64,000 nt of DNA. Origin: Acidimicrobiales bacterium (GTDB taxonomy: Bacteria; Actinomycetota; Acidimicrobiia; Acidimicrobiales; VFJN01). Below the pieces are notes generated by a model. That model was not told the DNA's origin and did not search any database. It was given only the letters and a program-made list of their open reading frames with translations. A program made the translations under genes and the position numbers. The stretch lies in the NCBI GenBank assembly GCA_035316325.1, contig DATHJB010000103.1:1-64000 (forward strand), read 5' to 3'. Positions 1 through 64,000 of the stretch are shown piece after piece (the first letter of the stretch is position 1; each line of letters opens with the position of its first letter).

Positions 1-25
1 ACGCACGCTGCCATACGCTCCGGAT

Positions 26-139
26 GCGCACCCCGTTCTGCCTCCCGATTCGGACCTTCAGACAGCCCGGAACGTAGGAAGCAAACGGGGTGCGCCCGCG
101 GATAGCCGCTCAACTGACCCACGGATCAGTCAGTTGAGC
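26..139. terminator. Two inverted repeats beyond the MerR gene
   Basis: This stretch before the first gene (positions 1-165) has no convincing coding sequence. It holds an imperfect inverted repeat (left arm 26-44, right arm 77-95, built on GCGCACCCCGTT/AACGGGGTGCGC) and then a perfect 11-bp hairpin (108-118 with 129-139, GCTCAACTGAC/GTCAGTTGAGC, 10-nt loop). The second lies 27 bp downstream of the stop of the minus-strand MerR gene and is a plausible intrinsic terminator without a clear U-tract. The first resembles the other palindromes of this window. Confidence 0.5.
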
Positions 140-165
140 CAGAAATCTGCACATCGTGTGCTCCG

Positions 166-867
166 CTATTCGAGGTGGGCGCGCAGGTGCTTGCGGGTCT
201 CCTGGTCGATGGCGAGACCGAGCTCGCCCAGCACCGCCATGTCGGCGAGCGCCCGCAGCCGGCGGGCCAGGTCGGTGAGCTGCACGGCCTCCTCGGGCGA
301 GGGCAGCTTGTCGGGGCCGGTCCGCGGGCGGAAGACGTTGACCTCGACCAGGTCGACGAAGCGGCCGGCGATGCGCTCGACGTCGCGCCGCAGCAGCCGG
401 GCGTGCTCCACCAGCGCCGCGAACGGGACCCCCGCCCGGGCCAGCTCGGCCGCGACCCGCAGCAGGCGGGGGTTGGCCACCCGGAAGCGGTCGCCGTCGG
501 GCTCGAGGATGCCGAGGTCGAGGGCCGCGGTGAGCGCCTCGCCCTCCTCGCCGTCGGCCAGCGAGTCGCCGAAGGTCGCCACCAGCCAATCGGCGGTCAC
601 GTGGGTGGGAAGGGGATCGCCCAGCACCTCCTCCACGGCGTGGCCGTTCTCCCAGGCGGCCACCAGCTCGCCGATGTTGGCGAGGGTGAAGCCCCGGTCG
701 AGCATCTGGGCGACGAGGCGGAGGCGGGCCAGGTGGCTGTCGTCGAACAGGCCGGCCCGACCGGCCCGCCGCGGCGGCGCCAGGAGCCCGCGCGCCTGGT
801 AGGCGCGCACGTTGCGGACGGTGGTGCCGGCCTTCCGGGCCAGCTCGTCGATGCGGTACTCGGTCAT
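166..867 (-). CDS. MerR-family transcriptional regulator
   Basis: This is a 233-aa DNA-binding regulator. The N-terminal MerR helix-turn-helix (about residues 3-70) reads YRIDELARKAGTTVRNVRAY, followed by the usual RGLLPPP-like wing. The rest (about 75-233) is a helical C-terminal region with no cysteine-rich metal site, so the effector is unknown and probably organic. The ATG at 867 overlaps the stop of the upstream hydrolase gene as ATGA, which makes it the last gene of a five-gene minus-strand operon (PhyH, M24, EphD-like, hydrolase, MerR). A role as local regulator of that lipid-related operon is inference. Confidence 0.85.
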   Translation of the reverse strand: MTEYRIDELARKAGTTVRNVRAYQARGLLAPPRRAGRAGLFDDSHLARLRLVAQMLDRGFTLANIGELVAAWENGHAVEEVLGDPLPTHVTADWLVATFGDSLADGEEGEALTAALDLGILEPDGDRFRVANPRLLRVAAELARAGVPFAALVEHARLLRRDVERIAGRFVDLVEVNVFRPRTGPDKLPSPEEAVQLTDLARRLRALADMAVLGELGLAIDQETRKHLRAHLE

Positions 868-1766
868 GCCCGGGACGCGGGCGCAGGCGCGGCCGCGGCG
901 GGTGAGCGGCGCAGGTAGTCGACGGCGACGGTGGTGGAGCCCTCGTCGAGCGGGTGGTAGCTCGGGCGGACGAAGCGGGGGAGGGTCGCCGCCAGCGCCC
1001 GGGCGGTCGGCAGCAGGCCCCGGCGGCCGGCCCGGCTGAACGCCCGCAGGGTCGGGAGACCGGGGGCGGTCGGGTCGGCACGCAGGAGGAACACGGTCCC
1101 CCAGACCCACAGCCCCAGCAGGACGGGCATGACCTCGGCCAGGCCCACCAGGCGCTGCCCGTAGCCGCCGCCCTCGTGGCGGAACAGCTCGAAGGCGACT
1201 GCCCGGTGCTCCACCTCCTCGGCGCCGTGCCAGCGCAACAGGTCGAGCATCACGGGGTCGGCACCGGCGGCGTCGAGGGCGTCGGCCTCCAGCACCCAGG
1301 CACCCAGCACGGCGGTGAAGTGCTCGACCGCGGCGATGATGCCCAGCCGGTGGACCAGCCAGGGGCGCCGCAGCCAGCGGGGGAGCGGCACGCCCAGCGG
1401 TTCGTCGGCCAGCAGGCGGTCGAACGCCCACTCGACCAGGCGGGTGTAGCCGGTCGTGTCGATGCCCTGCGCGGCGAGGTGGTCGAGCACCGCGGCGTGG
1501 GCCCGGGCATGGACCGCCTCCTGGCCGACGAACCCCTTCACGTCGGCCCGGAGCCGCTCGTCGCGGATCGCCGGGAGCACCTGGCGGTACACGTCGACGA
1601 ACCACCGCTCGCCGGCGGGCAGCAGCAGGTGCAGGACGTTGATCGTGTGGGTGGTCTGGGGATCACCGGGCACCCAGTGCCGCGGCGTGCCCGCCCAGTC
1701 GAACCGCACCCGCCGGGCCTTGATGGGGACCCGGGCGTCGGGGTCGACCACGAGGTCCTCCATCAC
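864..1766 (-). CDS. Predicted metal-dependent hydrolase (PF10118-type)
   Basis: This 300-aa protein resembles the 'predicted metal-dependent hydrolase' family, which has a ferritin-like diiron helical arrangement. Support comes from paired acidic/His motifs: GQEAVHARAH (about residue 80) and EEVEHRAVAFE (about 185), plus a third helix with AAVEHFTA between them. A hydrophobic stretch near 220-240 (LLGLWVWGTVFLL) suggests membrane contact. The substrate is unknown. The start is GTG at 1766 (GTGA overlap with the EphD-like stop) or the adjacent ATG at 1763. The 3' end overlaps the MerR start by 4 bp, so translation is probably coupled. Confidence 0.75.
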   Translation of the reverse strand: MMEDLVVDPDARVPIKARRVRFDWAGTPRHWVPGDPQTTHTINVLHLLLPAGERWFVDVYRQVLPAIRDERLRADVKGFVGQEAVHARAHAAVLDHLAAQGIDTTGYTRLVEWAFDRLLADEPLGVPLPRWLRRPWLVHRLGIIAAVEHFTAVLGAWVLEADALDAAGADPVMLDLLRWHGAEEVEHRAVAFELFRHEGGGYGQRLVGLAEVMPVLLGLWVWGTVFLLRADPTAPGLPTLRAFSRAGRRGLLPTARALAATLPRFVRPSYHPLDEGSTTVAVDYLRRSPAAAAPAPASRA

Positions 1767-3559
1767 ATGCGCTCAGCCGGGTCGATGCGGGCGAGGCGGC
1801 GGGAGACGCCCGGGGCGAAGCGCTGCACGAACCGGGCCAGATGGGCCTCGGGTGTCACCGGCACCACCGCCGAGTCCCGGTCGACCGCCCGCACGATGGC
1901 GTCGGCCACCTTCTCGGGCCCGAAGCCCCGCCGCGCGTAGAGCCGCTTGGTCACCCGCTGACGACGGGCCTCCTCGCCCTCGCCGACGCCGACGAACCGG
2001 GTGGTGGTCACGATGCCGGTGTTCACGACGCCCGGGCAGATGGCGGTGACACCGACGTCGGCGTCGGCCAGCTCGCCCCGCAGGCACTCGCTGAGCATCA
2101 GCACCGCGGCCTTGGTGGTGCTGTAGGCGGGCAGGCCGCGGGAGGGCGTGAACGCCGCCGCCGAGGCGACGTTGACGATGTGGCCGCCCTCGCCCCGGTC
2201 GACCATCTGCCGGGCGAACAGGCGCGACCCATGGATGACGCCCCACAGGTTCACCCGCAGGATGCGCTCCCAGTCGTCGACGCTGGTGTCGAGCACGCCG
2301 CCGGCCATGCCGATGCCGGCGTTGTTCACCACCACGTCGGCGCCGCCGTGGTCGTGGGACACCAGCTTGGCCAGGGCCTCCATGGCCTCGGCATCGCCCA
2401 CGTCGACCCGGTGGTGGGTGGCGACCACGCCCAGGTCGCGACACAGGAGGGCGGTGCGGGCGGCGGCCTCGCCGTCGATGTCGACGGCCACGACCTCGGC
2501 GCCCCGGTCGGCGAACGCCAGGGCCGTCTGGCGGCCGATCCCGGACCCGGCGCCGGTCACCACCACGACCTTCCCCCGGTCACCGGCCCGGCCCCGGTCG
2601 GCCCGGTCGTCAGGGTGGATCCGGTGGCGGGCCAGGGTGCGGGGCTCGGGGCCGCCCTCGGCGTGGTCGACGAGCTCGGCGATCCAGCCGGCCACCCGGT
2701 CGGGCGCGGTGCGGGGCAGCCAGTGGCGGCCGGGTACGTCGCGGCGCCACAGGCGGGAGGCCCAGCGGGCGGTGTCGTCGAGCAGCGCCGGGGTGACGTA
2801 GCGGTCGCCCGAGGGCACGATCAGCTGGACGGGCACGTCGGTGGTGCGGTCGTCGGCGGGGCGGTGCAGCCGGCGGACGATGTTGGCCCGGTAGAGGTTG
2901 ACGCCCCGGGCGCCGTCGGTGGCGAGGGTGGGCGAGGGCGTGGTCCCCTCGGGCAGCTCGCCCAGGCGCACCAGGCCCCGGCTGACGGCGTCGGCGCCGC
3001 CGAGGCGCCAGAACAGGGCGGCGCCCGGCAGGTGGAACAGCCCCACGTACCAGGAGCGGAGGCCCTGGCGCAGCAGCGGGCCGACCGCGCGGGGCCGGGG
3101 CGTCAGGCGGGCCCGGAACCACCGGCCCACGTGGTCGAGGCCGGGGCCCGAGATCGACGTGTAGCTGCGGATGCGGCCGGCCATCCGCTCGGTGGTGACG
3201 GCCTCCCAGCCCTGGATCGACCCCCAGTCGTGGCCGACGAGGTGGACGGGACGGCTCGGGCTGACCTTCCGGGCGACGGCCGCCAGGTCCTCCACCAGCA
3301 GCGGGAGGACGTAGCCGCGGCGGTCGTCGGGTGCCCCGGAGGCGCCCGCGCCGCGGACGTCGTAGGTGACGACGTGGTAGCGGTCGGCGAGGTGCCCGGC
3401 GACGCCGTCCCACACCGCCGAGGTGTCCGGGTAGCCGTGGACGAGCAGGACCGTCGGGGCGTCGGGCACCCCGCCCTCCTGCACCGCCAGCTCGATGCCC
3501 CCGGCGCCGTTGACCCAGCGCCGCTCGAACGCGTCGAGGCCCTCGCTCGTCCCGCTCAC
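1763..3559 (-). CDS. ephD: EphD-like alpha/beta hydrolase-SDR fusion
   Basis: This 598-aa two-domain enzyme has the architecture of mycobacterial EphD. Residues about 20-300 are an alpha/beta hydrolase with the oxyanion motif HGYPDTSAVW and nucleophile elbow GHDWGS (Asp111, the epoxide-hydrolase type rather than Ser). From about residue 312 it is a short-chain dehydrogenase with TGAGSGIG for NAD(P) binding, NNAG, and catalytic YSTTK. In mycobacteria EphD acts in lipid (mycolate) metabolism; the substrate here is unknown. The GTG start at 3559 overlaps the M24 stop (GTGA). The reading frame stays open far upstream, but similarity begins here. Confidence 0.85.
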   Translation of the reverse strand: MSGTSEGLDAFERRWVNGAGGIELAVQEGGVPDAPTVLLVHGYPDTSAVWDGVAGHLADRYHVVTYDVRGAGASGAPDDRRGYVLPLLVEDLAAVARKVSPSRPVHLVGHDWGSIQGWEAVTTERMAGRIRSYTSISGPGLDHVGRWFRARLTPRPRAVGPLLRQGLRSWYVGLFHLPGAALFWRLGGADAVSRGLVRLGELPEGTTPSPTLATDGARGVNLYRANIVRRLHRPADDRTTDVPVQLIVPSGDRYVTPALLDDTARWASRLWRRDVPGRHWLPRTAPDRVAGWIAELVDHAEGGPEPRTLARHRIHPDDRADRGRAGDRGKVVVVTGAGSGIGRQTALAFADRGAEVVAVDIDGEAAARTALLCRDLGVVATHHRVDVGDAEAMEALAKLVSHDHGGADVVVNNAGIGMAGGVLDTSVDDWERILRVNLWGVIHGSRLFARQMVDRGEGGHIVNVASAAAFTPSRGLPAYSTTKAAVLMLSECLRGELADADVGVTAICPGVVNTGIVTTTRFVGVGEGEEARRQRVTKRLYARRGFGPEKVADAIVRAVDRDSAVVPVTPEAHLARFVQRFAPGVSRRLARIDPAERM

Positions 3560-4470
3560 GACCTCACCTCGGGCAGCTCGGGCAGCTCGGGCAGCTCGGC
3601 CGTGTCGACGATGCCGGCCGCGGCGTCGGCGGCGAGGCGCGACCAGCGGCGGACGTGGGGGAGGTCGTCGTCGAGCCAGAAGGCGTCGTCGTCGGTGACC
3701 ACCAGCAGCTCCTCGAACTTGGCGCCCACGCCCCGCAGGCCCAGGTGGGGCTCGACCGCCCACAGCCCCGGCCGGGGTGGGTGGTCGGAGAAGCGGGTGT
3801 CGTTCCACAGCGGCGACCAGCCCTGGCGCAGGGCGACGGCGCTGGTGCGGGCCAGCCAGCGGAGGCTGCGGACACCGAACCGCCCGACGATCGGCGACCG
3901 GGAGCGTCGGGGCGCCGGCAGCCGGTCGACCTGGTGGGCGATCACCCGGAACGGGTACTTGCGGTGGCGGTTCTCGAAGCCCTGGCGGGCGGCGAGGGCG
4001 TCGACCGCCTCGTAGACCTCCCGCAGCGGGCGGCGCTCTCGCACCTGGTCGACGATCAGCGCCCGGTGCTCGGCCAGGTCGCCGAGGAGCCGGTCGAGGA
4101 CGGGGTTGTGGCCCAGCGAACCGGAGTAGCCGATGTCGGCGGTGTAGCCGTCGCGCACGGGGGCGCAGTCGAGGATGTAGGGCATGCCCTCCTCCAGTTC
4201 CCGATCCGACGGGAAGAACTGGAACGGGATGCGGATGCCCCGGAACGCGGTGCGGTCGCCGAACCAGGCGAAGGGCAGGTGGAACCAGTCGTCGACGCCG
4301 TGGCCCTCGAGCCACCGCCGCATCCGTGCCGCCACCTCCTTCTCGGTCACGCCCGGTTCCAGGGCGGCGGCGGTCTCCTCGGCGCAGCGGTAGGCGAGCT
4401 GCTGCACCTCTCTGAACCCCCCGAGATCGTTCACACCGATGACTGTGCCATTGCCCGATGGCAAGGTCAA
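3556..4470 (-). CDS. M24-family metallopeptidase-like protein
   Basis: This 304-aa protein has the pita-bread fold signature of methionine/Xaa-Pro aminopeptidases. The metal ligands occur in the expected order: ILDCAPV (Asp), ADIGYSG (Asp), the His of VIAHQV, WAVEPH (Glu) and KFEELL (Glu). It lacks an N-terminal creatinase-like domain and has an insert of about 45 residues rich in Arg/Ser before the final Glu pair. It may be a dipeptidase or a non-peptidase relative. The ATG at 4470 lies 39 bp after the PhyH stop, and its stop overlaps the EphD-like GTG, so the genes are probably co-transcribed. Confidence 0.8.
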   Translation of the reverse strand: MTLPSGNGTVIGVNDLGGFREVQQLAYRCAEETAAALEPGVTEKEVAARMRRWLEGHGVDDWFHLPFAWFGDRTAFRGIRIPFQFFPSDRELEEGMPYILDCAPVRDGYTADIGYSGSLGHNPVLDRLLGDLAEHRALIVDQVRERRPLREVYEAVDALAARQGFENRHRKYPFRVIAHQVDRLPAPRRSRSPIVGRFGVRSLRWLARTSAVALRQGWSPLWNDTRFSDHPPRPGLWAVEPHLGLRGVGAKFEELLVVTDDDAFWLDDDLPHVRRWSRLAADAAAGIVDTAELPELPELPEVRS

Positions 4471-4509
4471 CGAAAAGTTACCGGTGGGTCATATGTGCAA
4501 CGGCGGGCC

Positions 4510-5319
4510 TCAGATGTCCCAGGCCATCCGCAGGGCGCTGCCGTCACGGAGCAGCTCGATGGGGTCGTGCTTGTCGATGTGGCCGATCAGGCCGCTGTAG
4601 ACGCTGTAGCCGCACAGGCGCTGCAGCCGCTCGTCGAACCCCTTGGCGATCGACATCGGGATGCCGAGCTGCTGGTTCTCCTGCGGGCGGATGTAGCCGG
4701 CGCAGTAGTTGCAGGCCAGGCCCACCCGCCGCTGCCCGGTGGTGTTGGCGCCGCCGCCGTGCCACAGGCTGCCGTGCCACACCAGCACGCTGCCCTGCGG
4801 CATCTCCGCCGGGATCGACGGGTAGTCGCGGCCGAAGTCGGGCGACGGGTCGCGGTGGCTGCCCGGCACAAGGCGGGTGGCGCCGTTGGCCTCGGTGAAG
4901 TCGGTGAGCGCCCACATCGAGTTGCACACCGTCGGCGGGTGCGGCTTGGGGATGGGCATGAGCTGGTCGTCGGCGTGGATGGGCTGGGGCGTCTCGTCGG
5001 GGCCGATGGCGATCGACGAGAGCGACGACAGCAGGCAGCCGTCGTCGAGCACGCCGTCCACGATCGGCAGCACGTTGCGATGGGTGGGGACGCGGGCGAA
5101 CACGTCGCCGTGGACGAGCAGGTTGTAGACGCGGGCGGTGTGGGTGCCCTCGAACTCGTTGGTGGCCGGCACGATGCCGAGCTCCTCCTCGAGCCGGAGG
5201 AGCGTGGCGTTCAGCTCGGCCACCAGCTCCGGCTCGACGGCCTCCTCGACGATCGAGTACCCCTGCTCGGCGATCTGCCCGAGGTGGTCGGCCACCTCCC
5301 GCGCGCTCAGCTCCCGCAT
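4510..5319 (-). CDS. Phytanoyl-CoA dioxygenase family protein
   Basis: This 269-aa Fe(II)/2-oxoglutarate oxygenase belongs to the PhyH family. The facial triad is visible as IHADD (His-x-Asp) and the distal His in LWHGGGANTT, followed by the 2-oxoglutarate-binding Arg in GQRRVGL. The family hydroxylates fatty acyl-CoA, mycosporine, ectoine or small natural-product substrates; this sequence does not tell which. I chose the ATG at 5319; a GTG three codons upstream (5328) is the alternative. It heads the minus-strand operon that runs down to the MerR gene, and the promoter should lie in 5330-5440. Confidence 0.85.
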   Translation of the reverse strand: MRELSAREVADHLGQIAEQGYSIVEEAVEPELVAELNATLLRLEEELGIVPATNEFEGTHTARVYNLLVHGDVFARVPTHRNVLPIVDGVLDDGCLLSSLSSIAIGPDETPQPIHADDQLMPIPKPHPPTVCNSMWALTDFTEANGATRLVPGSHRDPSPDFGRDYPSIPAEMPQGSVLVWHGSLWHGGGANTTGQRRVGLACNYCAGYIRPQENQQLGIPMSIAKGFDERLQRLCGYSVYSGLIGHIDKHDPIELLRDGSALRMAWDI

Positions 5320-5445
5320 GGCGTTCACAGTACGGCCAGGTTCCCGTAGGCGCTGGTTTACGTTGGGGGGCCGATTTTCGCCGGTTCGGGGGGCTGATCT
5401 GCGGGGGAGGTCTCGGTACCATCGGTGTCGGTAGGGGAGGCCGAC

Positions 5446-6162
5446 ATGAGCGGGATCGGCAGAAGTGACGGGAGCGTGCCAGGGAGCGGCGACGCGGCCG
5501 CGTGCATCGACCGCAACGACGTCGGCGGGCTGCGCCGCCTGCTCGAGTCCGGCCTCGACCCCAACGACACCGCCGACGACGGCCGCACGCCCCTGCGGCT
5601 CGCCGTGCAGCGGGGTCGGACCGACCTGGTACGGGTGCTGCGCCGCTACGGCGCCCGTTACGACGCCACGGAGGTCGACCGGTTCCTCGGCGCCTGCGCC
5701 CGCAACGACCGCACCGAGGCCGAGGCGCTGGCCAAGCGCTACCCGGCCATGTCCGAGCGCTTCTCGGGCTCCGAGGAGTGGGCCATCGTCGACGCCGCCG
5801 ACTACGTGGGCACCGAGGCCGTCGACCTCATGCTCGACCTCGGCTTCGGCATGGACGCCCGCCGCGACGACGGCGCCACCGCGCTCCACGCCGCCGCCTA
5901 CTCGGGGCGACCCGACCTGGTCCGGCGGCTCGCCGAGCGGGGGGCCGACATCGACGCCCGCGACGCCCGGCAGGCCGCCACCCCGGTCGACTGGGCCATC
6001 GCCGGCAGCCACGACCGCCCGGACTACAACCCGGGCGCCGACTGGCTGGCGGTCATCAAGGCGCTGGTGGACGCAGGCGCCTCCACCGGGCACCTCTCGG
6101 TCGTGCCCCAGCGGCCCGACGTTGCGGACCTGCTCGCCGCCCAGGGGTTCCCCATTCCGTAG
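5446..6162 (+). CDS. Ankyrin-repeat protein
   Basis: This 238-aa cytoplasmic protein carries at least four ankyrin-like repeats. They read DGRTPLRLAVQRGRTDLVRVL, then a degenerate repeat, then DGATALHAAAYSGRPDLVRRL and ARQAATPVDWAIAG. No enzymatic domain or signal peptide is present, so it is probably a protein-interaction module with an unknown partner. I chose the ATG at 5446 because GGGGAGG sits 5 bp upstream; a GTG at 5425 would add seven residues. It is divergent from the PhyH operon and convergent with the Hsp70 gene. Confidence 0.85.
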   Translation: MSGIGRSDGSVPGSGDAAACIDRNDVGGLRRLLESGLDPNDTADDGRTPLRLAVQRGRTDLVRVLRRYGARYDATEVDRFLGACARNDRTEAEALAKRYPAMSERFSGSEEWAIVDAADYVGTEAVDLMLDLGFGMDARRDDGATALHAAAYSGRPDLVRRLAERGADIDARDARQAATPVDWAIAGSHDRPDYNPGADWLAVIKALVDAGASTGHLSVVPQRPDVADLLAAQGFPIP

Positions 6163-6225
6163 GACACGAGCGGAACAGCCTGCTGGTGCACCGCCCTGCT
6201 CGGCTTGGCCGCCGTTAAGGCTCGG

Positions 6226-7905
6226 CTAGGGCCTGGCCTGTGGCGGCACGGTCGTGACCGGGGGCTCGATGGTGGTCGGCGGGGGCTCGGTGGTGGTGGT
6301 CGGCGGCAGGGTGGTGGTGGTCGCCGGGGTGCTGGTGGTGGTCTGGGGGACCGTGGTGCTGGTGGCGTGGGGGCCGAGGGTGGTCGCGACCCCCGGGGGC
6401 AGGGTGGTGGGGAGGCCGGGGATCGTGGTGGGCGGGTGGTCGACGTCCGGCTGCTGGCTGATCGCCGCCGGGCCGGGGACGTCGCCGGGCACGGTCGTCG
6501 GTGAGGCGTCGGGGAGGTCGGTGTTGTCACCGCCGTCGTTGTTGCCGCCCACCAGCAGCATCGCGACGAGCACCACCGCCACCAGCATCGCCGCTCCGCC
6601 CACCAGCAGGGCGAGCGCCGGTCGCTGCGGGTCGTCGCCCGGTCCACCCGACGACGACGCGCCCCCGGGTCCCGCAGCCCCCGCACCGGCCAGCGCCGGC
6701 ACCCGGTAGCCGGCACCCGGGTCGACGGCCGGGTTCGGCCGGGGTGTCGAGGTAGCCGCCGGCGGCGACGCCGCGAACGCCGCGTATCCCTCGGCCGGGC
6801 TCTCGGGCAGCACGGCGTGCACGCCCGACGAGATCCGCTCCTGGCCGTCCTGGGCGGCGACGATCGCCGCGCCCAGGGCCACGCCGTGCTTGGGGTGGAC
6901 GTCGATGGCGACCGGTCGCCCCAGTGTGGAGCTCACCAGCTCGCCCACCAGCGGGATGCGGGAAGACCCGCCGACCAGCAGGATCGACCCGACCTCGTCG
7001 GCCGTGACGCCCGCGGCCCGCAGCGCCCGCTCCAGGGCGGCGATCGAGTTGTTCACCGCGGGCCGGATCATCGCCTCGAACTCGCCGCGGTTCAGCCGCA
7101 CGTCGGTCTGCACGCTGGGCAGCAGCACCGGGATCGACGTGTCGGTGTCGCCGGTGAGCGCCTCCTTGGCCGACACGCACTCCTGGCGCAGGCGGGCGGC
7201 GGCGGCGAGGACGGGCGGGTCCTCGGGGTCGAGCGCGTCGTAGGCGGGGCCGATCGTCTTGGCGACGTGGGCCAGCACGGCGGCGTCGAAGTCGACCCCG
7301 CCGAGGCGCTCGATGCCCTCGGGCTGGCCCAGGATCTCCCAGCCGACGCCGGTGCGGCGCAGCACGGCGGCGTCGAACGTGCCGCCACCCAGGTCGTACA
7401 CGGCGATCACGGACCCCGGCTCGATCCGCTCCTGCGAGGCGTAGTGGATCGCGGCCGCCTCGGGCTCGGTGACCAGGGTGGCGTCGGGGAGGTCGGCCAG
7501 CCGTATGGCCTCGCGCAGCAGGTCCTTCTTGTACTCGCCCCAGTTGGCGGGGTGGGAGACGGCGATGCCGTCGGCGCGGCCGCCCTCGTCGGCGGCCACC
7601 CGGTCGACCACCCAGCGCAGCAGCGTCGCCATGAGCTTCTCGGGCGCGTGCGGCTTGCCGTCGAGGAACATCGGCGTGGGGTCGCCGATGCGGCGCTTGA
7701 ACTCGCGGGCGACCCGCTGGGGCTCGATCAGCGAGCGACGCTCGGCGGCCTCGCCGGTGATGACCTCCCCGTCCTCGCGCAGCAGCACCACGGAGGGGAT
7801 GGGAGCGGCGTGGCTCCCGAGCCGTGCGATGGTGGCACGGCCGTCCTGCCAGCGTGCTGCAGCCGTGTAGGTGGTACCCAGGTCGATGCCGAGGAAATAA
7901 GCCAT
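6226..7905 (-). CDS. Membrane-anchored Hsp70 (DnaK-like) protein with Thr/Pro tail
   Basis: This 559-aa protein starts with an actin-type ATPase domain (about residues 1-375) with phosphate-1 motif GIDLGTTYTAAA, VYDLGGGTFDAAV and LLVGGSSRIPLV. A canonical substrate-binding domain is missing. Instead a Gly/Ala/Pro linker leads to one transmembrane helix (about 430-454) and a 105-residue tail dominated by Thr and Pro (TTTSTPATTTTLPPTTTT). The predicted topology is ATPase inside and a mucin-like, possibly O-glycosylated tail outside. Similar Hsp70-TM architectures occur in actinobacteria. It lacks grpE/dnaJ neighbours and is divergent from the sigma/anti-sigma pair. Confidence 0.85.
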   Translation of the reverse strand: MAYFLGIDLGTTYTAAARWQDGRATIARLGSHAAPIPSVVLLREDGEVITGEAAERRSLIEPQRVAREFKRRIGDPTPMFLDGKPHAPEKLMATLLRWVVDRVAADEGGRADGIAVSHPANWGEYKKDLLREAIRLADLPDATLVTEPEAAAIHYASQERIEPGSVIAVYDLGGGTFDAAVLRRTGVGWEILGQPEGIERLGGVDFDAAVLAHVAKTIGPAYDALDPEDPPVLAAAARLRQECVSAKEALTGDTDTSIPVLLPSVQTDVRLNRGEFEAMIRPAVNNSIAALERALRAAGVTADEVGSILLVGGSSRIPLVGELVSSTLGRPVAIDVHPKHGVALGAAIVAAQDGQERISSGVHAVLPESPAEGYAAFAASPPAATSTPRPNPAVDPGAGYRVPALAGAGAAGPGGASSSGGPGDDPQRPALALLVGGAAMLVAVVLVAMLLVGGNNDGGDNTDLPDASPTTVPGDVPGPAAISQQPDVDHPPTTIPGLPTTLPPGVATTLGPHATSTTVPQTTTSTPATTTTLPPTTTTEPPPTTIEPPVTTVPPQARP

Positions 7906-8118
7906 TCCGCGTCGTCTTTTTGCTCGCCCGAAAGGAGTGTCGCCCGGCGGCGGCGAGTGTAACCCCACGACCACTCACGGTCGTTCGAGAAACGGTCACA
8001 AAGTGTGTGATCCAGATCGCGGGCGGTGACGAACAGGGGGTATGTGGCGCGACCGGATACGGGACCTCACGTGACCATGGTCGACGCTTCGGTACGGTCT
8101 GCCTCGGGGAGACGGCAG
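7906..8118. promoter_or_regulatory. Divergent intergenic region, Hsp70 / ECF sigma
   Basis: The 213 bp between the Hsp70 gene (minus) and the ECF sigma gene (plus) must hold both promoters. I see no reliable -35/-10 pair or operator. Only the ribosome-binding stretch GGGGAGA about 8 bp before the chosen sigma start at 8119 is clear. Autoregulation by the sigma factor is possible but unproven. Confidence 0.3.
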
Positions 8119-8688
8119 ATGTCCGACGACGGGGCGACGAACGATGCGGCGCTGGTGGCGGCCGTGGTGGACCGCAGCGAGGCCGCGCTCGCCGAGCTCT
8201 ACCAGCGCCACGGCGCCGCGGTGTGGGGGCTGGCGCGCCGCGTCACCAACGACCCCCCGGCCGCCGAGGAGGTGACCCAGACCGTGTTCCTCCAGCTGTG
8301 GTCACATCCCGAGCGCTACGACCCGGCCCGGGGCGCGGTCCGGTCGTGGCTGCTGGCCCAGGCGCACGGCCGGGCGGTGGACCACGTGCGCTCGGAGACC
8401 GCCCGGCGCCGCCGCCAGGCCCGCGACGCCCAGCTGTCGGCGGTGCCCCCGTCGGCCGAGGTGGAGGTGGCCGTGCACGCCGCCGCGCTGGCCGACCACG
8501 TGCGCCGGGCCGTCGAGGCCTTGCCCGCGGGGGAGCGGGAGGCGATCCTGCTGGCGTACTTCGGCGGCCACTCCTACCGGGAGACCGCCCAGCTCCTGGA
8601 CCAACCCGAGGGCACGGTGAAGAGCCGGATCCGGTCGGCCCTGCACAACCTGCGACGTACCCTGACCGCGGAGGGGGTGACCCCATGA
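8119..8688 (+). CDS. ECF RNA polymerase sigma factor (SigK-like)
   Basis: This 189-aa ECF sigma-70 factor has region 2 at about residues 14-85 (ELYQRHGAAVWGLARRV ... VFLQLWSHPERYDPARG) and region 4 at about 120-185 (LPAGEREAILLAYFGGHSY, EGTVKSRIRSALHNLR). The stop overlaps the start of a zinc-binding anti-sigma factor (ATGA), the typical arrangement of the SigK/RskA type. I chose the ATG at 8119 because it has a good ribosome-binding site and matches family N-termini; an ATG at 8077 in the same frame is the alternative. Confidence 0.9.
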   Translation: MSDDGATNDAALVAAVVDRSEAALAELYQRHGAAVWGLARRVTNDPPAAEEVTQTVFLQLWSHPERYDPARGAVRSWLLAQAHGRAVDHVRSETARRRRQARDAQLSAVPPSAEVEVAVHAAALADHVRRAVEALPAGEREAILLAYFGGHSYRETAQLLDQPEGTVKSRIRSALHNLRRTLTAEGVTP

Positions 8689-9392
8689 CACCCGAGAGCC
8701 ACGTGCATCCCCACGACGACCTGGCGGTCTACGCCCTCGACGCGCTCGAGCCCGACGAGCACGCCGCCGTGGAGGCCCACCTCGCCCACTGTGCCGACTG
8801 CCGGCGGGAGCTCGACGCCTACCTCGCCACGCTCGGCCAGATGACCGTGCCGGAGGAGCCGCCGGCCCGGGTGTGGGAGGGCATCTCCCGCCAGATCCGT
8901 GCCGACGCTGAGCCGGCCCCGGTGCCGGCCCCGGTGCCGGCCCCGGTGCCGGCCCCGGTCGTGCGGCTGGACGAACGGCGACGGACGCCCTGGGTCCTGG
9001 CCGCGGCGGCTGCCGTCGTGGTGGTGCTCGGCGTGGGTGCGGCGGCGTTGACGATGGGCGGCGGCGACTCCGAGAGCGTGTCGGACCTGGCGGCGGCGGC
9101 GGCCGACGATCCCGGCTCCACCGTGGTCGACCTGGCGGCGGCCCGGGTGGTGGTCACCGACAGCGACGACTTCGTGCTGTTCGACGACCTGCCGGCCCTG
9201 TCGTCGGACGAGACCTACCAGCTGTGGCGCACCGACCAGGGCGAGCCGGTGTCGCTGGGCGTGCTGGGCGACGGCGGCGAGGGCGCGGCCCGGCTCGACC
9301 TCCCCGAGGGGGTCGCCAGCTTCGCCCTCTCGCAGGAACCGGCGGGCGGCTCCGACACCCCCACCGACATCCTGGCCACCGGCGTGACCTGA
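8685..9392 (+). CDS. RskA-like transmembrane anti-sigma factor
   Basis: This 235-aa single-pass regulator should hold the preceding ECF sigma factor inactive. The N-terminal zinc anti-sigma domain has HLAHCADC (His32, Cys36, Cys39). It is followed by a PAPV-type proline repeat (about residues 78-92), encoded by 12-bp tandem repeats near 8919-8958, then one transmembrane helix (about 103-123) and an extracytoplasmic RskA-C-like domain containing YQLWRTDQGEPVSLGVL. In the family, proteolysis of this domain releases the sigma factor. Copy number of the DNA repeat may vary between strains. Confidence 0.9.
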   Translation: MTPESHVHPHDDLAVYALDALEPDEHAAVEAHLAHCADCRRELDAYLATLGQMTVPEEPPARVWEGISRQIRADAEPAPVPAPVPAPVPAPVVRLDERRRTPWVLAAAAAVVVVLGVGAAALTMGGGDSESVSDLAAAAADDPGSTVVDLAAARVVVTDSDDFVLFDDLPALSSDETYQLWRTDQGEPVSLGVLGDGGEGAARLDLPEGVASFALSQEPAGGSDTPTDILATGVT

Positions 9393-9413
9393 TGCTCGGA
9401 TAGCTTCCCGGCC

Positions 9414-11831
9414 ATGCCGGGCATCGAGGGACTGACGCTGGAGGAGAAGGCGGCGCTGACCGGGGGTGCCGACATCTGGCACACCGTCGCCGTCGAGCGG
9501 GCCGCGGTGCCGTCGCTGCGGATGACCGACGGTCCCTCGGGGGCCCGGGGCGACCGGTACACCGGCGGCACCTCCACCTGCGTGCCCTGCGGGTCGGCCC
9601 TGGCGTCGACCTGGAACCGTGAGCTGGTCGGGCGCATCGGCCGGCTGCTCGGCGACGAGGCGCGGGCCAAGGGCGCCCAGCTGCTGCTGGCGCCGACCGT
9701 GAACATCCACCGGCACCCGCTGGCCGGCCGCAACTTCGAGTGCTTCTCCGAGGACCCCTACCTCACCACCGAGCTGGCCGTCGCCTACATCGAGGGCGTG
9801 CAGAGCCGGGGCGTCGGTTGCGCGGTCAAGCACTTCGTGGCCAACGACCAGGAGCACGAGCGGATGGAGATCAGCGCCGAAGTCGACGAGCGCACCCTCC
9901 GCGAGATCTACCTGCCGCCGTTCGAGACCGCCGTCCAGCGCGCCGGGGTGTGGGCGGTGATGTCCGCCTACAACCGCCTCCACGGCGTCCACTGCAGCCA
10001 GAACGCCGAGCTGCTCCAGGACGTCCTGCGCCGCGACTGGGGCTTCGACGGCCTGGTGGTGTCGGACTGGTTCGGCACCCACAGCCCCGACGCGGTGGGC
10101 GCCGGTCTCGACGTGGAGATGCCCGGTCCGCCCCGGTTCCTGGGCGAGGCGCTCGCCGACCGGGTGCAGCGGGGCGAGGTCGACGAGGCCGCGGTCGACC
10201 GGGCCGCCGGTGCCGTGCTGCAGCTGATCGACCGCACGTCGGCCACCGACCCGGCCGACCTGGACCCCGGCGAGCCGCCCGTGGTGCTGGCGCGCCTCGC
10301 GGCCCGGGAGGCCATCGTGGTGCTCCGCAACGAGGCCGACGTCCTGCCGCTCGACGCCGGCCCGAACCGGCTCACCTCGCTGGCCGTGCTCGGCCCCAAG
10401 GCGGAGCGTCCCGACTTCCAGGGCGGCGGCAGCGCCCACGTCGACCCGCCGCACGTCGCCAGCCCGCTCACCGGCCTGACCGACCGAGCCGGCGCCGACG
10501 TCGTCGTGCGCCACGAGGCCGGCGTGCCCACCCGGCCCCGCGACGTGCTCGCGACCCAGGACCTGCGGGTGCCCGGCACGCCCTACCGCGGCGTCACGCT
10601 GGAGTACTTCGACGGCGACGACCTGACGGGCACCCGGGTGCACGGCGAGATCGTGCCCCGGCTGCGGCTGTTCTGGCTGGGCACCCCCGCCCCCGGCCTG
10701 GCCCCCGGCGAGCCCTTCGCCGTGCGGGCGAGCGCCGACTTCGTACCCGACCGCAGCGGCCGCTGGCAGTTCGGGCTCACCAACGCCGGCCGCGCCCGTG
10801 TGCGGCTCGACGGCAAGCTGCTGGTCGACAACATGGCGCCGGAACCCGGGCCCACGTTCTTCGGTCGGGGCAGCACCGAGGTGACCGGGTCGGCGGAGCT
10901 GACCGCCGGCAAGACCTACCTCCTGGAGGCCGAGCTGTACGTGGTGCCCCGGGGGGATGCGTGGGCGAGCGGTCTGGCGCTGGCGGCCGAACCGCCGGCC
11001 GACGAGCAGGCGCTGGCGCGCGCGGTCGAGGCGGCCCGGGAGTCGGACGTGGCCGTGGTGGTGGTCGGCACCGAGGTGGCCGACAGCGAGGGCGGCGACC
11101 GGCGCCACATGGACCTGCCCGACGCCCAGAACGCCCTGGTCCAGGCCGTGGCCGCCGTCAACCCCCGCACCGTCGTGGTGCTCGACACAGGATCGCCGGT
11201 CGCGCTGCCGTGGGTCGACGACGTCGCCGCGGTGGTGCAGCTCTGGTACACGGGCCAGGCACTGGGGAAGGCGCTGGCCGACGTGCTCTTCGGCGACGTC
11301 GACGCCTCGGGACGGTTGCCCACCACGTTCCCCCGGCGCCTGGAGGACGCCCCCGCCTTCGCCACCTATCCGGGTCACGACGGCCGGGCGCCCTACGACG
11401 AGGGCCTGTTCGTCGGCTACCGCCACTACGACGCCCTGGCGGTGGAGCCCCTGTTCCCGTTCGGCCACGGGCTGTCGTACACCCGGTTCACCTACGGCGA
11501 CCTGGTGGACGAGAGCGACGCCGACGGCACCCAGGTGCGGGTCGACGTCACCAACGTGGGGGAGCGGCCCGGCCGTGAGGTGGTGCAGCTCTACGTCCAC
11601 CCGGTGGTGTCGCCGGTCGAGCGGCCCGAGCAGGAGCTCAAGGAGTTCGCCGCCGTCGACCTCGCCCCCGGCGAGACCACGACCGTGCGCTTCACCCTGC
11701 CCGACCGGGCCTTCGCCCACTGGGACGTCGACCGCCACGACTGGGTGGTGGCGCCCGGCGACTACGAGGTGCGCGTCGGCTCGTCGTCCCGGGCCGTCCG
11801 CACGACGGCGACGGTCACACGGGACGCGTGA
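9414..11831 (+). CDS. GH3 beta-glucosidase with PA14 domain
   Basis: This 805-aa glycoside hydrolase family 3 enzyme retains the beta-anomer. The N-terminal TIM-barrel has MTDGPSGAR, KHFVANDQE, and the nucleophile in GLVVSDWFG (Asp218). A PA14-like carbohydrate-binding insert (about residues 390-525, with LEYFDGDDLTG and RVRLDGKLLVDN) splits the alpha/beta sandwich domain. A fibronectin III-like domain with VQLYVHPV closes the protein. There is no signal peptide, so it probably acts on oligosaccharides in the cytoplasm. The 3' end overlaps the convergent tag gene by 17 bp. Confidence 0.9.
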   Translation: MPGIEGLTLEEKAALTGGADIWHTVAVERAAVPSLRMTDGPSGARGDRYTGGTSTCVPCGSALASTWNRELVGRIGRLLGDEARAKGAQLLLAPTVNIHRHPLAGRNFECFSEDPYLTTELAVAYIEGVQSRGVGCAVKHFVANDQEHERMEISAEVDERTLREIYLPPFETAVQRAGVWAVMSAYNRLHGVHCSQNAELLQDVLRRDWGFDGLVVSDWFGTHSPDAVGAGLDVEMPGPPRFLGEALADRVQRGEVDEAAVDRAAGAVLQLIDRTSATDPADLDPGEPPVVLARLAAREAIVVLRNEADVLPLDAGPNRLTSLAVLGPKAERPDFQGGGSAHVDPPHVASPLTGLTDRAGADVVVRHEAGVPTRPRDVLATQDLRVPGTPYRGVTLEYFDGDDLTGTRVHGEIVPRLRLFWLGTPAPGLAPGEPFAVRASADFVPDRSGRWQFGLTNAGRARVRLDGKLLVDNMAPEPGPTFFGRGSTEVTGSAELTAGKTYLLEAELYVVPRGDAWASGLALAAEPPADEQALARAVEAARESDVAVVVVGTEVADSEGGDRRHMDLPDAQNALVQAVAAVNPRTVVVLDTGSPVALPWVDDVAAVVQLWYTGQALGKALADVLFGDVDASGRLPTTFPRRLEDAPAFATYPGHDGRAPYDEGLFVGYRHYDALAVEPLFPFGHGLSYTRFTYGDLVDESDADGTQVRVDVTNVGERPGREVVQLYVHPVVSPVERPEQELKEFAAVDLAPGETTTVRFTLPDRAFAHWDVDRHDWVVAPGDYEVRVGSSSRAVRTTATVTRDA

Positions 11832-12423
11832 GGGCCCGGCGGGCGTCCTCGACCTGCGGGCGGAAGGTGCAGACGGGGGAGTGGTCGTTGACCAGCCCCA
11901 TCGCCTGCATGAAGGCGTAGGCCGTGGTGGGGCCGACGAAGCGCCAGCCCCGCTTCCGCAGGTCCTTCGACAGGGCCACCGACTCGGCCGACGTGGTGGC
12001 CTGCCCCAGCCAGGCGTCGGTCACGTCGTCGTAGGCAGGGCGGCTCCCCGTGACGGGGTCGGGCTCGAAGCCCCACAGGTGGGCCGCCAGCGACCCCCGT
12101 TCCTCCACGAGCTCGATCGCCCGCGCCGCGTTGTTGACGACCGCCTCGATCTTGCCCCGGTGCCGCACGATGCCGGCGTCGCCGAGCAGCCGCTGCACGT
12201 CGTCCTCGGTGAACCCGGCGATCGTCGCGACGTCGAAGTCGGCGAACACCGTCCGGAACGCCGGCCGCTTCCGCAGGATCGTGCTCCAGCTCAACCCGGC
12301 CTGGAACCCCTCCAGGCTCAGCTTCTCGAACAGCCGCCGATCGTCGACCACCGGGAAGCCCCACTCGGTGTCGTGGTAGGTGCCCATCTCGTCGGACCCC
12401 TCGGCCCAGCCGCATCGTGTCAT
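11815..12423 (-). CDS. tag: DNA-3-methyladenine glycosylase I
   Basis: This 202-aa base-excision repair enzyme removes 3-methyladenine. Family features are the N-terminal TRCGWAEG (zinc Cys4), YHDTEWG (zinc His and purine-pocket Trp), FEKLSLEGFQAGLSW, and the C-terminal DHSPVCTF that supplies the remaining zinc His and Cys. Length matches the family. The ATG at 12423 is 35 bp from the divergent acyl-CoA ligase start, so the two promoters lie close together or overlap. Confidence 0.95.
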   Translation of the reverse strand: MTRCGWAEGSDEMGTYHDTEWGFPVVDDRRLFEKLSLEGFQAGLSWSTILRKRPAFRTVFADFDVATIAGFTEDDVQRLLGDAGIVRHRGKIEAVVNNAARAIELVEERGSLAAHLWGFEPDPVTGSRPAYDDVTDAWLGQATTSAESVALSKDLRKRGWRFVGPTTAYAFMQAMGLVNDHSPVCTFRPQVEDARRALTRPV

Positions 12424-12457
12424 CGGCCGAAATCTACAGAGCGGGTATAACCAGTCC

Positions 12458-14008
12458 ATGCTCAACCTGTCCGTCTTCCTCGACGACTCCGCCCGTGAGG
12501 TGCCCGATCGCCCGGCGGTCGTCCGGGGCGATTCGGTCCTCACCTACGGGCAGGTGAACGCGCTCGCCAACCAGCTGGCCAACGCTCTGATCGCCCGGGG
12601 CATCGAGCCGGGGCAGCGGGTGGCGCTGAGCTGCCCCAACCTGGAGTGGTTCCCGATCGCCTACTACGGGATCCTCAAGGCGGGGGCCGTGGTGGTGCCG
12701 CTGAACGTGCTGCTCAAGCCCCGTGAGATCGCCTACCACCTGGAGGACTCGAGCGCCTCGGCCTACCTGTGCTTCGCCGGCCTCCCCGACCTGCCGCTGG
12801 GCCAGATGGGCTACGAGGCCTTCTCCCGGGTTGACAGCTGCCACACGATGGTGCTGCTGCCCGCCGACCTGACGGCGCCGTCGCCGTTCGCAGGCGTCCC
12901 GACGTTCCTCGACTTCGTGGCCGACCACCCGCCCACCATCGACTCGGCGGCCACGAGCCCCGACGACACGGCGGTGATCCTCTACACCTCCGGCACCACC
13001 GGCCAGCCCAAGGGCGCCGAGCTGAGCCACGCCAACATGGTGATCAACGCCCGCCTGTGCGAGCAGCTGTACCCGCCGCCGGAGGACCACGACACCCACC
13101 TGGTCACGCTGCCGCTGTTCCACTCGTTCGGCCAGTCGTGCCAGATGAACGCCGGCTTCTACAAGCAGGCCACGCTGGTGCTGCTGCCCCGCTTCACGCC
13201 CGACGCAGCCCTGCAGCTCATGCAGCGGCACGGGGTGACGATCTTCGCCGGCGTGCCCACCATGTACTGGGCGCTGATCAACGCCGAGGCGACGGGCGTC
13301 GACATCCCGGCGCTGGCGGCGCAGCTGCGGGTGGCGATCTCCGGCGGCGCGCCCCTGCCGCTGGAGGTGCTCAAAGGCTTCGAGCAGCGCTTCGGCGTGA
13401 CGGTCCTGGAGGGCTACGGCCTGTCCGAGACCAGCCCGGTCGCCACGTTCAACCGTCACGACAAGCCGACCAAGCCGGGGACCGTCGGCCCCGCGGTGTG
13501 GGGCGTGTCGGTGCGGGTGGTCGACGGCGACGACAAGGACGTGCCCACCGGCGAGCCCGGCGAGGTGGTCATCCGGGGCCACAACATCATGAAGGGCTAC
13601 CTGGACCGGCCCGAGGCCACCGCCGAGGCGCTGCGGGGCGGGTGGTTCCACACGGGCGACATCGGGACGCTCGACGAGGACGGCTACCTGTCGATCACCG
13701 ACCGGGTGAAGGACATGATCGTGCGGGGCGGCTTCAACGTGTACCCCCGCGAGATCGAGGAGGTGCTGATGACGCACCCGGCGGTGAGCCTGGTGGCGGT
13801 GGTCGGCATCCCCGACGACCGGCTCGGCGAGGAGGTGAAGGCGTTCGTGGTGCTCGACGAGGGCGCCGTGGCCACCGAGGCCGACCTGGTGGCGTGGTCG
13901 AAGACGCAGATGGCCGACTACAAGTACCCCCGCCACATCGACTTCCTGGGCGAGCTGCCCATGAACGCCACCGGCAAGATCCTCAAGCGGGAGCTGCGGC
14001 CGGCCTGA
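12458..14008 (+). CDS. Long-chain fatty acid--CoA ligase (FadD-type)
   Basis: This 516-aa ANL-superfamily adenylating enzyme probably activates a fatty or aromatic acid as an acyl-CoA. It has the P-loop YTSGTTGQPKGAELSH, motif GYGLSETSP, the hinge region TGDIGTLDEDGYLSITDR, FNVYPREIEEVL and the catalytic lysine in NATGKILKREL. Chain-length specificity cannot be read from the sequence. I chose the ATG at 12458 because ligase similarity begins here. A perfect palindrome starts 6 bp after the stop and probably terminates transcription. Confidence 0.9.
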   Translation: MLNLSVFLDDSAREVPDRPAVVRGDSVLTYGQVNALANQLANALIARGIEPGQRVALSCPNLEWFPIAYYGILKAGAVVVPLNVLLKPREIAYHLEDSSASAYLCFAGLPDLPLGQMGYEAFSRVDSCHTMVLLPADLTAPSPFAGVPTFLDFVADHPPTIDSAATSPDDTAVILYTSGTTGQPKGAELSHANMVINARLCEQLYPPPEDHDTHLVTLPLFHSFGQSCQMNAGFYKQATLVLLPRFTPDAALQLMQRHGVTIFAGVPTMYWALINAEATGVDIPALAAQLRVAISGGAPLPLEVLKGFEQRFGVTVLEGYGLSETSPVATFNRHDKPTKPGTVGPAVWGVSVRVVDGDDKDVPTGEPGEVVIRGHNIMKGYLDRPEATAEALRGGWFHTGDIGTLDEDGYLSITDRVKDMIVRGGFNVYPREIEEVLMTHPAVSLVAVVGIPDDRLGEEVKAFVVLDEGAVATEADLVAWSKTQMADYKYPRHIDFLGELPMNATGKILKRELRPA

Positions 14009-14013
14009 ACCGC

Positions 14014-14064
14014 CGAAATTGCGTGGCTGATGGTCGTAGGGCGGCCCTCAGCCACGCAATTTCG
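14014..14064. terminator. Family-B palindrome (bidirectional terminator-like)
   Basis: Perfect 17-bp arms (14014-14030 and 14048-14064) read CGAAATTGCGTGGCTGA and its complement around a 17-nt loop that begins TGGTCG. It lies between the converging acyl-CoA ligase and cytochrome genes, and its right arm encodes the last residues and stop of the cytochrome. The same design, with the same arm core, arm length and loop length, recurs at 49767-49817. Confidence 0.75.
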
Positions 14065-14725
14065 TAGAGCCGGGCCAGAGGCGGCGGGCGGTCGCCAGGG
14101 GGACGCGGCCGCCCCAGTGCATCGCTCGCCACACGCCGCGGTAGCCGGGGAGGATGCCGAGGGCGACGAGGACGTGGCCGATCACCAGCGGGGTGAGCAC
14201 GTAGGTGGCGTAGCGGTGCACCTTGACCATCAGGACGAACGTGTCGCCGCCGTGGAGCGTGGTGAGCGCGATGCCGCTGACGATCAGCGCGCCGAGGCTG
14301 CCGGCGAAGGCGATGTTGGCGAGGCGCTGGCCGGGGTCGAAGTGCCCCCGGTGCGGTGCGAAGCGCCCGGTGAGCGCTCCGACCGGCCAGCGGGCGAACC
14401 AGCGGCCGTCGCCGCGGTCGACCCGGACGGTCTCGCGCACGAAGGTCCAGGCCGCCCGGATGCCGAGGGTGAGCCCGACCCCTGCCACGCCTGCGAGCGC
14501 CCAACCGGCTGCACGGTGCACCTCGGTGTCGGGCTGCTCGAGCAGGTCGGCCAGGAAGCTGGGCTCACCCTCGCCGCCGCGCCGCAACCACCAGCCCGTT
14601 CCCAGCAGCACCAGGACGACCAGGTAGGTGCTGCTGTGGAACCAGCGGGCCGGACGGTTGTAGCGGCGGACGTGCGTGGTCTCGCCGGACGCCGACGCCG
14701 AGGCATCAGTAGTCGGGGCTGTCAT
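14048..14725 (-). CDS. Cytochrome b561 / formate dehydrogenase gamma-like membrane protein
   Basis: This 225-aa integral membrane protein has about four transmembrane helices and the His pattern of di-haem cytochrome b subunits: RWFHSSTYLVVLVLL near residue 28, an EVHRAAGWAL helix, and MVKVHRYATYVLTPLVIGHV. It probably passes electrons between the quinone pool and an unidentified partner, since no catalytic dehydrogenase lies beside it. The start at 14725 overlaps the end of the lipoprotein gene by 20 bp. The last codons (STKLRG, stop) are formed by the family-B palindrome. Confidence 0.8.
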   Translation of the reverse strand: MTAPTTDASASASGETTHVRRYNRPARWFHSSTYLVVLVLLGTGWWLRRGGEGEPSFLADLLEQPDTEVHRAAGWALAGVAGVGLTLGIRAAWTFVRETVRVDRGDGRWFARWPVGALTGRFAPHRGHFDPGQRLANIAFAGSLGALIVSGIALTTLHGGDTFVLMVKVHRYATYVLTPLVIGHVLVALGILPGYRGVWRAMHWGGRVPLATARRLWPGSTKLRG

Positions 14726-15200
14726 CCGTCGTCGTGTCGCTGCTTCCGGCCCCGCCCGAGCCACCCGAGCCGACTTCGACCGTGATCTCGGTCTCGTCGC
14801 CGGTGAGGCTGTGGTCGGCGTTGGCGAGCGCGGCCTTGATGGTGTGCTCACCTGCATCGAGCTCGTCGACCGTGTAGGAGGGGGTCTCGACCACCTCGTA
14901 GTCGTCGCTGCCGTCGAAGAAGAGGTGGACGTGGTGCTTGCCGGTGTCCGTGGGCCCGAGGTCCTCGCTGCTGGCGAAGTCGACGTCGAAGGTGCCGTCG
15001 ACTGCGTCGCCGTCGGCGGGGCTGGTGATCTCGATGGCCTGGGTGGTGCTCCCCCCGTTGTCGGATCCGCTGCTGTCGCTGCTGTTGCCGCCGCTCCCGG
15101 TGGAGGCGTCGCTGCTGTCGTCGTCGCCACAGGCCGTGGCACCGACCAGCAGGACGCCGGCGGCCACCAGCACGGTGAGGCGTGGGTATGAGGCTCGCAT
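14706..15200 (-). CDS. Secreted lipoprotein, DUF4399-like
   Basis: This 164-aa lipoprotein has a signal peptide with lipobox VGATAC (Cys about residue 24) and then a low-complexity Ser/Asp/Gly linker (about 25-52). The folded part resembles DUF4399-type domains: ITSPADGDAV, TGKHHVHLFFDG and ELDAGEHTIKAAL. It ends in another Gly/Ser/Asp-rich stretch. Its job is unknown. It is the first gene of a two-gene minus-strand unit with the cytochrome b protein, so a role in an envelope redox process is possible. It is divergent from the second sigma factor. Confidence 0.8.
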   Translation of the reverse strand: MRASYPRLTVLVAAGVLLVGATACGDDDSSDASTGSGGNSSDSSGSDNGGSTTQAIEITSPADGDAVDGTFDVDFASSEDLGPTDTGKHHVHLFFDGSDDYEVVETPSYTVDELDAGEHTIKAALANADHSLTGDETEITVEVGSGGSGGAGSSDTTTDDSPDY

Positions 15201-15274
15201 GTCAGCACTACCGTTCGCGCGGCCGCTCCGGATGTCGTGAATCCGGGACGGGCAGGTCGGAGGTAATGACGGGT

Positions 15275-15835
15275 ATGTGGGACGTGTCGGACGAGGCGCT
15301 CCTGGCGGGCTACGCCACGGGCGACGCGGAGATGGCCCTCGTCTTCGTCCGCCGCTTCCAGGCCCGGGTCTTCGGGTTGGCGCTGATGATCACCCGTGAC
15401 CGCAGCGACGCCGACGAGGTGGCCCAGGACGCCTTCGTGCGCGCCTGGCGCTACGCCCGCAGCTTCGACGCCCGCCGTGGCACGGTCAGCGGCTGGCTGC
15501 TGGGCATCACCCGCAACGCCGCCGTCGACCGCATGCGGATGGCCGGCGAGCGGCGCGAGCGCTTCGACCCGCGGGGACCCGACGAGCTGGGCATCGACCT
15601 GGCCGTGGAGGACGAGGCCGGCCCCACCGCCGAGCGCCACGACGCCCTCGCCCAGGTCGCCCGCTCGCTGACGAGGTTGCCCGCAGCGCAACGGGAGGCG
15701 CTGGTCGCCGTTACCTTGCGAGGCCTGAGCACACGTGAGTACGCCGAGGCGGCCGGGGTCCCCCTCGGCACCGCCAAGACCCGGGTGCGCCTGGGCCTGC
15801 GCCGCCTGCGCGACCACCTGGAGGTGGAAGCGTGA
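15275..15835 (+). CDS. ECF RNA polymerase sigma factor
   Basis: This is a 186-aa ECF sigma factor. Region 2 includes FVRRFQARVFGLALMITRD, DEVAQDAFVRAWRYARSFD and GWLLGITRNAAVDRMR. Region 4 includes LPAAQREALVAVTLRGLST and GVPLGTAKTRVRLGLRRLR. I chose the ATG at 15275 because GGAGGT lies 10 bp upstream; the in-frame ATG at 15266 is only 1 bp from that site. The stop overlaps the GTG of the anti-sigma gene (GTGA). Confidence 0.9.
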   Translation: MWDVSDEALLAGYATGDAEMALVFVRRFQARVFGLALMITRDRSDADEVAQDAFVRAWRYARSFDARRGTVSGWLLGITRNAAVDRMRMAGERRERFDPRGPDELGIDLAVEDEAGPTAERHDALAQVARSLTRLPAAQREALVAVTLRGLSTREYAEAAGVPLGTAKTRVRLGLRRLRDHLEVEA

Positions 15836-16539
15836 ACGGGCCGCGGCGCTTCACGCCCCTCGGCTGCGAGGAGGTGGGGGAGCTGGCGGCGGAGTTCGCC
15901 CTCGGGCTGCTCGTCGGCGCCGAGCGGGCCGCGGTCGTGGCCCACCTGGAGGGCTGCCGGCAGTGCGGCGCCCAGGTGGCCGACCTGGCCGAGGCGGGCG
16001 AGCAGATGCTGGTGGTGTCGCCGATCGTCGAGCCCCCGGCCGGCTTCGAGCAGCGGGTGCTGGCCCGTCTCGCCCCGCTGGGACCGCCCGTGGCGCCCCG
16101 CCGGCGTCGCTGGCGGGGCACGACGCTGGCCGTCGCCGCGGCCGTGGCCCTGGTGCTCGGCACCGCCGGGCTGGTGCTGCGCTACACCGGCGACGAGCCG
16201 GCGCCCACCGAGCCGGCGCCCGCCGAGCGGCTCGCGGCGACGCTGGTGTCGGCCCGGGGGAACCGCGACGTCGGCGACGTCGTGCTCACCGAGGCCGACC
16301 CGATGGTCCTCGACCTGGACATGGCCGACTGGATGGAGGAGATCGACACCTGGGGGACGCCGCCGACGGGCCCCTGGTCGCTGCACGTGACCCGGGCGGG
16401 CGGCAGCCACGAGGAGCACGTCGTGCCCCTGGCCGACGACTCCACGCCCCAGGTGTCGCTCGAGAGCGGCTCGGCGGCCGTCGAGAAGGTCTGGATCACC
16501 GACGGAACCGGCCGGCGCTGGTGCTCCGCTGACCTCTGA
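15832..16539 (+). CDS. Transmembrane zinc-binding anti-sigma factor
   Basis: This 235-aa partner of the preceding ECF sigma factor has a zinc anti-sigma motif HLEGCRQC (His38, Cys42, Cys45) in the N-terminal cytoplasmic domain and a transmembrane helix at about 97-117. The extracytoplasmic C-terminal domain (about 118-235) does not obviously match RskA and ends in GTGRRWCSADL. The signal it senses is unknown. It starts with GTG inside a 4-bp overlap, and typA follows 21 bp after the stop. Confidence 0.88.
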   Translation: MNGPRRFTPLGCEEVGELAAEFALGLLVGAERAAVVAHLEGCRQCGAQVADLAEAGEQMLVVSPIVEPPAGFEQRVLARLAPLGPPVAPRRRRWRGTTLAVAAAVALVLGTAGLVLRYTGDEPAPTEPAPAERLAATLVSARGNRDVGDVVLTEADPMVLDLDMADWMEEIDTWGTPPTGPWSLHVTRAGGSHEEHVVPLADDSTPQVSLESGSAAVEKVWITDGTGRRWCSADL

Positions 16540-16560
16540 CGGCCGTAGGCTGTTCCCCTT

Positions 16561-18399
16561 GTGCTGAATTTCCGGAACGTCGCCATCGTCGCCCACGTCG
16601 ACCACGGCAAGACCACCCTCGTCGACCAGATGCTGTGGCAGTCCGGCGCGTTCCGGGCCAACCAGGACGTGAACGAGCGCGTCCTCGACAGCAACGACCT
16701 GGAGCGTGAGAAGGGCATCACGATCCTCGCCAAGAACACCGCGGTGCGCTACGGCGACATCAAGATCAACATCATCGACACCCCCGGCCACGCCGACTTC
16801 GGTGGCGAGGTGGAGCGGGGCCTGTCGATGGTCGACGGCGTGCTGCTGCTGGTCGACGCCTCCGAGGGTCCGCTGCCCCAGACCCGCTTCGTGCTGCGCA
16901 AGGCGCTGGAGGCGAAGCTGCCGGTGATGCTGGTGGTCAACAAGGTCGACCGGCCCGACGCCCGCATCGCCGAGGTGGTCAGCGAGGTGGAGGAGCTGTT
17001 CCTCGACCTCGACGCCGCCCTGGAGCAGCTCGACTTCCCGATCGTCTACTGCGTGGCCCGCGAGGGCCGGGCGTCGCTGGAGCGACCTGCCGACGGCGCG
17101 GGCCTGCCCGAGGGCACCAACCTGAAGCCGCTGCTCGACCTGCTGGTCGAGCGCGTCCCGGCGCCGGAGCACAACCCCGACGCCCCGCTGCAGGCCCTGG
17201 TGACCAACCTCGACGCCTCGCCCTACCTGGGCCGCCTGGCGCTGTGCCGGGTGCGGGCCGGCACCATCCACAAGAACCAGCCGGTGGCCTGGTGCCGCAC
17301 CGACGGCACGATCGAGCCGGCGAAGATCAGCGAGCTGTACGTCACCGAGGCGCTCGACCGGATCCCCGTCGACGAGGCCGGCCCCGGCGAGATCATCGCC
17401 ATCGCCGGCCTGCCCGACATCACCATCGGCGAGACCCTGGCCGACATCGACGACCCGCGGCCGCTGCCGCTCATCACCATCGACGAGCCCAGCCTGTCGA
17501 TGACGATCGGCATCAACACCAGCCCGCTCGCCGGCAAGGACAAGGCCGGCAAGAAGCTGACCGCCCGCCTGGTGAAGGGCCGCCTCGACCAGGAGGTCAT
17601 CGGCAACGTCAGCATCCGGGTGCTGCCCACCGAGCGTCCCGACACCTGGGAGGTGCAGGGCCGCGGCGAGCTGCAGCTCGCGGTGCTGGTGGAGATGATG
17701 CGGCGCGAGGGCTTCGAGCTCACCGTGGGCAAGCCGCAGGTGCTGACCCGCGAGATCGACGGTGTCGTGCACGAGCCGATCGACCGCCTCACCGTCGACG
17801 TGCCCGAGGAGTACCTGGGCGTCGTCACCCAGCTGCTGGCCCTGCGCAAGGGCCGCATGGAGCAGATCGTCAACCACGGCACCGGCTGGGTGCGGGGCGA
17901 GTTCCTGATCCCGGCGCGGGGCCTGATCGGCTTCCGCACCGAGATGCTCACCGAGACGCGGGGCACGGCGCTGCTGCACCACGTGTTCGAGGGCATGGCG
18001 CCGTGGGCGGGCGAGATCAAGGCCCGTCGCAACGGTTCGCTGGTGGCCGACCGCTCCGGGCCGACCACCGGGTTCGCCCTGATCAGCCTGCAGGAGCGGG
18101 GCCAGCTCTACGTGGCGCCCGGCGTCGACGTGTACGAGGGGATGATCGTGGGGGAGAACGCCCGTGTCGAGGACATGGACGTCAACCCCACCAAGGAGAA
18201 GAAGCTCAACAACATCCGGTCGTCCACGGCCGAGGCGTTCGAGAAGCTGATCCCGCCCCGGCCGCTGTCGCTGGAGCAGGCGCTGGAGCTGATCGCCGAG
18301 GACGAGTGCGTCGAGGTCACCCCGTCGTTCGTCCGGCTGCGCAAGCTGGTCTTCGACCAGACCGAGCGGGCCCGGGCCGCCAAGCGCGCCAAGGCCTAG
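16561..18399 (+). CDS. typA: TypA/BipA ribosome-associated GTPase
   Basis: This 612-aa translational GTPase of the BipA family is linked to ribosome assembly and stress adaptation. G1 is [13 protein letters not shown] (residue about 10), switch II/G3 is [14 protein letters not shown], and G4 is NKVD. EF-G-like domains and the BipA-specific C-terminal domain follow ([23 protein letters not shown]). Length is normal. It starts at GTG 16561. The 52-bp family-A palindrome begins 3 bp after the stop. Confidence 0.97.
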
Positions 18400-18401
18400 A
18401 C

Positions 18402-18453
18402 CCGTTCTGTCTTCGCTCAGCCGGCTATGGCCTTCTGAGCGAAGACAGAACGG
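18402..18453. terminator. Family-A palindrome (bidirectional terminator-like)
   Basis: Perfect 19-bp arms (18402-18420, CCGTTCTGTCTTCGCTCAG, and 18435-18453) enclose a 14-nt loop beginning CCGGCTATGG. It fills the whole gap between the converging typA and marR genes and directly abuts the marR stop. The same arm core and GGCTAT loop recur at 46220-46265. Confidence 0.75.
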
Positions 18454-18951
18454 TCAGATCGGCTCGGGTGGGCGGGCCGCTCCCGGGTTCACGTGGTCGC
18501 GGACCTTGCGGAGGATCCGGGCCAGGTCGTCGCGCTCGTCGGGGGTGAGCCGGCCCACGAACTCCTCGTCGAGGTGCCGCAGGTGGGGCTGCACGGCCGC
18601 CCGCACCCGGGTCAGGCCCTCGGTGGTGAGCGCCGCGTAGGAGCCGCGGCGGTCGTCGGGGCAGGGGAGCCGTTCGACGAGGCCGGCCTGGGCCAGACGG
18701 TCGATCGCCCTGGTCAGGCCGCTGGGCGTGAGGCCGGTCTGGTCGGCCAGGTCGCTCATCCGCAGCCGCCGCTCCGGGGAGCGGGACAGCCGGAGCAGCA
18801 GCACGAACGACTGGATCGTCAGACCGCACTCGTCGACGAGGTGGCGGTGGAGCACCTCCTTCAAGCCCTCACCGGACTCGACCAGGAGGCCCGTGAGAGT
18901 CATCCGCTCGTCGTCGAGCAGGTCGTCTCGGGTGGTGGTTCGCTCGCTCAT
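18454..18951 (-). CDS. MarR-family transcriptional regulator
   Basis: This 165-aa winged-helix repressor-type protein has its DNA-binding core at about residues 55-110: LRMSDLADQTGLTPSGLTRA for the HTH and PCPDDRRGSYAALT for the wing. The helices at both ends would form the dimer interface. The start is the ATG at 18951 with GAGGCGGAT upstream; the longer open frame to 19050 is not needed. It is divergent from the YceI gene and a candidate operator lies between them, so it probably controls itself and yceI. Confidence 0.9.
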   Translation of the reverse strand: MSERTTTRDDLLDDERMTLTGLLVESGEGLKEVLHRHLVDECGLTIQSFVLLLRLSRSPERRLRMSDLADQTGLTPSGLTRAIDRLAQAGLVERLPCPDDRRGSYAALTTEGLTRVRAAVQPHLRHLDEEFVGRLTPDERDDLARILRKVRDHVNPGAARPPEPI

Positions 18952-18993
18952 ATCCGCCTCGCTCCTCACGGGCCAGGCCAGGGGACCGCGATA

Positions 18994-19007
18994 CTTGTGT
19001 TTACAAG
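18994..19007. promoter_or_regulatory. Candidate MarR operator
   Basis: The perfect inverted repeat CTTGT-GTTT-ACAAG stands out as AT-rich in a GC-rich intergenic region. It lies in the 77-bp gap between marR and the divergent yceI-like gene. Size and position fit a MarR-family operator that controls both directions. The assignment is inferred from layout. Confidence 0.55.
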
Positions 19008-19028
19008 CGTCTGGGTACCGTCCCCACC

Positions 19029-19607
19029 ATGAGTGACGCAACTGCCACATTGACCCGCACGGTCGATGGCGAAGTATTGCCCGCGCCGGGCTTCTTCGCT
19101 CTCGATCCGGCCCACACCCACGTCGGATTTTGCGTCCGGCACATGATGATCGCCAAGGTTCGTGGCCGTTTTTCGGCGTTCCATGGAACGCTGAAGGTCG
19201 GCGACGAACCCGGCGACTCGGAGGTCGAGGTCACCGTCGACCTCGCCAGCATCGACACCAAGGACCCGCAGCGCGATGCCCACCTGCGCTCCGCGGACTT
19301 CTTCGACGTCGAGAACTTCCCGACGATGGCCTTCCGGAGCACGCGGATCCTCAGTGTCGACGGTGACTGCTTTCGCCTCGACGGCGATCTCACGCTTCAC
19401 GGCGTCACTCGGCCGATCGCCCTCGACGTGATGTTCGACGGCGTCGGGACAGCTGCGGACGGCGGGCAGCGCATGGGCTTCAGCGCCAGCGGCCAGATCG
19501 ACCGCGAGGCCTTCGGGCTCACCTGGAACCAGGCGCTCGAGACCGGCGGCGTGCTGGTCGGCAAGCTGATCCGAATCGACATCGAGGCCGAGCTGGTCCG
19601 TCAGTAG
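19029..19607 (+). CDS. YceI-family lipid-binding lipocalin-like protein
   Basis: This 192-aa YceI-domain protein belongs to a family whose beta-barrel binds polyisoprenoid-type lipids. Signatures are FALDPAHTHVGFCVRHMMIAKV near the N-terminus, RDAHLRSADFFDVENFPTM in the middle and LHGVTRPIALDV near the C-terminus. It has no signal peptide and may stay in the cytoplasm. It is divergent from marR and is followed by a compact hairpin. Confidence 0.92.
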   Translation: MSDATATLTRTVDGEVLPAPGFFALDPAHTHVGFCVRHMMIAKVRGRFSAFHGTLKVGDEPGDSEVEVTVDLASIDTKDPQRDAHLRSADFFDVENFPTMAFRSTRILSVDGDCFRLDGDLTLHGVTRPIALDVMFDGVGTAADGGQRMGFSASGQIDREAFGLTWNQALETGGVLVGKLIRIDIEAELVRQ

Positions 19608-19619
19608 TACGAACCCCCA

Positions 19620-19646
19620 GCTCACAGGCCTGGGGCCTGTGGGAGC
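19620..19646 (+). terminator. Intrinsic terminator after yceI
   Basis: The hairpin GCTCACAGGCC-TGG-GGCCTGTGGGAGC (one small bulge) lies 13 bp after the YceI stop, between it and the converging histidine kinase gene. There is no U-run, as is usual in this genome. Confidence 0.6.
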
Positions 19647-19673
19647 CGAACCGGAGAGGGGTTGCTGGATGCG

Positions 19674-21482
19674 TCAGGGGAGCTTCCGGTTCGGCACGAG
19701 GCGGAGCAGTCGCGCGTCGTCGTGACTCTCGCTGGTAGCGCCTAGCCGGGCGACGACCGTCGTCCCGCGGCCCGGTCCGCTCTCGACGTGGATGCTGCCG
19801 TCGACGACCGCCGCGAACGCCCGCATGGTGGCGATCCCCGACTCCTCGACCTGGGCCGGGTCGTAGCCGCCGCCGTCGTCGCGCACCCGCAGCGTCGTGG
19901 CCGTGGCGCCCGCGTTCGCCTCGATCGCCACGTCGACGTTGGTCGCATCGCTGTGCCGCCACACGTTGCGCAGCGCCTCCTGGACGACTCGCAGCAGGAT
20001 GGTCTCGGTGGTCCAGTCGAGGAAGATGTCGTCGCTGGTGGTGACCGTGAGCCGGGGCGCCGGCATGTCGCCGTAGAGGCTGTCGAGGTAGGCGCGGATG
20101 GGGGCCGACAGCGTGCGGGTGCCGCTGCGGTCGGCCTCGAACGGCTGGATGGCCAGCATGAGGTCGCGCAGCGAGTCGGCGTGGTGGGCCAGGTCGTGGC
20201 GGACCTGGTTGCCGGCGTCGGACGAGGCGGTGCTGCTGCCGCCGGGCGTGGTGTACGACCCCTGCAGCAGCACGACGGACGTGTAGGCGGACACCGCCTG
20301 CTCGTGGAGCTGGGCGGCGACCCGGTGGCGGTCCTCGTCGGCGCGCTGCATGAGCTGGGCCAGCAGCAGGTGCCGCTGGTGCGACGCCTGCCGCACGTCG
20401 GCGTACAGCTGGCGGGTCTCGTGAACCCCGGCCAGGTGCCGCAGGCCGGCCAGCACCACCAGCAGCGTGGCGACGCCGAGCGAGAACGGCGCCGCCCAGC
20501 TGGTGCGCTCGTCGACGGCGACCGTGGTGAGCACCAGCACGGGCAGGCCCACCAGCGTCACCAGGGTGGCGAGGTAGCCGGCCCGCACCTGGGCGAGCGG
20601 GGGCAGGCGGTCGAGACCGCCGCGGCGGCGCTCGCGCGGCAGATGGAGCGGCACCAGCACGCACATGCTCAGGCAGGCGCCGTGCGCGGCGATCAGCGGC
20701 GGTGCCGGCAGCGTGAAGCCCGACAGGCCCTGGGCCACCTGCAGGGCGCCGTTGGCCGTGCCGATGAGGCACAGCGCCAGCCCGGCGCGCTCCAGCGTGC
20801 GGGCGTTGGGGCCGAGCCGCAGCACCAGGGCCAGCGCCCAGTAGCTGCCGAAGATGAGGCCCATAGTGGCCACGCCGGCGGGCACGGTGAACCAGCGGTC
20901 GTCGGCGTCGAGGATGCGGCTGCCCCAGATCAGGATGCACGGCGCCGCGATCACCACGACCGGCATGGCGGCCTCGACCATGTCGACCGAGAACGCCCGC
21001 CCGCCCGAGCGGCTGCGGGTGAGCCGGATGATCCCGCCGCTGAGCAGCAGGAGGATGGCGGTGGTGGTGGGCCAGCCGAGCCCGGTGGCCCAGCGGGCGT
21101 CGGTGAAGACGCCTCCCAGGATGCCCACCGCCGACGCGCAGAACAGGGCGGTGCCGGCCAGCCACAGCAGGTACGACGGACGGTCGGTCGTGGTGATGGG
21201 CGCCTTGTGGATGGCCAGGAGCGACAGGGCGATGGAGGGAACCCCGTAGAGCAGCAGCGGCACGCCCGCGAACAGCACCAGGTACTCGTGGGCGCCGTGC
21301 GCGAAGGTCGACAGCGCCGCCAGCACCGGCACGGTCAGCCCCACGTAGAGCGCGCCCAGGCGCCGGGCCGCGGGCGGGAAGATGCCGTCGAAGCTCGTGG
21401 GCGCGGTCAGCCAGGCGCGGAAGCGCGCCCCCAGTGCCTGGGCGGGCAGTCCCAACTCGCCCGCGTGACCACTTGATGACAT
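19674..21482 (-). CDS. Orphan membrane sensor histidine kinase
   Basis: This 602-aa kinase has about eight to ten transmembrane helices in residues 40-350, which look like a membrane-embedded sensor. A HisKA_3-like dimerisation segment follows (EDRHRVAAQLHEQAV, phospho-accepting His probably residue 393), then a HATPase_c domain with VVQEALRNVWRHSDA, RVRDDGGGYD and SGPGRGTTV. No response regulator gene is adjacent, so its partner is unknown. The start at 21482 is followed by a soluble stretch of about 40 residues. Confidence 0.85.
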   Translation of the reverse strand: MSSSGHAGELGLPAQALGARFRAWLTAPTSFDGIFPPAARRLGALYVGLTVPVLAALSTFAHGAHEYLVLFAGVPLLLYGVPSIALSLLAIHKAPITTTDRPSYLLWLAGTALFCASAVGILGGVFTDARWATGLGWPTTTAILLLLSGGIIRLTRSRSGGRAFSVDMVEAAMPVVVIAAPCILIWGSRILDADDRWFTVPAGVATMGLIFGSYWALALVLRLGPNARTLERAGLALCLIGTANGALQVAQGLSGFTLPAPPLIAAHGACLSMCVLVPLHLPRERRRGGLDRLPPLAQVRAGYLATLVTLVGLPVLVLTTVAVDERTSWAAPFSLGVATLLVVLAGLRHLAGVHETRQLYADVRQASHQRHLLLAQLMQRADEDRHRVAAQLHEQAVSAYTSVVLLQGSYTTPGGSSTASSDAGNQVRHDLAHHADSLRDLMLAIQPFEADRSGTRTLSAPIRAYLDSLYGDMPAPRLTVTTSDDIFLDWTTETILLRVVQEALRNVWRHSDATNVDVAIEANAGATATTLRVRDDGGGYDPAQVEESGIATMRAFAAVVDGSIHVESGPGRGTTVVARLGATSESHDDARLLRLVPNRKLP

Positions 21483-21552
21483 CCCAGTGTCCCCCTAGCC
21501 CTCGCCACTCTAGAGGCAATCGGTGGTCGGGCGAGCACGGTGGCGGAGGGGC

Positions 21553-22464
21553 TCAGTAGTGCCAGGGGAAGGGGGCCCAGTCGGGCGAACGCTTCTCCAG
21601 GAACGCCTCGCGGCCCTCGGCGGCCTCGTCGGTCATGTAGGCCAGCCGCGTGGCCTCGCCGGCGAACACCTGCTGGCCGACCAGGCCGTCGTCGATCAGG
21701 TTGAGGGCGAACTTGGCCATCCGCTGGGCGGTGGGGCTCTTGGTCATCACCCGGCGACCCCACTCCAGGCCCACCTTCTCGAGCTCGTCGTGGGGGACGA
21801 CGGCGTTGACCATCCCCATCCGGTGGGCGGCCTCGGCGTCGTACTCGTCGCCGAGGAAGAAGATCTCCCGGGCGAACTTCTGGCCCACCTGGCGGGCCAG
21901 GTAGGCGGAGCCGAAGCCGCCGTCGAAGCTGGCGACGTCGGTGTCGGTCTGCTTGAAGCGGGCGTGCTCCCGGCTGGCGAGGGTCAGGTCGCACACCACG
22001 TGGAGGCTGTGGCCGCCGCCGGCCGCCCACCCCGGCACCAGGCAGATCACCACCTTCGGCATCGTGCGGATCAGGCGCTGGACCTCGAGGATGTGGAGCC
22101 GGCCGCTGCGACCCGGGTCGATCGTCTCGGCGGTCTCGCCCTCGGCGTAGCGGTAGCCGTCGCGGCCGCGGATGCGCTGGTCGCCGCCGGAGCAGAACGC
22201 CCAGCCGCCGTCCCTGGGCGAGGGGCCGTTGCCGGTGAGCAGTACGCAGCCGACGTCGGGGCTCTGGCGGGCGTGGTCGAGCGCCCGGTACAGCTCGTCG
22301 ACGCCGTGGGGGCGGAAGGCGTTGCGCACCTCGGGGCGGTCGAAGGCGACGCGCACCACACCCACGTCGATGGCCCGGTGGTAGGTGATGTCGGTGAAGT
22401 CGAAGCCGTCCACCTCCTGCCAGGCCTTCGGGTCGAACAGCGGGGAGATGCCGGGGGTCGCCAT
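21553..22464 (-). CDS. menB: 1,4-dihydroxy-2-naphthoyl-CoA synthase
   Basis: This 303-aa crotonase-fold enzyme of menaquinone biosynthesis cyclises o-succinylbenzoyl-CoA. Features include ITYHRAIDVGVVRVAFDRPEVRNAF, GNGPSPRDGGWAFCSGGDQ, VICLVPGWAAGGGHSLHVVCD and the diagnostic C-terminus SPDWAPFPWHY. Length fits actinobacterial MenB. Other men genes are not in this window. A glycan-binding protein gene ends 17 bp upstream of it on the same strand. Confidence 0.95.
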   Translation of the reverse strand: MATPGISPLFDPKAWQEVDGFDFTDITYHRAIDVGVVRVAFDRPEVRNAFRPHGVDELYRALDHARQSPDVGCVLLTGNGPSPRDGGWAFCSGGDQRIRGRDGYRYAEGETAETIDPGRSGRLHILEVQRLIRTMPKVVICLVPGWAAGGGHSLHVVCDLTLASREHARFKQTDTDVASFDGGFGSAYLARQVGQKFAREIFFLGDEYDAEAAHRMGMVNAVVPHDELEKVGLEWGRRVMTKSPTAQRMAKFALNLIDDGLVGQQVFAGEATRLAYMTDEAAEGREAFLEKRSPDWAPFPWHY

Positions 22465-22481
22465 GGCGTCCAGCTTGTCCC

Positions 22482-23345
22482 TCAGACCCCGCGGACGGCG
22501 ACTTCCGACGCGGCCGTGAAGTCGCGCTCCGGGTCGGCGGTCACGCCCTCGATGTGCAGGACGATCGTGCGGGTGGCGGCGTCGACCTCGACCCGCTGCA
22601 TGGTGGCCACGTCGACGAGCCGCTGGGAAATACGCTGGCCGTCATCGAACTCCCAGGTCACGTCGATGATGCGCCGGTTCTGGGCGAAGCGGTCGGTGCC
22701 GTCGCAGCGGTCGACCTGGTCGAAGCCCGGCACCAGGCCCACCGACAGCACCCGCCGCGGGCCTTCGAGCGTGAAGGTGAGCGACGAGCCGGTGCCGTCG
22801 CCGTCCATGCGCCAGGCGGTGTCGTCGGCCCGGTCGACCAGGTTCCCGGCGGCGAAGCCGATCGGCTCGCCGCAGCCGTCGGCCGTGGGCTCCGCCGTCG
22901 ACGGCACGGCCACCTCGTCGATCGGCAGGTCGACCGCGGTGGGCGGCACGGTGGTCGGCGTGTCGGGTGGGGGCGGCGGCGATCCGCTGGGCGGGCGCAC
23001 GGTGTCGTCGGCGGGGTCGCCGGGCGGCGCGGCTGCGTCGGGAGCGGCCGGGTCGAGCGTCAGGTTCGGGTCGGCGGCGGGGTCGGACAGGTCGACGTCG
23101 CCCGAGTCGGTGCCGTCGGCGGCGCGGCCGTCGGGATCGGCGTCGCCGGTGCCGGCCTCCGAGCCCTGCTGGGAAGCGAGGCTGATGCTGCCGCCCACCC
23201 GCACGCCGGCGTCGTCGTCGGCGTCGGCCGACACGACCGTGTAGGCCGTGACCGCGCCCGCGACGATCAGGAGCCCGATGGCCCTGTACAGACTTGCCTG
23301 GTTCCCCCACCGATACCGGCCACGCGCCGCGGCGGTTTGGGTCAG
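22482..23345 (-). CDS. Membrane protein with NADase-type glycan-binding domain
   Basis: This protein of about 287 aa has a single transmembrane segment near the N-terminus ([20 protein letters not shown]), an Asp/Pro/Thr-rich extracellular spacer (about 60-150), and a discoidin-like C-terminal domain. That domain resembles 'NADase-type glycan-binding' modules ([32 protein letters not shown]). No ATG, GTG or TTG precedes the membrane segment in this frame. The likeliest start is the CTG at 23345, which overlaps the aldo-keto reductase stop as CTGA; a CTG at 23292 is another option. The start is therefore uncertain, but the reading frame is well supported. Confidence 0.7.
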
Positions 23346-24310
23346 CCGATCACCTCGGCGATGCGGGCCATCACGGTGTCGTCGAGCCGGTCCAGGACGT
23401 CGAGCGCGGCCAGGTTCTCGCGCACCTGCTCCACCCGGCTGGCGCCGGTGATCACCGTCGACACGTGCGGGTTGTGGGCGCACCAGGCGATGGCGAGCTG
23501 GGCCAGCGAGGCGTCCAGCTCGGCGGCGATGCCCTGCAGGGCGCGGATCTGGTCGTTGTAGCGGCCGCTGGTGAGCGAGTTGCGCAGCCACTCGTAGCCG
23601 GGCAGGGCGGCGCGGCTGTCGGCGGGCACGTCGCCACCGAGGTACTTGCCGGTGAGCAGGCCCGATGCCAGCGGGCTCCAGGTGGTGAGGCCGAGGCCGA
23701 GGTCGTCGTAGAGGCGCAGGTAGGAGCGCTCGACCTTGCGGCGCTCGAACATGTTGTACTGCGGCTGCTCCATCACCGGCTTGTGCAGGTGGTGGCGCTC
23801 GGCGATCTCCCAGGCGGCCCGGATGTCGTCGGCCGACCACTCGGACGTGCCCCAGTAGAGCGCCTTGCCCGACGACACGATGTCGGAGCAGGCCCGCACC
23901 GTCTCCTCGATCGGGGTGTCGGGGTCGGACCGGTGGCAGAAGATCAGGTCGACGAAGTCGAGCCCGAGGCGTTCGAGCGAGCCGTCGATGGCCTGGAGCA
24001 GGTACTTGCGGTTCAGGGTGCTGCGCATGTTGGGGCTGTCGTGGATGCCCCAGAAGAACTTGGTGGAGATCACGTAGGAGTGGCGGGCCCAACCCAGCTC
24101 GGCGATCGCCTGACCCATCAGCCGCTCCGACTCACCGCCGGCGTACGACTCGGCGTTGTCGAAGAAGTTGACCCCGCCGTCGTAGGCGGCGGCCATGCAG
24201 TCGCGCGCCAGGCCCTTGTCGAGCTGGGCGCCGAACGAGACCCACGACCCGAACGACAGCGCACTCACCTCGAGCCCTGAACGCCCGAGCCTCCTGTACG
24301 GCATCTGCAT
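23342..24310 (-). CDS. Aldo/keto reductase
   Basis: This 322-aa NADPH-dependent oxidoreductase belongs to the KCNAB/YghZ-like AKR branch. The catalytic tetrad is visible: [14 protein letters not shown] (Asp and Tyr), VISTKFFWG (Lys), and [17 protein letters not shown] (His). The cofactor-binding end reads [18 protein letters not shown]. The substrate is unknown. It is probably co-transcribed with the downstream glycan-binding protein gene. The alternative start ATG at 24304 would drop two residues. Confidence 0.92.
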
Positions 24311-24390
24311 CCCCGGGACCCTAGTCCCACCCCACGTGACGCCCGGACCACCTCCGTGCCGCCCCGGCGGGGGCGTTAATGTGATCCGCC

Positions 24391-24825
24391 GTGACCCGAG
24401 CAGTGGTGATCTACGAGAGCATGACGGGCAACACGGCCCGGGCTGCGCAGTTGATCGGTCAGGCGGCCCGGGAGGCCGGGGCCGAGGTGGCGGTGTTCCC
24501 GATCGACGACATCGGGCTCAAGGAGCTGGCCGAGGCCGACGTCGTGTTCGTCGGCACCTGGGTCGACGGGCTGGTCCTGTTCGGCCACCGGCCCGGCCGG
24601 AAGGCCAAGCTGCAGCGGATGCCCGTGATCGACGGCAAGCGGGCCGCCGTGTTCATGACCTACGCCATCCACGCCGGCAAGGCGCTCGATCGCCTCGCCG
24701 CGGTGGTGGAGGAGCGGGGAGCCACCGTCGTCGCCCGCCAGCTGTTCCGCCGTGATCAACTGCAGGTCGGAGTCGAAGACTTCGTCCACAACACGCTGGC
24801 GTCGGTCCCGGCCGCCAACGGCTGA
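24391..24825 (+). CDS. Flavodoxin-domain protein
   Basis: This 144-aa flavodoxin-like protein has the FMN phosphate loop [16 protein letters not shown] (residues 7-22), a [14 protein letters not shown] segment where flavodoxins place the FMN-stacking loop, and a C-terminal nucleotide-binding fold ending [11 protein letters not shown]. It may carry electrons or act as an NAD(P)H-quinone-type flavoprotein; no partner lies nearby. It starts with GTG at 24391. The region from here to the aldo-keto reductase is a divergent promoter gap of 80 bp. Confidence 0.8.
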
Positions 24826-24890
24826 GACACGCCCGCTCGCAGCGGGCAGGCTGGTGAGGTCCTTGAGTCGAGCCGGGGGAGTAGACGGGC

Positions 24891-26126
24891 GTGCGGGCAC
24901 GTGTGGGCGACAGGTGGATCGGCCTGGTGGTGGCGGGTGCGCTCGCGCTCGCGTCCACGGCGGCGTGCAGCATCGGCGACGAGCAGGGCAACGACGACGC
25001 CGCGTCGGGTGAACCGGTCGCCGTCGAGCAGCAGGTCCGGGTGCCCTCCGATGAGGCCATCGGCGACGGCTGCGGCGAGGCGTCGGCCACCGAGTCGGCC
25101 GACCTGGCCGCCGACCGCACCGTCGCCCGCTGTGCCCCCGGCTTTCCCGAGCCGCAGCCGTTGCCGAGCCAGGTGACGCTGCGGGTCGGCATCGAGGACC
25201 GCGGTGAGGACCTCGCCCCGGTCCTGCTCGCCGACCGGCTCGACGAGCTCGCGGCCGAGAACCTGGACGTCGAGATCGTCGAGGAGTCGGACCCCGCGAA
25301 GCTGTGGCAGGCCCTCGGCCGCGGCGAGATCGACGTGATGGTCGGCGACCTCGACGCCCCCTTCTTCGACCAGGTGAGCGACGGCACGGGCGTGCGCCTG
25401 GTGCTGGGCGGGGCGCTGGCGCGGCGGGCCAACGACGTGGCGACGCCGCAGCCGGGCCTCTGGATCCGGGGCGACAAGATGAGCGCCTCCGACAGCTACC
25501 ACGACCTCGAGGGGTCGGGCTTCGCCATCCCCGACGGCATCGACGACGCGGCCGCCGCGTCGATGACCGCCGTCCTCCGCCAGGACGACCTGTCGCTCAA
25601 CGAGGTGCGCATCGACCTCACCGGCGGGGCCGACGCCGCCGCGCTGCTCCGCGACGGCAAGGTGACCGGCGCCTGGCTCGACGACACGGCGTGGCCTTCC
25701 GTCCAGGGTGACCACCGGTTCCGCCTGGTGGCGACGCTGCCGGCCTCGGAGTCGCTGGGCGGGGTGGTGCTCGCGCCCCGGCTGGTCGACCACGACCGCG
25801 ACCGGGCGGTGGGGCTCGCCTTCGTCCGGGCGATCATCCGCACGGTCAACACCTACCTGGCCGACGACTACCAGGCCGACGACGAAGTGGTGGCCGCCCT
25901 CGCCGAGGCCACCGGCCTGTCCGCCGACGAGCTGCGGGCCACGCCCCCGTGGCTGTTCGACTGGGAGGTGCGCTCGGGCACGACCGACCGGATCCAGGAC
26001 ACGTTCGTGCAGCTCGGGTCGGTGCTCTACGAGGAGTCGCTCCCCCAGCGCGACATCGCCGACCTCACCCTCTACCGCGACGTGGTGGCGCCGGAGTTGG
26101 CACCGGCCGCCCAGGACCAGGCGTAG
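24891..26126 (+). CDS. ABC-type substrate-binding lipoprotein (NMT1/SsuA-like)
   Basis: This 411-aa lipoprotein has a signal peptide and lipobox TAAC (Cys about residue 26). It resembles periplasmic binding proteins of the nitrate/sulfonate/taurine/thiamine-precursor type: TLRVGIEDRGEDLAPVLLAD, KLWQALGRGEIDVMVGDLDA and RDGKVTGAWLDDTAWP. No permease or ATPase gene is adjacent, so it is an orphan. Two Cys (about 61 and 81) before the first lobe could form a disulfide. It starts with GTG. The 3' end overlaps the convergent hmgA gene by 55 bp. Confidence 0.75.
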   Translation: MRARVGDRWIGLVVAGALALASTAACSIGDEQGNDDAASGEPVAVEQQVRVPSDEAIGDGCGEASATESADLAADRTVARCAPGFPEPQPLPSQVTLRVGIEDRGEDLAPVLLADRLDELAAENLDVEIVEESDPAKLWQALGRGEIDVMVGDLDAPFFDQVSDGTGVRLVLGGALARRANDVATPQPGLWIRGDKMSASDSYHDLEGSGFAIPDGIDDAAAASMTAVLRQDDLSLNEVRIDLTGGADAAALLRDGKVTGAWLDDTAWPSVQGDHRFRLVATLPASESLGGVVLAPRLVDHDRDRAVGLAFVRAIIRTVNTYLADDYQADDEVVAALAEATGLSADELRATPPWLFDWEVRSGTTDRIQDTFVQLGSVLYEESLPQRDIADLTLYRDVVAPELAPAAQDQA

Positions 26127-27301
26127 TCGGGGTCCTCGCAGGCCCGGGCGCCGGCGGCCAGCTGCAGCGGGCGGAAGGTGTCGACCATCACCGCCAGCTC
26201 CTCGGTGCGCTCCTCGCCCAGGCCCGCCTCGACGCTGCCCGGCTGGGGCCCGTGGGTGAAGCCGGCGGGGTGGAGGCTGATCGACCCCTCGGCGATGCCC
26301 GACCCCCGGCGGCTCGTGAAGTTGCCGGCGCAGTAGTAGAGGACCTCGTCGCTGTCGGTGTTGGAGTGGTTGTAGGGCACCGGCACGGCGAGGGGGTGGT
26401 AGTCGAGCTTGCGGGGCACGAAGCTGCACACCACGAAGTTGGGGCCGGCGAAGGTCTGGTGGACCGGCGGCGGCTGGTGGACCCGGCCGGTGATCGGCTC
26501 GAAGTCGTGGATCGAGAACCGGTAGGGGTAGAGGCAGCCGTCCCAGCCGACCACGTCGAACGGGTGGTGGGCGTAGCGGTAGCGGGTGAGGCCGCCCCGG
26601 TGCCGGACGAGGACCTCGGCCGGCCCGGCATCGGCGGGGTCGTCGTCGGCCAGCAGGGGCTCGGTGGGGGCGTGCAGGTCGCGCTCGCAGTAGGGGCTGT
26701 GCTCCAGGAACTGGCCCCGGGCCGACAGGTAGCGGGCCGGCGGGCCGACGTGGCCCTGCGCCTCGACCACCAGGACGTCGATCGGATCGCCCGCCGGCGA
26801 CGTCGGCACCCAGCGGTGGGTGGTGCCGGTGGGCACGACCACGTAGTCGCCCTCCCGGCAGTCGAGCACCCCGAAGCTCGACTCCAATCGCAGGGCGCCC
26901 CGGCGCAGGTACACCAGCTCGTCGCCGGTGGCGTTGCGGTAGAGGCCGCTGGGCTCGGTGGGCGCGGCGACGGCGAGGCGGAGGTCGTCGTTGGCGAGCA
27001 GGACGGTGCGGCCGGTGACGAGATCGCCCCCGCCGTCGAGGTCGCCGGTGCGGAGGTGGCGGGGGAGGAGGGGCCGGTTCGGCTCAAGGTCCCGGCCAGC
27101 GCCGTCGCCGTCGCCCGGAGGCTCGTCCACGTCGTCGGCGCCGAGCAGCGCCGTGGGGGCGTGACGGTGGTAGAGCAGCGCCGACGCGGCGGAGAAGCCG
27201 TCCTGCCCCATGAGCTCCTCGGCGTACAGCGCCCCGTCGGCCGTCCGGAACTGGGTGTGCCGTTTGGGCGGAATGTCACCAATTCGTCGGTAGTACGTCA
27301 T
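26072..27301 (-). CDS. hmgA: Homogentisate 1,2-dioxygenase
   Basis: This 409-aa cupin dioxygenase opens the aromatic ring of homogentisate to maleylacetoacetate in tyrosine/phenylalanine breakdown. Conserved stretches include PKRHTQFR at the N-terminus, HPFDVVGWDGCLYPY, GRVHQPPPVHQTF, VVCSFVPRKLDYHP, PYNHSNTDSDEVLYY (iron His/Glu region) and LHPAGFTHGPQPG. Length is a little short of the usual 430-440. The ATG at 27301 has GGAGAAGG upstream. It is divergent from the unknown gene and FahA, so the pathway is split over two strands. Confidence 0.93.
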   Translation of the reverse strand: MTYYRRIGDIPPKRHTQFRTADGALYAEELMGQDGFSAASALLYHRHAPTALLGADDVDEPPGDGDGAGRDLEPNRPLLPRHLRTGDLDGGGDLVTGRTVLLANDDLRLAVAAPTEPSGLYRNATGDELVYLRRGALRLESSFGVLDCREGDYVVVPTGTTHRWVPTSPAGDPIDVLVVEAQGHVGPPARYLSARGQFLEHSPYCERDLHAPTEPLLADDDPADAGPAEVLVRHRGGLTRYRYAHHPFDVVGWDGCLYPYRFSIHDFEPITGRVHQPPPVHQTFAGPNFVVCSFVPRKLDYHPLAVPVPYNHSNTDSDEVLYYCAGNFTSRRGSGIAEGSISLHPAGFTHGPQPGSVEAGLGEERTEELAVMVDTFRPLQLAAGARACEDPDYAWSWAAGANSGATTSR

Positions 27302-27374
27302 CAAACCTTCTCCCTCCCCGAGGGTAACCTTCGGGCCTCGTTTCGAGGCGGAGGCACGTAGGAGGTCAGCATCC

Positions 27375-28142
27375 GTGCCGGCATCACTAGTCCCGGTCGT
27401 CGAGCGACTCTTCGACGACGCGGGGTTGTTCCCGCCGGCGGCCCATGCGATGGGCGACGCCCTCGTGCTGCACGAGCAGTCCCGCACCGGTCGTTACGGC
27501 CGGTTGGTGGGCCCGTTCCTGTGCCCGATCGCCCGTCTCGACGAGCTGGAGGCCTGCGTCGCCGGCGGCGCGCCCCGGCCCCCGGAGCTGAGCCTGGTCG
27601 CCTACCAGGGTGAGGCGCCGTGGCGGCGCCGGCTGACGCTGCGGCCGGGCGTCGTGCAGATCGAGGCGCCGCTGGGCCAGGCCCTGCCCGAGGACGCCGC
27701 CCGGCTGGTGCGCTACGTCGAGCTGCCGGGGCGGGGCGACGTCGAGCGGGCGGTCGAGGAGATCGCCCGGGCCAACGCCCGCGTGAAGGTGCGCTGCGGC
27801 GGGCTGATGCCCGACTCGGTGCCGTCGTCGCACCGCCTGGCCGAGGTGCTGACGGCCTGCGCCCGGCGCCGGGTGCCGCTGAAGGCCACCGCGGGGCTCC
27901 ACCACCCCTTTCGTCAGGAGGGGGGCCAGCACGGGTTCCTGAACCTGCTGGCCGCGGCGTCGGCGGCGTCGGCGGGCGAGAGCGTCGAGTCCCTCGTCGA
28001 CCTGCTCGACACCGAGGAGGAGAAGGGCGACCAGGTGATCCGGCGCATCGACCGCTCCTCCCGCTCGCTCGTCGCCTCGATCGGCACCTGCTCGATCGAC
28101 GAGCCCGCCGAACACCTCCGCCGCCTGGGCATCCTCCAGTGA
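27375..28142 (+). CDS. Conserved protein of unknown function beside tyrosine-degradation genes
   Basis: This 255-aa soluble protein is one I cannot assign to a named enzyme. Striking segments look like active-site or TIM-barrel loops: LFDDAGLFPPAAHAM (residues 12-26), KVRCGGLMPDSVPS (about 139), and VPLKATAGLHHPFR (about 168), the last with a Lys and two His. I recall similar 'conserved hypothetical' proteins in actinobacteria. It lies between hmgA and fahA, so a role linked to homogentisate breakdown, such as the maleylacetoacetate isomerase step that is otherwise missing here, is speculation. Confidence 0.7.
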   Translation: MPASLVPVVERLFDDAGLFPPAAHAMGDALVLHEQSRTGRYGRLVGPFLCPIARLDELEACVAGGAPRPPELSLVAYQGEAPWRRRLTLRPGVVQIEAPLGQALPEDAARLVRYVELPGRGDVERAVEEIARANARVKVRCGGLMPDSVPSSHRLAEVLTACARRRVPLKATAGLHHPFRQEGGQHGFLNLLAAASAASAGESVESLVDLLDTEEEKGDQVIRRIDRSSRSLVASIGTCSIDEPAEHLRRLGILQ

Positions 28143-28194
28143 GAGGCCCCGCGGCCAGGTCGCTCGTGCACGTTCTGAGGAGGTTCTTGCCGGC

Positions 28195-29433
28195 GTGCTG
28201 ACGTCGTGGGTGGTGGGCGCTGACGGGTCGGGGTTCCCGGCGGAGCACCTGCCCTACGGCGTGTTCGCCGAGCCCGGCGGGGTGCCGCGGGTGGGCGCCC
28301 GCATCGGCGACCACGTGGTCGACCTGGCCCGGTTGGCGCAGGACCGGGTGCTCGACGGGCCGTTCGCGCAGCCGTCGCTCAACGGGTTCATGGCCGAGGG
28401 GCCGGCCCGCTGGCGGCTGGTGCGGGAGACGCTCACCGAGCTCGTCTGCAACACCGACTTCCGGGATGCCGTCGGCCCGGCGCTGCTGCCCCTCGATGCC
28501 GTGGCCCTGCAGCTGCCGTTCACGGTGGCCGACTACGTCGACTTCTACAGCTCGATCCACCACGCCACGAACGTGGGCCGGCTGTTCCGTCCCGACGCCG
28601 AGCCGCTGCTGCCCAACTGGCGGCACCTGCCGGTCGGCTACCACGGGCGGGCAGGGACGGTGGTGGTGTCGGGGTCGCCGGTGGTCCGGCCGTCGGGGCA
28701 GCTCGGGCCGGGGCCCGACGGGGCGGTGGGGTTCGGGCCGAGCGCCCGGCTCGACATCGAGTTGGAGGTGGGGTTCGTCGTCGGCGTGCCGAGCATGCCG
28801 GCCCGGCCGGTGACGGTGGCGACCGCGCCGGCGCACGTGTTCGGGGTGGTGCTGGTGAACGACTGGTCGGCGCGGGACGTCCAGGCCTGGGAGTACCAGC
28901 CGCTGGGGCCGTTCCTGGGCAAGTCGTTCGCCACGTCGGTGTCGGCCTGGGTGACGCCGCTGGCGGCCCTGTCGGCCTGCCGCGTGCCGGGGCCTCGGCA
29001 GGAGCCGCCCCCGCTGCCGCACCTGGCGCCCGTGCCCGAGGAGCCGTGGGGCCTGGCGCTCGACCTCGCCGTCGACCTGCGGCCGTCGGGAGTCGAGGCT
29101 GACGGCGGTGGCGACCCGGCCACGGTGTCCGCCACGTCGTTCGCCGACATGTACTGGCAGTTCCCGCAGCAGATCGCCCACCTGACGTCGAACGGGGCGC
29201 ACCTGCGCAACGGCGACCTGCTGGCCTCGGGCACGGTGTCGGGGCCGACCCGGGGGAGCGAGGGCAGCCTGCTGGAGCTGACCCGGGGCGGAGCGGAGCC
29301 GCTGGTGGTGGGCGGTGCCACCCGGTCGTTCCTGGAGGACGGCGACGAGGTGACGCTGCGGGGCTCGGCGGCGGTCGCCCCCGACGTGACGTTGACCCTG
29401 GGCGAGGTGCGGGGCCGTATCGTGCCGGCATGA
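28195..29433 (+). CDS. fahA: Fumarylacetoacetase
   Basis: This 412-aa enzyme hydrolyses fumarylacetoacetate to fumarate and acetoacetate, the last step of tyrosine degradation. It has the N-terminal SH3-like part (PYGVFAEPGG), then DYVDFYSSIHHATNVGRLFRP with the catalytic His and metal Asp, WRHLPVGYHGRAGTVVVSG, ELEVGFVVG, VLVNDWSARDVQAWEYQPLGPFLGKSF and MYWQFPQQIAHL. The GTG start at 28195 is 52 bp after the unknown gene. The stop overlaps the FAD-oxidase start (ATGA). Confidence 0.95.
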   Translation: MLTSWVVGADGSGFPAEHLPYGVFAEPGGVPRVGARIGDHVVDLARLAQDRVLDGPFAQPSLNGFMAEGPARWRLVRETLTELVCNTDFRDAVGPALLPLDAVALQLPFTVADYVDFYSSIHHATNVGRLFRPDAEPLLPNWRHLPVGYHGRAGTVVVSGSPVVRPSGQLGPGPDGAVGFGPSARLDIELEVGFVVGVPSMPARPVTVATAPAHVFGVVLVNDWSARDVQAWEYQPLGPFLGKSFATSVSAWVTPLAALSACRVPGPRQEPPPLPHLAPVPEEPWGLALDLAVDLRPSGVEADGGGDPATVSATSFADMYWQFPQQIAHLTSNGAHLRNGDLLASGTVSGPTRGSEGSLLELTRGGAEPLVVGGATRSFLEDGDEVTLRGSAAVAPDVTLTLGEVRGRIVPA

Positions 29434-30821
29434 GCGGTAGCGGCGACCTCGACGGCTTCCTCGCGGAGGCCGGCAAGGTGGTGGGGGAGCGGCACGTGCT
29501 CACCGACCCGGCCGACACCGCCGGACACGTGGTCGACTGGACCCGGCGCTGGACCGGCAGCACGGGCGGGGTGGTGCGGCCCGCCGACACCGACGAGGTC
29601 GCCGGCCTCGTCGCCGCCGCCCGTCGCTACCACGTCGCACTGGTGGCCCAGGGCGGCAACACGGGGCTGGTCGGCGGCGCCATCCCGCAGGCGGCGGACC
29701 AGGTGGTGGTCGACCTGCGCCGGCTCTCGGTGCTGGCCCCGGTGGACGAGCTGGCCGCCCAGGTGACGGTCGGGGCCGGCGTCACCCTGGCGGCGTTGCA
29801 GGCCCACGCCCGGGCGGCGGGCCTGCGCTTCGGCGTCGACCTGGGCGCCCGCGACTCGGCGACCGTGGGCGGCATGGTGGCGACCAACGCCGGCGGGCTG
29901 CACGTGGTGCGCTTCGGGGCCATGCGGTCGCAGGTGGTCGGCGTCGAGGCGGTGCTGGGGACGGGTGCCGTGGTGAGCCGCCTGTCGGGGCTGGTGAAGG
30001 ACAACACGGGTTACGACCTGGCGCAGCTCCTGTGCGGCAGCGAGGGCACGTTGGGGCTGGTCACGAAGGTGCGGCTGCGGCTGGTCCCGCCGCCCGGGGA
30101 GCAGGTGGTCGGCCTGCTGGCGGTCGACTCCGTGGCGACGGCGGTGGCCCTGGCCGCGGGGCTGCGACGGCACCTGCCGGGCGTGCAGGCGCTGGAGCTG
30201 ATGGACGGCGACAACTTCCGCCTGGTCGCCGACCACCTCGGCGTGCCCCCACCCGTCGCTCCCGACGCCGGAGCGTTCCTCCTGGTCGAGGTGGAGGGCG
30301 CCGACGACCCGACCGAGGGCCTGGCCCGGGCGCTCGCCAACGCCGACGTGCTCGACGCGGCCGTCGCCACGTCCGGTCCCGACCGTGCCCGGCTGTGGCG
30401 GTTCCGCGAAGCCCACTCCGAGGTCGGGGCGACGTTCGGTGTGGTCCACAAGCTCGACGTCACCCTGCCCACCGCGGCGTTCGCCGAGTTCTGCGTCGAC
30501 GTGCGGGCCGAGGTGGCAGCGCGGTGGCCGGACGCGGTGACGCTGCTGTTCGGCCACGTCGGCGACGGGAACGTCCACGTCAACGTCGTGCTGCCGGAGA
30601 CCGCCGGCGCCGATTCGGGCGAGGAGCTCGACGACCTGGTGCTGGGGCTGGTGGTGGCGCGGGGCGGGTCGATCAGCGCCGAGCACGGCATCGGCATCGC
30701 CAAGCAGCGCTGGCTGGCCCGCGACCGCAGCCCCGACGAGCTGTCCGCCATGCGCGCCATCAAGGCCGCCCTCGACCCCGACGGCATCCTCAACCCGTCG
30801 GTGCTGCTGGGGCCTCCTTGA
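29430..30821 (+). CDS. FAD-linked oxidase (GlcD / D-2-hydroxyacid dehydrogenase type)
   Basis: This 463-aa VAO/PCMH-family flavoenzyme has an N-terminal FAD-binding domain (VAQGGNTGLVGGAIP, DLGARDSATVGGMVATNAGG, VKDNTGYDLAQLLCGSEGTLG) and a C-terminal cap with LFGHVGDGNVHVNV, SISAEHGIGIAKQRWL and the ending KAALDPDGILNPSVLL. It probably oxidises a D-2-hydroxyacid such as D-lactate, glycolate or D-2-hydroxyglutarate. It is translationally coupled to fahA by ATGA. Its stop codon lies within the promoter of the next gene. Confidence 0.9.
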   Translation: MSGSGDLDGFLAEAGKVVGERHVLTDPADTAGHVVDWTRRWTGSTGGVVRPADTDEVAGLVAAARRYHVALVAQGGNTGLVGGAIPQAADQVVVDLRRLSVLAPVDELAAQVTVGAGVTLAALQAHARAAGLRFGVDLGARDSATVGGMVATNAGGLHVVRFGAMRSQVVGVEAVLGTGAVVSRLSGLVKDNTGYDLAQLLCGSEGTLGLVTKVRLRLVPPPGEQVVGLLAVDSVATAVALAAGLRRHLPGVQALELMDGDNFRLVADHLGVPPPVAPDAGAFLLVEVEGADDPTEGLARALANADVLDAAVATSGPDRARLWRFREAHSEVGATFGVVHKLDVTLPTAAFAEFCVDVRAEVAARWPDAVTLLFGHVGDGNVHVNVVLPETAGADSGEELDDLVLGLVVARGGSISAEHGIGIAKQRWLARDRSPDELSAMRAIKAALDPDGILNPSVLLGPP

Positions 30822-30849
30822 CCCTCCCCCAGGGGGAGGCGCCTACGTT
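30818..30849 (+). promoter_or_regulatory. MerR-type promoter/operator, copy 1
   Basis: A -35 TTGACC (30818-30823) and a weak -10 TACGTT (30844-30849) are separated by a long, 20-bp spacer, the MerR hallmark. The spacer region holds the perfect 17-bp palindrome CCTCCCCC-A-GGGGGAGG (30823-30839). The ATG of the MerR gene is only 8 bp after the -10, so the message may be leaderless. A close copy of this box precedes the VOC gene at 33096. Confidence 0.65.
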
Positions 30850-30856
30850 GTCGGCC

Positions 30857-31684
30857 ATGAGCGACGGGTCGATGACCATCGGGACCTTCTCCCGGGCGAG
30901 CCTGCTGTCGGTGAAGACGCTGCGGGCCTACCACGAGGCCGGCATCCTCGTGCCCGCCCAGGTCGACCCCCGCACGGGCTACCGGGTGTACCACTCGTCG
31001 CAGCTCACCGACGCCGCCGTGGTGCTGCGGCTGCGGCAGCTCGACCTGCCGCTCGAGCAGGTGCGCCAGATCGTGACCGCCCGCGACCCCGAGGTGACCC
31101 GCCGGCTGCTGTCCGAGCACACCGCCCGGATGCAGTCCCGGCTCGACGACGTCGCCCGCATCGTCACCGAGCTGCAGGACACCGCCACGCACCCCGAGGC
31201 GCACACGCCGGTGCACGTCCGGGACGAGGGTGCGGTGCACACGCTCAGCCGCCGGGGGCGGGTCAGCGAGGCGACGTTCGCGTCGTTCCTGGGCCATGCC
31301 TACGACGAGCTGGAGCGGATGGCGGCGCGGCTGGGGGTGTCGCCGTCGGGGCCGCCGGGTGGGCTCTACCCGCCGGAGATCGTCGACGACGACGCCGAGG
31401 ACGTCGAGGCGTACCTGCCGCTGCCGGCGCCCGTGGGCCTGCCCGACGACCGCGGTGACGTGTTCCTGGGCGAGGTGCCGGCGGCGCGGGTGGCCGTGGC
31501 GACCCACCTGGGGCCGTACGACACGATCTCCGAGCAGTACCGGCGGCTGGGAGGCTGGGTGGCCGAGAACGCCACGCCGGCCGACCTGCCCGTGCGAGAG
31601 ATCTACGTGGTGAGCTACGACCAGACCGACGACCCCGGGCGCTTCCGCACCGAGATCCACTGGCCGATCACCACCGGGGGCTAG
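30857..31684 (+). CDS. MerR-family regulator with GyrI-like ligand-binding domain
   Basis: This 275-aa BltR/BmrR-type activator has the MerR HTH at about residues 6-75 (TIGTFSRASLLSVKTLRAYHEAG, GYRVYHSSQ), a coiled-coil linker (about 80-115), and a GyrI/AraC-effector-like C-terminal domain (about 120-275) ending REIYVVSYDQTDD...EIHWPI. This domain usually binds amphipathic small molecules. The palindromic box in its own promoter indicates autoregulation. The OYE gene follows after 27 bp and is probably co-transcribed. Confidence 0.9.
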   Translation: MSDGSMTIGTFSRASLLSVKTLRAYHEAGILVPAQVDPRTGYRVYHSSQLTDAAVVLRLRQLDLPLEQVRQIVTARDPEVTRRLLSEHTARMQSRLDDVARIVTELQDTATHPEAHTPVHVRDEGAVHTLSRRGRVSEATFASFLGHAYDELERMAARLGVSPSGPPGGLYPPEIVDDDAEDVEAYLPLPAPVGLPDDRGDVFLGEVPAARVAVATHLGPYDTISEQYRRLGGWVAENATPADLPVREIYVVSYDQTDDPGRFRTEIHWPITTGG

Positions 31685-31711
31685 TCGCTTCGCTCTGACC
31701 AGGGGGACCAC

Positions 31712-32908
31712 ATGACCGCTTCCGCCACCGGCGGCGTTGCCGCTGCCACTGCCGTCGAGCCGTTCGCTCCGGCACCGCTGGGGCCGCTGACTCTGCGCAA
31801 CCGGGTGATCAAGGCCGCCACCTTCGAGGGGCTGACCCGGAAGCACGTGGTGAACGACCGGCTGGTGGAGTTCCACCGGGTGGTCGCGGCCGGGGGAGTG
31901 GGGATGACGACGCTGGCGTTCTGCGCCGTGTCGCCCGACGGCTGCGCCACCCCCAACGAGATCGTGATCATCCCGGAGATGGCGCCGGGCCTGGCCCACC
32001 TCGCCGAGGCCGTGCACGCCGAGGGGGCGGCGGTGTCGGCCCAGCTGGGCCATGCCGGCGCCGTGGCCGCGGCGACCGGGCACCGGGGCGTGTCGCCGTC
32101 GCCGGTGTTCAGCCCGCTGGCCATGCGGCGGACCCGGCAGATCGGCGTCGACCAGATCGTCCGGGTGGTCGACGACTTCGCCCGGTCCGCCCGCCTGGTG
32201 GCCGACGCCGGGTTCGACGCCGTCGAGGTCCACATGGGCCACGGCTACCTGCTCAGCGAGTTCCTGAGCCCTTCGCTCAACAAGCGGACCGACGAGTGGG
32301 GCGGGTCGCTGGAGAACCGGGCCCGGTTCCCGCTCGAGGTGGTGCGGGCCGTGCGATCGGCCGTGGGTGACGGGGTGGCGGTGCTGGTCAAGCTCAACAT
32401 GGCCGACGGCGTGCCGGGCGGGCTGTGGCTCGACGAGAGCGTCGCCGTGGCCCGGATGCTGGAGGCCGACGGGGCCGCCCACGCCCTGGAGCTGACCGCC
32501 GGCAGCTCGCTCCAGAACCCGATGTACCTGTTCCGGGGCGAGGCGCCGATGGCCGAGATGGCCCGGACGATGCCGAAGCTGATCCGGCCGGCGTTCCGGC
32601 TGGTGGGGGCGAGGTTCCTGAAGTCGTACCCGTTCGAGGAGGCCTACCTGCTGCCCTACGCCCGGCAGTTCAGGGCCGCCGTCGGGCTGCCGCTGGTGCT
32701 GCTCGGGGGCATCAACCGGCTCGACACGGTGCGCCTGGCGCTCGACGAGGGCTTCGACTTCGTCGCCATGGGCCGGGCGCTGTTGCGGGAGCCCGACCTG
32801 CTGCGGCGCTGGCAGGAGGGCGCGACCGGCGAGTCGCTGTGCGTGCACTGCAACAAGTGCATGGCCACGATCTACCGCGGCACCCGCTGCGTCCTCGTGG
32901 AGGACTGA
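31712..32908 (+). CDS. NADH:flavin oxidoreductase (OYE family) with Cys cluster
   Basis: This 398-aa FMN TIM-barrel enzyme resembles Old Yellow Enzyme/2,4-dienoyl-CoA reductase N-terminal domains: LRNRVIKAATFEGLT, DAVEVHMGHGYLLSEFLSP, NKRTDEWGGSLENRARF and FDFVAMGRALLREPDL. The C-terminus carries CVHCNKC followed by a Cys after 11 residues, the spacing of the FadH-type 4Fe-4S site. It stops there, so the NAD(P)-binding domain of full-length FadH is missing and an electron partner may be needed. It lies in an apparent unit with the MerR activator, so induction by a xenobiotic or lipid electrophile is plausible. Confidence 0.88.
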   Translation: MTASATGGVAAATAVEPFAPAPLGPLTLRNRVIKAATFEGLTRKHVVNDRLVEFHRVVAAGGVGMTTLAFCAVSPDGCATPNEIVIIPEMAPGLAHLAEAVHAEGAAVSAQLGHAGAVAAATGHRGVSPSPVFSPLAMRRTRQIGVDQIVRVVDDFARSARLVADAGFDAVEVHMGHGYLLSEFLSPSLNKRTDEWGGSLENRARFPLEVVRAVRSAVGDGVAVLVKLNMADGVPGGLWLDESVAVARMLEADGAAHALELTAGSSLQNPMYLFRGEAPMAEMARTMPKLIRPAFRLVGARFLKSYPFEEAYLLPYARQFRAAVGLPLVLLGGINRLDTVRLALDEGFDFVAMGRALLREPDLLRRWQEGATGESLCVHCNKCMATIYRGTRCVLVED

Positions 32909-32920
32909 GGCTCGCGTCTG

Positions 32921-32961
32921 GGGGTCCGACGCGAAGGACCCCGTCCCGGCGGAGGACGGGG
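32921..32961 (+). terminator. Two overlapping hairpins after the OYE gene
   Basis: Two hairpins share bases: GGGGTCC/GGACCCC (32921-32927 with 32936-32942) and CCCCGTCC/GGACGGGG (32939-32946 with 32954-32961). They cannot form at once. The position 12 bp after the stop fits a terminator. The remaining DNA up to the VOC gene (about 33133) shows no coding sequence, only further GC-rich inverted-repeat fragments and the MerR box. Confidence 0.5.
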
Positions 32962-33095
32962 GCCCTTCACATCGGTGTGCCGACAGGGAGGGGGCGGGTC
33001 CTTCTCCACCGTCGGCGTGACAGCATGGCGGGCTCGCTGTCGACGGTTGGCTACCCCTGGCCCGAGGCCGGAAACAAGATTCCTCGCTCTCCCGC

Positions 33096-33119
33096 TTGAC
33101 CCTCCCCCTGGGAGAGCCC
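33096..33119 (+). promoter_or_regulatory. MerR-type box, copy 2, before the VOC gene
   Basis: TTGACCCTCCCCC is identical to the box at 30818, with the right half degenerate (TGGGAGAGC). It lies 13-36 bp before the VOC start. No good -10 is seen; the 19-20-bp spacer would place it in AGGGTG, just before the start codon. The shared box suggests that the MerR protein at 30857 also controls this gene. Confidence 0.5.
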
Positions 33120-33132
33120 GGAGGGTGGCGGT

Positions 33133-33501
33133 ATGACGCTGCAACTCGCCAACGTGTCCTTCGACTGCGACGACGCGCTGAAGGTCGCCACCTTCTGGTC
33201 GGCGGTGCTCGACCGTCCGCTCGACGCCGACGCGAGCGAGGACTTCGCCTCCATCGGCGCCGGCTCCCATGGCACGGGCGGTCAGGGCTGGCTGTTCACC
33301 AAGGTCCCGGAGCCCAAGGTCGCCAAGAACCGCTGCCACGTCGACCTCCACGCCGACGACCGGGACGGGGTCCAGAGCGAGGTCGACCGCCTCGTCGGCC
33401 TGGGAGCCACCGTGCTGCGCGACCCCAAGGAGGAGTTCGGCGTCTACTGGGGCACCCTCCAGGACCCCGAGGGCAACGAGCTCTGCCTCGCCGCCCCCTG
33501 A
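33133..33501 (+). CDS. VOC-family (glyoxalase-like) protein
   Basis: This 122-aa protein has the two beta-alpha-beta-beta-beta modules of the vicinal oxygen chelate superfamily: VSFDCDDALKVATFWSAVLDRP at the start and the C-terminal HVDLHADDRDG ... LGATVLRDPKEEFGVYWGTLQDPEGNELCLA. The final Glu and the mid His could be metal ligands. The function could be drug binding, dioxygenase or isomerase; this cannot be told. A MerR-type box precedes it. A diverged fragment of a similar gene lies at 35403-35475, on the far side of the kinase/HIRAN pair. Confidence 0.85.
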   Translation: MTLQLANVSFDCDDALKVATFWSAVLDRPLDADASEDFASIGAGSHGTGGQGWLFTKVPEPKVAKNRCHVDLHADDRDGVQSEVDRLVGLGATVLRDPKEEFGVYWGTLQDPEGNELCLAAP

Positions 33502-33695
33502 GTAGCCCGCTCGGCCCGTCCGGATGCCCAACGAAGGCCGGGGTCGGGGCGGATAGCGCACGTGGTGTCAACGGGCCTAAGCCTCGATGGCCTGTCGGGT
33601 CGTGACAGTGCCCGCCTGTAGGGTGCATCGTCCGGACCAGTTGACCTGGTACGAGCCAGCTCACGGCCCATCCCAGGAACTGTTCAGAGGCCACG
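33502..33695. other. Intergenic, left edge of accessory patch
   Basis: These 194 bp hold no gene that I can support. No helix-turn-helix (HipB-like) reading frame precedes the kinase. Base composition begins to drop here compared with the flanks. A promoter for the kinase gene must lie here, but I cannot pick it. Confidence 0.4.
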
Positions 33696-34589
33696 ATGCC
33701 GTTCCTCATCATTGACGTATCAGGCTGGCCACCCGCCAGGGAGGAGCAACTCGGCACCAAGCCGAAGCAATGGCTGGCCCGCCCTTCCGATGGTGGGCTC
33801 TGGCTATGGAAGGAGTCGACCTGGAACGTCGGCAAAGGCGGGGACCCCTACCGAAAGGGCGATGACTGGTCCGAGCGAATCGCGTGCGAGGTCGGGCGAG
33901 CTCTCGGCATTCCAGTTGCCGAGGTCGAGCTTGCCTCCCACCACGGACGTCTCGGCGTTGTCAGCCGACGTTTCGTGAACAGCTCCGAGGGACTGGTTCA
34001 TGGCAACGAGCTCCTCGCGCAGCAGAACGATCCGTGTAGCGCCCCGACCTACACGGTTGGGACGGTGATGTCGGTTCTCTCGGACGTGGCGCCGCCGGAC
34101 GATCACCATGCGTTGCCAACTGCTATCGACTGGTTCGCCGGCTACCTGGTTCTCGATGCACTCGTCGGCAACACCGATCGTCACATCGAGAATTGGGGAG
34201 TCATCCGTCGCACGGGTGATCCGGACCGACTCGCTCCAAGTTTCGACCACGCCTCCAGCTTGGGATTCCTGCTCGACGATGACCAGCGGGCCGAGCTTCT
34301 GGAAGGCCGCGACATCAACCGCACAGTCCAGGCCTTTGCCTCCCGGACCCGTACGAAGTTCGACGATCGCCCGCACACAGCCGATGCCGCCCTCGATCTC
34401 CTCGCCCAACTGGATCCAGAGACTCGACAGCACTGGATCACCCGGGTGACGTCCTTGGAGTCCATCGATGATGTCCTGCACCGGGTCCCTGCCAGCAGCA
34501 TGAGCGAGACGGCTCGAGCCTTTGCTTCGAGTCTCTACCAGGAGAATCACGCCAAATTGTCACAGGGCTTTCGTAGTCTGAGTACATGA
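33696..34589 (+). CDS. HipA-type Ser/Thr kinase domain protein (HipT-like)
   Basis: This 297-aa kinase corresponds to the C-terminal kinase half of HipA without its N-terminal subdomain. The ATP-site Lys lies in LWLWKE (Lys39). Helix WSERIACEVGRALGIPVAEV (58-77) is typical of the family. The catalytic loop is GNTDRHIEN (158-166, Asp161, Asn166) and the metal-binding motif is PSFDHASSLG (Asp184). HipA-family kinases phosphorylate tRNA synthetases or other proteins and cause growth arrest; the target here is unknown. Codon use is clearly less GC-rich than in the neighbours. The stop overlaps the start of the HIRAN gene (ATGA). Confidence 0.8.
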   Translation: MPFLIIDVSGWPPAREEQLGTKPKQWLARPSDGGLWLWKESTWNVGKGGDPYRKGDDWSERIACEVGRALGIPVAEVELASHHGRLGVVSRRFVNSSEGLVHGNELLAQQNDPCSAPTYTVGTVMSVLSDVAPPDDHHALPTAIDWFAGYLVLDALVGNTDRHIENWGVIRRTGDPDRLAPSFDHASSLGFLLDDDQRAELLEGRDINRTVQAFASRTRTKFDDRPHTADAALDLLAQLDPETRQHWITRVTSLESIDDVLHRVPASSMSETARAFASSLYQENHAKLSQGFRSLST

Positions 34590-35347
34590 CCAGCGAACAC
34601 GGCTCGACCGAGCGTCGTCTCTACGTGTCCTGGCGCGACCCGATCGGCTCGATCCATCCGATCGGCATGCTTGTTCGACGTCGAGGTGCAGAAGGCGAGC
34701 GGTTCCTCTTCGCCTATCTGAAGCTGGCCGAGCAACTCCCCGAGTTCAGGCCGCTACCTGGCTTGCCAGAGCTGCACAGGCGTTACGAGAGCCGATCGCT
34801 GTTCCCTGTGTTCGCTAACCGTGTTATGCCTCGGAGCCGACCGGACTTCGACCTCCTTGCTCATCGCGTCGACCTCGATGGCGATGCGGATCCCTTCGAG
34901 GTCATGGCCCGTAGCGGAGGCGTGCGTGCCACCGATCGGATCGAGGTCTTCTCGGGACCTGTGCGGACAGCGGAGAACCGAACGACTTGTCTCTTCTTCG
35001 CTCGAGGTATCCGGCACATCGAGGGTGCTGAGCAAGCAGTCGCTGACCTGGTACCGGGGGATCGACTCGTGCTGACCCTCGACCCGATGAATGACTTCAA
35101 CCCTCGGGCCATGCTGATGCGAGTCAGCGACGGACGCTCCGTCGGATACGTCCCCGACTATCTCCTCGAGCACATCCACGAGCTTCGCGATCTAAACGGT
35201 TCCGACCCAGAGATCCTGGTCGAGCACGTCAACGACGAGACAACGGCACCGCATCTCCGCCTCCTTTGCCGTCTAGATGCTCCTTGGCCACCTGGCTACG
35301 AACCCTTCTCCGACGCGCAGTTCAGGCCGTTGGCGTCGCTCGCTTGA
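34586..35347 (+). CDS. HipA N1-like plus HIRAN domain fusion (HipS-like partner)
   Basis: This is a 253-aa two-part protein. Residues about 10-115 resemble the small N-terminal subdomain of HipA (RLYVSWRDPIGSIHPIGML, RFLFAYLK, FRPLPGLPELHRRYESRSLFP), which in HipBST is a separate protein, HipS, that neutralises the kinase. Residues about 133-230 look like a HIRAN domain, a fold that recognises damaged or single-strand DNA ends: PGDRLVLTLDPMNDFNPRAML and GRSVGYVPDYLLEHI. The 4-bp overlap with the kinase implies coupled translation. I infer that it restrains or recruits the kinase. Domain calls are from motif recognition only. Confidence 0.65.
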   Translation: MTSEHGSTERRLYVSWRDPIGSIHPIGMLVRRRGAEGERFLFAYLKLAEQLPEFRPLPGLPELHRRYESRSLFPVFANRVMPRSRPDFDLLAHRVDLDGDADPFEVMARSGGVRATDRIEVFSGPVRTAENRTTCLFFARGIRHIEGAEQAVADLVPGDRLVLTLDPMNDFNPRAMLMRVSDGRSVGYVPDYLLEHIHELRDLNGSDPEILVEHVNDETTAPHLRLLCRLDAPWPPGYEPFSDAQFRPLASLA

Positions 35348-35402
35348 GCGACTCGTTCGTCCATCGCAGTACTCGTATCGTCGAGTCACAGTTCTTGGTC
35401 TG

Positions 35403-35475
35403 GGCTACATGACCGAGCTCAAGGTGGCCAAGAACCGCCGCCAGGTTGACCCCGTCGCCGACGACCGCGACGCTC
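35403..35475 (+). pseudogene. Fragment of a VOC-family gene
   Basis: The translation GYMTELKVAKNRRQVDPVADDRD aligns with the VOC protein at 33133 in its KVAKNRCHVDLHADDRDG segment. Over about 58 nt I count about 49 identical bases by hand. No start, N-terminal half or C-terminal half remains. It looks like the stump of a paralogue. Confidence 0.6.
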
Positions 35476-35479
35476 CGGG

Positions 35480-35690
35480 TCACCCTGCCGCGCCCGCTCC
35501 AGCAGCTCCACCACCCTGAGTACGTCAGCCCACCGGTCAAGGTGCTCCCGGTCGAGTGCCTCCCCACCCACCGCCAGCACGGTCGCCGCGTCAGCAACCT
35601 GCCGATCGGACCCCCCATCGCCGCCCACTCCAACTTGGCCAACACGGTGTCCTCCGCCGTGGCGACGTAGATCTCCACGCGCCAACCTCG
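35480..35690 (-). pseudogene. Frameshifted remnant of a nucleotidyltransferase-type partner gene
   Basis: Two adjacent minus-strand frames join into one recognisable C-terminal sequence. EIYVATAEDTVLAKLEWAAMGG is in one frame, and GGSDRQVADAATVLAVGGEALDREHLDRWADVL continues in another. The break is at the six-G run 35611-35616, where one missing base would explain it. Such C-termini belong to small nucleotidyltransferase-like or AbiEii-like partner proteins encoded next to a short gene like the one at 35710. The N-terminal catalytic part is absent. Confidence 0.6.
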
Positions 35691-35709
35691 GAGAGCAGGT
35701 CGGGAGCCC

Positions 35710-35961
35710 TCACGGAGCCAACAAGGGGGCGTCGGGCCAGACCTTGCGGAAGGTCGCCTCGCCCAGCCGCAGTTTCCGGAGCGCCCAGCGGACCTGGGAC
35801 TCGTCGTAGTTCGGGTGGCGGGTACGGATCCCGTGCTCGGCGAGCGTCCAGACGTCTTCGGAGAGCTCGAGAGCGATCACCAGACGGCGTTCGGGCGACA
35901 TCGACCGGTACACCTCGATCTGCCGGGCGTAGATCTCCGGTGAGGTGTCGGCGCTGCGCAT
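35710..35961 (-). CDS. Small conserved protein (partner of two-gene module)
   Basis: This 83-aa helical protein has the core YRSMSPERRLVIALELSEDV, then GIRTRHPNYDESQVRWALRKL and LGEATFRKVWP. I recognise this as the short first gene of a common two-gene pair whose second gene encodes a nucleotidyltransferase-like protein. The second gene here is the frameshifted remnant just downstream, so the pair is probably inactive. Function is unknown, possibly toxin-antitoxin-like. Confidence 0.65.
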   Translation of the reverse strand: MRSADTSPEIYARQIEVYRSMSPERRLVIALELSEDVWTLAEHGIRTRHPNYDESQVRWALRKLRLGEATFRKVWPDAPLLAP

Positions 35962-36053
35962 GGCGTCAGCCTAAGCAGGTCTTCGGAACCAGGCGAGGCA
36001 CTTCGGCGTCGAGGGTGTGGTACACCTCGGGCGAGATACAGGGGGGAAATCAG

Positions 36054-37022
36054 ATGGCACCACGACTCCTTTCCGGGGGCGGGTTGGCGCGGGCGTTGGC
36101 GGTCGCGGTTGTGGCGGTGGCAGCTGTGGGGCTGCCGGGCACGGCGCTGGCCCAGGAGGACCCGCACGAACCCGGGCACGGCGACGGGCTGGTCCCGCCG
36201 GGTGAATGGACGCACGAGGAGATCGAGATCCTGCTCGACCTCATCGACCGCACCGAGGCGGAGCTGCCCGCCTTCGCCGACCCGGCCGACCTGCCCGAGG
36301 GCTTCTACGACTTCGGCGTGACCGCCCCGGGCGGCTACGACCACTACATCAACTGGGAGTGGCTCGACGACGGGCACATCCTCGACCCGGAGCACCCGGA
36401 GTCGCTCGTCTACCAGCGCACCTGGAACGACGAGACCCAGCAGCAGGAGACCACGCTGGTCTCGGCGATGTTCTTCCTGCCGACCCAGTTCGACGCCACC
36501 AACATCCCGGCCGACCTGGCCTGGTACCCGGGCTGGCACACCCACGCCGACATCTGCATCAACGAGCAGCACCGCTTCGCCGGCCTGTCGTCGGGCGGCC
36601 AGTGCAGCTCGGGCGTGCCGTTCGACCGGCCGCCGATGATGCACGTGTGGATCGAGGACAACGAGTGCGACCACCGCTTCGGCGGGGTCGACATCGGCGG
36701 CCTGCACTGCGACGTCCACGGCGGCCACATGCCGGAGGACCCCGAGGACCCGCACGAGCCACACGACCCCGAGGAGCCGCACGAGCCCGAGGCGCCACAC
36801 GACCCCGAGGCGCCACACGATCCCGAGGGCCCGCACGATCCCGAGGCGCCGCACGATCCCGAGGCGCCGCACGATCCGCAGCACCCGGAGCACCCTAACG
36901 ACCCGCAGGCGCCGCACGATCCGGGCCACGATCCCGGGGACGACATGGGCGACGACGGCCACGACGACCACGTCCCGCCGGCCGCGACACCCACCCACCG
37001 ACACCCCGATACCGCCGGATAG
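36054..37022 (+). CDS. Secreted protein with His/Asp/Glu/Pro hexapeptide repeats
   Basis: This 322-aa exported protein has a signal peptide of about 33 residues ending GTALA-QE. A folded domain follows (about 50-225), rich in aromatic, acidic and His residues (WYPGWHTHADICINEQHRF, PPMMHVWIEDNECDHRFGG) with four Cys. The C-terminal third (about 225-300) is a tandem array of PHDPEA/PHEPEE-type units, then an Asp/Gly/His tail. Metal binding (Ca, Zn or Fe) at the surface is plausible. The start is the ATG at 36054 with GGGGGG upstream. Confidence 0.75.
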   Translation: MAPRLLSGGGLARALAVAVVAVAAVGLPGTALAQEDPHEPGHGDGLVPPGEWTHEEIEILLDLIDRTEAELPAFADPADLPEGFYDFGVTAPGGYDHYINWEWLDDGHILDPEHPESLVYQRTWNDETQQQETTLVSAMFFLPTQFDATNIPADLAWYPGWHTHADICINEQHRFAGLSSGGQCSSGVPFDRPPMMHVWIEDNECDHRFGGVDIGGLHCDVHGGHMPEDPEDPHEPHDPEEPHEPEAPHDPEAPHDPEGPHDPEAPHDPEAPHDPQHPEHPNDPQAPHDPGHDPGDDMGDDGHDDHVPPAATPTHRHPDTAG

Positions 37023-37094
37023 TCCCGACAACGACAGAACGCACCGTACGACCGCCGACACGGGACGTCGGATTGGCCCTATTTTCAAGGGCGG

Positions 37095-40000
37095 ATGACA
37101 CGTTCGTTCCGGCGGGTGCCGCCTGAGTCACGGCCGGACATGCTGCTGCGCCCGCGCCTCCTCAAGGCGCTGGCGGCCCGTTGGGACCACCGCGTCACCT
37201 CGCTGACCGGTGGTCCCGGCCTCGGGAAGACCACCCTGCTGGCTCAGGCGCTGGCCGAGAACCGCCTCGCCCCCCGGGGTGAGGACGTCTGGGTGGGCCT
37301 CGAGCCCCACGACGCGGACGGCGAGCGGCTCGCCCGGGTCGTCGCCGACGCCGTGGCCCAGCACGACCGCCGCAGCGAGACGGCCCTCATCGAGACCGAC
37401 GTCATGCCCCAGCCCTCGGCGGTCGCCGACGCGCTGTGGCACAGGTCGCCCAGCCAGGCCTGCCTGCTGCTCGACGACGTCCACCTGCTGCCCCCGGGGT
37501 CGTCCGGCGCCGAGTGGCTGGCCGAGCTGGTGACCCGGTTGCCGGCGAACGGGCACCTGGTGCTGGCCGGCCGCAGCGACCCGCCGGTCCCCCTCACCCG
37601 CCTCGACACCCAGGGCGGCGTGCTGTGGCTGCGGGAGGAGGAGCTGCGCTTCGACGAGGTCGAGCTGGCCCGGTTCGCCGAGCAGCGCGGCGTCGACCCG
37701 GACCGCTTCCGGCGCACCGGCGGGTGGCCGGCGATGGCCGAGCTGGTCGCCAGCGTCGACGCCCAGGTGTCCGGCGCCTACCTGTGGGAGGAGGTGCTGG
37801 AGCCGCTCGGCACCCTGCGGCGCCACGTGCTGGCGGTGCTGTGCGACCTGGGCGGCGCCGACGACGCCCTCGCCTCGGCGGCGGTGAACGCCCCCGTCGA
37901 CCTGCGGGAGTCCCTCCGGGGCGTGCCGCTGGTGGCCCGCAACGCCGACGGCTGGCACGTCCCCCACGCCCTCTGGCACGACGTCGCCGGCCTGTCGCTC
38001 GAGCCGGTCGACCGGGGCCAGGTGCGCCGGCGGGCGGTCGAGCACCTGGTGGACCGGGGTCGCTTCGACGAGGCGCTGACCATGGTCGCCGACACCCAGC
38101 TGTGGGACCTGGCGCCCACCGTGCTGCGGGCCGCCTGCCTGGCGGTCGACTCGCTGGAGGCCAACCAGCTGGGCCGCTGGCTCGCATCCAGCCCCGAGTC
38201 GGTGCGCACGTCGACGGCGGGACGGCTCGCCACCGGCCTGCACCTGGCCTACACGGCGCCGTTCGAGGCGATCGAGCCCCTGCGCCATGCCGCCGGGCTC
38301 TACCGGGCCGCCGGCGACGTCGACGCCGAGCTCACCGCCATCGGCCAGATCGGCCGGCTGGCCTGGTGGTGGCAGGACGCCGACCTGCTCGCCAAGCTGT
38401 CGCTGCGGGTGTTCGAGCTGGAGAAGAGCGGCCACCCCAAGGCCGGCGCCATGGCGACGATCGGTTGGGCGCTGGTCGCCGACATGAGCGGCGACGACGA
38501 CACCCTGCTGGGCCTGCTGGGCCGCATCGAGCCGGGCGTCCTGGACCCGGGCTGGGAGACCCTCGCCCGCTGGTACGAGGGCATCACCCGCCTGTACATC
38601 GGCCAGGCGGCGGCGACCCGCATCATCGTCGACAGCCTGGCCACCGCGGATCCGGCGATGGGCTACGTGGTGGAGACCCTGGAGCTGATGACCCTGTGGG
38701 CGACCGGCCACTGCGACGCGGTGCTCGACCGCACGCCGGCGGTCATCGCCGCGGGCCGGAGCTTCGGCGTGACCTACAGCCTGTCGCTGGGGATGACCAC
38801 GGCCAGCCTGGCCTACTCGCACACCGGCAACGCCGTCGCCGGCCGCGCCTGCCTCGACGAGGGCATCGCCGCGGCGCCACCGGCGAAGGCCGGCGACCTG
38901 TCCGTGCACCAGGCGATGGCCGCCACGTCGCTGCACCTGGCCGAGGGCGACGAGCCCGGTGCGCTGGTCACCATGCAGAAGGCGGTCGACCACTACCGGG
39001 TGGACGAGAGCACGCATCGCCGCTGGTGGCGCCAGATGCTGAACCTGAGCTACGTGCTGGTCCCCACCGCCCGGCCCGTGTGGGACGCCCGCGACCTCCG
39101 GGGTCACCTGGCGACGGCCCGGTCGCTGGCGGCGGCCGTCGTGGTCCTGCGGGAGAGCGGCGACCCGGCGCACCTGCGGGGCCTCGACCTGCCCAACCTC
39201 GGCGTGGTCCGCGCGGCGCTACACCACCGGTTCGCGGCCGAGCTGGCGGTCGGGCTGGCGGCGGTGGGCCGACCGGAGGGCCGCCAGCTGCTCGACTTCC
39301 TGGGGCCGCCGGGCCGTGACGCGGTGCGCGACCTGGCGCGCCGGCGGGGCGACGGCGCGCGGCTGGCCAAGGCGGCGAGGTCACTGTTGGGGTCGGTGCC
39401 GGCGCCGCCGCAACAGGCCGCCTACCTGGGGGTTCTGGGGTCGCTGTCGCTGCGGCGCGAGGGCCCCGACGGCGCCGAGGTCGACTCGCCGGACCTGCGC
39501 CGGCTGCGGCTCCAGGAGCTGCTGGCGTTCCTGGTGGCGCACCGCCGGACCACCCGGGCCGCGATCACGGCCACGCTGTGGCCCGACCTCGACGAGCGCG
39601 CCGCGTCGAACAACCTGGGCGTGACCCTCAACCACCTGCTGCGGCTGCTGGAGCCGTGGCGGGCGCGGGGCGAGCCGGCCTACCTGGTGCGGCTGGAGGG
39701 CAACGCCGTGGAGCTGGTGACCGGCGCCCACCTGCACATCGACGTCGACGAGTTCGACGCCCACGTCGCCTCGGCGGCCCGGGCCGAGTCCGACGGCGCG
39801 CCGTCGCTGGCGCTGGAGCACCACCTGGCGACCGTGGCCCTCTACCGCGACGACCTCTACGTCGACCTGCCCGAGGCCGACTGGTTCGCCCTCGAGCGGG
39901 AGCACTACCGGTCGCGGTTCGTGGCCGCGGCGGTGCGGGCGGGAGAGCTGCTGCTGGGCCGGGGCGACGTCGACGCCGCCGAGGCGGTGGCGCAGCGGGC

Positions 40001-40187
40001 GCTGGTGGTCGACCGCTGGTCGGAGGCGGCCTACGCGGTGCTGGTGGGCGGGGCGCTGGCCCGGGGCGACCGGTCGGCGGCCCGGCGCCTGCTCGACCTC
40101 GGCAGCGCCATGCTGGTCGACCTGGGGGCGCTGCCGTCGGCGGCGACGGAGCAGCTCCGTCGCCGTGTCATCGGCGAAGCCGCGTGA
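37095..40187 (+). CDS. Large ATPase regulator with BTAD domain (MalT/SARP-like)
   Basis: This 1030-aa STAND-type regulator has a Walker A GGPGLGKTT (residues 39-47) and Walker B ACLLLDDVHLL, followed by a winged helix and TPR-like helical repeats (about 300-760). The C-terminal part (about 780-1030) has the SARP/BTAD layout: LRRLRLQELLAFLVAHRRTTR and ATLWPDLDERAASNNLGVTLNHL for an OmpR-like winged helix, then a bacterial transcriptional activator domain. It probably integrates a signal with ATP binding to activate transcription; its targets are unknown. It starts with ATG at 37095. Confidence 0.85.
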   Translation: MTRSFRRVPPESRPDMLLRPRLLKALAARWDHRVTSLTGGPGLGKTTLLAQALAENRLAPRGEDVWVGLEPHDADGERLARVVADAVAQHDRRSETALIETDVMPQPSAVADALWHRSPSQACLLLDDVHLLPPGSSGAEWLAELVTRLPANGHLVLAGRSDPPVPLTRLDTQGGVLWLREEELRFDEVELARFAEQRGVDPDRFRRTGGWPAMAELVASVDAQVSGAYLWEEVLEPLGTLRRHVLAVLCDLGGADDALASAAVNAPVDLRESLRGVPLVARNADGWHVPHALWHDVAGLSLEPVDRGQVRRRAVEHLVDRGRFDEALTMVADTQLWDLAPTVLRAACLAVDSLEANQLGRWLASSPESVRTSTAGRLATGLHLAYTAPFEAIEPLRHAAGLYRAAGDVDAELTAIGQIGRLAWWWQDADLLAKLSLRVFELEKSGHPKAGAMATIGWALVADMSGDDDTLLGLLGRIEPGVLDPGWETLARWYEGITRLYIGQAAATRIIVDSLATADPAMGYVVETLELMTLWATGHCDAVLDRTPAVIAAGRSFGVTYSLSLGMTTASLAYSHTGNAVAGRACLDEGIAAAPPAKAGDLSVHQAMAATSLHLAEGDEPGALVTMQKAVDHYRVDESTHRRWWRQMLNLSYVLVPTARPVWDARDLRGHLATARSLAAAVVVLRESGDPAHLRGLDLPNLGVVRAALHHRFAAELAVGLAAVGRPEGRQLLDFLGPPGRDAVRDLARRRGDGARLAKAARSLLGSVPAPPQQAAYLGVLGSLSLRREGPDGAEVDSPDLRRLRLQELLAFLVAHRRTTRAAITATLWPDLDERAASNNLGVTLNHLLRLLEPWRARGEPAYLVRLEGNAVELVTGAHLHIDVDEFDAHVASAARAESDGAPSLALEHHLATVALYRDDLYVDLPEADWFALEREHYRSRFVAAAVRAGELLLGRGDVDAAEAVAQRALVVDRWSEAAYAVLVGGALARGDRSAARRLLDLGSAMLVDLGALPSAATEQLRRRVIGEAA

Positions 40188-40210
40188 GGCGCCGTCAGGC
40201 TCACAAAACC

Positions 40211-40257
40211 ACCGCCCTGAGCCGGTGAGGCGGTACGAATACCCCAACCCAGGGCGG
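40211..40257. terminator. Nested hairpins between converging genes
   Basis: In the 186 bp between the BTAD regulator and the convergent LCP gene, an ACCGCC/GGCGGT stem (40211-40216 with 40229-40234) competes with a CCGCCCTG/CAGGGCGG stem (40212-40219 with 40250-40257). This could serve as a bidirectional terminator. The rest of the gap (to 40373) shows no gene. Confidence 0.45.
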
Positions 40258-40373
40258 CGGCCCCGACAGCAGAACCCAGGTGCCTTAACGGGGCCTTAGC
40301 ACGTGCCTGGTTGCATGTGCCTCAACACACCGGGCGCGAACCGCTGACACGAACGTCACTCACCGTGCCGGTG

Positions 40374-41564
40374 CTAGCGGAACTGCGCCAGCACGGCCTC
40401 GGACGCCTCCTCCTGGAGGATGAGGACCGCCGCACCGCCCCGCCGCTCGCCGACGACCTCCAGAGCGAGGGGTTGCGGCTCCAGGCCGCGCAGCTTCCAG
40501 GCGAAGGTGATGGCGTTCCAGAGCGACATCTCGTCGTCGATGCGGAGACCTTCGGCGACGTTGCTGGCCGTGCGGGCCAGGGCCCACGGGTTGCTGCTCT
40601 TGCCGAGCTTGGAGAACACCGCCCGCAGGAACGCCTGCTGGCGGGTGATGCGGCCGAGGTCGGCGGTCGGGTCGACGACGAGCTCGCCGTTGATGTTCTC
40701 GGTGTAGGTGCGGGAGCGGACGTAGGCCAGCGCCTGGTCGCCGTTCAGCTTCACCGCCCCCGACTCGGTCACGTTGAGGCCCGACTTGGGGTCCGACGCC
40801 GGGTGGGGGAAGTTGATGGTCACGCCCCCCAGCCCGTCGACGAGGCCGGCGAAGCTCACGAAGTCGACCTCGATGTAGCGGTGGATGGGGATCCCGAGGT
40901 TCTCGGAGATCGTGTTGATCAGGTTGACCGGGCCCTGGTTGTAGGCACCGTTGATGCGGCCCTCTCCGCCCGTCTCGGCGTTGGTGACGTAGAGGTCGCG
41001 GGGGATCGACAGGATCTTCGCCTTCCCCTCGGCGAAGCGCAGCAGCATCATCGTGTCGGAGCGCTGACCGTCGGGGCGGGCGGGGTCGAAGCCCGGGTCG
41101 CCCTCCTGGAGCACGTCCGCCGAGTCGGAGCCGACGATCAGGTAGTTGGTGCCGCCCCCGCCGTGGGCCTGCGCCGCGCTGACGTCGACCTTCTCGATGC
41201 GGTTGAAGATGCTGTTGGCGTACCACCACGAGCCGAGCAGCACCACGATCAGGAAGACCGCGAAGATGCCGCCCACCCGCTTCCAGCGCAGGCGCTTGTA
41301 CCAGGGGCGGGAGCCGCGGCGGGGCGGGAGGCCGGGACCGTCGGGGCCGTCGGGGCCACCCGGTCCGCCGGGGTAGGGGCGGGTGCCGGGACCGGCGGGA
41401 CGACCAGGGCCGGGTCCCGGGGCCGGGATGGTGCGCTGCCCCGGCGGACGGCTCGGTCGCATCCCGGGCGGCGGCGCGGGCCGGGGCGACTGCGGGGGTG
41501 GTGTCCTCGTGGGCGGAGCCGAGGGGGGTGGGATGAAGATCCGTCGGTTGTCGTTGTCGCTCAC
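40374..41564 (-). CDS. LytR-CpsA-Psr (LCP) family glycopolymer ligase
   Basis: This 396-aa protein has a long Pro/Arg/Gly-rich cytoplasmic N-terminus (1-90), one transmembrane helix (about 97-117), and an extracytoplasmic LCP domain: TNYLIVGSDSAD, RSDTMMLLRF, ILSIPRDLYV, RINGAYNQG, HYIEVDFVSFAGLVDGLGGV-like core and LNGDQALAYVRSR. LCP enzymes attach glycopolymers from lipid carriers to peptidoglycan (arabinogalactan or teichoic acid). That fits the envelope glycan genes at 50-64 kb. It lies 88 bp downstream of the cobalamin operon and may have its own promoter. Confidence 0.92.
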   Translation of the reverse strand: MSDNDNRRIFIPPPSAPPTRTPPPQSPRPAPPPGMRPSRPPGQRTIPAPGPGPGRPAGPGTRPYPGGPGGPDGPDGPGLPPRRGSRPWYKRLRWKRVGGIFAVFLIVVLLGSWWYANSIFNRIEKVDVSAAQAHGGGGTNYLIVGSDSADVLQEGDPGFDPARPDGQRSDTMMLLRFAEGKAKILSIPRDLYVTNAETGGEGRINGAYNQGPVNLINTISENLGIPIHRYIEVDFVSFAGLVDGLGGVTINFPHPASDPKSGLNVTESGAVKLNGDQALAYVRSRTYTENINGELVVDPTADLGRITRQQAFLRAVFSKLGKSSNPWALARTASNVAEGLRIDDEMSLWNAITFAWKLRGLEPQPLALEVVGERRGGAAVLILQEEASEAVLAQFR

Positions 41565-41652
41565 GGGACTGCCAGTGGTGAAGGGGGGTGGAGGGCCGGA
41601 CCAGGGTACCGACGACCCCGTTGCCGGTGGGGGAGGGCCGCCATGCTGCGCA

Positions 41653-43089
41653 TCAGTCGATCTGGTCCGTCTTCGAGCTGACGCCGGCCTGGTCGAAGGT
41701 AGCCATCTCGGCGAGCAAACGGGCCGCGGCCTCCACCAGGGGCAGTGCCAGGGCCGCGCCGGTGCCCTCGCCGAGCCGCAGGTCGAGGTCGATGACCGGT
41801 GCCATCTCCAGGGCCTGGAGCACGGCGTCGGAGCCCGGTTCGACGGAGCGGTGGCCGGCGATCGCGGCGGCTTCGACGCCCGGCACCAGCTTGGCGGCCA
41901 CCAGCAGGGCCGACGCCGCGATCACCCCGTCGACGATCACCGGCACCCCGAGGGCGACGCCGGCGACGATGAACCCGGCCAGCGCGGCGTGCTCCAAGCC
42001 GCCCACCTCGGCGAGGATGCCGAGGGCGTCGTCGCGGTGGGTGTGGACGGCCCGGGCGGCGGCGTCGGCGACGATCGTGGCCTTGCGGGGGACGTCGTCG
42101 GGGGCGAGGCCGGCGCCGCGGCCGGTGATGTCGCCGGCCCGTCGTCCGGTGAGGGCGACCACCAGCGCGGCGGAGGCCGTGGTGTTGGCGATGCCCATGT
42201 CGCCGGTCAGCAGGCAGCGGGCGCCGTTGCCGACCAGGTGGAGGGCCACCTCGGCGCCGACGTCGAGGGCGTAGAGGGCCTGGTCGCGGCTCATGGCGGG
42301 ACCGACGGCCAGGTCGTAGGTGCCGCGGGCCACCTTGCGGCTCACCAGGCGGTCGGCGGGCGGGAGGTCGCCGGCGACGCCGACGTCGATCACCACCACG
42401 TCGGCCCCGGCGTGGCGGGCCAGCACGTTGATGGCGGCCCCGCCGGCCAGGAAGTTGGCGACCATCTGGGTGGTCACCTCCTGGGGCCACGGCGATACGC
42501 CCTGCACGTGGACGCCGTGGTCGGCGGCGAACACGGCGACGGTGGCGGGCTTGGGCAGCGGCGGCGGGACCTGGCCGCTGATCGCCGACAGCTGCACCCC
42601 GAGCGCCTCCAGCCGGCCCAGCGAGCCTGGGGGCTTGGTGAGGTTGAGGTGGAGGGCGAAGGCGGCCTCGGCGGCGACGGCGTCGAGCGGGCCGACCATC
42701 ATCGCGGCGCCCCGGAACGGGCCGATGGTGGAGGCCAGCCAGCCGACGACGTTGGCGACGCCCTGCACGCGCAGCGGGCTGCCGTCGGGGGGCGGCGGCG
42801 AGTCGTCCCAGTCGGCGGTGACCACCAGGGTGCGGGCGATGCGGGCCAGCTCGCCCTCGTCGCCGACGATGGGCAGGTCGCCGAAGCCGGCGGCCCGCAG
42901 CTCGGCGGCGACGGTGGCGGCGACGCCCGGCTCGGCGACCACCGCGACCGGCAGGTTCCACTGCGTGAGGGCGGTCACGGCGCGGCGGGCCCCGGGGATG
43001 CTGCGGTCGACGGTGTCGGGGGTCGGCTCCGCGACGAGCAGGGCGCCCGGCGTGAACACGATGGCGTCGAATGGCAGCTGCTCGTTCAT
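41653..43089 (-). CDS. cobT: CobT with N-terminal HAD-like domain
   Basis: This 478-aa fusion ends in nicotinate-nucleotide--dimethylbenzimidazole phosphoribosyltransferase (about residues 130-478): LNLTKPPGSLGRLEALGVQL, FAADHGVHVQGVSPWPQEVT and the catalytic region LRLGEGTGAALALPLVEAA. The first 125 residues look like a HAD-fold domain (DAIVFTPGALL, ALTQWNLPVAVVAEPG, FGDLPIVGDEGELARIA), but the DxD nucleophile motif is degenerate. Plain CobT is about 350 aa. The ATG at 43089 overlaps the cobD-type stop (ATGA). It is the last gene of the operon. Confidence 0.88.
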   Translation of the reverse strand: MNEQLPFDAIVFTPGALLVAEPTPDTVDRSIPGARRAVTALTQWNLPVAVVAEPGVAATVAAELRAAGFGDLPIVGDEGELARIARTLVVTADWDDSPPPPDGSPLRVQGVANVVGWLASTIGPFRGAAMMVGPLDAVAAEAAFALHLNLTKPPGSLGRLEALGVQLSAISGQVPPPLPKPATVAVFAADHGVHVQGVSPWPQEVTTQMVANFLAGGAAINVLARHAGADVVVIDVGVAGDLPPADRLVSRKVARGTYDLAVGPAMSRDQALYALDVGAEVALHLVGNGARCLLTGDMGIANTTASAALVVALTGRRAGDITGRGAGLAPDDVPRKATIVADAAARAVHTHRDDALGILAEVGGLEHAALAGFIVAGVALGVPVIVDGVIAASALLVAAKLVPGVEAAAIAGHRSVEPGSDAVLQALEMAPVIDLDLRLGEGTGAALALPLVEAAARLLAEMATFDQAGVSSKTDQID

Positions 43090-43994
43090 GCGTCCCCGCT
43101 CTCGCCCGCTAGTGCAAGGTCCAGCCGCTCCATACCCGCCGTGCCTGGCACGGCAATGCGTGAATAGTTGCACAAACCGAACGACGAACACTCGCGGATG
43201 ACCACTCCCTGCCGTCCCAGCCGCTCGCGGAGTCCCGCGGACTCGGGGACCAGCAGCCAGGGGGCGTCGGAGGGCTCGGGAGCGAAGCCGTGCCGGCGCA
43301 GGATCGCGGCGGTGTCGGCCCGGGCGTCGGCGATCCGCTTGGTCCAGCCGGGCGGGTCGGCGGCATCGAGGAGCTCGGGCAGCAGGGCGCAGGCGAGGTT
43401 GTCGACGGCCCACATCGGGCGCCGGCGACGGAGGGCGTCGGCGTCGCCGGGGGTGGGGGCGACGGCGAACCCGAGGCGGAGGCCGGGGCAGGCGAACGCC
43501 TTGGTCAGCGACCCGAGCGCCCAGCCGGGGCGGCCGCGGGTCCAGGTGCCGGCGCTGAGGGGGAGGAAGGCTTCGTCCCACACACCGGGTTGTACGTCGG
43601 CGACCAGCCGTCCGGACGGGTTGTGCGGGTCGGACCGCCAGCGGGGGGCCGTGGGGTCGAGGTGGGGGATGTGGCGGCGGTAGAGCGAGAACTCGGGGTC
43701 GTCGACCCACCCGTGTCCCGTGTGCTCGGCGACCAGGGCGATGGCTTGGGCGCCGCCGGCGGTGAGGACCAGGCGCTCTTCGGGGACGTCGATCGCCTCG
43801 GCCAGCAGCGCCTCGGCCCGGTCGACGTCGGGGTAGCGGCGGAGCGCGCCGAGGTGCCGGGCGGCGAGGGCGGCGACGTCGGGGGCGAAGGGGTTGAGGC
43901 TGGCGGACAGGTCGAGGATCTGGTCGGGGTCGACGCCGAGTGCCGCGGCGATGCGGGCGCCGTCGCCGCCGTGGTCGCCGGCCGGGGGGATCAC
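43086..43994 (-). CDS. cobD: Threonine-phosphate decarboxylase-like aminotransferase
   Basis: This 302-aa PLP enzyme of fold type I makes the aminopropanol-type linker of cobalamin. It has LDLSASLNPFAPDVAAL at the N-terminus, the PLP lysine in LGSLTKAFACPGLRLGF, and a conserved C-terminal Arg in CNYSRIAVPG. It is shorter than Salmonella CobD (about 360) because loops are trimmed. Actinobacteria often name this gene cobC. It starts with GTG in a 4-bp overlap with cbiB. Confidence 0.85.
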   Translation of the reverse strand: MIPPAGDHGGDGARIAAALGVDPDQILDLSASLNPFAPDVAALAARHLGALRRYPDVDRAEALLAEAIDVPEERLVLTAGGAQAIALVAEHTGHGWVDDPEFSLYRRHIPHLDPTAPRWRSDPHNPSGRLVADVQPGVWDEAFLPLSAGTWTRGRPGWALGSLTKAFACPGLRLGFAVAPTPGDADALRRRRPMWAVDNLACALLPELLDAADPPGWTKRIADARADTAAILRRHGFAPEPSDAPWLLVPESAGLRERLGRQGVVIRECSSFGLCNYSRIAVPGTAGMERLDLALAGESGDA

Positions 43995-45016
43995 TCCTTG
44001 CTCCGGCGGCGCCGGGTGACGGCGGTGAGGGCCACGCCGGTGGTCCCGAGGATCCCGGCCAGCGCCCAGGAGACGTGGCGCGACAGGGCGACGGCGGCGT
44101 CGATGTCGGCGGCCCCCGGTGCGCGGCCGGCACCGATCGTGGGGCGGTCCTCGACGACCTCGCCGTAGCGGTTGGTGCCGCCGAGCCGGACGCCGAGCGC
44201 CGCCGCGAACGCGGCCTCGGCGACGCCGGCGTTGGGGGAGGGGTGGCCGGGGGCGTCGGCCCGCACGGTCGCCAGGACAAGACGGGCCTGCCCCGGGCGC
44301 ACCAGGGCGACCAGGCCGGCCGTCGCCCGGGCCGGGAGCCAGGCGAGGGCGTCGTCGAGGCGGGCGGCGGCGGTGCCGAAGCGCTCGTAGCGGTCGTCGT
44401 GGTAGCCGACCATCGAGTCGAGCGTGTCGCCGGCCCGGTGCAGGAAGGCGCCCGGAGCACCGGCGACCACGGTCCACAGCGCGGGGGCGACGACGGCGTC
44501 GGTGGTGTTCTCGGCCACCGACTCGACGGCAGCTCGGGCGATGTCGGCGGCGTCGAGGCCGTCGGGGTCGCGGCCCACCAGGTTCGGGAGCAGCTCGCGG
44601 GCGGCGTCGAGGTCGCCGTCCCCGAGCGCCCGGCCGACGTCGAGGGCGGCGGTGTGGAGCGCCCGGCCCGACGTCGCCAGGTAGCCGGCCGCGGCGGGGG
44701 AGCCGACGATCCGGCCGACGGTGGTTGCCACCAGGGCGTTCACGCCCGCGTAGACGGCGCCGCGGACCCGGTCGTCGGCGTAGAGCTTCTCCTCGGTGGC
44801 GTTGGCGAGGCTGCCGAACAGGGCGACCGGATGCAGCCCGTCGGGCACCGGAGGCTCGCCCAGCACCCGGTCGGCCACGATCCCCAGCGCCGCCCCGATC
44901 GCCCGCTTCCCGAGTCGTCTGTGGTCGCCGAGCCGGGCCCGAGTCGTTTCTGGTCGGTCTCCGATCACAGACGACTCGTCCTCGCCGGAGCGACCACGAT
45001 CGACTCGGGTCCTCAC
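43991..45016 (-). CDS. cbiB: Adenosylcobinamide-phosphate synthase
   Basis: This 341-aa membrane protein joins aminopropanol phosphate to adenosylcobyric acid. The family core starts at about residue 37 (IGAALGIVADRVLGEPP) and includes HPVALFGSLANATEEKLYAD, ESVAENTTDAVVAPALW, DTLDSMVGYHDDRYERFG, PNAGVAEAAFAAALGVRLGG and a C-terminal TM segment. The first 35 residues are not typical: they are encoded by two interleaved palindromes (44911-45009). I chose the GTG at 45016 because it overlaps the cobS stop (GTGA); no other good start precedes the core. Confidence 0.88.
   Translation of the reverse strand: MRTRVDRGRSGEDESSVIGDRPETTRARLGDHRRLGKRAIGAALGIVADRVLGEPPVPDGLHPVALFGSLANATEEKLYADDRVRGAVYAGVNALVATTVGRIVGSPAAAGYLATSGRALHTAALDVGRALGDGDLDAARELLPNLVGRDPDGLDAADIARAAVESVAENTTDAVVAPALWTVVAGAPGAFLHRAGDTLDSMVGYHDDRYERFGTAAARLDDALAWLPARATAGLVALVRPGQARLVLATVRADAPGHPSPNAGVAEAAFAAALGVRLGGTNRYGEVVEDRPTIGAGRAPGAADIDAAVALSRHVSWALAGILGTTGVALTAVTRRRRSKE
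44911..45009. repeat. Interleaved palindromes in the cbiB start region (family E)
   Basis: Two inverted repeats are interlocked. CGAGTCGTCTGTGGTCG (44911-44927) pairs with 44962-44978 (16 of 17), and CCCGAGTCGTTTCTGGTCG (44938-44956) pairs with 44991-45009 (16 of 19). All four arms share the CGAGTCG core, so this looks like a duplicated element. It is in frame and translated as CbiB residues about 3-35. Confidence 0.7.
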
Positions 45017-45717
45017 CACTTGGCCGCCGCCACGACCAGGGCGCACGTCTCGCCGACCACGCCCGCCGCGCCCAGCACGTCGCCGGTGAAGCCGCCGAGC
45101 CGACGACGGGCCAGGCCGACCACGGCACCGGCGCCGATCACCAGGGCGACCGCGGCCGCGGGCCCGGCCGGCCAGCCCCCGGCCACGGCGGCCAGTGTCA
45201 GCGCTGCGGCGCCCACGACCAGCGACGGCACCGCGGAGGTGCCCGTGAAGGCCGTCGCCAGGCCACCCCCGGAGCGGGCGTAGGGCACCAACGCCAGCGT
45301 CACGCCCATCGCCGCCCGCGCCCCGCCCCACAGGCCCGCCAGCAGCCAGGGGTCGGGCGCCAGGGCCGCCAGCGCCGCCACCCGCAGGGCCAGCACCAGC
45401 AGCACCACGACTACGGCGAACACGCCGGCGTGGGGATCCGACATCACCTCGAGACGACGCGCCCGGTCGAGCGGGGGCAGGAGCCCGTCGGCCGTGTCGG
45501 CCAGGCCGTCGAGGTGGAGCATCCCGGTCAGCGCCGCGTCGGCCACCACCGCCAGCGTCGCCGCCACCAGCGCCGGCCACAGCTCGCCCGCGCCCCACCA
45601 CACGGCGCCCACCACGAGCCCCACCACGGCGCCGACCGGCCCGAACCACACCACGGCCCGGCGGTCCGGCGGAGCCGCACCCCCGAACGCCGTCAGGAAA
45701 CCGAGCGCCGCCCGCAT
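45013..45717 (-). CDS. cobS: Adenosylcobinamide-GDP ribazoletransferase
   Basis: This 234-aa polytopic membrane enzyme performs the last condensation of cobalamin synthesis. The CobS signature LTGMLHLDGLADTADGLLPPLDRARRLEVMSDPHAGVFAV is clear in pieces (LHLDGLADTADG, MSDPHAGVFA), and five to six helices follow. It starts at ATG 45717 or the adjacent GTG 45720, which would overlap the cobU stop as GTGA like the other junctions here. It ends in a GTGA overlap with cbiB. Confidence 0.93.
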   Translation of the reverse strand: MRAALGFLTAFGGAAPPDRRAVVWFGPVGAVVGLVVGAVWWGAGELWPALVAATLAVVADAALTGMLHLDGLADTADGLLPPLDRARRLEVMSDPHAGVFAVVVVLLVLALRVAALAALAPDPWLLAGLWGGARAAMGVTLALVPYARSGGGLATAFTGTSAVPSLVVGAAALTLAAVAGGWPAGPAAAVALVIGAGAVVGLARRRLGGFTGDVLGAAGVVGETCALVVAAAKW

Positions 45718-46202
45718 CACGGCACCAGCGGCAGGGCCCGGCCGGCGACCACGAGGAAGGCCTGGTCGGCGACGTCGGCGACCGCCCGGTTGAGCTCCCC
45801 AAGGGCGTCGGCGAAGCGGCGGCCCGCCTCGGTGGGCGCATGGACGCCCAGGCCGACCTCCTCCGACACCAGGATCGTGGGGTCGGTGCGCTCCCGGAGC
45901 ACCGTGCACAGCGCCGGCACGTCGACGGTCAGGTCGCGGCAGGCCGCCACCCACGTGCCCAGCGAGTCGACGAGCGCCAACCCCTCGATGGCGGCGAGCC
46001 GGCGGACCAGGTCGGTGCCCACCTCGGCGGTCGCCCACTCCGGCGGGCGGCGGGCCTGGTGGCGGGCGATCCGGTCGGCCATGTCGGCGTCGGTGGCGAT
46101 CCCGGTGGCCACGTAGGTCACGCCACCGGGGTGGCGCGCCGCCATCCGCTCGGCGTACTCCGACTTGCCGGAACGGGTGCCTCCCAGGACGAGCGCGATC
46201 AC
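45717..46202 (-). CDS. cobU: Adenosylcobinamide kinase / guanylyltransferase
   Basis: This bifunctional P-loop enzyme of about 161 aa activates adenosylcobinamide to the GDP form. It has the Walker A GGTRSGKSEYAE near the N-terminus, YVATGIATDADMADRIARHQARRPPEW in pieces (GIATDADMADRI, HQARRP), LVDSLGTWVA and VSEEVGLGVHAPTEAGRRFAD in pieces (VSEEVGLGVH). I chose the GTG at 46202 because P-loop proteins of this family start just there; an in-frame ATG at 46220 touches the family-A palindrome. It is the first gene of the cob operon. Confidence 0.92.
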   Translation of the reverse strand: MIALVLGGTRSGKSEYAERMAARHPGGVTYVATGIATDADMADRIARHQARRPPEWATAEVGTDLVRRLAAIEGLALVDSLGTWVAACRDLTVDVPALCTVLRERTDPTILVSEEVGLGVHAPTEAGRRFADALGELNRAVADVADQAFLVVAGRALPLVP

Positions 46203-46219
46203 AGCCCGCAAGCATGCCA

Positions 46220-46265
46220 TTCTGTCTTCGCTGAGCCGGCTATCTCGGGCTCAGCGAAGACAGAA
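46220..46265. terminator. Family-A palindrome upstream of cobU
   Basis: Perfect 18-bp arms (46220-46237, TTCTGTCTTCGCTGAGCC, and 46248-46265) enclose a 10-nt loop GGCTATCTCG. Arm core and loop match the palindrome at 18402-18453. Here it sits between two genes on the same strand (msrB end and cobU start), so it could terminate the msrB message or shape the cobU leader. Confidence 0.7.
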
Positions 46266-46269
46266 GCGC

Positions 46270-46686
46270 TCAGTCCGGGGGGTCCAGGCGCAGGGCGCAG
46301 GAGTTCATGCAGAAGCGCTGGCCGGTCGGCTGGGGGCCGTCCTCGAAGACGTGGCCCAGGTGGGCGCCGCAGCGGGCGCAGCTCACCTCGGTGCGGACCA
46401 TGCCGTGGGCGCTGTCGACGTGGAGCGTCACCTTGTCGCTCTCCGCCGGCTCCCAGAACGACGGCCAGCCGGAGCCGGAGTCGAACTTCGTGTCCGACGT
46501 GAACAGCACCTCGTCGCAGCAGATGCAGCGGTAGGTGCCCTCGTCCTTGGTGTCCCAGTAGGCACCGGTGAAGGCCCGCTCGGTGCCGGCCTGCCGGGTG
46601 ACCTGGAACTGCTCGGGGGTCAGGCGCTCCCGCCAGCCTGCGTCGTCGGCGGGGAGCTCGTTGCCGTGGGCGTCAACCTGAGTCAT
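46270..46686 (-). CDS. msrB: Peptide-methionine (R)-S-oxide reductase
   Basis: This 138-aa MsrB reduces methionine-R-sulfoxide in proteins. The two CxxC zinc pairs are present ([11 protein letters not shown] and [14 protein letters not shown]), as is the catalytic Cys in [22 protein letters not shown] is the family signature. Length is normal for stand-alone MsrB. The ATG at 46686 is 26 bp from the end of the J-domain gene on the same strand. Confidence 0.97.
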
Positions 46687-46712
46687 GGGTACAGGATGCC
46701 GCGAGGATGGCG

Positions 46713-47291
46713 TCACGGAGACCAGGTCGGCGGACCGCTGATCCACGGCGTGTGGAGGGCCTCGACCAGCTGGCGCACCACCGGCTCGGGCGACGGCTTG
46801 TACACCCGCTCGATCGACTCCAGCGTGCACAGCGCCTCGGTGCCGTCGGCGTGCGGCTGCAGCGACACCACCAGCGAGCACGCCTCGCCCTCGTGCTGCA
46901 CGACCACCTCGAAGATGGCGCAGCTCCGGTCGACGTAGCTCACGTGGCCGACGACGTGGCCGGCTTCCAGCAGCCGGGTGAACGCCTCCTCGGGCGGGGC
47001 CCCGATCAGCAGCCGCTGGCCCTCCTCGATCTCGGCGGTCATCCGCCGGGCGGCGGTGGCGGTCGGCCGGGGTGGGGGCGGCGGCGGTTCGGGCAGGCGG
47101 GCGCCGGAGCCGTGCAGCGCCCGGTTGAGCACGGCGTAGGCCTCGTTCACCTCCGCGGCCCGGTCCGTGGCGCGCGGCCCGGCCCGGTCGGGGTGCAGCT
47201 CGCGTATCAGCTTGCGGTAGGCCAGGCGCACCGCGGACCACTCGTCGGTGGCTAGGACGCCGAGCACTGCACGCGCTTCGTCCACCTCCAC
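46713..47291 (-). CDS. J-domain (DnaJ-like) protein
   Basis: This 192-aa protein has an N-terminal J domain (about residues 4-62) with the Hsp70-stimulating HPD in [12 protein letters not shown] Pro-rich linker (68-78) leads to a conserved-looking C-terminal domain of unknown function (about 85-192: [40 protein letters not shown]). It may serve an Hsp70, perhaps the membrane-anchored one at 6226, but there is no direct evidence. It starts with GTG at 47291. A putative 27-codon peptide ORF lies just upstream. Confidence 0.85.
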
Positions 47292-47329
47292 GGCCGGAAT
47301 CCTCTCACCATCCGGCCGCGTTCGCGCAG

Positions 47330-47413
47330 TCAGTAACCGACGTTTCCGAGAGTGACGGTTGAAGCGGCGCCAGCCGCCTTCGCCATCTGGGGCGGCGGCG
47401 GGGTGGTCGGCAC
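47330..47413 (-). CDS. Putative 27-aa peptide ORF in a dispersed repeat (copy 1)
   Basis: This short ORF starts with GTG and begins PTTPPPPQMAKAAGAAS, ending TLGNVGY. It lies 11 bp after the M18 aminopeptidase stop and 38 bp before the J-domain gene, on the same strand. A related sequence (50489-50540, opposite strand) starts with ATG and encodes PTTPPPPQAVKAAGAAS; over 52 bp, 45 bases match by hand and several differences are synonymous. That supports a coding origin, but an RNA hairpin (GCCGCC/GGCGGC) is equally visible. No clear ribosome-binding site. Confidence 0.4.
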   Translation of the reverse strand: MPTTPPPPQMAKAAGAASTVTLGNVGY

Positions 47414-47424
47414 GGGTGAGCGGC

Positions 47425-48726
47425 TCAGGCGGGGGCGAGGAAGGCGCCCAGGAGGCCGCGGTACCAGCCGGGGTCGTGGCTGCCGGCGTGCTCCCGGGCG
47501 GCGTGCATGGCGAGCTGCGCCATGCCCACGTCGACGGTGGTGATGCCCAGGCGCGACGCCGTCACCGGCCCGATCGTAGAGCCGCACGGGATGTCGTTGC
47601 GGACCGCGAAGCGCTGCAGCGGCACCGCCGCCTCCTCGGCCGCCAGCTCGACCATGGCGCTGCCGGGGGCGTCGGTGGCGTAGCGGACGTTGGCGTTCAC
47701 CTTCAGCACCGGCCCGCCGTTGAGCGCGATGCGGTGCTGCGGGTCGTGCTTGTCGACGTGGTTGGGGTGCGTGGCGTGCGCCATGTCGGCCGACAGGCAC
47801 GCCGAGCGGGCCATCGCCCGGTGCAGCGACTCCCGGTCGCCGCCGCGGGCCAGCACCGTGCGCTCCAGCGTCACCGGCAGGACCGACGAGGCGGCGCCCC
47901 GGTCGGACACCGAGCCGATCTCCTCGTGGTCGAACAGGCAGACGACGGGCACGGGGCCGCCGGTCAGCCGGGGCGCCACGTCGACCAGCGCCTCGACCGC
48001 GGCCCAGCACGACGCCAGGTTGTCGATCCGCGACGACCCGATCAGCTCGTGGTCGCGCCCGACGAGCGACGCGGGCGTGAGGTCGTGGAGCATGAGGTCC
48101 CAGCCGAGGACGTCGTGGGGCGTCACGCCCAGCTCGTTGGCGACGAAGCCCTGGAAGCCGTTCTGGTCGCCGGCGCCCAGGCCCCAGATGGGGGTCAGGT
48201 CCTCCTGCGGGTCCACGTGGAGGCCCTTGGCGTTGACCTCCCGGTTGAGGTGGATGGCCAGCTGGGGGATCGTGCAGATGGGCCGGTCGACCCGCAGCAG
48301 CTTGACGTAGACGCCGCTGCTCTCCCGGCGCATCGCCACCCGGCCGGAGAGGCCCAGGTCGCGGTCGAACCAGCTGGCCTGGAGGGCGCCGCCGTACACC
48401 TCGACGCCGAGCTGGAGGGCGCCGGCGCGGGCGATGTCGGGGCGGGGCTTGATGCGCAGGTTGGGGCTGTCGGTGTGGGCGCCGACGATGCGGAACCCGT
48501 CGTGGGCGTCGTGCGCCTCGGTGACCGCCCAGGCCACCAGCGTCCCGCCCCGCACCACGAACCAGCGGCCGGCACCGCTGGGCCAGGGCGCGTCCTCGGC
48601 CAACCGGGTGAAGCCGACCTCGCTGAGCATGGCGGCGGCGGTGGTGCAGGCGTGGAAGGGAGACGGCGAGGCGTCGCAGAACGCCAGCAGACGACGGGCG
48701 GCGTCGAGGTCAACGGTGGCGGTCAC
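47425..48726 (-). CDS. apeB: M18-family aspartyl aminopeptidase
   Basis: This 433-aa zinc aminopeptidase of family M18 removes N-terminal acidic residues. Motifs: ASPSPFHACTTAA, GAHTDSPNLRIKP (zinc His and Asp), QNGFQGFVANEL, RIDNLASC, CLFDHEEIGSVSDRGAAS (catalytic Glu pair), DMAHATHPNHVDKHDP and a final NDIPCGSTIGPVTASRLGI region. I chose the GTG at 48726 because family similarity begins directly after; a GTG at 48750 would add eight residues. Length is normal. Confidence 0.93.
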   Translation of the reverse strand: MTATVDLDAARRLLAFCDASPSPFHACTTAAAMLSEVGFTRLAEDAPWPSGAGRWFVVRGGTLVAWAVTEAHDAHDGFRIVGAHTDSPNLRIKPRPDIARAGALQLGVEVYGGALQASWFDRDLGLSGRVAMRRESSGVYVKLLRVDRPICTIPQLAIHLNREVNAKGLHVDPQEDLTPIWGLGAGDQNGFQGFVANELGVTPHDVLGWDLMLHDLTPASLVGRDHELIGSSRIDNLASCWAAVEALVDVAPRLTGGPVPVVCLFDHEEIGSVSDRGAASSVLPVTLERTVLARGGDRESLHRAMARSACLSADMAHATHPNHVDKHDPQHRIALNGGPVLKVNANVRYATDAPGSAMVELAAEEAAVPLQRFAVRNDIPCGSTIGPVTASRLGITTVDVGMAQLAMHAAREHAGSHDPGWYRGLLGAFLAPA

Positions 48727-48895
48727 GGTCGCCCGATAGTAGTGACGCACTGAGGCTGCCCGGACCTAGGTCGCCGGCACCGCCAGCCCGAGCGGCCCGG
48801 TGCCGGAGGCGCCAAGAGCGGGAGAAGTTCGTTCAGGTTGCTGTACGCCCGTTGCCGGTGCGGGGTTGCGAGGGCCGACCGGGAAGAATCACCCG

Positions 48896-49765
48896 GTGCT
48901 CCCGGCTCTCGACTTGGTCATCGTCCACCACTCCCAGCCGGCGCACGCGGTGGAGACGGTCGCCCGCTTCCTCGACCAGAGCGTCCCCGTGCGGATCGTG
49001 GTGGTGGACAACGGCTCGTCGGGCGACGACGTGGAGCTGGTCCGCAAAGGCATCCCGCCCCAGGTGGTGCTCCTGGAGCAGGGCGCCAACCTCGGCTTCG
49101 GCCCGGCCGCCAACGTCGGCTTCCGCTGGTTCCTCGACCACGGGCCCGCGCCCTGGCTGGGCGTGGCGCCCCACGACGCCCGGCCCGCCCCCGACTGCGT
49201 GGAGGTGTTGCTGGCGGAGATGGCGCGGCGACCCCGGTCGGGGCTGGCGTCGGCCGACGTGGGCGACGGCGTCACCCCGGTCGTCGACCGCTACTTCGGT
49301 GCCATCCCCGAGCGGGCCCGGGTGCGCCACGGCTGGGAGCCGGCCGGCTACCCGCACGGCACGCTGATGGTGGCCCGGCGGGAGTGCCTGGAGGACGTGG
49401 GGCTGTTCGACGAGCGCTACTTCGCCTACTGCGAGGAGGCCGACCTGGCGTTGCGGGCCCGGGCCCGGGGCTGGCAGGTCGGGGTGGTGCGGGGAGCGGA
49501 GGTCCGCAACGCCACCGTCGGCTCCCATGTCGCCGTGGTCGACTACCTGCAGCTGCGCAACACCCTGCTGCTCGCCCGCGACCACTTCGGCCGCTACGCC
49601 GCAACCGTACGCACCGTGGTGGCCCTCCTCGACCTGGTCACCGGCCTCGTGAAGCCCGACCGCCGGGGGCCCTACTGGGACGTCCGGGCCCGACTCCTCG
49701 CCCTGCGCGACTTCGTCCTGCGCCGCTTCGGACCGCCCCCGGCGTCGGTGACAAGCCGCCAGTGA
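48896..49765 (+). CDS. GT2-family glycosyltransferase (rhamnosyltransferase-like)
   Basis: This 289-aa GT-A enzyme has the nucleotide-binding start LDLVIVHHSQPAHAV, VVVDNGSSGDDVEL, and NLGFGPAANVGFRWFLDHGP. The usual DxD is altered (APHDARPAPD). The acceptor end has GTLMVARRECLEDVGLFDERYF and CEEADLALRARARGWQVGVV, typical of WbbL-like enzymes. It may act in cell-wall linker or polysaccharide synthesis. It starts with GTG at 48896. The 169 bp up to the divergent M18 gene hold both promoters and show no other feature. Confidence 0.85.
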   Translation: MLPALDLVIVHHSQPAHAVETVARFLDQSVPVRIVVVDNGSSGDDVELVRKGIPPQVVLLEQGANLGFGPAANVGFRWFLDHGPAPWLGVAPHDARPAPDCVEVLLAEMARRPRSGLASADVGDGVTPVVDRYFGAIPERARVRHGWEPAGYPHGTLMVARRECLEDVGLFDERYFAYCEEADLALRARARGWQVGVVRGAEVRNATVGSHVAVVDYLQLRNTLLLARDHFGRYAATVRTVVALLDLVTGLVKPDRRGPYWDVRARLLALRDFVLRRFGPPPASVTSRQ

Positions 49766-49766
49766 C

Positions 49767-49817
49767 CGAAATTGCGTGGGAGGTGGTCGCTCTGGGGCCG
49801 CCTCCCACGCAATTTCG
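49767..49817. terminator. Family-B palindrome (bidirectional terminator-like)
   Basis: Perfect 17-bp arms (49767-49783, CGAAATTGCGTGGGAGG, and 49801-49817) flank a 17-nt loop beginning TGGTCG. It fills the gap between the converging GT2 and nucleotidase genes. Arm length, loop length, first 13 arm bases and loop start equal those of 14014-14064, while the four inner arm bases differ on both sides in a compensating way. Confidence 0.78.
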
Positions 49818-49820
49818 GGG

Positions 49821-50468
49821 TTAGCTCTTGAGGCGGCGGTGGAGGCGGTCGGGGGTGTCCTCGAGGCCCGGGAGGGACGACTGCAGGGCGATCCCCGCCG
49901 CGGCCATCCGGTCGCCCACCAGCTGCTCGACGTCGGCCCACGTCGTCGCCCGGGGACCGTCGATGCCACGGTTGTAGGGGCGGTCGAAGACGATCACGTA
50001 GGCGCCGGTGTCCCGCAGCGCCTCGACGTTGTGGGGGGCGTCGTCGATGTAGCAGTCGGCCTCCACCTGGGGCTTGGCGCCGAGGAAGCAGAGGTCGCGG
50101 TAGGGGATGCCGACAGCGTCGAGCCAGGCCACGGTGTCGCCCACGGCCACGGCGTGGCCCCAGTTGTTGTAGAGGCGGTGGGTGATGATGCGGATCCACA
50201 CGCCGGCGTCGGACAGCCGCCACAGCGCGTCGGCCGCCCCGTCCACGACCGGCATCGACCGGAAGATGCGGTGCTCCAGGACCGCCGACTGGTGCAGGCG
50301 GACGAAGTCGTCGGCCGCCAGGCCCCACTCCCGGAAGTTCCAGGAGCGGTCGAGCGGCAGCTCCTCGGGGTCGACGCCCCGATCGGCGGCGACGACGGCC
50401 CGGAACGCCACCGTGTAGTCGCCGCACACCTCGTCCAGGTCGACGCCGAGGACGAACCCGTCGCTCAT
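49821..50468 (-). CDS. 5'-deoxynucleotidase-like HAD hydrolase (NT5C type)
   Basis: This 215-aa HAD phosphatase resembles 5'(3')-deoxyribonucleotidases. The nucleophile motif is LGVDLDEVCGDY (Asp pair near residues 9 and 11), motif II is IITHRLYN and motif III/IV is CYIDDAPHNVEAL. It probably dephosphorylates nucleoside monophosphates; the natural substrate is not certain. The ATG is at 50468. The frame stays open upstream through the PTTPPPPQ-type repeat, but similarity begins at MSDGFVLGVDLDE. Confidence 0.85.
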   Translation of the reverse strand: MSDGFVLGVDLDEVCGDYTVAFRAVVAADRGVDPEELPLDRSWNFREWGLAADDFVRLHQSAVLEHRIFRSMPVVDGAADALWRLSDAGVWIRIITHRLYNNWGHAVAVGDTVAWLDAVGIPYRDLCFLGAKPQVEADCYIDDAPHNVEALRDTGAYVIVFDRPYNRGIDGPRATTWADVEQLVGDRMAAAGIALQSSLPGLEDTPDRLHRRLKS

Positions 50469-50488
50469 AGGTGCGCAGTCAATCCCCA

Positions 50489-50540
50489 TGCCAACCACCC
50501 CGCCGCCGCCCCAAGCGGTGAAGGCGGCCGGGGCCGCTTC
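50489..50540 (+). repeat. Dispersed 52-bp repeat, copy 2 (PTTPPPPQ peptide)
   Basis: This is the partner of the element at 47361-47412 in the opposite orientation, 45 of 52 bases identical by hand. On the plus strand it begins with an ATG and reads PTTPPPPQAVKAAGAAS, but no nearby stop closes the frame, so this copy is probably not an intact peptide gene. It lies between the nucleotidase start and the aftD-like stop. It can form a GCCGCC/GGCGGC hairpin. Confidence 0.6.
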
Positions 50541-50544
50541 GCTG

Positions 50545-53500
50545 TCAATCCTGTACCTCGGTGCTGCGCGACTGCCATATGCGACCGACGAACACATCGG
50601 CGACCAGCAACAGCACGGCCAGCCACCCCAACGGGTGCACCCGGCGCATCTCCCACGGCCAGTCGAAGCTCGGCTCGGGCCCCCAGCGGGCCTGGATGTA
50701 GAGCACGTAGAGCATCGCCAGGCCCAGCGCCGCCGGGCTGGCCAGCAGCAGCCAGCGGCGGAACTTCTCGTGCCGGGCGCCGATGCCCGCCGCCACGCCC
50801 ACCACGAGCCCGATGAGCGCGCCCGCCACGATCCAGCTCAGGACGCCCACCGCCAGGCCGGCGACCCAGGCGGCCGTCCGGCTGGGGAGGGCGCCGTGGT
50901 AGCGGAACGCCAGGATCGGCGAGTAGGGCTCGGGCATGGCCGACGGCGCCACCACCGCCAGCTTGGGCCGCCGGAACACCAGGACCAGGCACAACAGGCC
51001 CGTCAGGATCGACAGGATCATGGCGACGTTCACCCCTCGCTGGGGCATGAACCGCAGCGACACCTCGAACGACTCGCTGGTCGGCACGACGTACCAGCCG
51101 TTGGCGAAGCCGTCGACCAGCTCGGGCGCGGCGAGCGTCTGGCCGTCGATGGTGGCGCTCCAGCCCTCGTTGTAGCTCTGCCCCAGCGTCAGCCAGAACG
51201 GCTCCTCCGGGGTGGCGCCCTCGACCTGCACCCGCAGGTGGTCGGGGTCGTCGTCCTCGACGGTGACGGTCGGCTGCGACGCGGCGGCCTCGTCGGCCTC
51301 GTCGTCGGGGATCGACTCCGCCACCAGCGTCGACGTGTCGGTGGAGGCGGCACCGCCGGCGGCCGACCGCAGGGACAGCTGGTCGATGTCGATGCCGCTG
51401 TCGAAGCCGTCCTCGGCGAGCAGCTCGACGTCGCCGCCGTTCAGCTCCAGCGGGGCGCCGTCGCAGGTGGTGATCGGCAGCGGGCGGCCGGCCATGGCGT
51501 CGTCCATCGGGCCGGTGATCCGCACCGGCACCCGGGTGGGCCCGACGGCCAGGAGGTCGCCGCGGCAGCCGCTGTCGAAGGTCTCCGGCAGGGCGGGGAC
51601 CTTCGGGCCGGGCAGGCCGATCTCGGTGATGGCGGCGGGCTGGGCGATCGGGTTGTCGCTCACCCAGTCGTTGGTGATCTGCTCGTCGACGCCCACCAGC
51701 TTGAGGCGGAACTCGCTGCCGGTGACCGCCTCGGGCAGCGCCAGGTCGACGTCGACCGTGGCGTTCTGCTCGTCGCTGCGCTCCAGGTCACCCACGTCGA
51801 GCACGGCCGCCGGCCGGCCGTCCACCCACAGCTCCACCTGGGTGGGCACCGAGTGGAGGCGGTCCGTCACGATGGTGAGCGGCAGGTGGTCGATGGTGGT
51901 GGGCTGCTGCAGCACCACCTCCACCCACTGGTTGAGCGGGCGGCTGCGGACGGTGGTCCACGCGGTGGCGGGGTCGCCGTCGAAGGCGCTCGACGCCGTG
52001 CCGACCGTGCCGGTCAGGTCGCTGACGGATCGCACCCAGGTGGCCGAGCCGTCGTGCGGGCGACCGACCAGGGAGTCGATCACCTCGGCGTCGGTCCGTC
52101 CCGACAGCCGGGCCTCGCCGGTGAGGGTGAAGGAGCGCCCGGTGGGCAGCGAGAACTTGCGGTGCAGCTCGCGCTCCTCGTCGGACCGGGTGGGGTCGAG
52201 CGGGTCTTGGCGGATCCGGGTGAGCAGCACGGCCAGCGGGTGGTCGAGCGATGCCGGGCCGGCGGCGTCGAGCAGGTCGGTGGGCAGGCGCACCGCCTCC
52301 TGGAGGCGGGTGTTGAGCGGCGGCTCGTCGTCGGCCAGCACCTCGACCTCGGCGAACCCGACGCTGCTCTGCCCGGCGTAGCGGGGGAGCACGCCCTTCG
52401 AGTCCTCGAGGATCTCGATCTCGAACGACTGGAACGTGAGCCGCGACGGCAGCGTCACAGTCTGCCCGGGCTGCGTCCGCGACTGCTCGGTGACGTCGAC
52501 GTCCACGTCGGTGCCGTCGTCGAAGTGGAGCCGCACCTTGGTGATGAACCGGGTGGCGGGCCCCTTGATGGGCTGGAGCAGGCGGAGGCGATCGGCGGTG
52601 GCGGGCCGGCGCAGGGTCAGCTCGAGGCGCTCGCCGGTGGTGGACACGAAGGCGCCGGTGCGCCAGGCGGTCTGCGGATCGCCGTCGACCGCCAGGATGG
52701 CCCGCTCCTCGGGCGAGAACGTGATCGGGTTGCCGTAGGAGGAGGCCTCGGCGTCGACGTCGCCGGCCCGGTCGACCACGGTCTGCGACTCGCTGCCGGC
52801 GTCGGGGAAGATCGGCAGCCGGTTGTCGCCCGCGTCGGTCTCGAGCTGGCCGCCGGTCTCCGTCTCCGTGTAGCCGCGGGTGTGGCGCACGGTGGTCCAG
52901 CGCTCGCCGCGCTTGCGGTTCGAGTCGGTGATCAGCAGGGCGGCGTCGTTCTCGAGGGCCGCGGCGACGTCGTCGTCGTCCAGGGTGGCGCTGTAGCGGA
53001 TCAGCTCGGTGCCGTCGATGAGCCCGGCGCCCGCGGCCTCGACCAGCCCGGCCCCGTCGCCCGCCACCACCAGCGGGTTCGACGCCGACTGGGCTTCGAC
53101 CAGCTTCACCGCGTCCTCCACGGGGAGGACGGCGACGGCGGGCGGGTCGGGGAGGCTGGGGTCGGTGACGAGCAGCAGCTCGTCGTCGAGCTGCACGTCC
53201 TCGACGGTGAGGTTGGGGTCGGATGGCCCGAACGGCACCGGCTCGCCCAGGCCGGGGGCCGACAGCACGAAGTCCCAGAAGTTGCGGGGACGTGGGGTGT
53301 TGTAGCGCTCGTACTGGAGGTCGCTCTGCACCAGGACGTCGCCGGCCCGCAGCAGGCGGGCGATGGCGGCGAGGGCGTCGGGATCCGCGGTGCGCTCCTG
53401 CAGGCGCAGGTCGAAGGCGTTGAGCAGGTTGGCCGATGCCGGTGACCCGTAGGGGATCAGCTCGCGCTGCACCGACGGCCGGTCGAGGAGCCCGGGCAGG

Positions 53501-54918
53501 ATCGGGTCGACGGTGTTGCCCCAGCGGTAGCTGGCGAAGTCGCTGCCGGGGACGACCAGGACGCGGGTGTCGCTGCCCTGCTCGTCGAGATGGGCGGCCG
53601 CCTCGTTCCAGTACTCGGGGATGTCGGACGGCCGGCGCAGGTTGTCGGGCACGAACTGGCCCATCCACAGCGGCGGCAGGCACAGCACGGCGACCAGCGG
53701 GACGGCGAACCCCAACGGTCGGGCCACGTGCGGCCAGCGCCGGGCGACGCTGGCGACCCCGGAGCCCAGCAGCACGGCCATGCCCAGCACGACCAGCGGC
53801 ACGGCCCGCGGGAGGCTGCGCATCGCCAGGCCGGCGTCGGAGCTCTGGAAGGCCTGCACCATCCGGGCGAACGGCGGCCCGTGGTCCCACGGGTAGGCGC
53901 CGATCGCCAGCGCCGTGCCGATCAGCACCAGCAGCACGAAGTAGGCCCGGTGCCGCCAGCGGGCGACGACCGCACCCCAGATGCCGCTCATCGGGACGAG
54001 GTAGGTGAGCAGCACCAGCGGCAGCCACTGGGTGTAGCCCCGGCTGGCCTCGATCCACGGGCCGAGGCGGTCGGTGCCGTAGAAGAACCAGTAGCCGAGG
54101 CCCCGCAGCACCTCGTGGCTCACCGACGCCGAGCTGACCACCTTGGCGGTCTCCGTGTAGCGCAGGATCTCGATGCCGTTGCTGCCCTGGACGCTCAGGC
54201 CGGCGATCCACCACGCCGACAGGGGCACGGTCAGCACGCCGATCTTCAGCGCCGCCCGGACGGCGGTGCGGGGTGGGACCTCGCGGGCACCCCACACCGA
54301 GTGCACCAGCCACAGCAGGGGCGCGAGGCCGACCAGCAGGAGCGCGGTGGCGTTCACCGAACCGCAGGTGGTCACCACCAGGGCGAAGAGCGCGGGGTAG
54401 CGCCAGCCCTTGTGCCGCACGGCCTGGATGGTGAGGGCGACGAGCCAGGGGAGCGCGCTGAACGGCAGCAGGATGGCGGACAGGCGCGACACCAGCGTCA
54501 GGAGGTACGGCGTCAGCGCGTAGACGAACACCGCGGCGTTCACGCCCGGCCCCCGCCAGCCGAGGACCCGGAGCAGGTAGGCGACCCCGGCCCCGGCGGC
54601 GAAGATGATCGTGCCCCACCACAGCCGCTGCGAGACCCAGTCGGGGAACCCGAGCTTCTCGGTGACCCAGTAGAAGGGCCCCATCGGCCACAGGTAGCCG
54701 ATGTTCTGGTGGGTGACCGTGCCCATGCCGATCGACGGGTCCCACATCGACCAGGCGCGGCTCATCAGCCGGGCGGGGTCGAGGTACAGGTAGGTCTTGG
54801 TGTCGGCGCTCACCCAGCCCGGCCGCGTCAGCAGCAGGGGCAGGTAGGCGACGGCGGCCAGGCCGGCGTGGAGCTTGAGCGTCGTGCCCGTGGAGGCGCG
54901 CGCCAACGGGTTCCTCAT
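50545..54918 (-). CDS. aftD: AftD-like alpha-(1->3)-arabinofuranosyltransferase
   Basis: This is a 1457-aa giant GT-C membrane protein. The N-terminal third holds about 11 helices with DTKTYLYLDPARLMSRAWSMWDP in the first extracytoplasmic loop (acidic catalytic position) and QRLWWGTIIFAAGAG, both like mycobacterial AftD. The large extracytoplasmic C-terminal half contains discoidin/F5-8-like carbohydrate-binding stretches (ATAWTTVRSRPLNQWVEVVLQQPTT in pieces, DGDPQTAWRTGAF). A final pair of helices ends the protein. It uses decaprenyl-phospho-arabinose in relatives. The ATG at 54918 overlaps the GT4 stop (ATGA). Confidence 0.88.
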   Translation of the reverse strand: MRNPLARASTGTTLKLHAGLAAVAYLPLLLTRPGWVSADTKTYLYLDPARLMSRAWSMWDPSIGMGTVTHQNIGYLWPMGPFYWVTEKLGFPDWVSQRLWWGTIIFAAGAGVAYLLRVLGWRGPGVNAAVFVYALTPYLLTLVSRLSAILLPFSALPWLVALTIQAVRHKGWRYPALFALVVTTCGSVNATALLLVGLAPLLWLVHSVWGAREVPPRTAVRAALKIGVLTVPLSAWWIAGLSVQGSNGIEILRYTETAKVVSSASVSHEVLRGLGYWFFYGTDRLGPWIEASRGYTQWLPLVLLTYLVPMSGIWGAVVARWRHRAYFVLLVLIGTALAIGAYPWDHGPPFARMVQAFQSSDAGLAMRSLPRAVPLVVLGMAVLLGSGVASVARRWPHVARPLGFAVPLVAVLCLPPLWMGQFVPDNLRRPSDIPEYWNEAAAHLDEQGSDTRVLVVPGSDFASYRWGNTVDPILPGLLDRPSVQRELIPYGSPASANLLNAFDLRLQERTADPDALAAIARLLRAGDVLVQSDLQYERYNTPRPRNFWDFVLSAPGLGEPVPFGPSDPNLTVEDVQLDDELLLVTDPSLPDPPAVAVLPVEDAVKLVEAQSASNPLVVAGDGAGLVEAAGAGLIDGTELIRYSATLDDDDVAAALENDAALLITDSNRKRGERWTTVRHTRGYTETETGGQLETDAGDNRLPIFPDAGSESQTVVDRAGDVDAEASSYGNPITFSPEERAILAVDGDPQTAWRTGAFVSTTGERLELTLRRPATADRLRLLQPIKGPATRFITKVRLHFDDGTDVDVDVTEQSRTQPGQTVTLPSRLTFQSFEIEILEDSKGVLPRYAGQSSVGFAEVEVLADDEPPLNTRLQEAVRLPTDLLDAAGPASLDHPLAVLLTRIRQDPLDPTRSDEERELHRKFSLPTGRSFTLTGEARLSGRTDAEVIDSLVGRPHDGSATWVRSVSDLTGTVGTASSAFDGDPATAWTTVRSRPLNQWVEVVLQQPTTIDHLPLTIVTDRLHSVPTQVELWVDGRPAAVLDVGDLERSDEQNATVDVDLALPEAVTGSEFRLKLVGVDEQITNDWVSDNPIAQPAAITEIGLPGPKVPALPETFDSGCRGDLLAVGPTRVPVRITGPMDDAMAGRPLPITTCDGAPLELNGGDVELLAEDGFDSGIDIDQLSLRSAAGGAASTDTSTLVAESIPDDEADEAAASQPTVTVEDDDPDHLRVQVEGATPEEPFWLTLGQSYNEGWSATIDGQTLAAPELVDGFANGWYVVPTSESFEVSLRFMPQRGVNVAMILSILTGLLCLVLVFRRPKLAVVAPSAMPEPYSPILAFRYHGALPSRTAAWVAGLAVGVLSWIVAGALIGLVVGVAAGIGARHEKFRRWLLLASPAALGLAMLYVLYIQARWGPEPSFDWPWEMRRVHPLGWLAVLLLVADVFVGRIWQSRSTEVQD

Positions 54919-56132
54919 CTGGCGCCGCGGCGCCTGGACACTTCGGCTGCCAGGATCCGCATGACCTGCGTCGCGGTCTGGCCCCAGGTCAGCGCCGCGG
55001 CCCGGGCGAGCGCGCCCTGGCGGAGCTGGGCGAGGCGACGGGGGTCGCCGAGCACGTCGACGAATGCCGCGGCCAGGTTGGCCTGCACGGCGCCCAGGTC
55101 GCCGTCGACGGGGGCGAGCACGCCGCTCACGCCGTCGACCACGGCGTCCTCGTGGCCGGCGATGCGGGTCGCCACGGCGGGCGTCCCGCAGGCGGCGGCC
55201 TCCGTGAGCGTCATCCCCCAACCCTCGCGCGCCGACGCCGACGCCACGACCCAGGCCTGGCGGTACAGGTCGATCAGCTCGGCGTCGCTGAGGTAGCCCC
55301 GCAGGGTGACCCAGTCGCCGCCGCCCACCTCGTCGACCGCGGCTTCGACGATCGGGCGTTCGTAGCCCTCGCCGACGATGTGCAGCCGCAGGCCGGGCAC
55401 CTGCTCCCGGGCCTTGGCGGCGGCCCGCACGAGGAGGTCGTAGCGCTTCACGGGCGCCAGCCGGCCGACCGCGACCACGAGCGGCTCGGGGGCCCGCTGG
55501 TCGTCGGTGCCGGGGGTGAAGCGGGGGTCGATGCCGGGGTGGACGACGCTGACCTTGTCGTCGCGGAAGCCGAGGTCCTCGACCATCTCCTGCTTCGACG
55601 ACTCCGACAGCGTGACGATGTGGGTGCGGCTGTAGAGCGGGGGAGCGAGCTTCGACTCCAGCAGCTCGCCCCACCTGGCGATCCCGGGCGGCAGCGTCAT
55701 GCCCCACATCTCGGCGTGCACGTGGTGGAGGAACACGATGCGGGGGCCGAAGCACCACAGGGGGCTGAGGAACGGCATGCCGTTCCAGATCTCGATCAGG
55801 GCGTCGCGGGGGCCGGTGCGGCCGGCCAGCTCGGCGGCGGCGGCCCGGGGGAACACCATGTAGCGCCCGGCCCGGCGGATGACCCGGTAGCCGCTGCGCA
55901 GCGTCTCGGTGGGCTGGCCCTGCGCCCACGACGTGCGCAGGGTGACCTCCACCCCGGCGGCCGCCCAGCGCTTGGCGATCTCGTCGATGTGGACCTCCGA
56001 CCCGCCGGCTTCGACGTCGTCGAGGTCGCGCCACGCCAGGGCGTGGACCCGCCGGATGCCCGCCGACGCAGCCAGGTCTCCGATCTTGTCGACGGTCTGG
56101 GACTCAGGCTCGTCGAAGTCGGCAGTGGTCAC
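54915..56132 (-). CDS. GT4-family glycosyltransferase
   Basis: This 405-aa GT-B glycosyltransferase has an N-terminal Rossmann domain with the GGSEVHIDEIAKRWAAAGV acceptor-side loop and a C-terminal donor domain (VVAVGRLAPVKRYDLLVRAA, ASAREGWGMTLTEAAACGTPAVAT with the E-x7-E motif). Acceptor and sugar are unknown. The GTG start is at 56132; it is followed by aftD with a 4-bp overlap, so both probably act on the same envelope glycan. The 148-bp gap to the methyltransferase carries divergent promoters. Confidence 0.9.
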   Translation of the reverse strand: MTTADFDEPESQTVDKIGDLAASAGIRRVHALAWRDLDDVEAGGSEVHIDEIAKRWAAAGVEVTLRTSWAQGQPTETLRSGYRVIRRAGRYMVFPRAAAAELAGRTGPRDALIEIWNGMPFLSPLWCFGPRIVFLHHVHAEMWGMTLPPGIARWGELLESKLAPPLYSRTHIVTLSESSKQEMVEDLGFRDDKVSVVHPGIDPRFTPGTDDQRAPEPLVVAVGRLAPVKRYDLLVRAAAKAREQVPGLRLHIVGEGYERPIVEAAVDEVGGGDWVTLRGYLSDAELIDLYRQAWVVASASAREGWGMTLTEAAACGTPAVATRIAGHEDAVVDGVSGVLAPVDGDLGAVQANLAAAFVDVLGDPRRLAQLRQGALARAAALTWGQTATQVMRILAAEVSRRRGAR

Positions 56133-56280
56133 GGATCGTTGTCCTCCCCCAGCAGCACCGGCGCCCGGTGGGTCGCTCTATCGGTCCCGAAGATCAGGCG
56201 CCGGGTGGCCCGTATGCTACGGAACCTCGCCCCCTCGTACCAGCGTCCTTCAGCTACTTACTTGCCTCTACTCGTCGAAC

Positions 56281-57036
56281 ATGGAGCACATCGTGTCTAG
56301 CGCAAGTCCGGACCTCATCGAAGCACTCGAGGGTGTCGAGGGTTGGTTCAGCCCCGAACAGGTCGAACGGGTCTCGGCCGCGGCCGCGGCCGCTCCGCCC
56401 GGGGGGCGGATCGTGGAGATCGGGTCGTTCCGGGGGCGGTCGATGATCGCCATCGCCCGCTCCGCCCCCGACGGCGTGGAGATCGTGGCGATCGACCCGC
56501 ACGCCGGCAACGACCGGGGCCCGCAGGAGATCGAGGGGTTCGAGGACGAGGCGGCGGAGGACAACGTGGTCTTCCTCCGGAACCTCGAGAAGGCCGGTGT
56601 CGCCGAGCGGGTGCGCCACGTCCGCAAGTTCTCCCACGACGCCCACGGCGACGTCGACGGGGAGATCGACGTGCTCCACATCGACGGCGCCCACCGCTTC
56701 GGCCCCGCCCGCGAGGACATCCTGGCGTGGGGCAACCGGGTGGTGGAGGGCGGCTCGATGCTGATCCACGACTCGTTCTCGTCGGTGGGCGTGACCGCGG
56801 CGATCCTCTCGTCGCTGACGCCGTCGGGGCACTGGCGCTACGTGGGCCGTTCCCGGTCCCTGGCCGAGTACCGCAAGGTGTCGGTGAAGGGGGCTGCCCG
56901 GGTGGGGAACGTGGGCCGCCAGCTCGCCGAGCTGCCGTGGTTCCTCCGCAACGTGACGATCAAGGCCCTGATGGTCGTGAAGCTCAACCGCGTCGCCCGC
57001 GTCCTCGGCCACGACGGCGAGCACTGGCCCTACTAG
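56281..57036 (+). CDS. Class I SAM-dependent methyltransferase (Methyltransf_24)
   Basis: This 251-aa methyltransferase has SAM motif I IVEIGSFRGRSMIAIARS, motif II VEIVAIDPHAGND and EIDVLHIDGAHRFGPAREDI, the family signature for the metal/substrate-binding Asp-Gly-x-His. Relatives work in polysaccharide or glycolipid clusters (O-methylation of sugars), which fits the neighbourhood. I chose the ATG at 56281. A candidate -10 TATGCT lies about 70 bp upstream. Confidence 0.85.
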   Translation: MEHIVSSASPDLIEALEGVEGWFSPEQVERVSAAAAAAPPGGRIVEIGSFRGRSMIAIARSAPDGVEIVAIDPHAGNDRGPQEIEGFEDEAAEDNVVFLRNLEKAGVAERVRHVRKFSHDAHGDVDGEIDVLHIDGAHRFGPAREDILAWGNRVVEGGSMLIHDSFSSVGVTAAILSSLTPSGHWRYVGRSRSLAEYRKVSVKGAARVGNVGRQLAELPWFLRNVTIKALMVVKLNRVARVLGHDGEHWPY

Positions 57037-57050
57037 CCGACCGACCTGTC

Positions 57051-57101
57051 CGAAACCTCGACAGGAACGGTGGCTAGAGCGCCGTTTCTGTCGAAGTTTC
57101 G
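57051..57101. terminator. Family-C palindrome
   Basis: Arms of 20 bp (57051-57070, CGAAACCTCGACAGGAACGG, and 57082-57101, 18 of 20 paired) enclose an 11-nt loop TGGCTAGAGCG. It lies between converging methyltransferase and Ppm1-like genes. The loop contains the TAG stop of the minus-strand gene and the right arm encodes its last residues. GGCTA in the loop is shared with family A. Confidence 0.7.
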
Positions 57102-57889
57102 ACGGGAGCCGGAGCCGGTGCCGGAGCCGGGGCCGCTGCGGGGGCCGGGGCCGGGGCCGGGGTCAGCTCCGGCTTGCGGCGGAGGATGCGGTCGCGGATG
57201 GCCCACCAGGTGACCAGCGACATCGCCTCGCCGATGATGTGCCAGCTCATCTTCGACACGCCGCGGACGCGGTCCATGAAGGTGATCGGCACCTCGACGA
57301 TCTTGGCGCCGCGGCGGTGGGCCAGGTAGGCCAGCTCCACCTGGAAGCCGTAGCCGGTGGCCTTGGTGCGGCTGGCGTCGATGTCCTGGAGGACCGACGT
57401 CCGGTAGGCCCGGTAGCCGGCGGTGGCATCGCGCACGCCGAGGCCGAGGATCTTCGAGGCGTAGGTGTTGCCGATGCGCGACAGGAGGCGGCGGCGCCGG
57501 GGCCAGTGCGGGGTGGTGCCGCCCTTGATGTAGCGGGACCCGACGCAGACGTCGGCGCCGGCCTCGATCTGGGCGAGCAGCTCGGGCAGCTTCTCCGGCG
57601 GGTGCGACAGGTCGGCGTCCATCTGGACGATGACGTCGTAGCCGTCCTCGAACGCCCGACCGAAGCCCGCCCGGTAGGCGACGCCGAGGCCGCTCTTCTC
57701 GGGTTGGCTCAGGACGTCGATCTGGCCCAGCTCCTCGTTGGTTGTCTTGGCGAGGTCGGCCGTTCCGTCGGGGCTGCTGTCGTCCACCACGAGGACGTCC
57801 ACTTGGGGTGCCGCAGCGCGGACCCGCCGTAGGACCTCGGCGATGTTGTCGGCCTCGAGGAAGGTCGGGATGATGACGAGTGTGCGCAT
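57074..57889 (-). CDS. ppm1: Polyprenol-phosphate mannosyltransferase (Ppm1/DPM1-like GT2)
   Basis: This 271-aa GT2 makes polyprenyl-phospho-mannose or a related lipid-linked sugar. It has VIIPTFLEADNIAEVLRRV, VVDDSSPDGTADLA, VIVQMDADLSHPPEKLP (DxD), the G-SRYIKGG loop, NTYASKILGLGVRDATAGYRAYR and the membrane-proximal FMDRVRGVSKMSW. A Pro/Ala repeat tail (PAPAPAPAA...) follows. It supplies the donor used by GT-C enzymes such as those encoded next door. A candidate promoter lies directly upstream. Confidence 0.9.
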   Translation of the reverse strand: MRTLVIIPTFLEADNIAEVLRRVRAAAPQVDVLVVDDSSPDGTADLAKTTNEELGQIDVLSQPEKSGLGVAYRAGFGRAFEDGYDVIVQMDADLSHPPEKLPELLAQIEAGADVCVGSRYIKGGTTPHWPRRRRLLSRIGNTYASKILGLGVRDATAGYRAYRTSVLQDIDASRTKATGYGFQVELAYLAHRRGAKIVEVPITFMDRVRGVSKMSWHIIGEAMSLVTWWAIRDRILRRKPELTPAPAPAPAAAPAPAPAPAPVETSTETAL

Positions 57890-57896
57890 CTGCCCA

Positions 57897-57926
57897 GCTC
57901 TACGATCGGTAAATAAAGTCCGTCAA
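57897..57926 (-). promoter_or_regulatory. Candidate promoter of ppm1
   Basis: On the minus strand TTGACG (57926-57921) and TAGAGC (57902-57897) are 18 bp apart, in an unusually AT-rich patch (TTTATTTA) for this genome. Only 7 bp separate the -10 from the ATG at 57889, so the transcript may be leaderless. Support is consensus likeness only. Confidence 0.4.
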
Positions 57927-57953
57927 GCGGCTCGTGTCCCCCCGTGACGGCCA

Positions 57954-57969
57954 CTCCGCCGTGGCGGAG
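57954..57969 (-). terminator. Hairpin between GT-C gene and ppm1
   Basis: CTCCGCC-GT-GGCGGAG forms a 7-bp stem with a 2-nt loop, about 75 bp after the stop of the GT-C protein. The rest of the 153-bp gap shows only the ppm1 promoter candidate. Confidence 0.4.
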
Positions 57970-58042
57970 GGGCACCGTAGCCCAGCGGCAGCACCGTAGC
58001 TCGCGATGCCCGAGTCTGCCCGTGAGACGGGGTGGCTGGGGC

Positions 58043-59821
58043 TCAACACTTGAGGTACAGCTCGTACATGCCCCGGTCGTAGCGGGGGTCGGCCGGGTGG
58101 TAGACGCCGTAGCTGTCGTAGAGGCAGAACTCGTCGGCGATCACCTGGTTCGGCTTGTCGGAGCCGAGGTCCATCGAGGCGTTGGGCTCGTCCCAGTTGT
58201 CGTAGAGCGTGGAGGCGATGTACGCGTCGGCCTCGCTCAGCTCCTCGGCGAGGCCGGAGTCCTCGGTGTTGGTGATGCCCGGCTCCATCTCCAGGTAGTG
58301 GGTGCCCGGCTCGAGCTGAGGGAGCAGGTAGTAGAAGAAGGTCTCGGTGTAGGGGGTCTGGCGGAGGTCGCCGCTGCCGACGATGAGGCGGTCACCGGGC
58401 TCGGTGACCTGCTCGATGTCGTCGATCATGGCCTGGGCGGCGTCGGCGGCGTCGATCCGGCCGTAGTAGAAGGTGCGGTCCCGGTTGGTGATCGCCTGGA
58501 TGCCCTCCGTCCGGTAGTCGAACGACTGACCCGTGTAGTCGGCGTACCAGCGCACGCTGTAGTGGGGGATCAGCGTGAACATGACCACGAGGGGGACGAG
58601 CGGCAGGGCGGCTCTCACGGCGGGGAGACGGCCGTCGCGCAGGCGGTACCACTCGAGGAGCGCGGCGGGGAGGAGGCCGAAGGGCACGGCGCTGACCCAC
58701 GACAGGTGCGCCGTGTCGACCCGCTGCACCACCTGCGGCATGGTGCCGAGGCAGAAGAGGCCGAGGAGGAAGAGGAGCCAGCCGTGCGGGCGGCCGGCTC
58801 GACGGGAGCGGTGGCCGGTCCAGAGGACGAACGCCGTGACGGCGAAGAGGATCGGGACCCAGAGGAACACCTGCAGCGGCTGGTCGAGGTGGGGGAACGG
58901 CCACGGCCAGTTGCGGAACAGCAGGGCGTTGTTGAGGAAGCTGGTGAACTTGTCGGGGTCGGGCGGGAACGGGAGGGTGCGGCCGGGGCGGAGCTCGAAG
59001 ACCGTCTCGACGACCATGCCGTTCACGACGTTGCCGGGCCCGGCCAGCGCCATGTGGAGGAGGTAGGGGCTGACGCCGAGGGCGACGCCGCCGGCGAGGG
59101 CCTTGCGGCCTCGGGCGTCGAGGCCCCAGAGGAACGCGGCACCGAAGGGAAGCCCCAACGCGAGGACCTGGTCGGGCCGGAACAAAAGGGCCGCGCCGGC
59201 CAAGAGGCCCGCTGTCACACTTCTTTGAAGGGAAACGACCCCATCAGGGTCGTTTCCCTTCAAAGACGACTGGGCCAAGCGGATGACGGCCCAGACGGAG
59301 AAGGCCATGCCCCCGGCCCACGCCAGGGCGGTGAGGCCGACGGGCGGCATGATCAGGATGGCGGCGACCGACCCGCCGAGGACCGCCGGCCAGCGTCCCC
59401 AGCGGTAGCCGACGTAGGTCACCCCGACGATGACGCCCAGCAACTGCAGGAGGCCGGCCAGGCGCTCCACCCAGAGGTCGACGCCGAGCACCTGGTAGAA
59501 GCCGGCGAGGGCCCAGAGGCTGCCGGGGCCGTAGAGGTGGAGGAAGTCCTTGTTGGGGATGTCGCCCTCGAGGACCCGCTCGGGGAACACGAGCATGAAC
59601 CCCTCCTCGAACGGCGCCCCCGGCGTCCGGAAGAACCCCACCAGCGGCAACGCGACGACGATCCCCACCACCACCGCCACCACCCACCACGAAGGCACCC
59701 ACGCCCACCTACCCCGGCCACCACCGTCGTCGGTGTCACCGGTGTCGGGGACCACCTCGTCCATCTCGTCCTTCGCAGCTGTCGTGCCTGTCGTATCTGT
59801 CGGTGTGGCGTCGACCGTCAT
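58043..59821 (-). CDS. GT-C-type membrane glycosyltransferase-like protein
   Basis: This 592-aa polytopic membrane protein has about 10-11 helices. After helix 1 the first extracytoplasmic loop reads PGAPFEEGFMLVFPERVLEGDIPNKDFLHLYGPG in pieces (FEEGFMLV, GDIPNKDFLHLYGPG), as in PMT_2/GT39-like GT-C enzymes where the acidic pair is catalytic. A soluble C-terminal domain (about 440-592) ends DRGMYELYLKC. Residues about 186-200 are encoded by a perfect 20-bp-arm palindrome, an insertion that seems to lie in a cytoplasmic loop. The ATG overlaps the upstream stop (ATGA). Confidence 0.75.
   Translation of the reverse strand: MTVDATPTDTTGTTAAKDEMDEVVPDTGDTDDGGGRGRWAWVPSWWVVAVVVGIVVALPLVGFFRTPGAPFEEGFMLVFPERVLEGDIPNKDFLHLYGPGSLWALAGFYQVLGVDLWVERLAGLLQLLGVIVGVTYVGYRWGRWPAVLGGSVAAILIMPPVGLTALAWAGGMAFSVWAVIRLAQSSLKGNDPDGVVSLQRSVTAGLLAGAALLFRPDQVLALGLPFGAAFLWGLDARGRKALAGGVALGVSPYLLHMALAGPGNVVNGMVVETVFELRPGRTLPFPPDPDKFTSFLNNALLFRNWPWPFPHLDQPLQVFLWVPILFAVTAFVLWTGHRSRRAGRPHGWLLFLLGLFCLGTMPQVVQRVDTAHLSWVSAVPFGLLPAALLEWYRLRDGRLPAVRAALPLVPLVVMFTLIPHYSVRWYADYTGQSFDYRTEGIQAITNRDRTFYYGRIDAADAAQAMIDDIEQVTEPGDRLIVGSGDLRQTPYTETFFYYLLPQLEPGTHYLEMEPGITNTEDSGLAEELSEADAYIASTLYDNWDEPNASMDLGSDKPNQVIADEFCLYDSYGVYHPADPRYDRGMYELYLKC
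59222..59266. repeat. Family-D palindrome inside the GT-C gene
   Basis: Perfect 20-bp arms TCTTTGAAGGGAAACGACCC (59222-59241 with 59247-59266) and a 5-nt loop. In frame on the minus strand it encodes SSLKGNDPDGVVSLQRS. It is too perfect for coding chance and marks a mobile or hairpin element inserted in the gene without breaking the frame. Confidence 0.8.
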
Positions 59822-62511
59822 GTCGTGGCTCCGGGAGCTCGGACGTCCCAGGGGAGTCGGACCGGCTGCCAGCTCGAGAAGAGCTTGCGGTCGCGGTCCT
59901 TCAGGAGGAGGGCGGGCCGTTCGACCAGGTAGTACGAGATCGCCGCCAGCAGGATCGAACCGACCAGGCTGAAGGCGAGCATCGCGGGGAACCAGCCGCT
60001 GAGCAGGTAGGTGCCGTCGGGCGCCTGGATGTCGCGCATGTCCCGGTAGATGTCGGTCACCCCCTCGTGCCAGAGGTAGATGCCGTACGACAGCACCCCC
60101 AGCGTCACCATCACGCGCGTCCCCAACCAGCGCAACGACCGAGGGAGAGTCTCGCCCGCCAGCGCCACCGGTGCCAGCAGCAGGATCCCCACGGCGGCGT
60201 AGAGGAGCTCCTTGGTGACGGCCTCCCGGGCGCTGTCGGAACCGAGGACGTCGAGGCCCGCCTGGGTGGATACCGCCCAGAAGGCGACCGCCGCCAGCCC
60301 CCAGCACACCAGCGGGTGGCGCCGCACCAGCTCCAGGGCGGCCAACGGCCGGTCCCGCCGCCGCGACCACTCGAAGGCGAGCGCGAGCGCCATCCCCGGC
60401 ACGAACATGTGGAAGTTGCTGGTGATCCAGTGCACGCGGGGATCGGTCACGAACTCCTCGAAGAAGCTGTGGCCCGCCAGCGAGTTGCCGCCCACCGACT
60501 CGACCCACGCCCGGAACCCCAGCGACGCCGCGGCCACCACCGCCAGCACCAGCCCCTCGGCGGCCAGCCCCGTCCGCCCCCGCACCCGGCGGAACAGCCA
60601 CGCGGCGCCCAGCGCCCACAGCGGCAGGAGCAGGTAGAAGGCGACCTCGTTGGTCAGCGTCCAGGCCTGCTGGAGGCCGCCCACCGCCGTCGTCCGCGAG
60701 TACGACTGCAGGAGGCCGTAGTACATGGCGAAGTCCCACGGCGTGCGGAGGTCGGTGCGCTGGCGGACGTCGAGCACCGTGGCCAGCACCGTCAGCGCCA
60801 GCCAGTACGCGGGGAAGATGCGCAGGAACCGGTGGCGCAGGTAGCGGGGGACCCGGGGCCGGGGCTTCCCGTCGAGCCGGTTGCTGACGAACGGCCGGTA
60901 CAGCAGGAACCCGGAGAGCATGAAGAACAGGGCGACGCCGACGTCGGCCCGCGCCAGGTAGTCGCCCCCGCCCCGGGCCACCTGCCCCGACGCCAGCCCG
61001 ACGTGGCACACCAGGACGCCGAGCGCGGCGATGGCCCGCAGCCCGTCGAGCCCGGCGAACGTGATCGACGCCGACGCCCGCCCCGCCGGCACCTCGGGCG
61101 CCTCCGGGGCCTCACGACTTTGAAGGGTTTCGACCCTATTGGCGGCTTTCTTCTTCAAAGAACCCCGGAAGGCCGTGATCGCGGCGTCGAGGGACACCGC
61201 GGCGGGGATGCACAGCGCCAGCTCGGCGGGGAAGCGGAACCGGGTGGCCCCGTAGGTGACGACGACCGTCAGCGCCGTGGCCGCCACCACCGCCACGATC
61301 GGGAAGATCGGACGGCCCGCCCGGCGCAGCCCCAGCAGCCCGAGCGCTCCGGCGACGGCCACCACGTACCAGGTCAGCAGCCCCGCCTCGCCCAGGCCCT
61401 TCTCCTTGCCGTCCGACAGGAGGTCGAGGTCGATCTGGTTCACGGGCTGGTAGACCCCGAACGTCCGCCCCACCCGGGCCGCCGCCACCAGCGCCGCCCG
61501 CCCCTCGTGCGCACCCACGTACTCCCGGGCCAGGCGCCGGTACACGACGCCCTCCTCCGAGGCGTCGTCCCGCGGCGCGGTCAGCGGCTCGACCGCCGCG
61601 ACGCACGCCCGCGACCAGTAGCCGGTGTTCTCCCCGTAGTAGACGTCGTCGCAGTTGGCCGACACCAGCGTGTGGTCGAACTGGGCCGACAGCGTGACCG
61701 GGTGCTCGAACCGCGCCACGTTGTACCCGATCCAGGGCGCCACCAGCAGCGCCGCGAGCCCGCCCGCCAACGCCAGCTGTCGCACCCCCACACCGATCCG
61801 GGGCCGGTAGCGCCACCACACCAGCGGCACCCCGATGAACGGCCCCAGCAGCAGCGCCTCCGAGCGCACCAGGGCGGCGACCCCCACGGCGGCGCCGAAC
61901 CACGCCGCGGCCCCCAGCGACCCCCGGTCCCACCAGCGGTAGGCGGTCCACAGCACCCCGGCGGTGGTGGCGACCACCAGCGACTCGGACATCACCAGGG
62001 CGTCGTGGAACCACACGTTGGGGCTCAGGGCGACGATCAGGGCCGTCAGCAGCCCGACCCGCTCGCCGCCCACCCGCCGGCCGAGCCAACCGAACGCCAC
62101 CACCCCCAGCGTCCCGATGACGCACGAGAACAGCTGGTGGGCGAGGAACGAACGGAACCCCAGCGCCGACGCCCCCGCCAGCACCGTGAGGTAGCCGGGC
62201 GGGTGGTCGGCCCCCGGGATGTCGAAGCCCTCGTAGATCCACTGGAACGGGTGGACGTAGCCCCGCCCGTCGGCCAGGAGGTTGGCACCCTCGTGGTAGT
62301 AGAAGGCGTCGCTCCAGGCGACCCCCGTGTCCTTCCAGCCCAGCAGGTAGACCAGCCGGACGACGAGGCCGCCGAGCGCGATGACCGTCAGCCAGCGGCT
62401 GAACCGCCATCCCCCGACGGCCGGCGTCGTGCCCTCCGACTCCGGGGCCGACGCCGCGGGCTCGTCGTCGTCGTCGTCGGGCCGCGCCAGCTCGGTGGCG
62501 GTGGTGGTCAC
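59818..62511 (-). CDS. GT39-like glycosyltransferase fused to acyltransferase 3
   Basis: This 897-aa double membrane enzyme has two parts. Residues about 30-440 are a GT-C protein of the PMT_2/ArnT type with WSDAFYYHEGANLLADGRGY and DHPPGYLTVLAGASALG in the first loop. Residues about 480-890 are an acyltransferase-3 (OafA-like) domain with LDGLRAIAALGVLVCHVGL, FFMLSGFLLYRPF and SYGIYLWHEGVTDIY. The two meet in a linker (about 440-478) that contains a degenerate family-D repeat at 61118-61160. Sugar transfer coupled to O-acylation of an envelope glycan is plausible. The GTG start at 62511 overlaps the flavoprotein stop. Confidence 0.85.
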   Translation of the reverse strand: MTTTATELARPDDDDDEPAASAPESEGTTPAVGGWRFSRWLTVIALGGLVVRLVYLLGWKDTGVAWSDAFYYHEGANLLADGRGYVHPFQWIYEGFDIPGADHPPGYLTVLAGASALGFRSFLAHQLFSCVIGTLGVVAFGWLGRRVGGERVGLLTALIVALSPNVWFHDALVMSESLVVATTAGVLWTAYRWWDRGSLGAAAWFGAAVGVAALVRSEALLLGPFIGVPLVWWRYRPRIGVGVRQLALAGGLAALLVAPWIGYNVARFEHPVTLSAQFDHTLVSANCDDVYYGENTGYWSRACVAAVEPLTAPRDDASEEGVVYRRLAREYVGAHEGRAALVAAARVGRTFGVYQPVNQIDLDLLSDGKEKGLGEAGLLTWYVVAVAGALGLLGLRRAGRPIFPIVAVVAATALTVVVTYGATRFRFPAELALCIPAAVSLDAAITAFRGSLKKKAANRVETLQSREAPEAPEVPAGRASASITFAGLDGLRAIAALGVLVCHVGLASGQVARGGGDYLARADVGVALFFMLSGFLLYRPFVSNRLDGKPRPRVPRYLRHRFLRIFPAYWLALTVLATVLDVRQRTDLRTPWDFAMYYGLLQSYSRTTAVGGLQQAWTLTNEVAFYLLLPLWALGAAWLFRRVRGRTGLAAEGLVLAVVAAASLGFRAWVESVGGNSLAGHSFFEEFVTDPRVHWITSNFHMFVPGMALALAFEWSRRRDRPLAALELVRRHPLVCWGLAAVAFWAVSTQAGLDVLGSDSAREAVTKELLYAAVGILLLAPVALAGETLPRSLRWLGTRVMVTLGVLSYGIYLWHEGVTDIYRDMRDIQAPDGTYLLSGWFPAMLAFSLVGSILLAAISYYLVERPALLLKDRDRKLFSSWQPVRLPWDVRAPGATT
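61118..61160. repeat. Degenerate family-D palindrome at the GT39/acyltransferase junction
   Basis: Outer arms CTTTGAAG (61118-61125) and CTTCAAAG (61153-61160) match the ends of the element at 59222. The inner part is no longer symmetrical. In frame it encodes SLKKKAANRVETLQSR, comparable with SLKGNDPDGVVSLQRS in the neighbouring gene. It is exactly between the two enzyme domains. Confidence 0.6.
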
Positions 62512-64000
62512 GAACCCTTCGGGAGGAGGGGGGCATCGCGCCCCGTGCCCGAGGAACCGGAACTCGACGAGGTTGCGTCGTCCCCACCGGTCGCTTCCTC
62601 GTGGTACTCCGCCTCGACGTTCACCGACCAGATGTCGTGCCCCACGTCGGGGTCGAGGATGTTCTCCACGGTCAGCATCGCCGTGTACATCGAGTGGTCC
62701 TGGTTGTTGTAGCGGTGCATGCCGTAGCGGCCCACGGGGTGGACGTTGACGGTGTTGTCCTCCAGCCACTTGCGCAGGACCAGCACGTTGTCCTTGTAGT
62801 CCTCGTCGTAGACGGGGTACGCCTTGGGCGTGCGGACCACGTAGCCGGCCTCGACGTCGGCCTTGTCGACCAGGCCCAGCCAGTCGAGCTCGTACTTGCC
62901 GCGCTCGATGAGGTCGTCGTCGGCCGAGCTCCACGCGTCGTCGCCCTCGATCAGCGTGTACTCCAGGCCCAGCACGTTGCGGCCCTCCTTCACCATGAAG
63001 GGCGACCACGAGCCGAAGTTCTGGATGCGCATCGTCCGCATCTCGGGGGCGTGGATGTAGATCCAGTTGTCGTCCCACGAGACCTTGTCGTCGGGGACGA
63101 CCAGCGCCACCGTGAGGAAGTCGCGGAAGCGCAGCTCGTCGGCCGCGGCCTGCACCTCGGCCGGCACCGGCGGGTCCATGGCCTTCAGCAGGAGCGAGAA
63201 CGGCATCGACGACACGAGGTGGTCGACCGCGTACTCGGCGGTGACGCCATCGGACTCGGTCACCACGCTCACGGCCCGGCCATCGGCGTGGCGGATCTTG
63301 GTGACCGGCGTGTCGAAGATGACCTTGGTGCCCGCCGACTCGACCAGCTCGTGGCACCGCTCCCACATCATCCCGGGGCCGTACTTCGGGTACTGGAACT
63401 CCTCGATCAGGCTGGTGACCTGGTCGGTCTTGCTCCGGCGGGCGCCGAGGAAGCGGGACCGGACGGGCTCCCACACGGCGTTCCACAGCGACATGCCCTT
63501 GACGCGCTGGGCACCCCAGTCGGCCGAGATCTCCGACGCCTCAACCCCCCACACCTTCTCGGTGTAGGCCTTGAAGAAGTGGCCGTAGAGGCGCCAGCCG
63601 TAGTTCGCGACCATGTAGCCCTCGAACATGCTCTGGTCCTTCGGCGGCCGCACCTTCGCCCAGAGGTAGGAGAAGCCGCAGCGCAGCGCCTCGACGAAAC
63701 CCAGGTTGCGCAAGGCTTTCAGCGGCTTGATCGGGTAGTCGTAGAACTTGCCCCGGTAGTAGAGGCGGCTCTTGCGAGGGCGCTGCAGGAACTCCTCGTC
63801 ACTGAGGATCTCGTGCCACAGGTTCTCGACGGGGGTGACCTTGGTGAAGAAGCGGTGCCCCCCGAGGTCGAACCGGTACCCGTCGCGGACCACCGTGCGA
63901 CTGATGCCGCCGACGACGGAGTCGGCCTCGAGCACCGTGCTGGTGAAGCCCGCCTTGCTCAGCTGGTAGGCGGCGGTGAGGCCCGCCGGGCCCGCGCCGA
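62508..64000 (-). CDS. NAD(P)/FAD-dependent oxidoreductase, UDP-galactopyranose-mutase-like (partial)
   Basis: At least 497 codons are visible; the N-terminus runs off the window edge. It begins inside the FAD Rossmann motif (GAGPAGLTAAYQLSKAGF, then VVGGISRTVVRDGYRFDLGGHRFF). Later blocks KSRLYYRGKFYDYPIKPLKAL and TEKVWGVEASEISADWGAQR resemble flavoproteins found in polysaccharide and glycolipid clusters related to UGM and protoporphyrinogen oxidase. A C-terminal GRYGMHRYNNQDHSMYTA closes the FAD site. It is the first visible gene of the minus-strand envelope operon and overlaps the fusion gene by GTGA. Confidence 0.85.
   Translation of the reverse strand, partial: GAGPAGLTAAYQLSKAGFTSTVLEADSVVGGISRTVVRDGYRFDLGGHRFFTKVTPVENLWHEILSDEEFLQRPRKSRLYYRGKFYDYPIKPLKALRNLGFVEALRCGFSYLWAKVRPPKDQSMFEGYMVANYGWRLYGHFFKAYTEKVWGVEASEISADWGAQRVKGMSLWNAVWEPVRSRFLGARRSKTDQVTSLIEEFQYPKYGPGMMWERCHELVESAGTKVIFDTPVTKIRHADGRAVSVVTESDGVTAEYAVDHLVSSMPFSLLLKAMDPPVPAEVQAAADELRFRDFLTVALVVPDDKVSWDDNWIYIHAPEMRTMRIQNFGSWSPFMVKEGRNVLGLEYTLIEGDDAWSSADDDLIERGKYELDWLGLVDKADVEAGYVVRTPKAYPVYDEDYKDNVLVLRKWLEDNTVNVHPVGRYGMHRYNNQDHSMYTAMLTVENILDPDVGHDIWSVNVEAEYHEEATGGDDATSSSSGSSGTGRDAPLLPKGS

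What the first reader, a model, noticed from the sequence alone, without database searches (positions are those of the whole stretch)
33696..35347. Two-gene HipA-type kinase / HipA-N1-HIRAN module
The kinase gene looks like HipA without its N-terminal subdomain (Lys39, GNTDRHIEN, PSFDHASS). The overlapping downstream gene begins with a segment that looks like that missing subdomain and continues into a HIRAN domain. In HipBST the detached N-subdomain (HipS) is the antitoxin; here it appears fused to a DNA-end-binding domain and the order is reversed (kinase first), with no HipB-like HTH gene upstream. This suggests a kinase whose release or targeting depends on DNA damage or foreign DNA, i.e. 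a possible defence or stress module that I do not recognise as described. The domain motifs are seen in the sequence; the regulatory idea is inference.
Basis: partly seen in the sequence, partly recalled or inferred. Interest (0 to 1): 0.85.

Follow-up and report, generated by a model that had tools for sequence, protein, structure and literature searches.

The report
hipIN kinase toxin–antitoxin pair (known family)
Two overlapping genes encode a HipA-like protein kinase and a partner made of HipA's missing front piece fused to a HIRAN domain; this is a member of the already described hipIN toxin–antitoxin family, a candidate but untested phage-defence system, here probably acquired by horizontal transfer.

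Summary
33696-34589 (+) encodes a 297-aa HipA-type kinase lacking N-subdomain 1. 34586-35347 (+), overlapping by ATGA, encodes 253 aa: a HipA-N1/HipS-like domain followed by a HIRAN domain. Profile comparison supports the first half, AlphaFold and Foldseek the second. HipN lies directly downstream of the kinase in 78 of 80 related genome loci from many phyla, and in temperate phages and plasmids.

The claim that it is undescribed is wrong. Gerdes et al. 2021 (PMC8262856) named this arrangement hipIN, including members from Actinobacteria, and proposed activation by phage DNA ends. PADLOC lists it as candidate system PDC-M03. It is a new member of a known, untested family.

New detail here: the pair is a low-GC island. 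In its nearest relative it sits inside a BREX operon, between brxD and brxHI; elsewhere it sits in type I R-M operons or beside prophage integrases. The HIRAN domain has lost several HLTF DNA-contact residues and is acidic (net -8), so "DNA-end-binding" is doubtful for this copy.

Best mechanism: the kinase toxin is held inactive by HipN's HipS-like domain; infection sensed through the HIRAN domain frees it, giving abortive infection. The anatomy is shown; regulation and function are inferred.

The parts
33696..34589 (+). hipI-like gene: HipA-family Ser/Thr kinase core without N-subdomain 1, 297 aa
   Evidence: Pfam HipA_C 4.8e-12; PADLOC PDC-M03A 1.2e-79; profile match to solved kinase CtkA 6.8e-19
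33810..33812 (+). codon of Lys39, nucleotide-binding lysine of the kinase
   Evidence: invariant in 14 homologues
34167..34193 (+). catalytic motif GNTDRHIEN (residues 158-166; D161, N166)
   Evidence: D161/R162/H163/N166 invariant in 14 homologues
34245..34247 (+). codon of Asp184, Mg-binding Asp in PSFDHASS
   Evidence: invariant in 14 homologues
34586..35347 (+). hipN-like gene: putative antitoxin, HipS-like domain + HIRAN domain, 253 aa, overlaps hipI by ATGA
   Evidence: PADLOC PDC-M03B 2.3e-77; AlphaFold pLDDT 94.9
34607..34951 (+). HipA-N1/HipS-like domain (residues 8-122); invariant F76, R79, R85, D117
   Evidence: hhalign to Couple_hipA/HipS profile prob 92, score 41 vs shuffle maximum 16.6; 103/103 invariance
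34973..35287 (+). HIRAN domain (residues 130-234), acidic in this copy
   Evidence: Pfam HIRAN 1.5e-6; Foldseek HLTF HIRAN 3.2e-5; net charge -8
33502..33695 (.). intergenic region upstream of hipI, presumed to hold the promoter (not tested)
   Evidence: no gene assigned between the glyoxalase stop and the hipI start

Best explanation
It is a hipIN-type two-gene toxin-antitoxin cassette acquired horizontally. HipI is a Ser/Thr kinase toxin. HipN's N-terminal HipS-like domain docks on the kinase where N-subdomain 1 sits in HipA and holds the ATP/Gly-rich-loop region inactive, probably through the loop carrying invariant R79/R85 that corresponds to the HipS loop carrying Glu63/Trp65. HipN's HIRAN domain is the sensor or regulatory arm. 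When it meets its ligand during phage infection or genome disturbance, the inhibition is released and HipI phosphorylates a host target (by analogy with HipA/HipT, a translation component), stopping growth as abortive infection. Shown: genes, domains, intact catalytic residues, pair conservation and co-divergence, a horizontal-transfer signature, association with defence loci and phages. Inferred: toxicity, neutralisation, HIRAN ligand, target, defence.
For: Intact catalytic residues. HipS-like domain by profile with shuffle control; 9 of 18 HipN relatives also hit Pfam Couple_hipA, best 0.0013. HIRAN fold. Kinase->HipN order in 78 of 80 loci; mirror-tree r 0.93 against a permutation maximum of 0.14. 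A natural single-chain fusion kinase-HipS-HIRAN in L171 suggests that the parts work together. Low GC3 (0.70-0.72 vs 0.95-0.97). In the nearest relative the pair sits between brxD and brxHI, in a Rhodococcus plasmid between hsdS and hsdM, and next to integrases in Vibrio PM2-like and C. difficile phages. HipS neutralises HipT by blocking the ATP site (PMC9325769, PMC10627512). A sister system, HipA-like kinase + DUF3037 (HipAD/DS-6/PDC-M66), is validated: the kinase is needed for phage defence and loss of the partner is toxic (PMC12548924, PMC13092281).
Against: No experiment on any hipIN was found. The window copy has no defence gene beside it. Foldseek did not return HipS/HipA-N1 for HipN, and the fusion model gave no confident docking (pTM 0.55). 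The HipS Glu63/Trp65 residues are not kept in HipN. The HIRAN DNA-contact residues are altered and the domain is acidic, so the trigger may not be DNA. Defence neighbours were counted without a background control.
Confidence: 0.62

Rival explanations
1. A plain addiction/stabilisation toxin-antitoxin module of mobile elements, maintained by linkage and not by phage defence; HIRAN serves only folding, turnover or autoregulation.
For: Found on plasmids, in temperate phages next to integrases and as a low-GC island; no defence gene adjacent in the window.
Against: Positions inside BREX and type I R-M operons, broad conservation of HIRAN, and validated defence by the sister HipAD system are not needed for pure addiction.
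Confidence: 0.2
2. HipN is not an antitoxin but an activator/targeting subunit: HipI+HipN together rebuild a complete HipA-like kinase and HIRAN brings it to substrates (DNA-end complexes or proteins).
For: In HipA the N1 subdomain is part of the active enzyme; fused HipL keeps kinase, HipS-like and HIRAN domains in one chain; the Trp65 wedge of HipS is missing in HipN.
Against: In HipBST the detached N1 equivalent inhibits; in the sister system removal of the partner is toxic.
Confidence: 0.12
3. Decayed or non-functional remnant in this genome.
For: Isolated low-GC insert beside a truncated gene remnant and a glyoxalase fragment.
Against: Both reading frames are full length with all catalytic and invariant residues and keep the ATGA overlap.
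Confidence: 0.05

Closest known systems
hipIN (HipI kinase + HipN HipS-HIRAN putative antitoxin), Gerdes et al. 2021, PMC8262856
   Same: Gene order, bicistron, core kinase without N1, HipS-like plus HIRAN partner, presence in Actinobacteria, degenerate HIRAN DNA motifs in Actinobacteria
   Different: Nothing found that separates it; clade XI placement on the published Hip tree was not recomputed
PDC-M03 (PADLOC-DB phage defence candidate)
   Same: Both proteins match the A and B profiles at 1e-79 and 2e-77
   Different: The window copy is not itself inside a known defence operon
HipAD / DS-6 / PDC-M66 (HipA-like kinase + DUF3037), PMC12548924, PMC13092281
   Same: HipA-family kinase with a non-HipB partner; kinase needed for phage defence, partner prevents toxicity
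   Different: Partner is DUF3037/DUF1829, not HipS-HIRAN; no DUF3037 match in 18 HipN proteins
HipBST (E. coli O127, Legionella), PMC10627512, PMC9325769
   Same: N1-like domain on a separate protein from the kinase
   Different: Here kinase first, no HipB, partner carries HIRAN, Glu63/Trp65 loop replaced by an invariant-Arg loop
HipL (kinase-HipS-HIRAN in one chain)
   Same: Same three domains in the same order; a natural fusion is seen in viral contig L171
   Different: One gene rather than two; HIRAN in that fusion keeps more of the DNA-contact pattern (NxxDxxAI, GYVNK)

Membership tests
hipIN | HipA-homologous core kinase lacking N-subdomain 1, kinase motifs intact | tested here: met
   HipA_C only, 297 aa; K39, E60, D161, N166, D184 invariant
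hipIN | downstream partner gene with N-terminal HipS-like and C-terminal HIRAN domain | tested here: met
   hhalign to HipS/N1 profile and HIRAN by Pfam/Foldseek; same order in 78 of 80 relatives
[quoted passage not shown]
   Thr21 in LGTKPKQW, aligned with GT/GS in most relatives
hipIN | kinase falls in clade XI of the Hip tree | not tested
hipIN | HipI toxic, HipN neutralises | not testable with these tools
   not shown for any hipIN in the papers read; PMC8262856 calls HipN a putative antitoxin
PDC-M03 (PADLOC) | matches to both M03A and M03B profiles in adjacent genes | tested here: met
   1.2e-79 and 2.3e-77
HipBST | three genes hipB-hipS-hipT with an HTH HipB upstream | tested here: not met
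   adjacent upstream gene is a glyoxalase; order kinase first
HipBA | full-length HipA with N1 plus HipB | tested here: not met
   no N1 in the kinase; no Couple_hipA match in the genome
HipAD/PDC-M66 | partner with DUF3037 | tested here: not met
   no DUF3037 among HipN Pfam matches
DNA-end-binding HIRAN (HLTF type) | DNA-contact residues R71, Y72, Y93, D94, H110, K113 kept | tested here: not met
   R71 kept; Y72->H, Y93->F, D94->N, H110->Y, K113->D; net charge -8 vs +3

The most novel reading that the evidence does not exclude
In the actinobacterial hipIN lineage the HIRAN domain has given up DNA-end binding (acidic, D94->N, K113->D, yet with its own conserved NxxN / G[WY]xPD pattern) and senses something else, for example the state of the BREX or R-M machinery in which the pair is sometimes embedded. 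HipI would then be a guard kinase that fires when a phage disables the primary defence.
Probability: 0.18. Interest if true: 0.65.

Novelty: new member of a known kind. Interest (0 to 1): 0.36.

Why it matters
hipIN is widespread across bacterial phyla, on plasmids and in temperate phages, but no experimental test of it was found. The evidence gives concrete tests: a HipS-like domain with two invariant arginines in the loop that carries the inhibitory Trp in HipS, a HIRAN domain that in Actinobacteria probably does not bind DNA ends in the HLTF way, and embedding inside BREX and type I restriction operons. Showing what the HIRAN domain senses would tell how a HipA-type kinase is switched on by infection.

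Tried and rejected
The first hhalign run used wrong strands for half of the HipA-N1 loci and is discarded; one search is the corrected run. Full-length MAFFT alignments of the HipL fusion with separate kinases and HipNs misplaced the kinase C-lobe; the final one (A9) left the C-lobe without relatives, and the resulting model (pLDDT 77, pTM 0.55) cannot show how the HipS-like domain docks. A viral scan with the HipL fusion found only itself. The neighbour gene caller sometimes picked the wrong strand in high-GC DNA (in L083 it hid brxHI), so neighbour counts are lower bounds. The preprint that defined the PDC systems is not in the paper library. The high ranking of PADLOC mad2/mad5 among neighbours may only reflect cross-matches of type I methylase and specificity subunits; not pursued.

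Full report
What is there. Two plus-strand genes occupy 33696-35347. The first (33696-34589, 297 aa) is a HipA-family kinase: Pfam HipA_C E 4.8e-12. Its nearest solved relative by profile is the stand-alone kinase CtkA (6.8e-19). K39, E60, D161, N166 and D184 are invariant across 14 diverse homologues. The second (34586-35347, 253 aa) starts inside the first gene's stop (ATGA). Pfam sees only its HIRAN domain (1.5e-6, residues 137-229). Its first half matches a profile built from Couple_hipA domains, including a stand-alone HipS-like ORF: hhalign probability 92, score 41.1, while 100 column-shuffled versions reached at most 16.6 and the HIRAN half scored 11.9. Half of 18 HipN relatives also match Pfam Couple_hipA weakly. 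AlphaFold on 56 relatives gave pLDDT 94.9. Foldseek matched the HIRAN half to HLTF HIRAN and 3k2y, but did not return HipS or HipA-N1 for the first half.

It is a known arrangement. Gerdes, Baerentsen and Brodersen 2021 (PMC8262856) describe exactly this as hipIN: HipI core kinase followed by HipN, a HipS-like plus HIRAN putative antitoxin, in clade XI of the Hip tree, with Actinobacteria among the hosts. They also suggest that HIRAN senses phage DNA ends and releases the kinase for abortive infection, and they note that actinobacterial HipN lacks most HLTF DNA-binding motifs. PADLOC holds the pair as candidate defence system PDC-M03; both window proteins match at 1e-79 and 2e-77. A 2025 paper on deoxydinucleases (PMC11706625) found HipA+HIRAN pairs beside a third of its genes.

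Conservation and spread. A scan of 84,980 species genomes with the kinase gave 80 retained loci from many phyla. In 78 of them HipN lies directly downstream; one exception is at a contig end and the other has a shortened kinase match near a contig end. Kinase and HipN distances correlate (r 0.93, 75 pairs; permutation maximum 0.14; this statistic also reflects shared vertical descent). In the window's phylum 10 of 397 sampled genomes, the window's own included, hold a full-length or nearly full-length HipN. The window's genome has one copy and no other HipA_C protein. The pair is 62% GC in a 73% GC window, with third-position GC 0.70-0.72 against 0.95-0.97 for neighbours: a signature of horizontal acquisition.

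Context. In the nearest relative (L083, HipN 64% identical) hipI starts 8 nt after the brxD stop and brxHI follows hipN, so the pair is embedded in a BREX operon (BrxD 1e-202, BrxHI 1e-285). In a Rhodococcus plasmid it lies between hsdS and hsdM. Among the 80 genome loci, 13 have recognisable type I R-M or BREX genes within the fetched flanks (lower bound, no background control). Four Vibrio tailless (Vinavirales) phage records and C. difficile phage phiCDKH02 carry the pair; in the three records opened (two Vibrio, one C. difficile) it lies next to the integrase gene, a usual place for accessory genes. A viral contig carries a natural single-chain kinase-HipS-HIRAN fusion (HipL; L171). In the window itself no defence gene is adjacent.

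Is the HIRAN domain a DNA-end reader here? Mapped on HLTF by the profile alignment, the window protein keeps R71 (R143), N91, A97 and G109 but has H for Y72, F for Y93, N for D94, Y for H110 and D for K113. Over 35 actinobacterial HipN, D94 is N in 32 and K113 is D in 26. In 49 others K113 is mostly R but Y93/D94 are often A/T; in viral contigs D94 is kept in 11 of 12. The window HIRAN has net charge -8 (actinobacterial mean -4.8, other genomes 0.1, HLTF segment +3). The HLTF sequence, its numbering and the residue roles come from general knowledge of the HLTF structures, with Gerdes et al. for the motif idea. This argues against classical DNA-end binding in this lineage; it does not exclude a different ligand.

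How it most likely works. HipS in E. coli and Legionella binds HipT as N-subdomain 1 binds in HipA and blocks ATP binding, in E. coli by Trp65 inserted beside the Gly-rich loop (PMC10627512, PMC9325769). HipN has no Trp there; the corresponding loop, as aligned (register uncertain by one or two residues), carries R79 and R85, both invariant in 103 of 103 sequences, as are F76 and D117. I infer that this loop is the inhibitory contact and that HIRAN is the release arm. A sister system, HipA-like kinase + DUF3037 (HipAD/DS-6/PDC-M66), has been shown to defend against phage in a kinase-dependent way, with the partner preventing toxicity (PMC12548924, PMC13092281). That makes a phage-defence toxin-antitoxin role for hipIN likely, but no experiment on hipIN itself was found. 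The attempt to see the docking through the natural fusion was inconclusive (pTM 0.55).

Verdict. A well-preserved, horizontally acquired member of the hipIN / PDC-M03 family. Observation confirmed, interpretation partly supported, novelty low, with a useful lead in the altered acidic HIRAN domain and the BREX/R-M embedding.

Noticed in passing
33310-33367 and 35415-35472: A 58-nt direct repeat (84%) brackets the low-GC pair: one copy inside an intact glyoxalase (VOC) gene upstream, the other a short VOC-like remnant just after hipN; possible trace of the insertion or of a duplicated gene.
   Followed up: partly
35325-35961 (-): A small ORF weakly like the Rv0078B antitoxin (E 0.008, below Pfam cut-off) followed by a truncated, frame-broken remnant of what looks like its partner gene: possibly a decayed second toxin-antitoxin pair beside hipIN.
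   Followed up: partly
L171 7516-9165: Natural single-chain HipL-type fusion (kinase, HipS-like, HIRAN) in an IMG/VR viral contig.
   Followed up: yes
L074, L075 (PQ189359.1, PQ189286.1): Tailless Vinavirales phage records of Vibrio carry hipIN as cargo next to the integrase.
   Followed up: partly
L146 8842-9525 and 13492-14175: Rathayibacter contig with two HipN genes about 5 kb apart.
   Followed up: no
L083 (PKRH01000096.1): Deposited as Thermoanaerobacterales, yet it appears to be the same contig as the same-family relative G001 of the window genome, whose other relatives are actinobacterial; the deposited name looks wrong.
   Followed up: no
35556-37022 (+): ORF that probably holds a secreted protein with a tail of PHDPE/APHDPE-type repeats; no Pfam match.
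   Followed up: no
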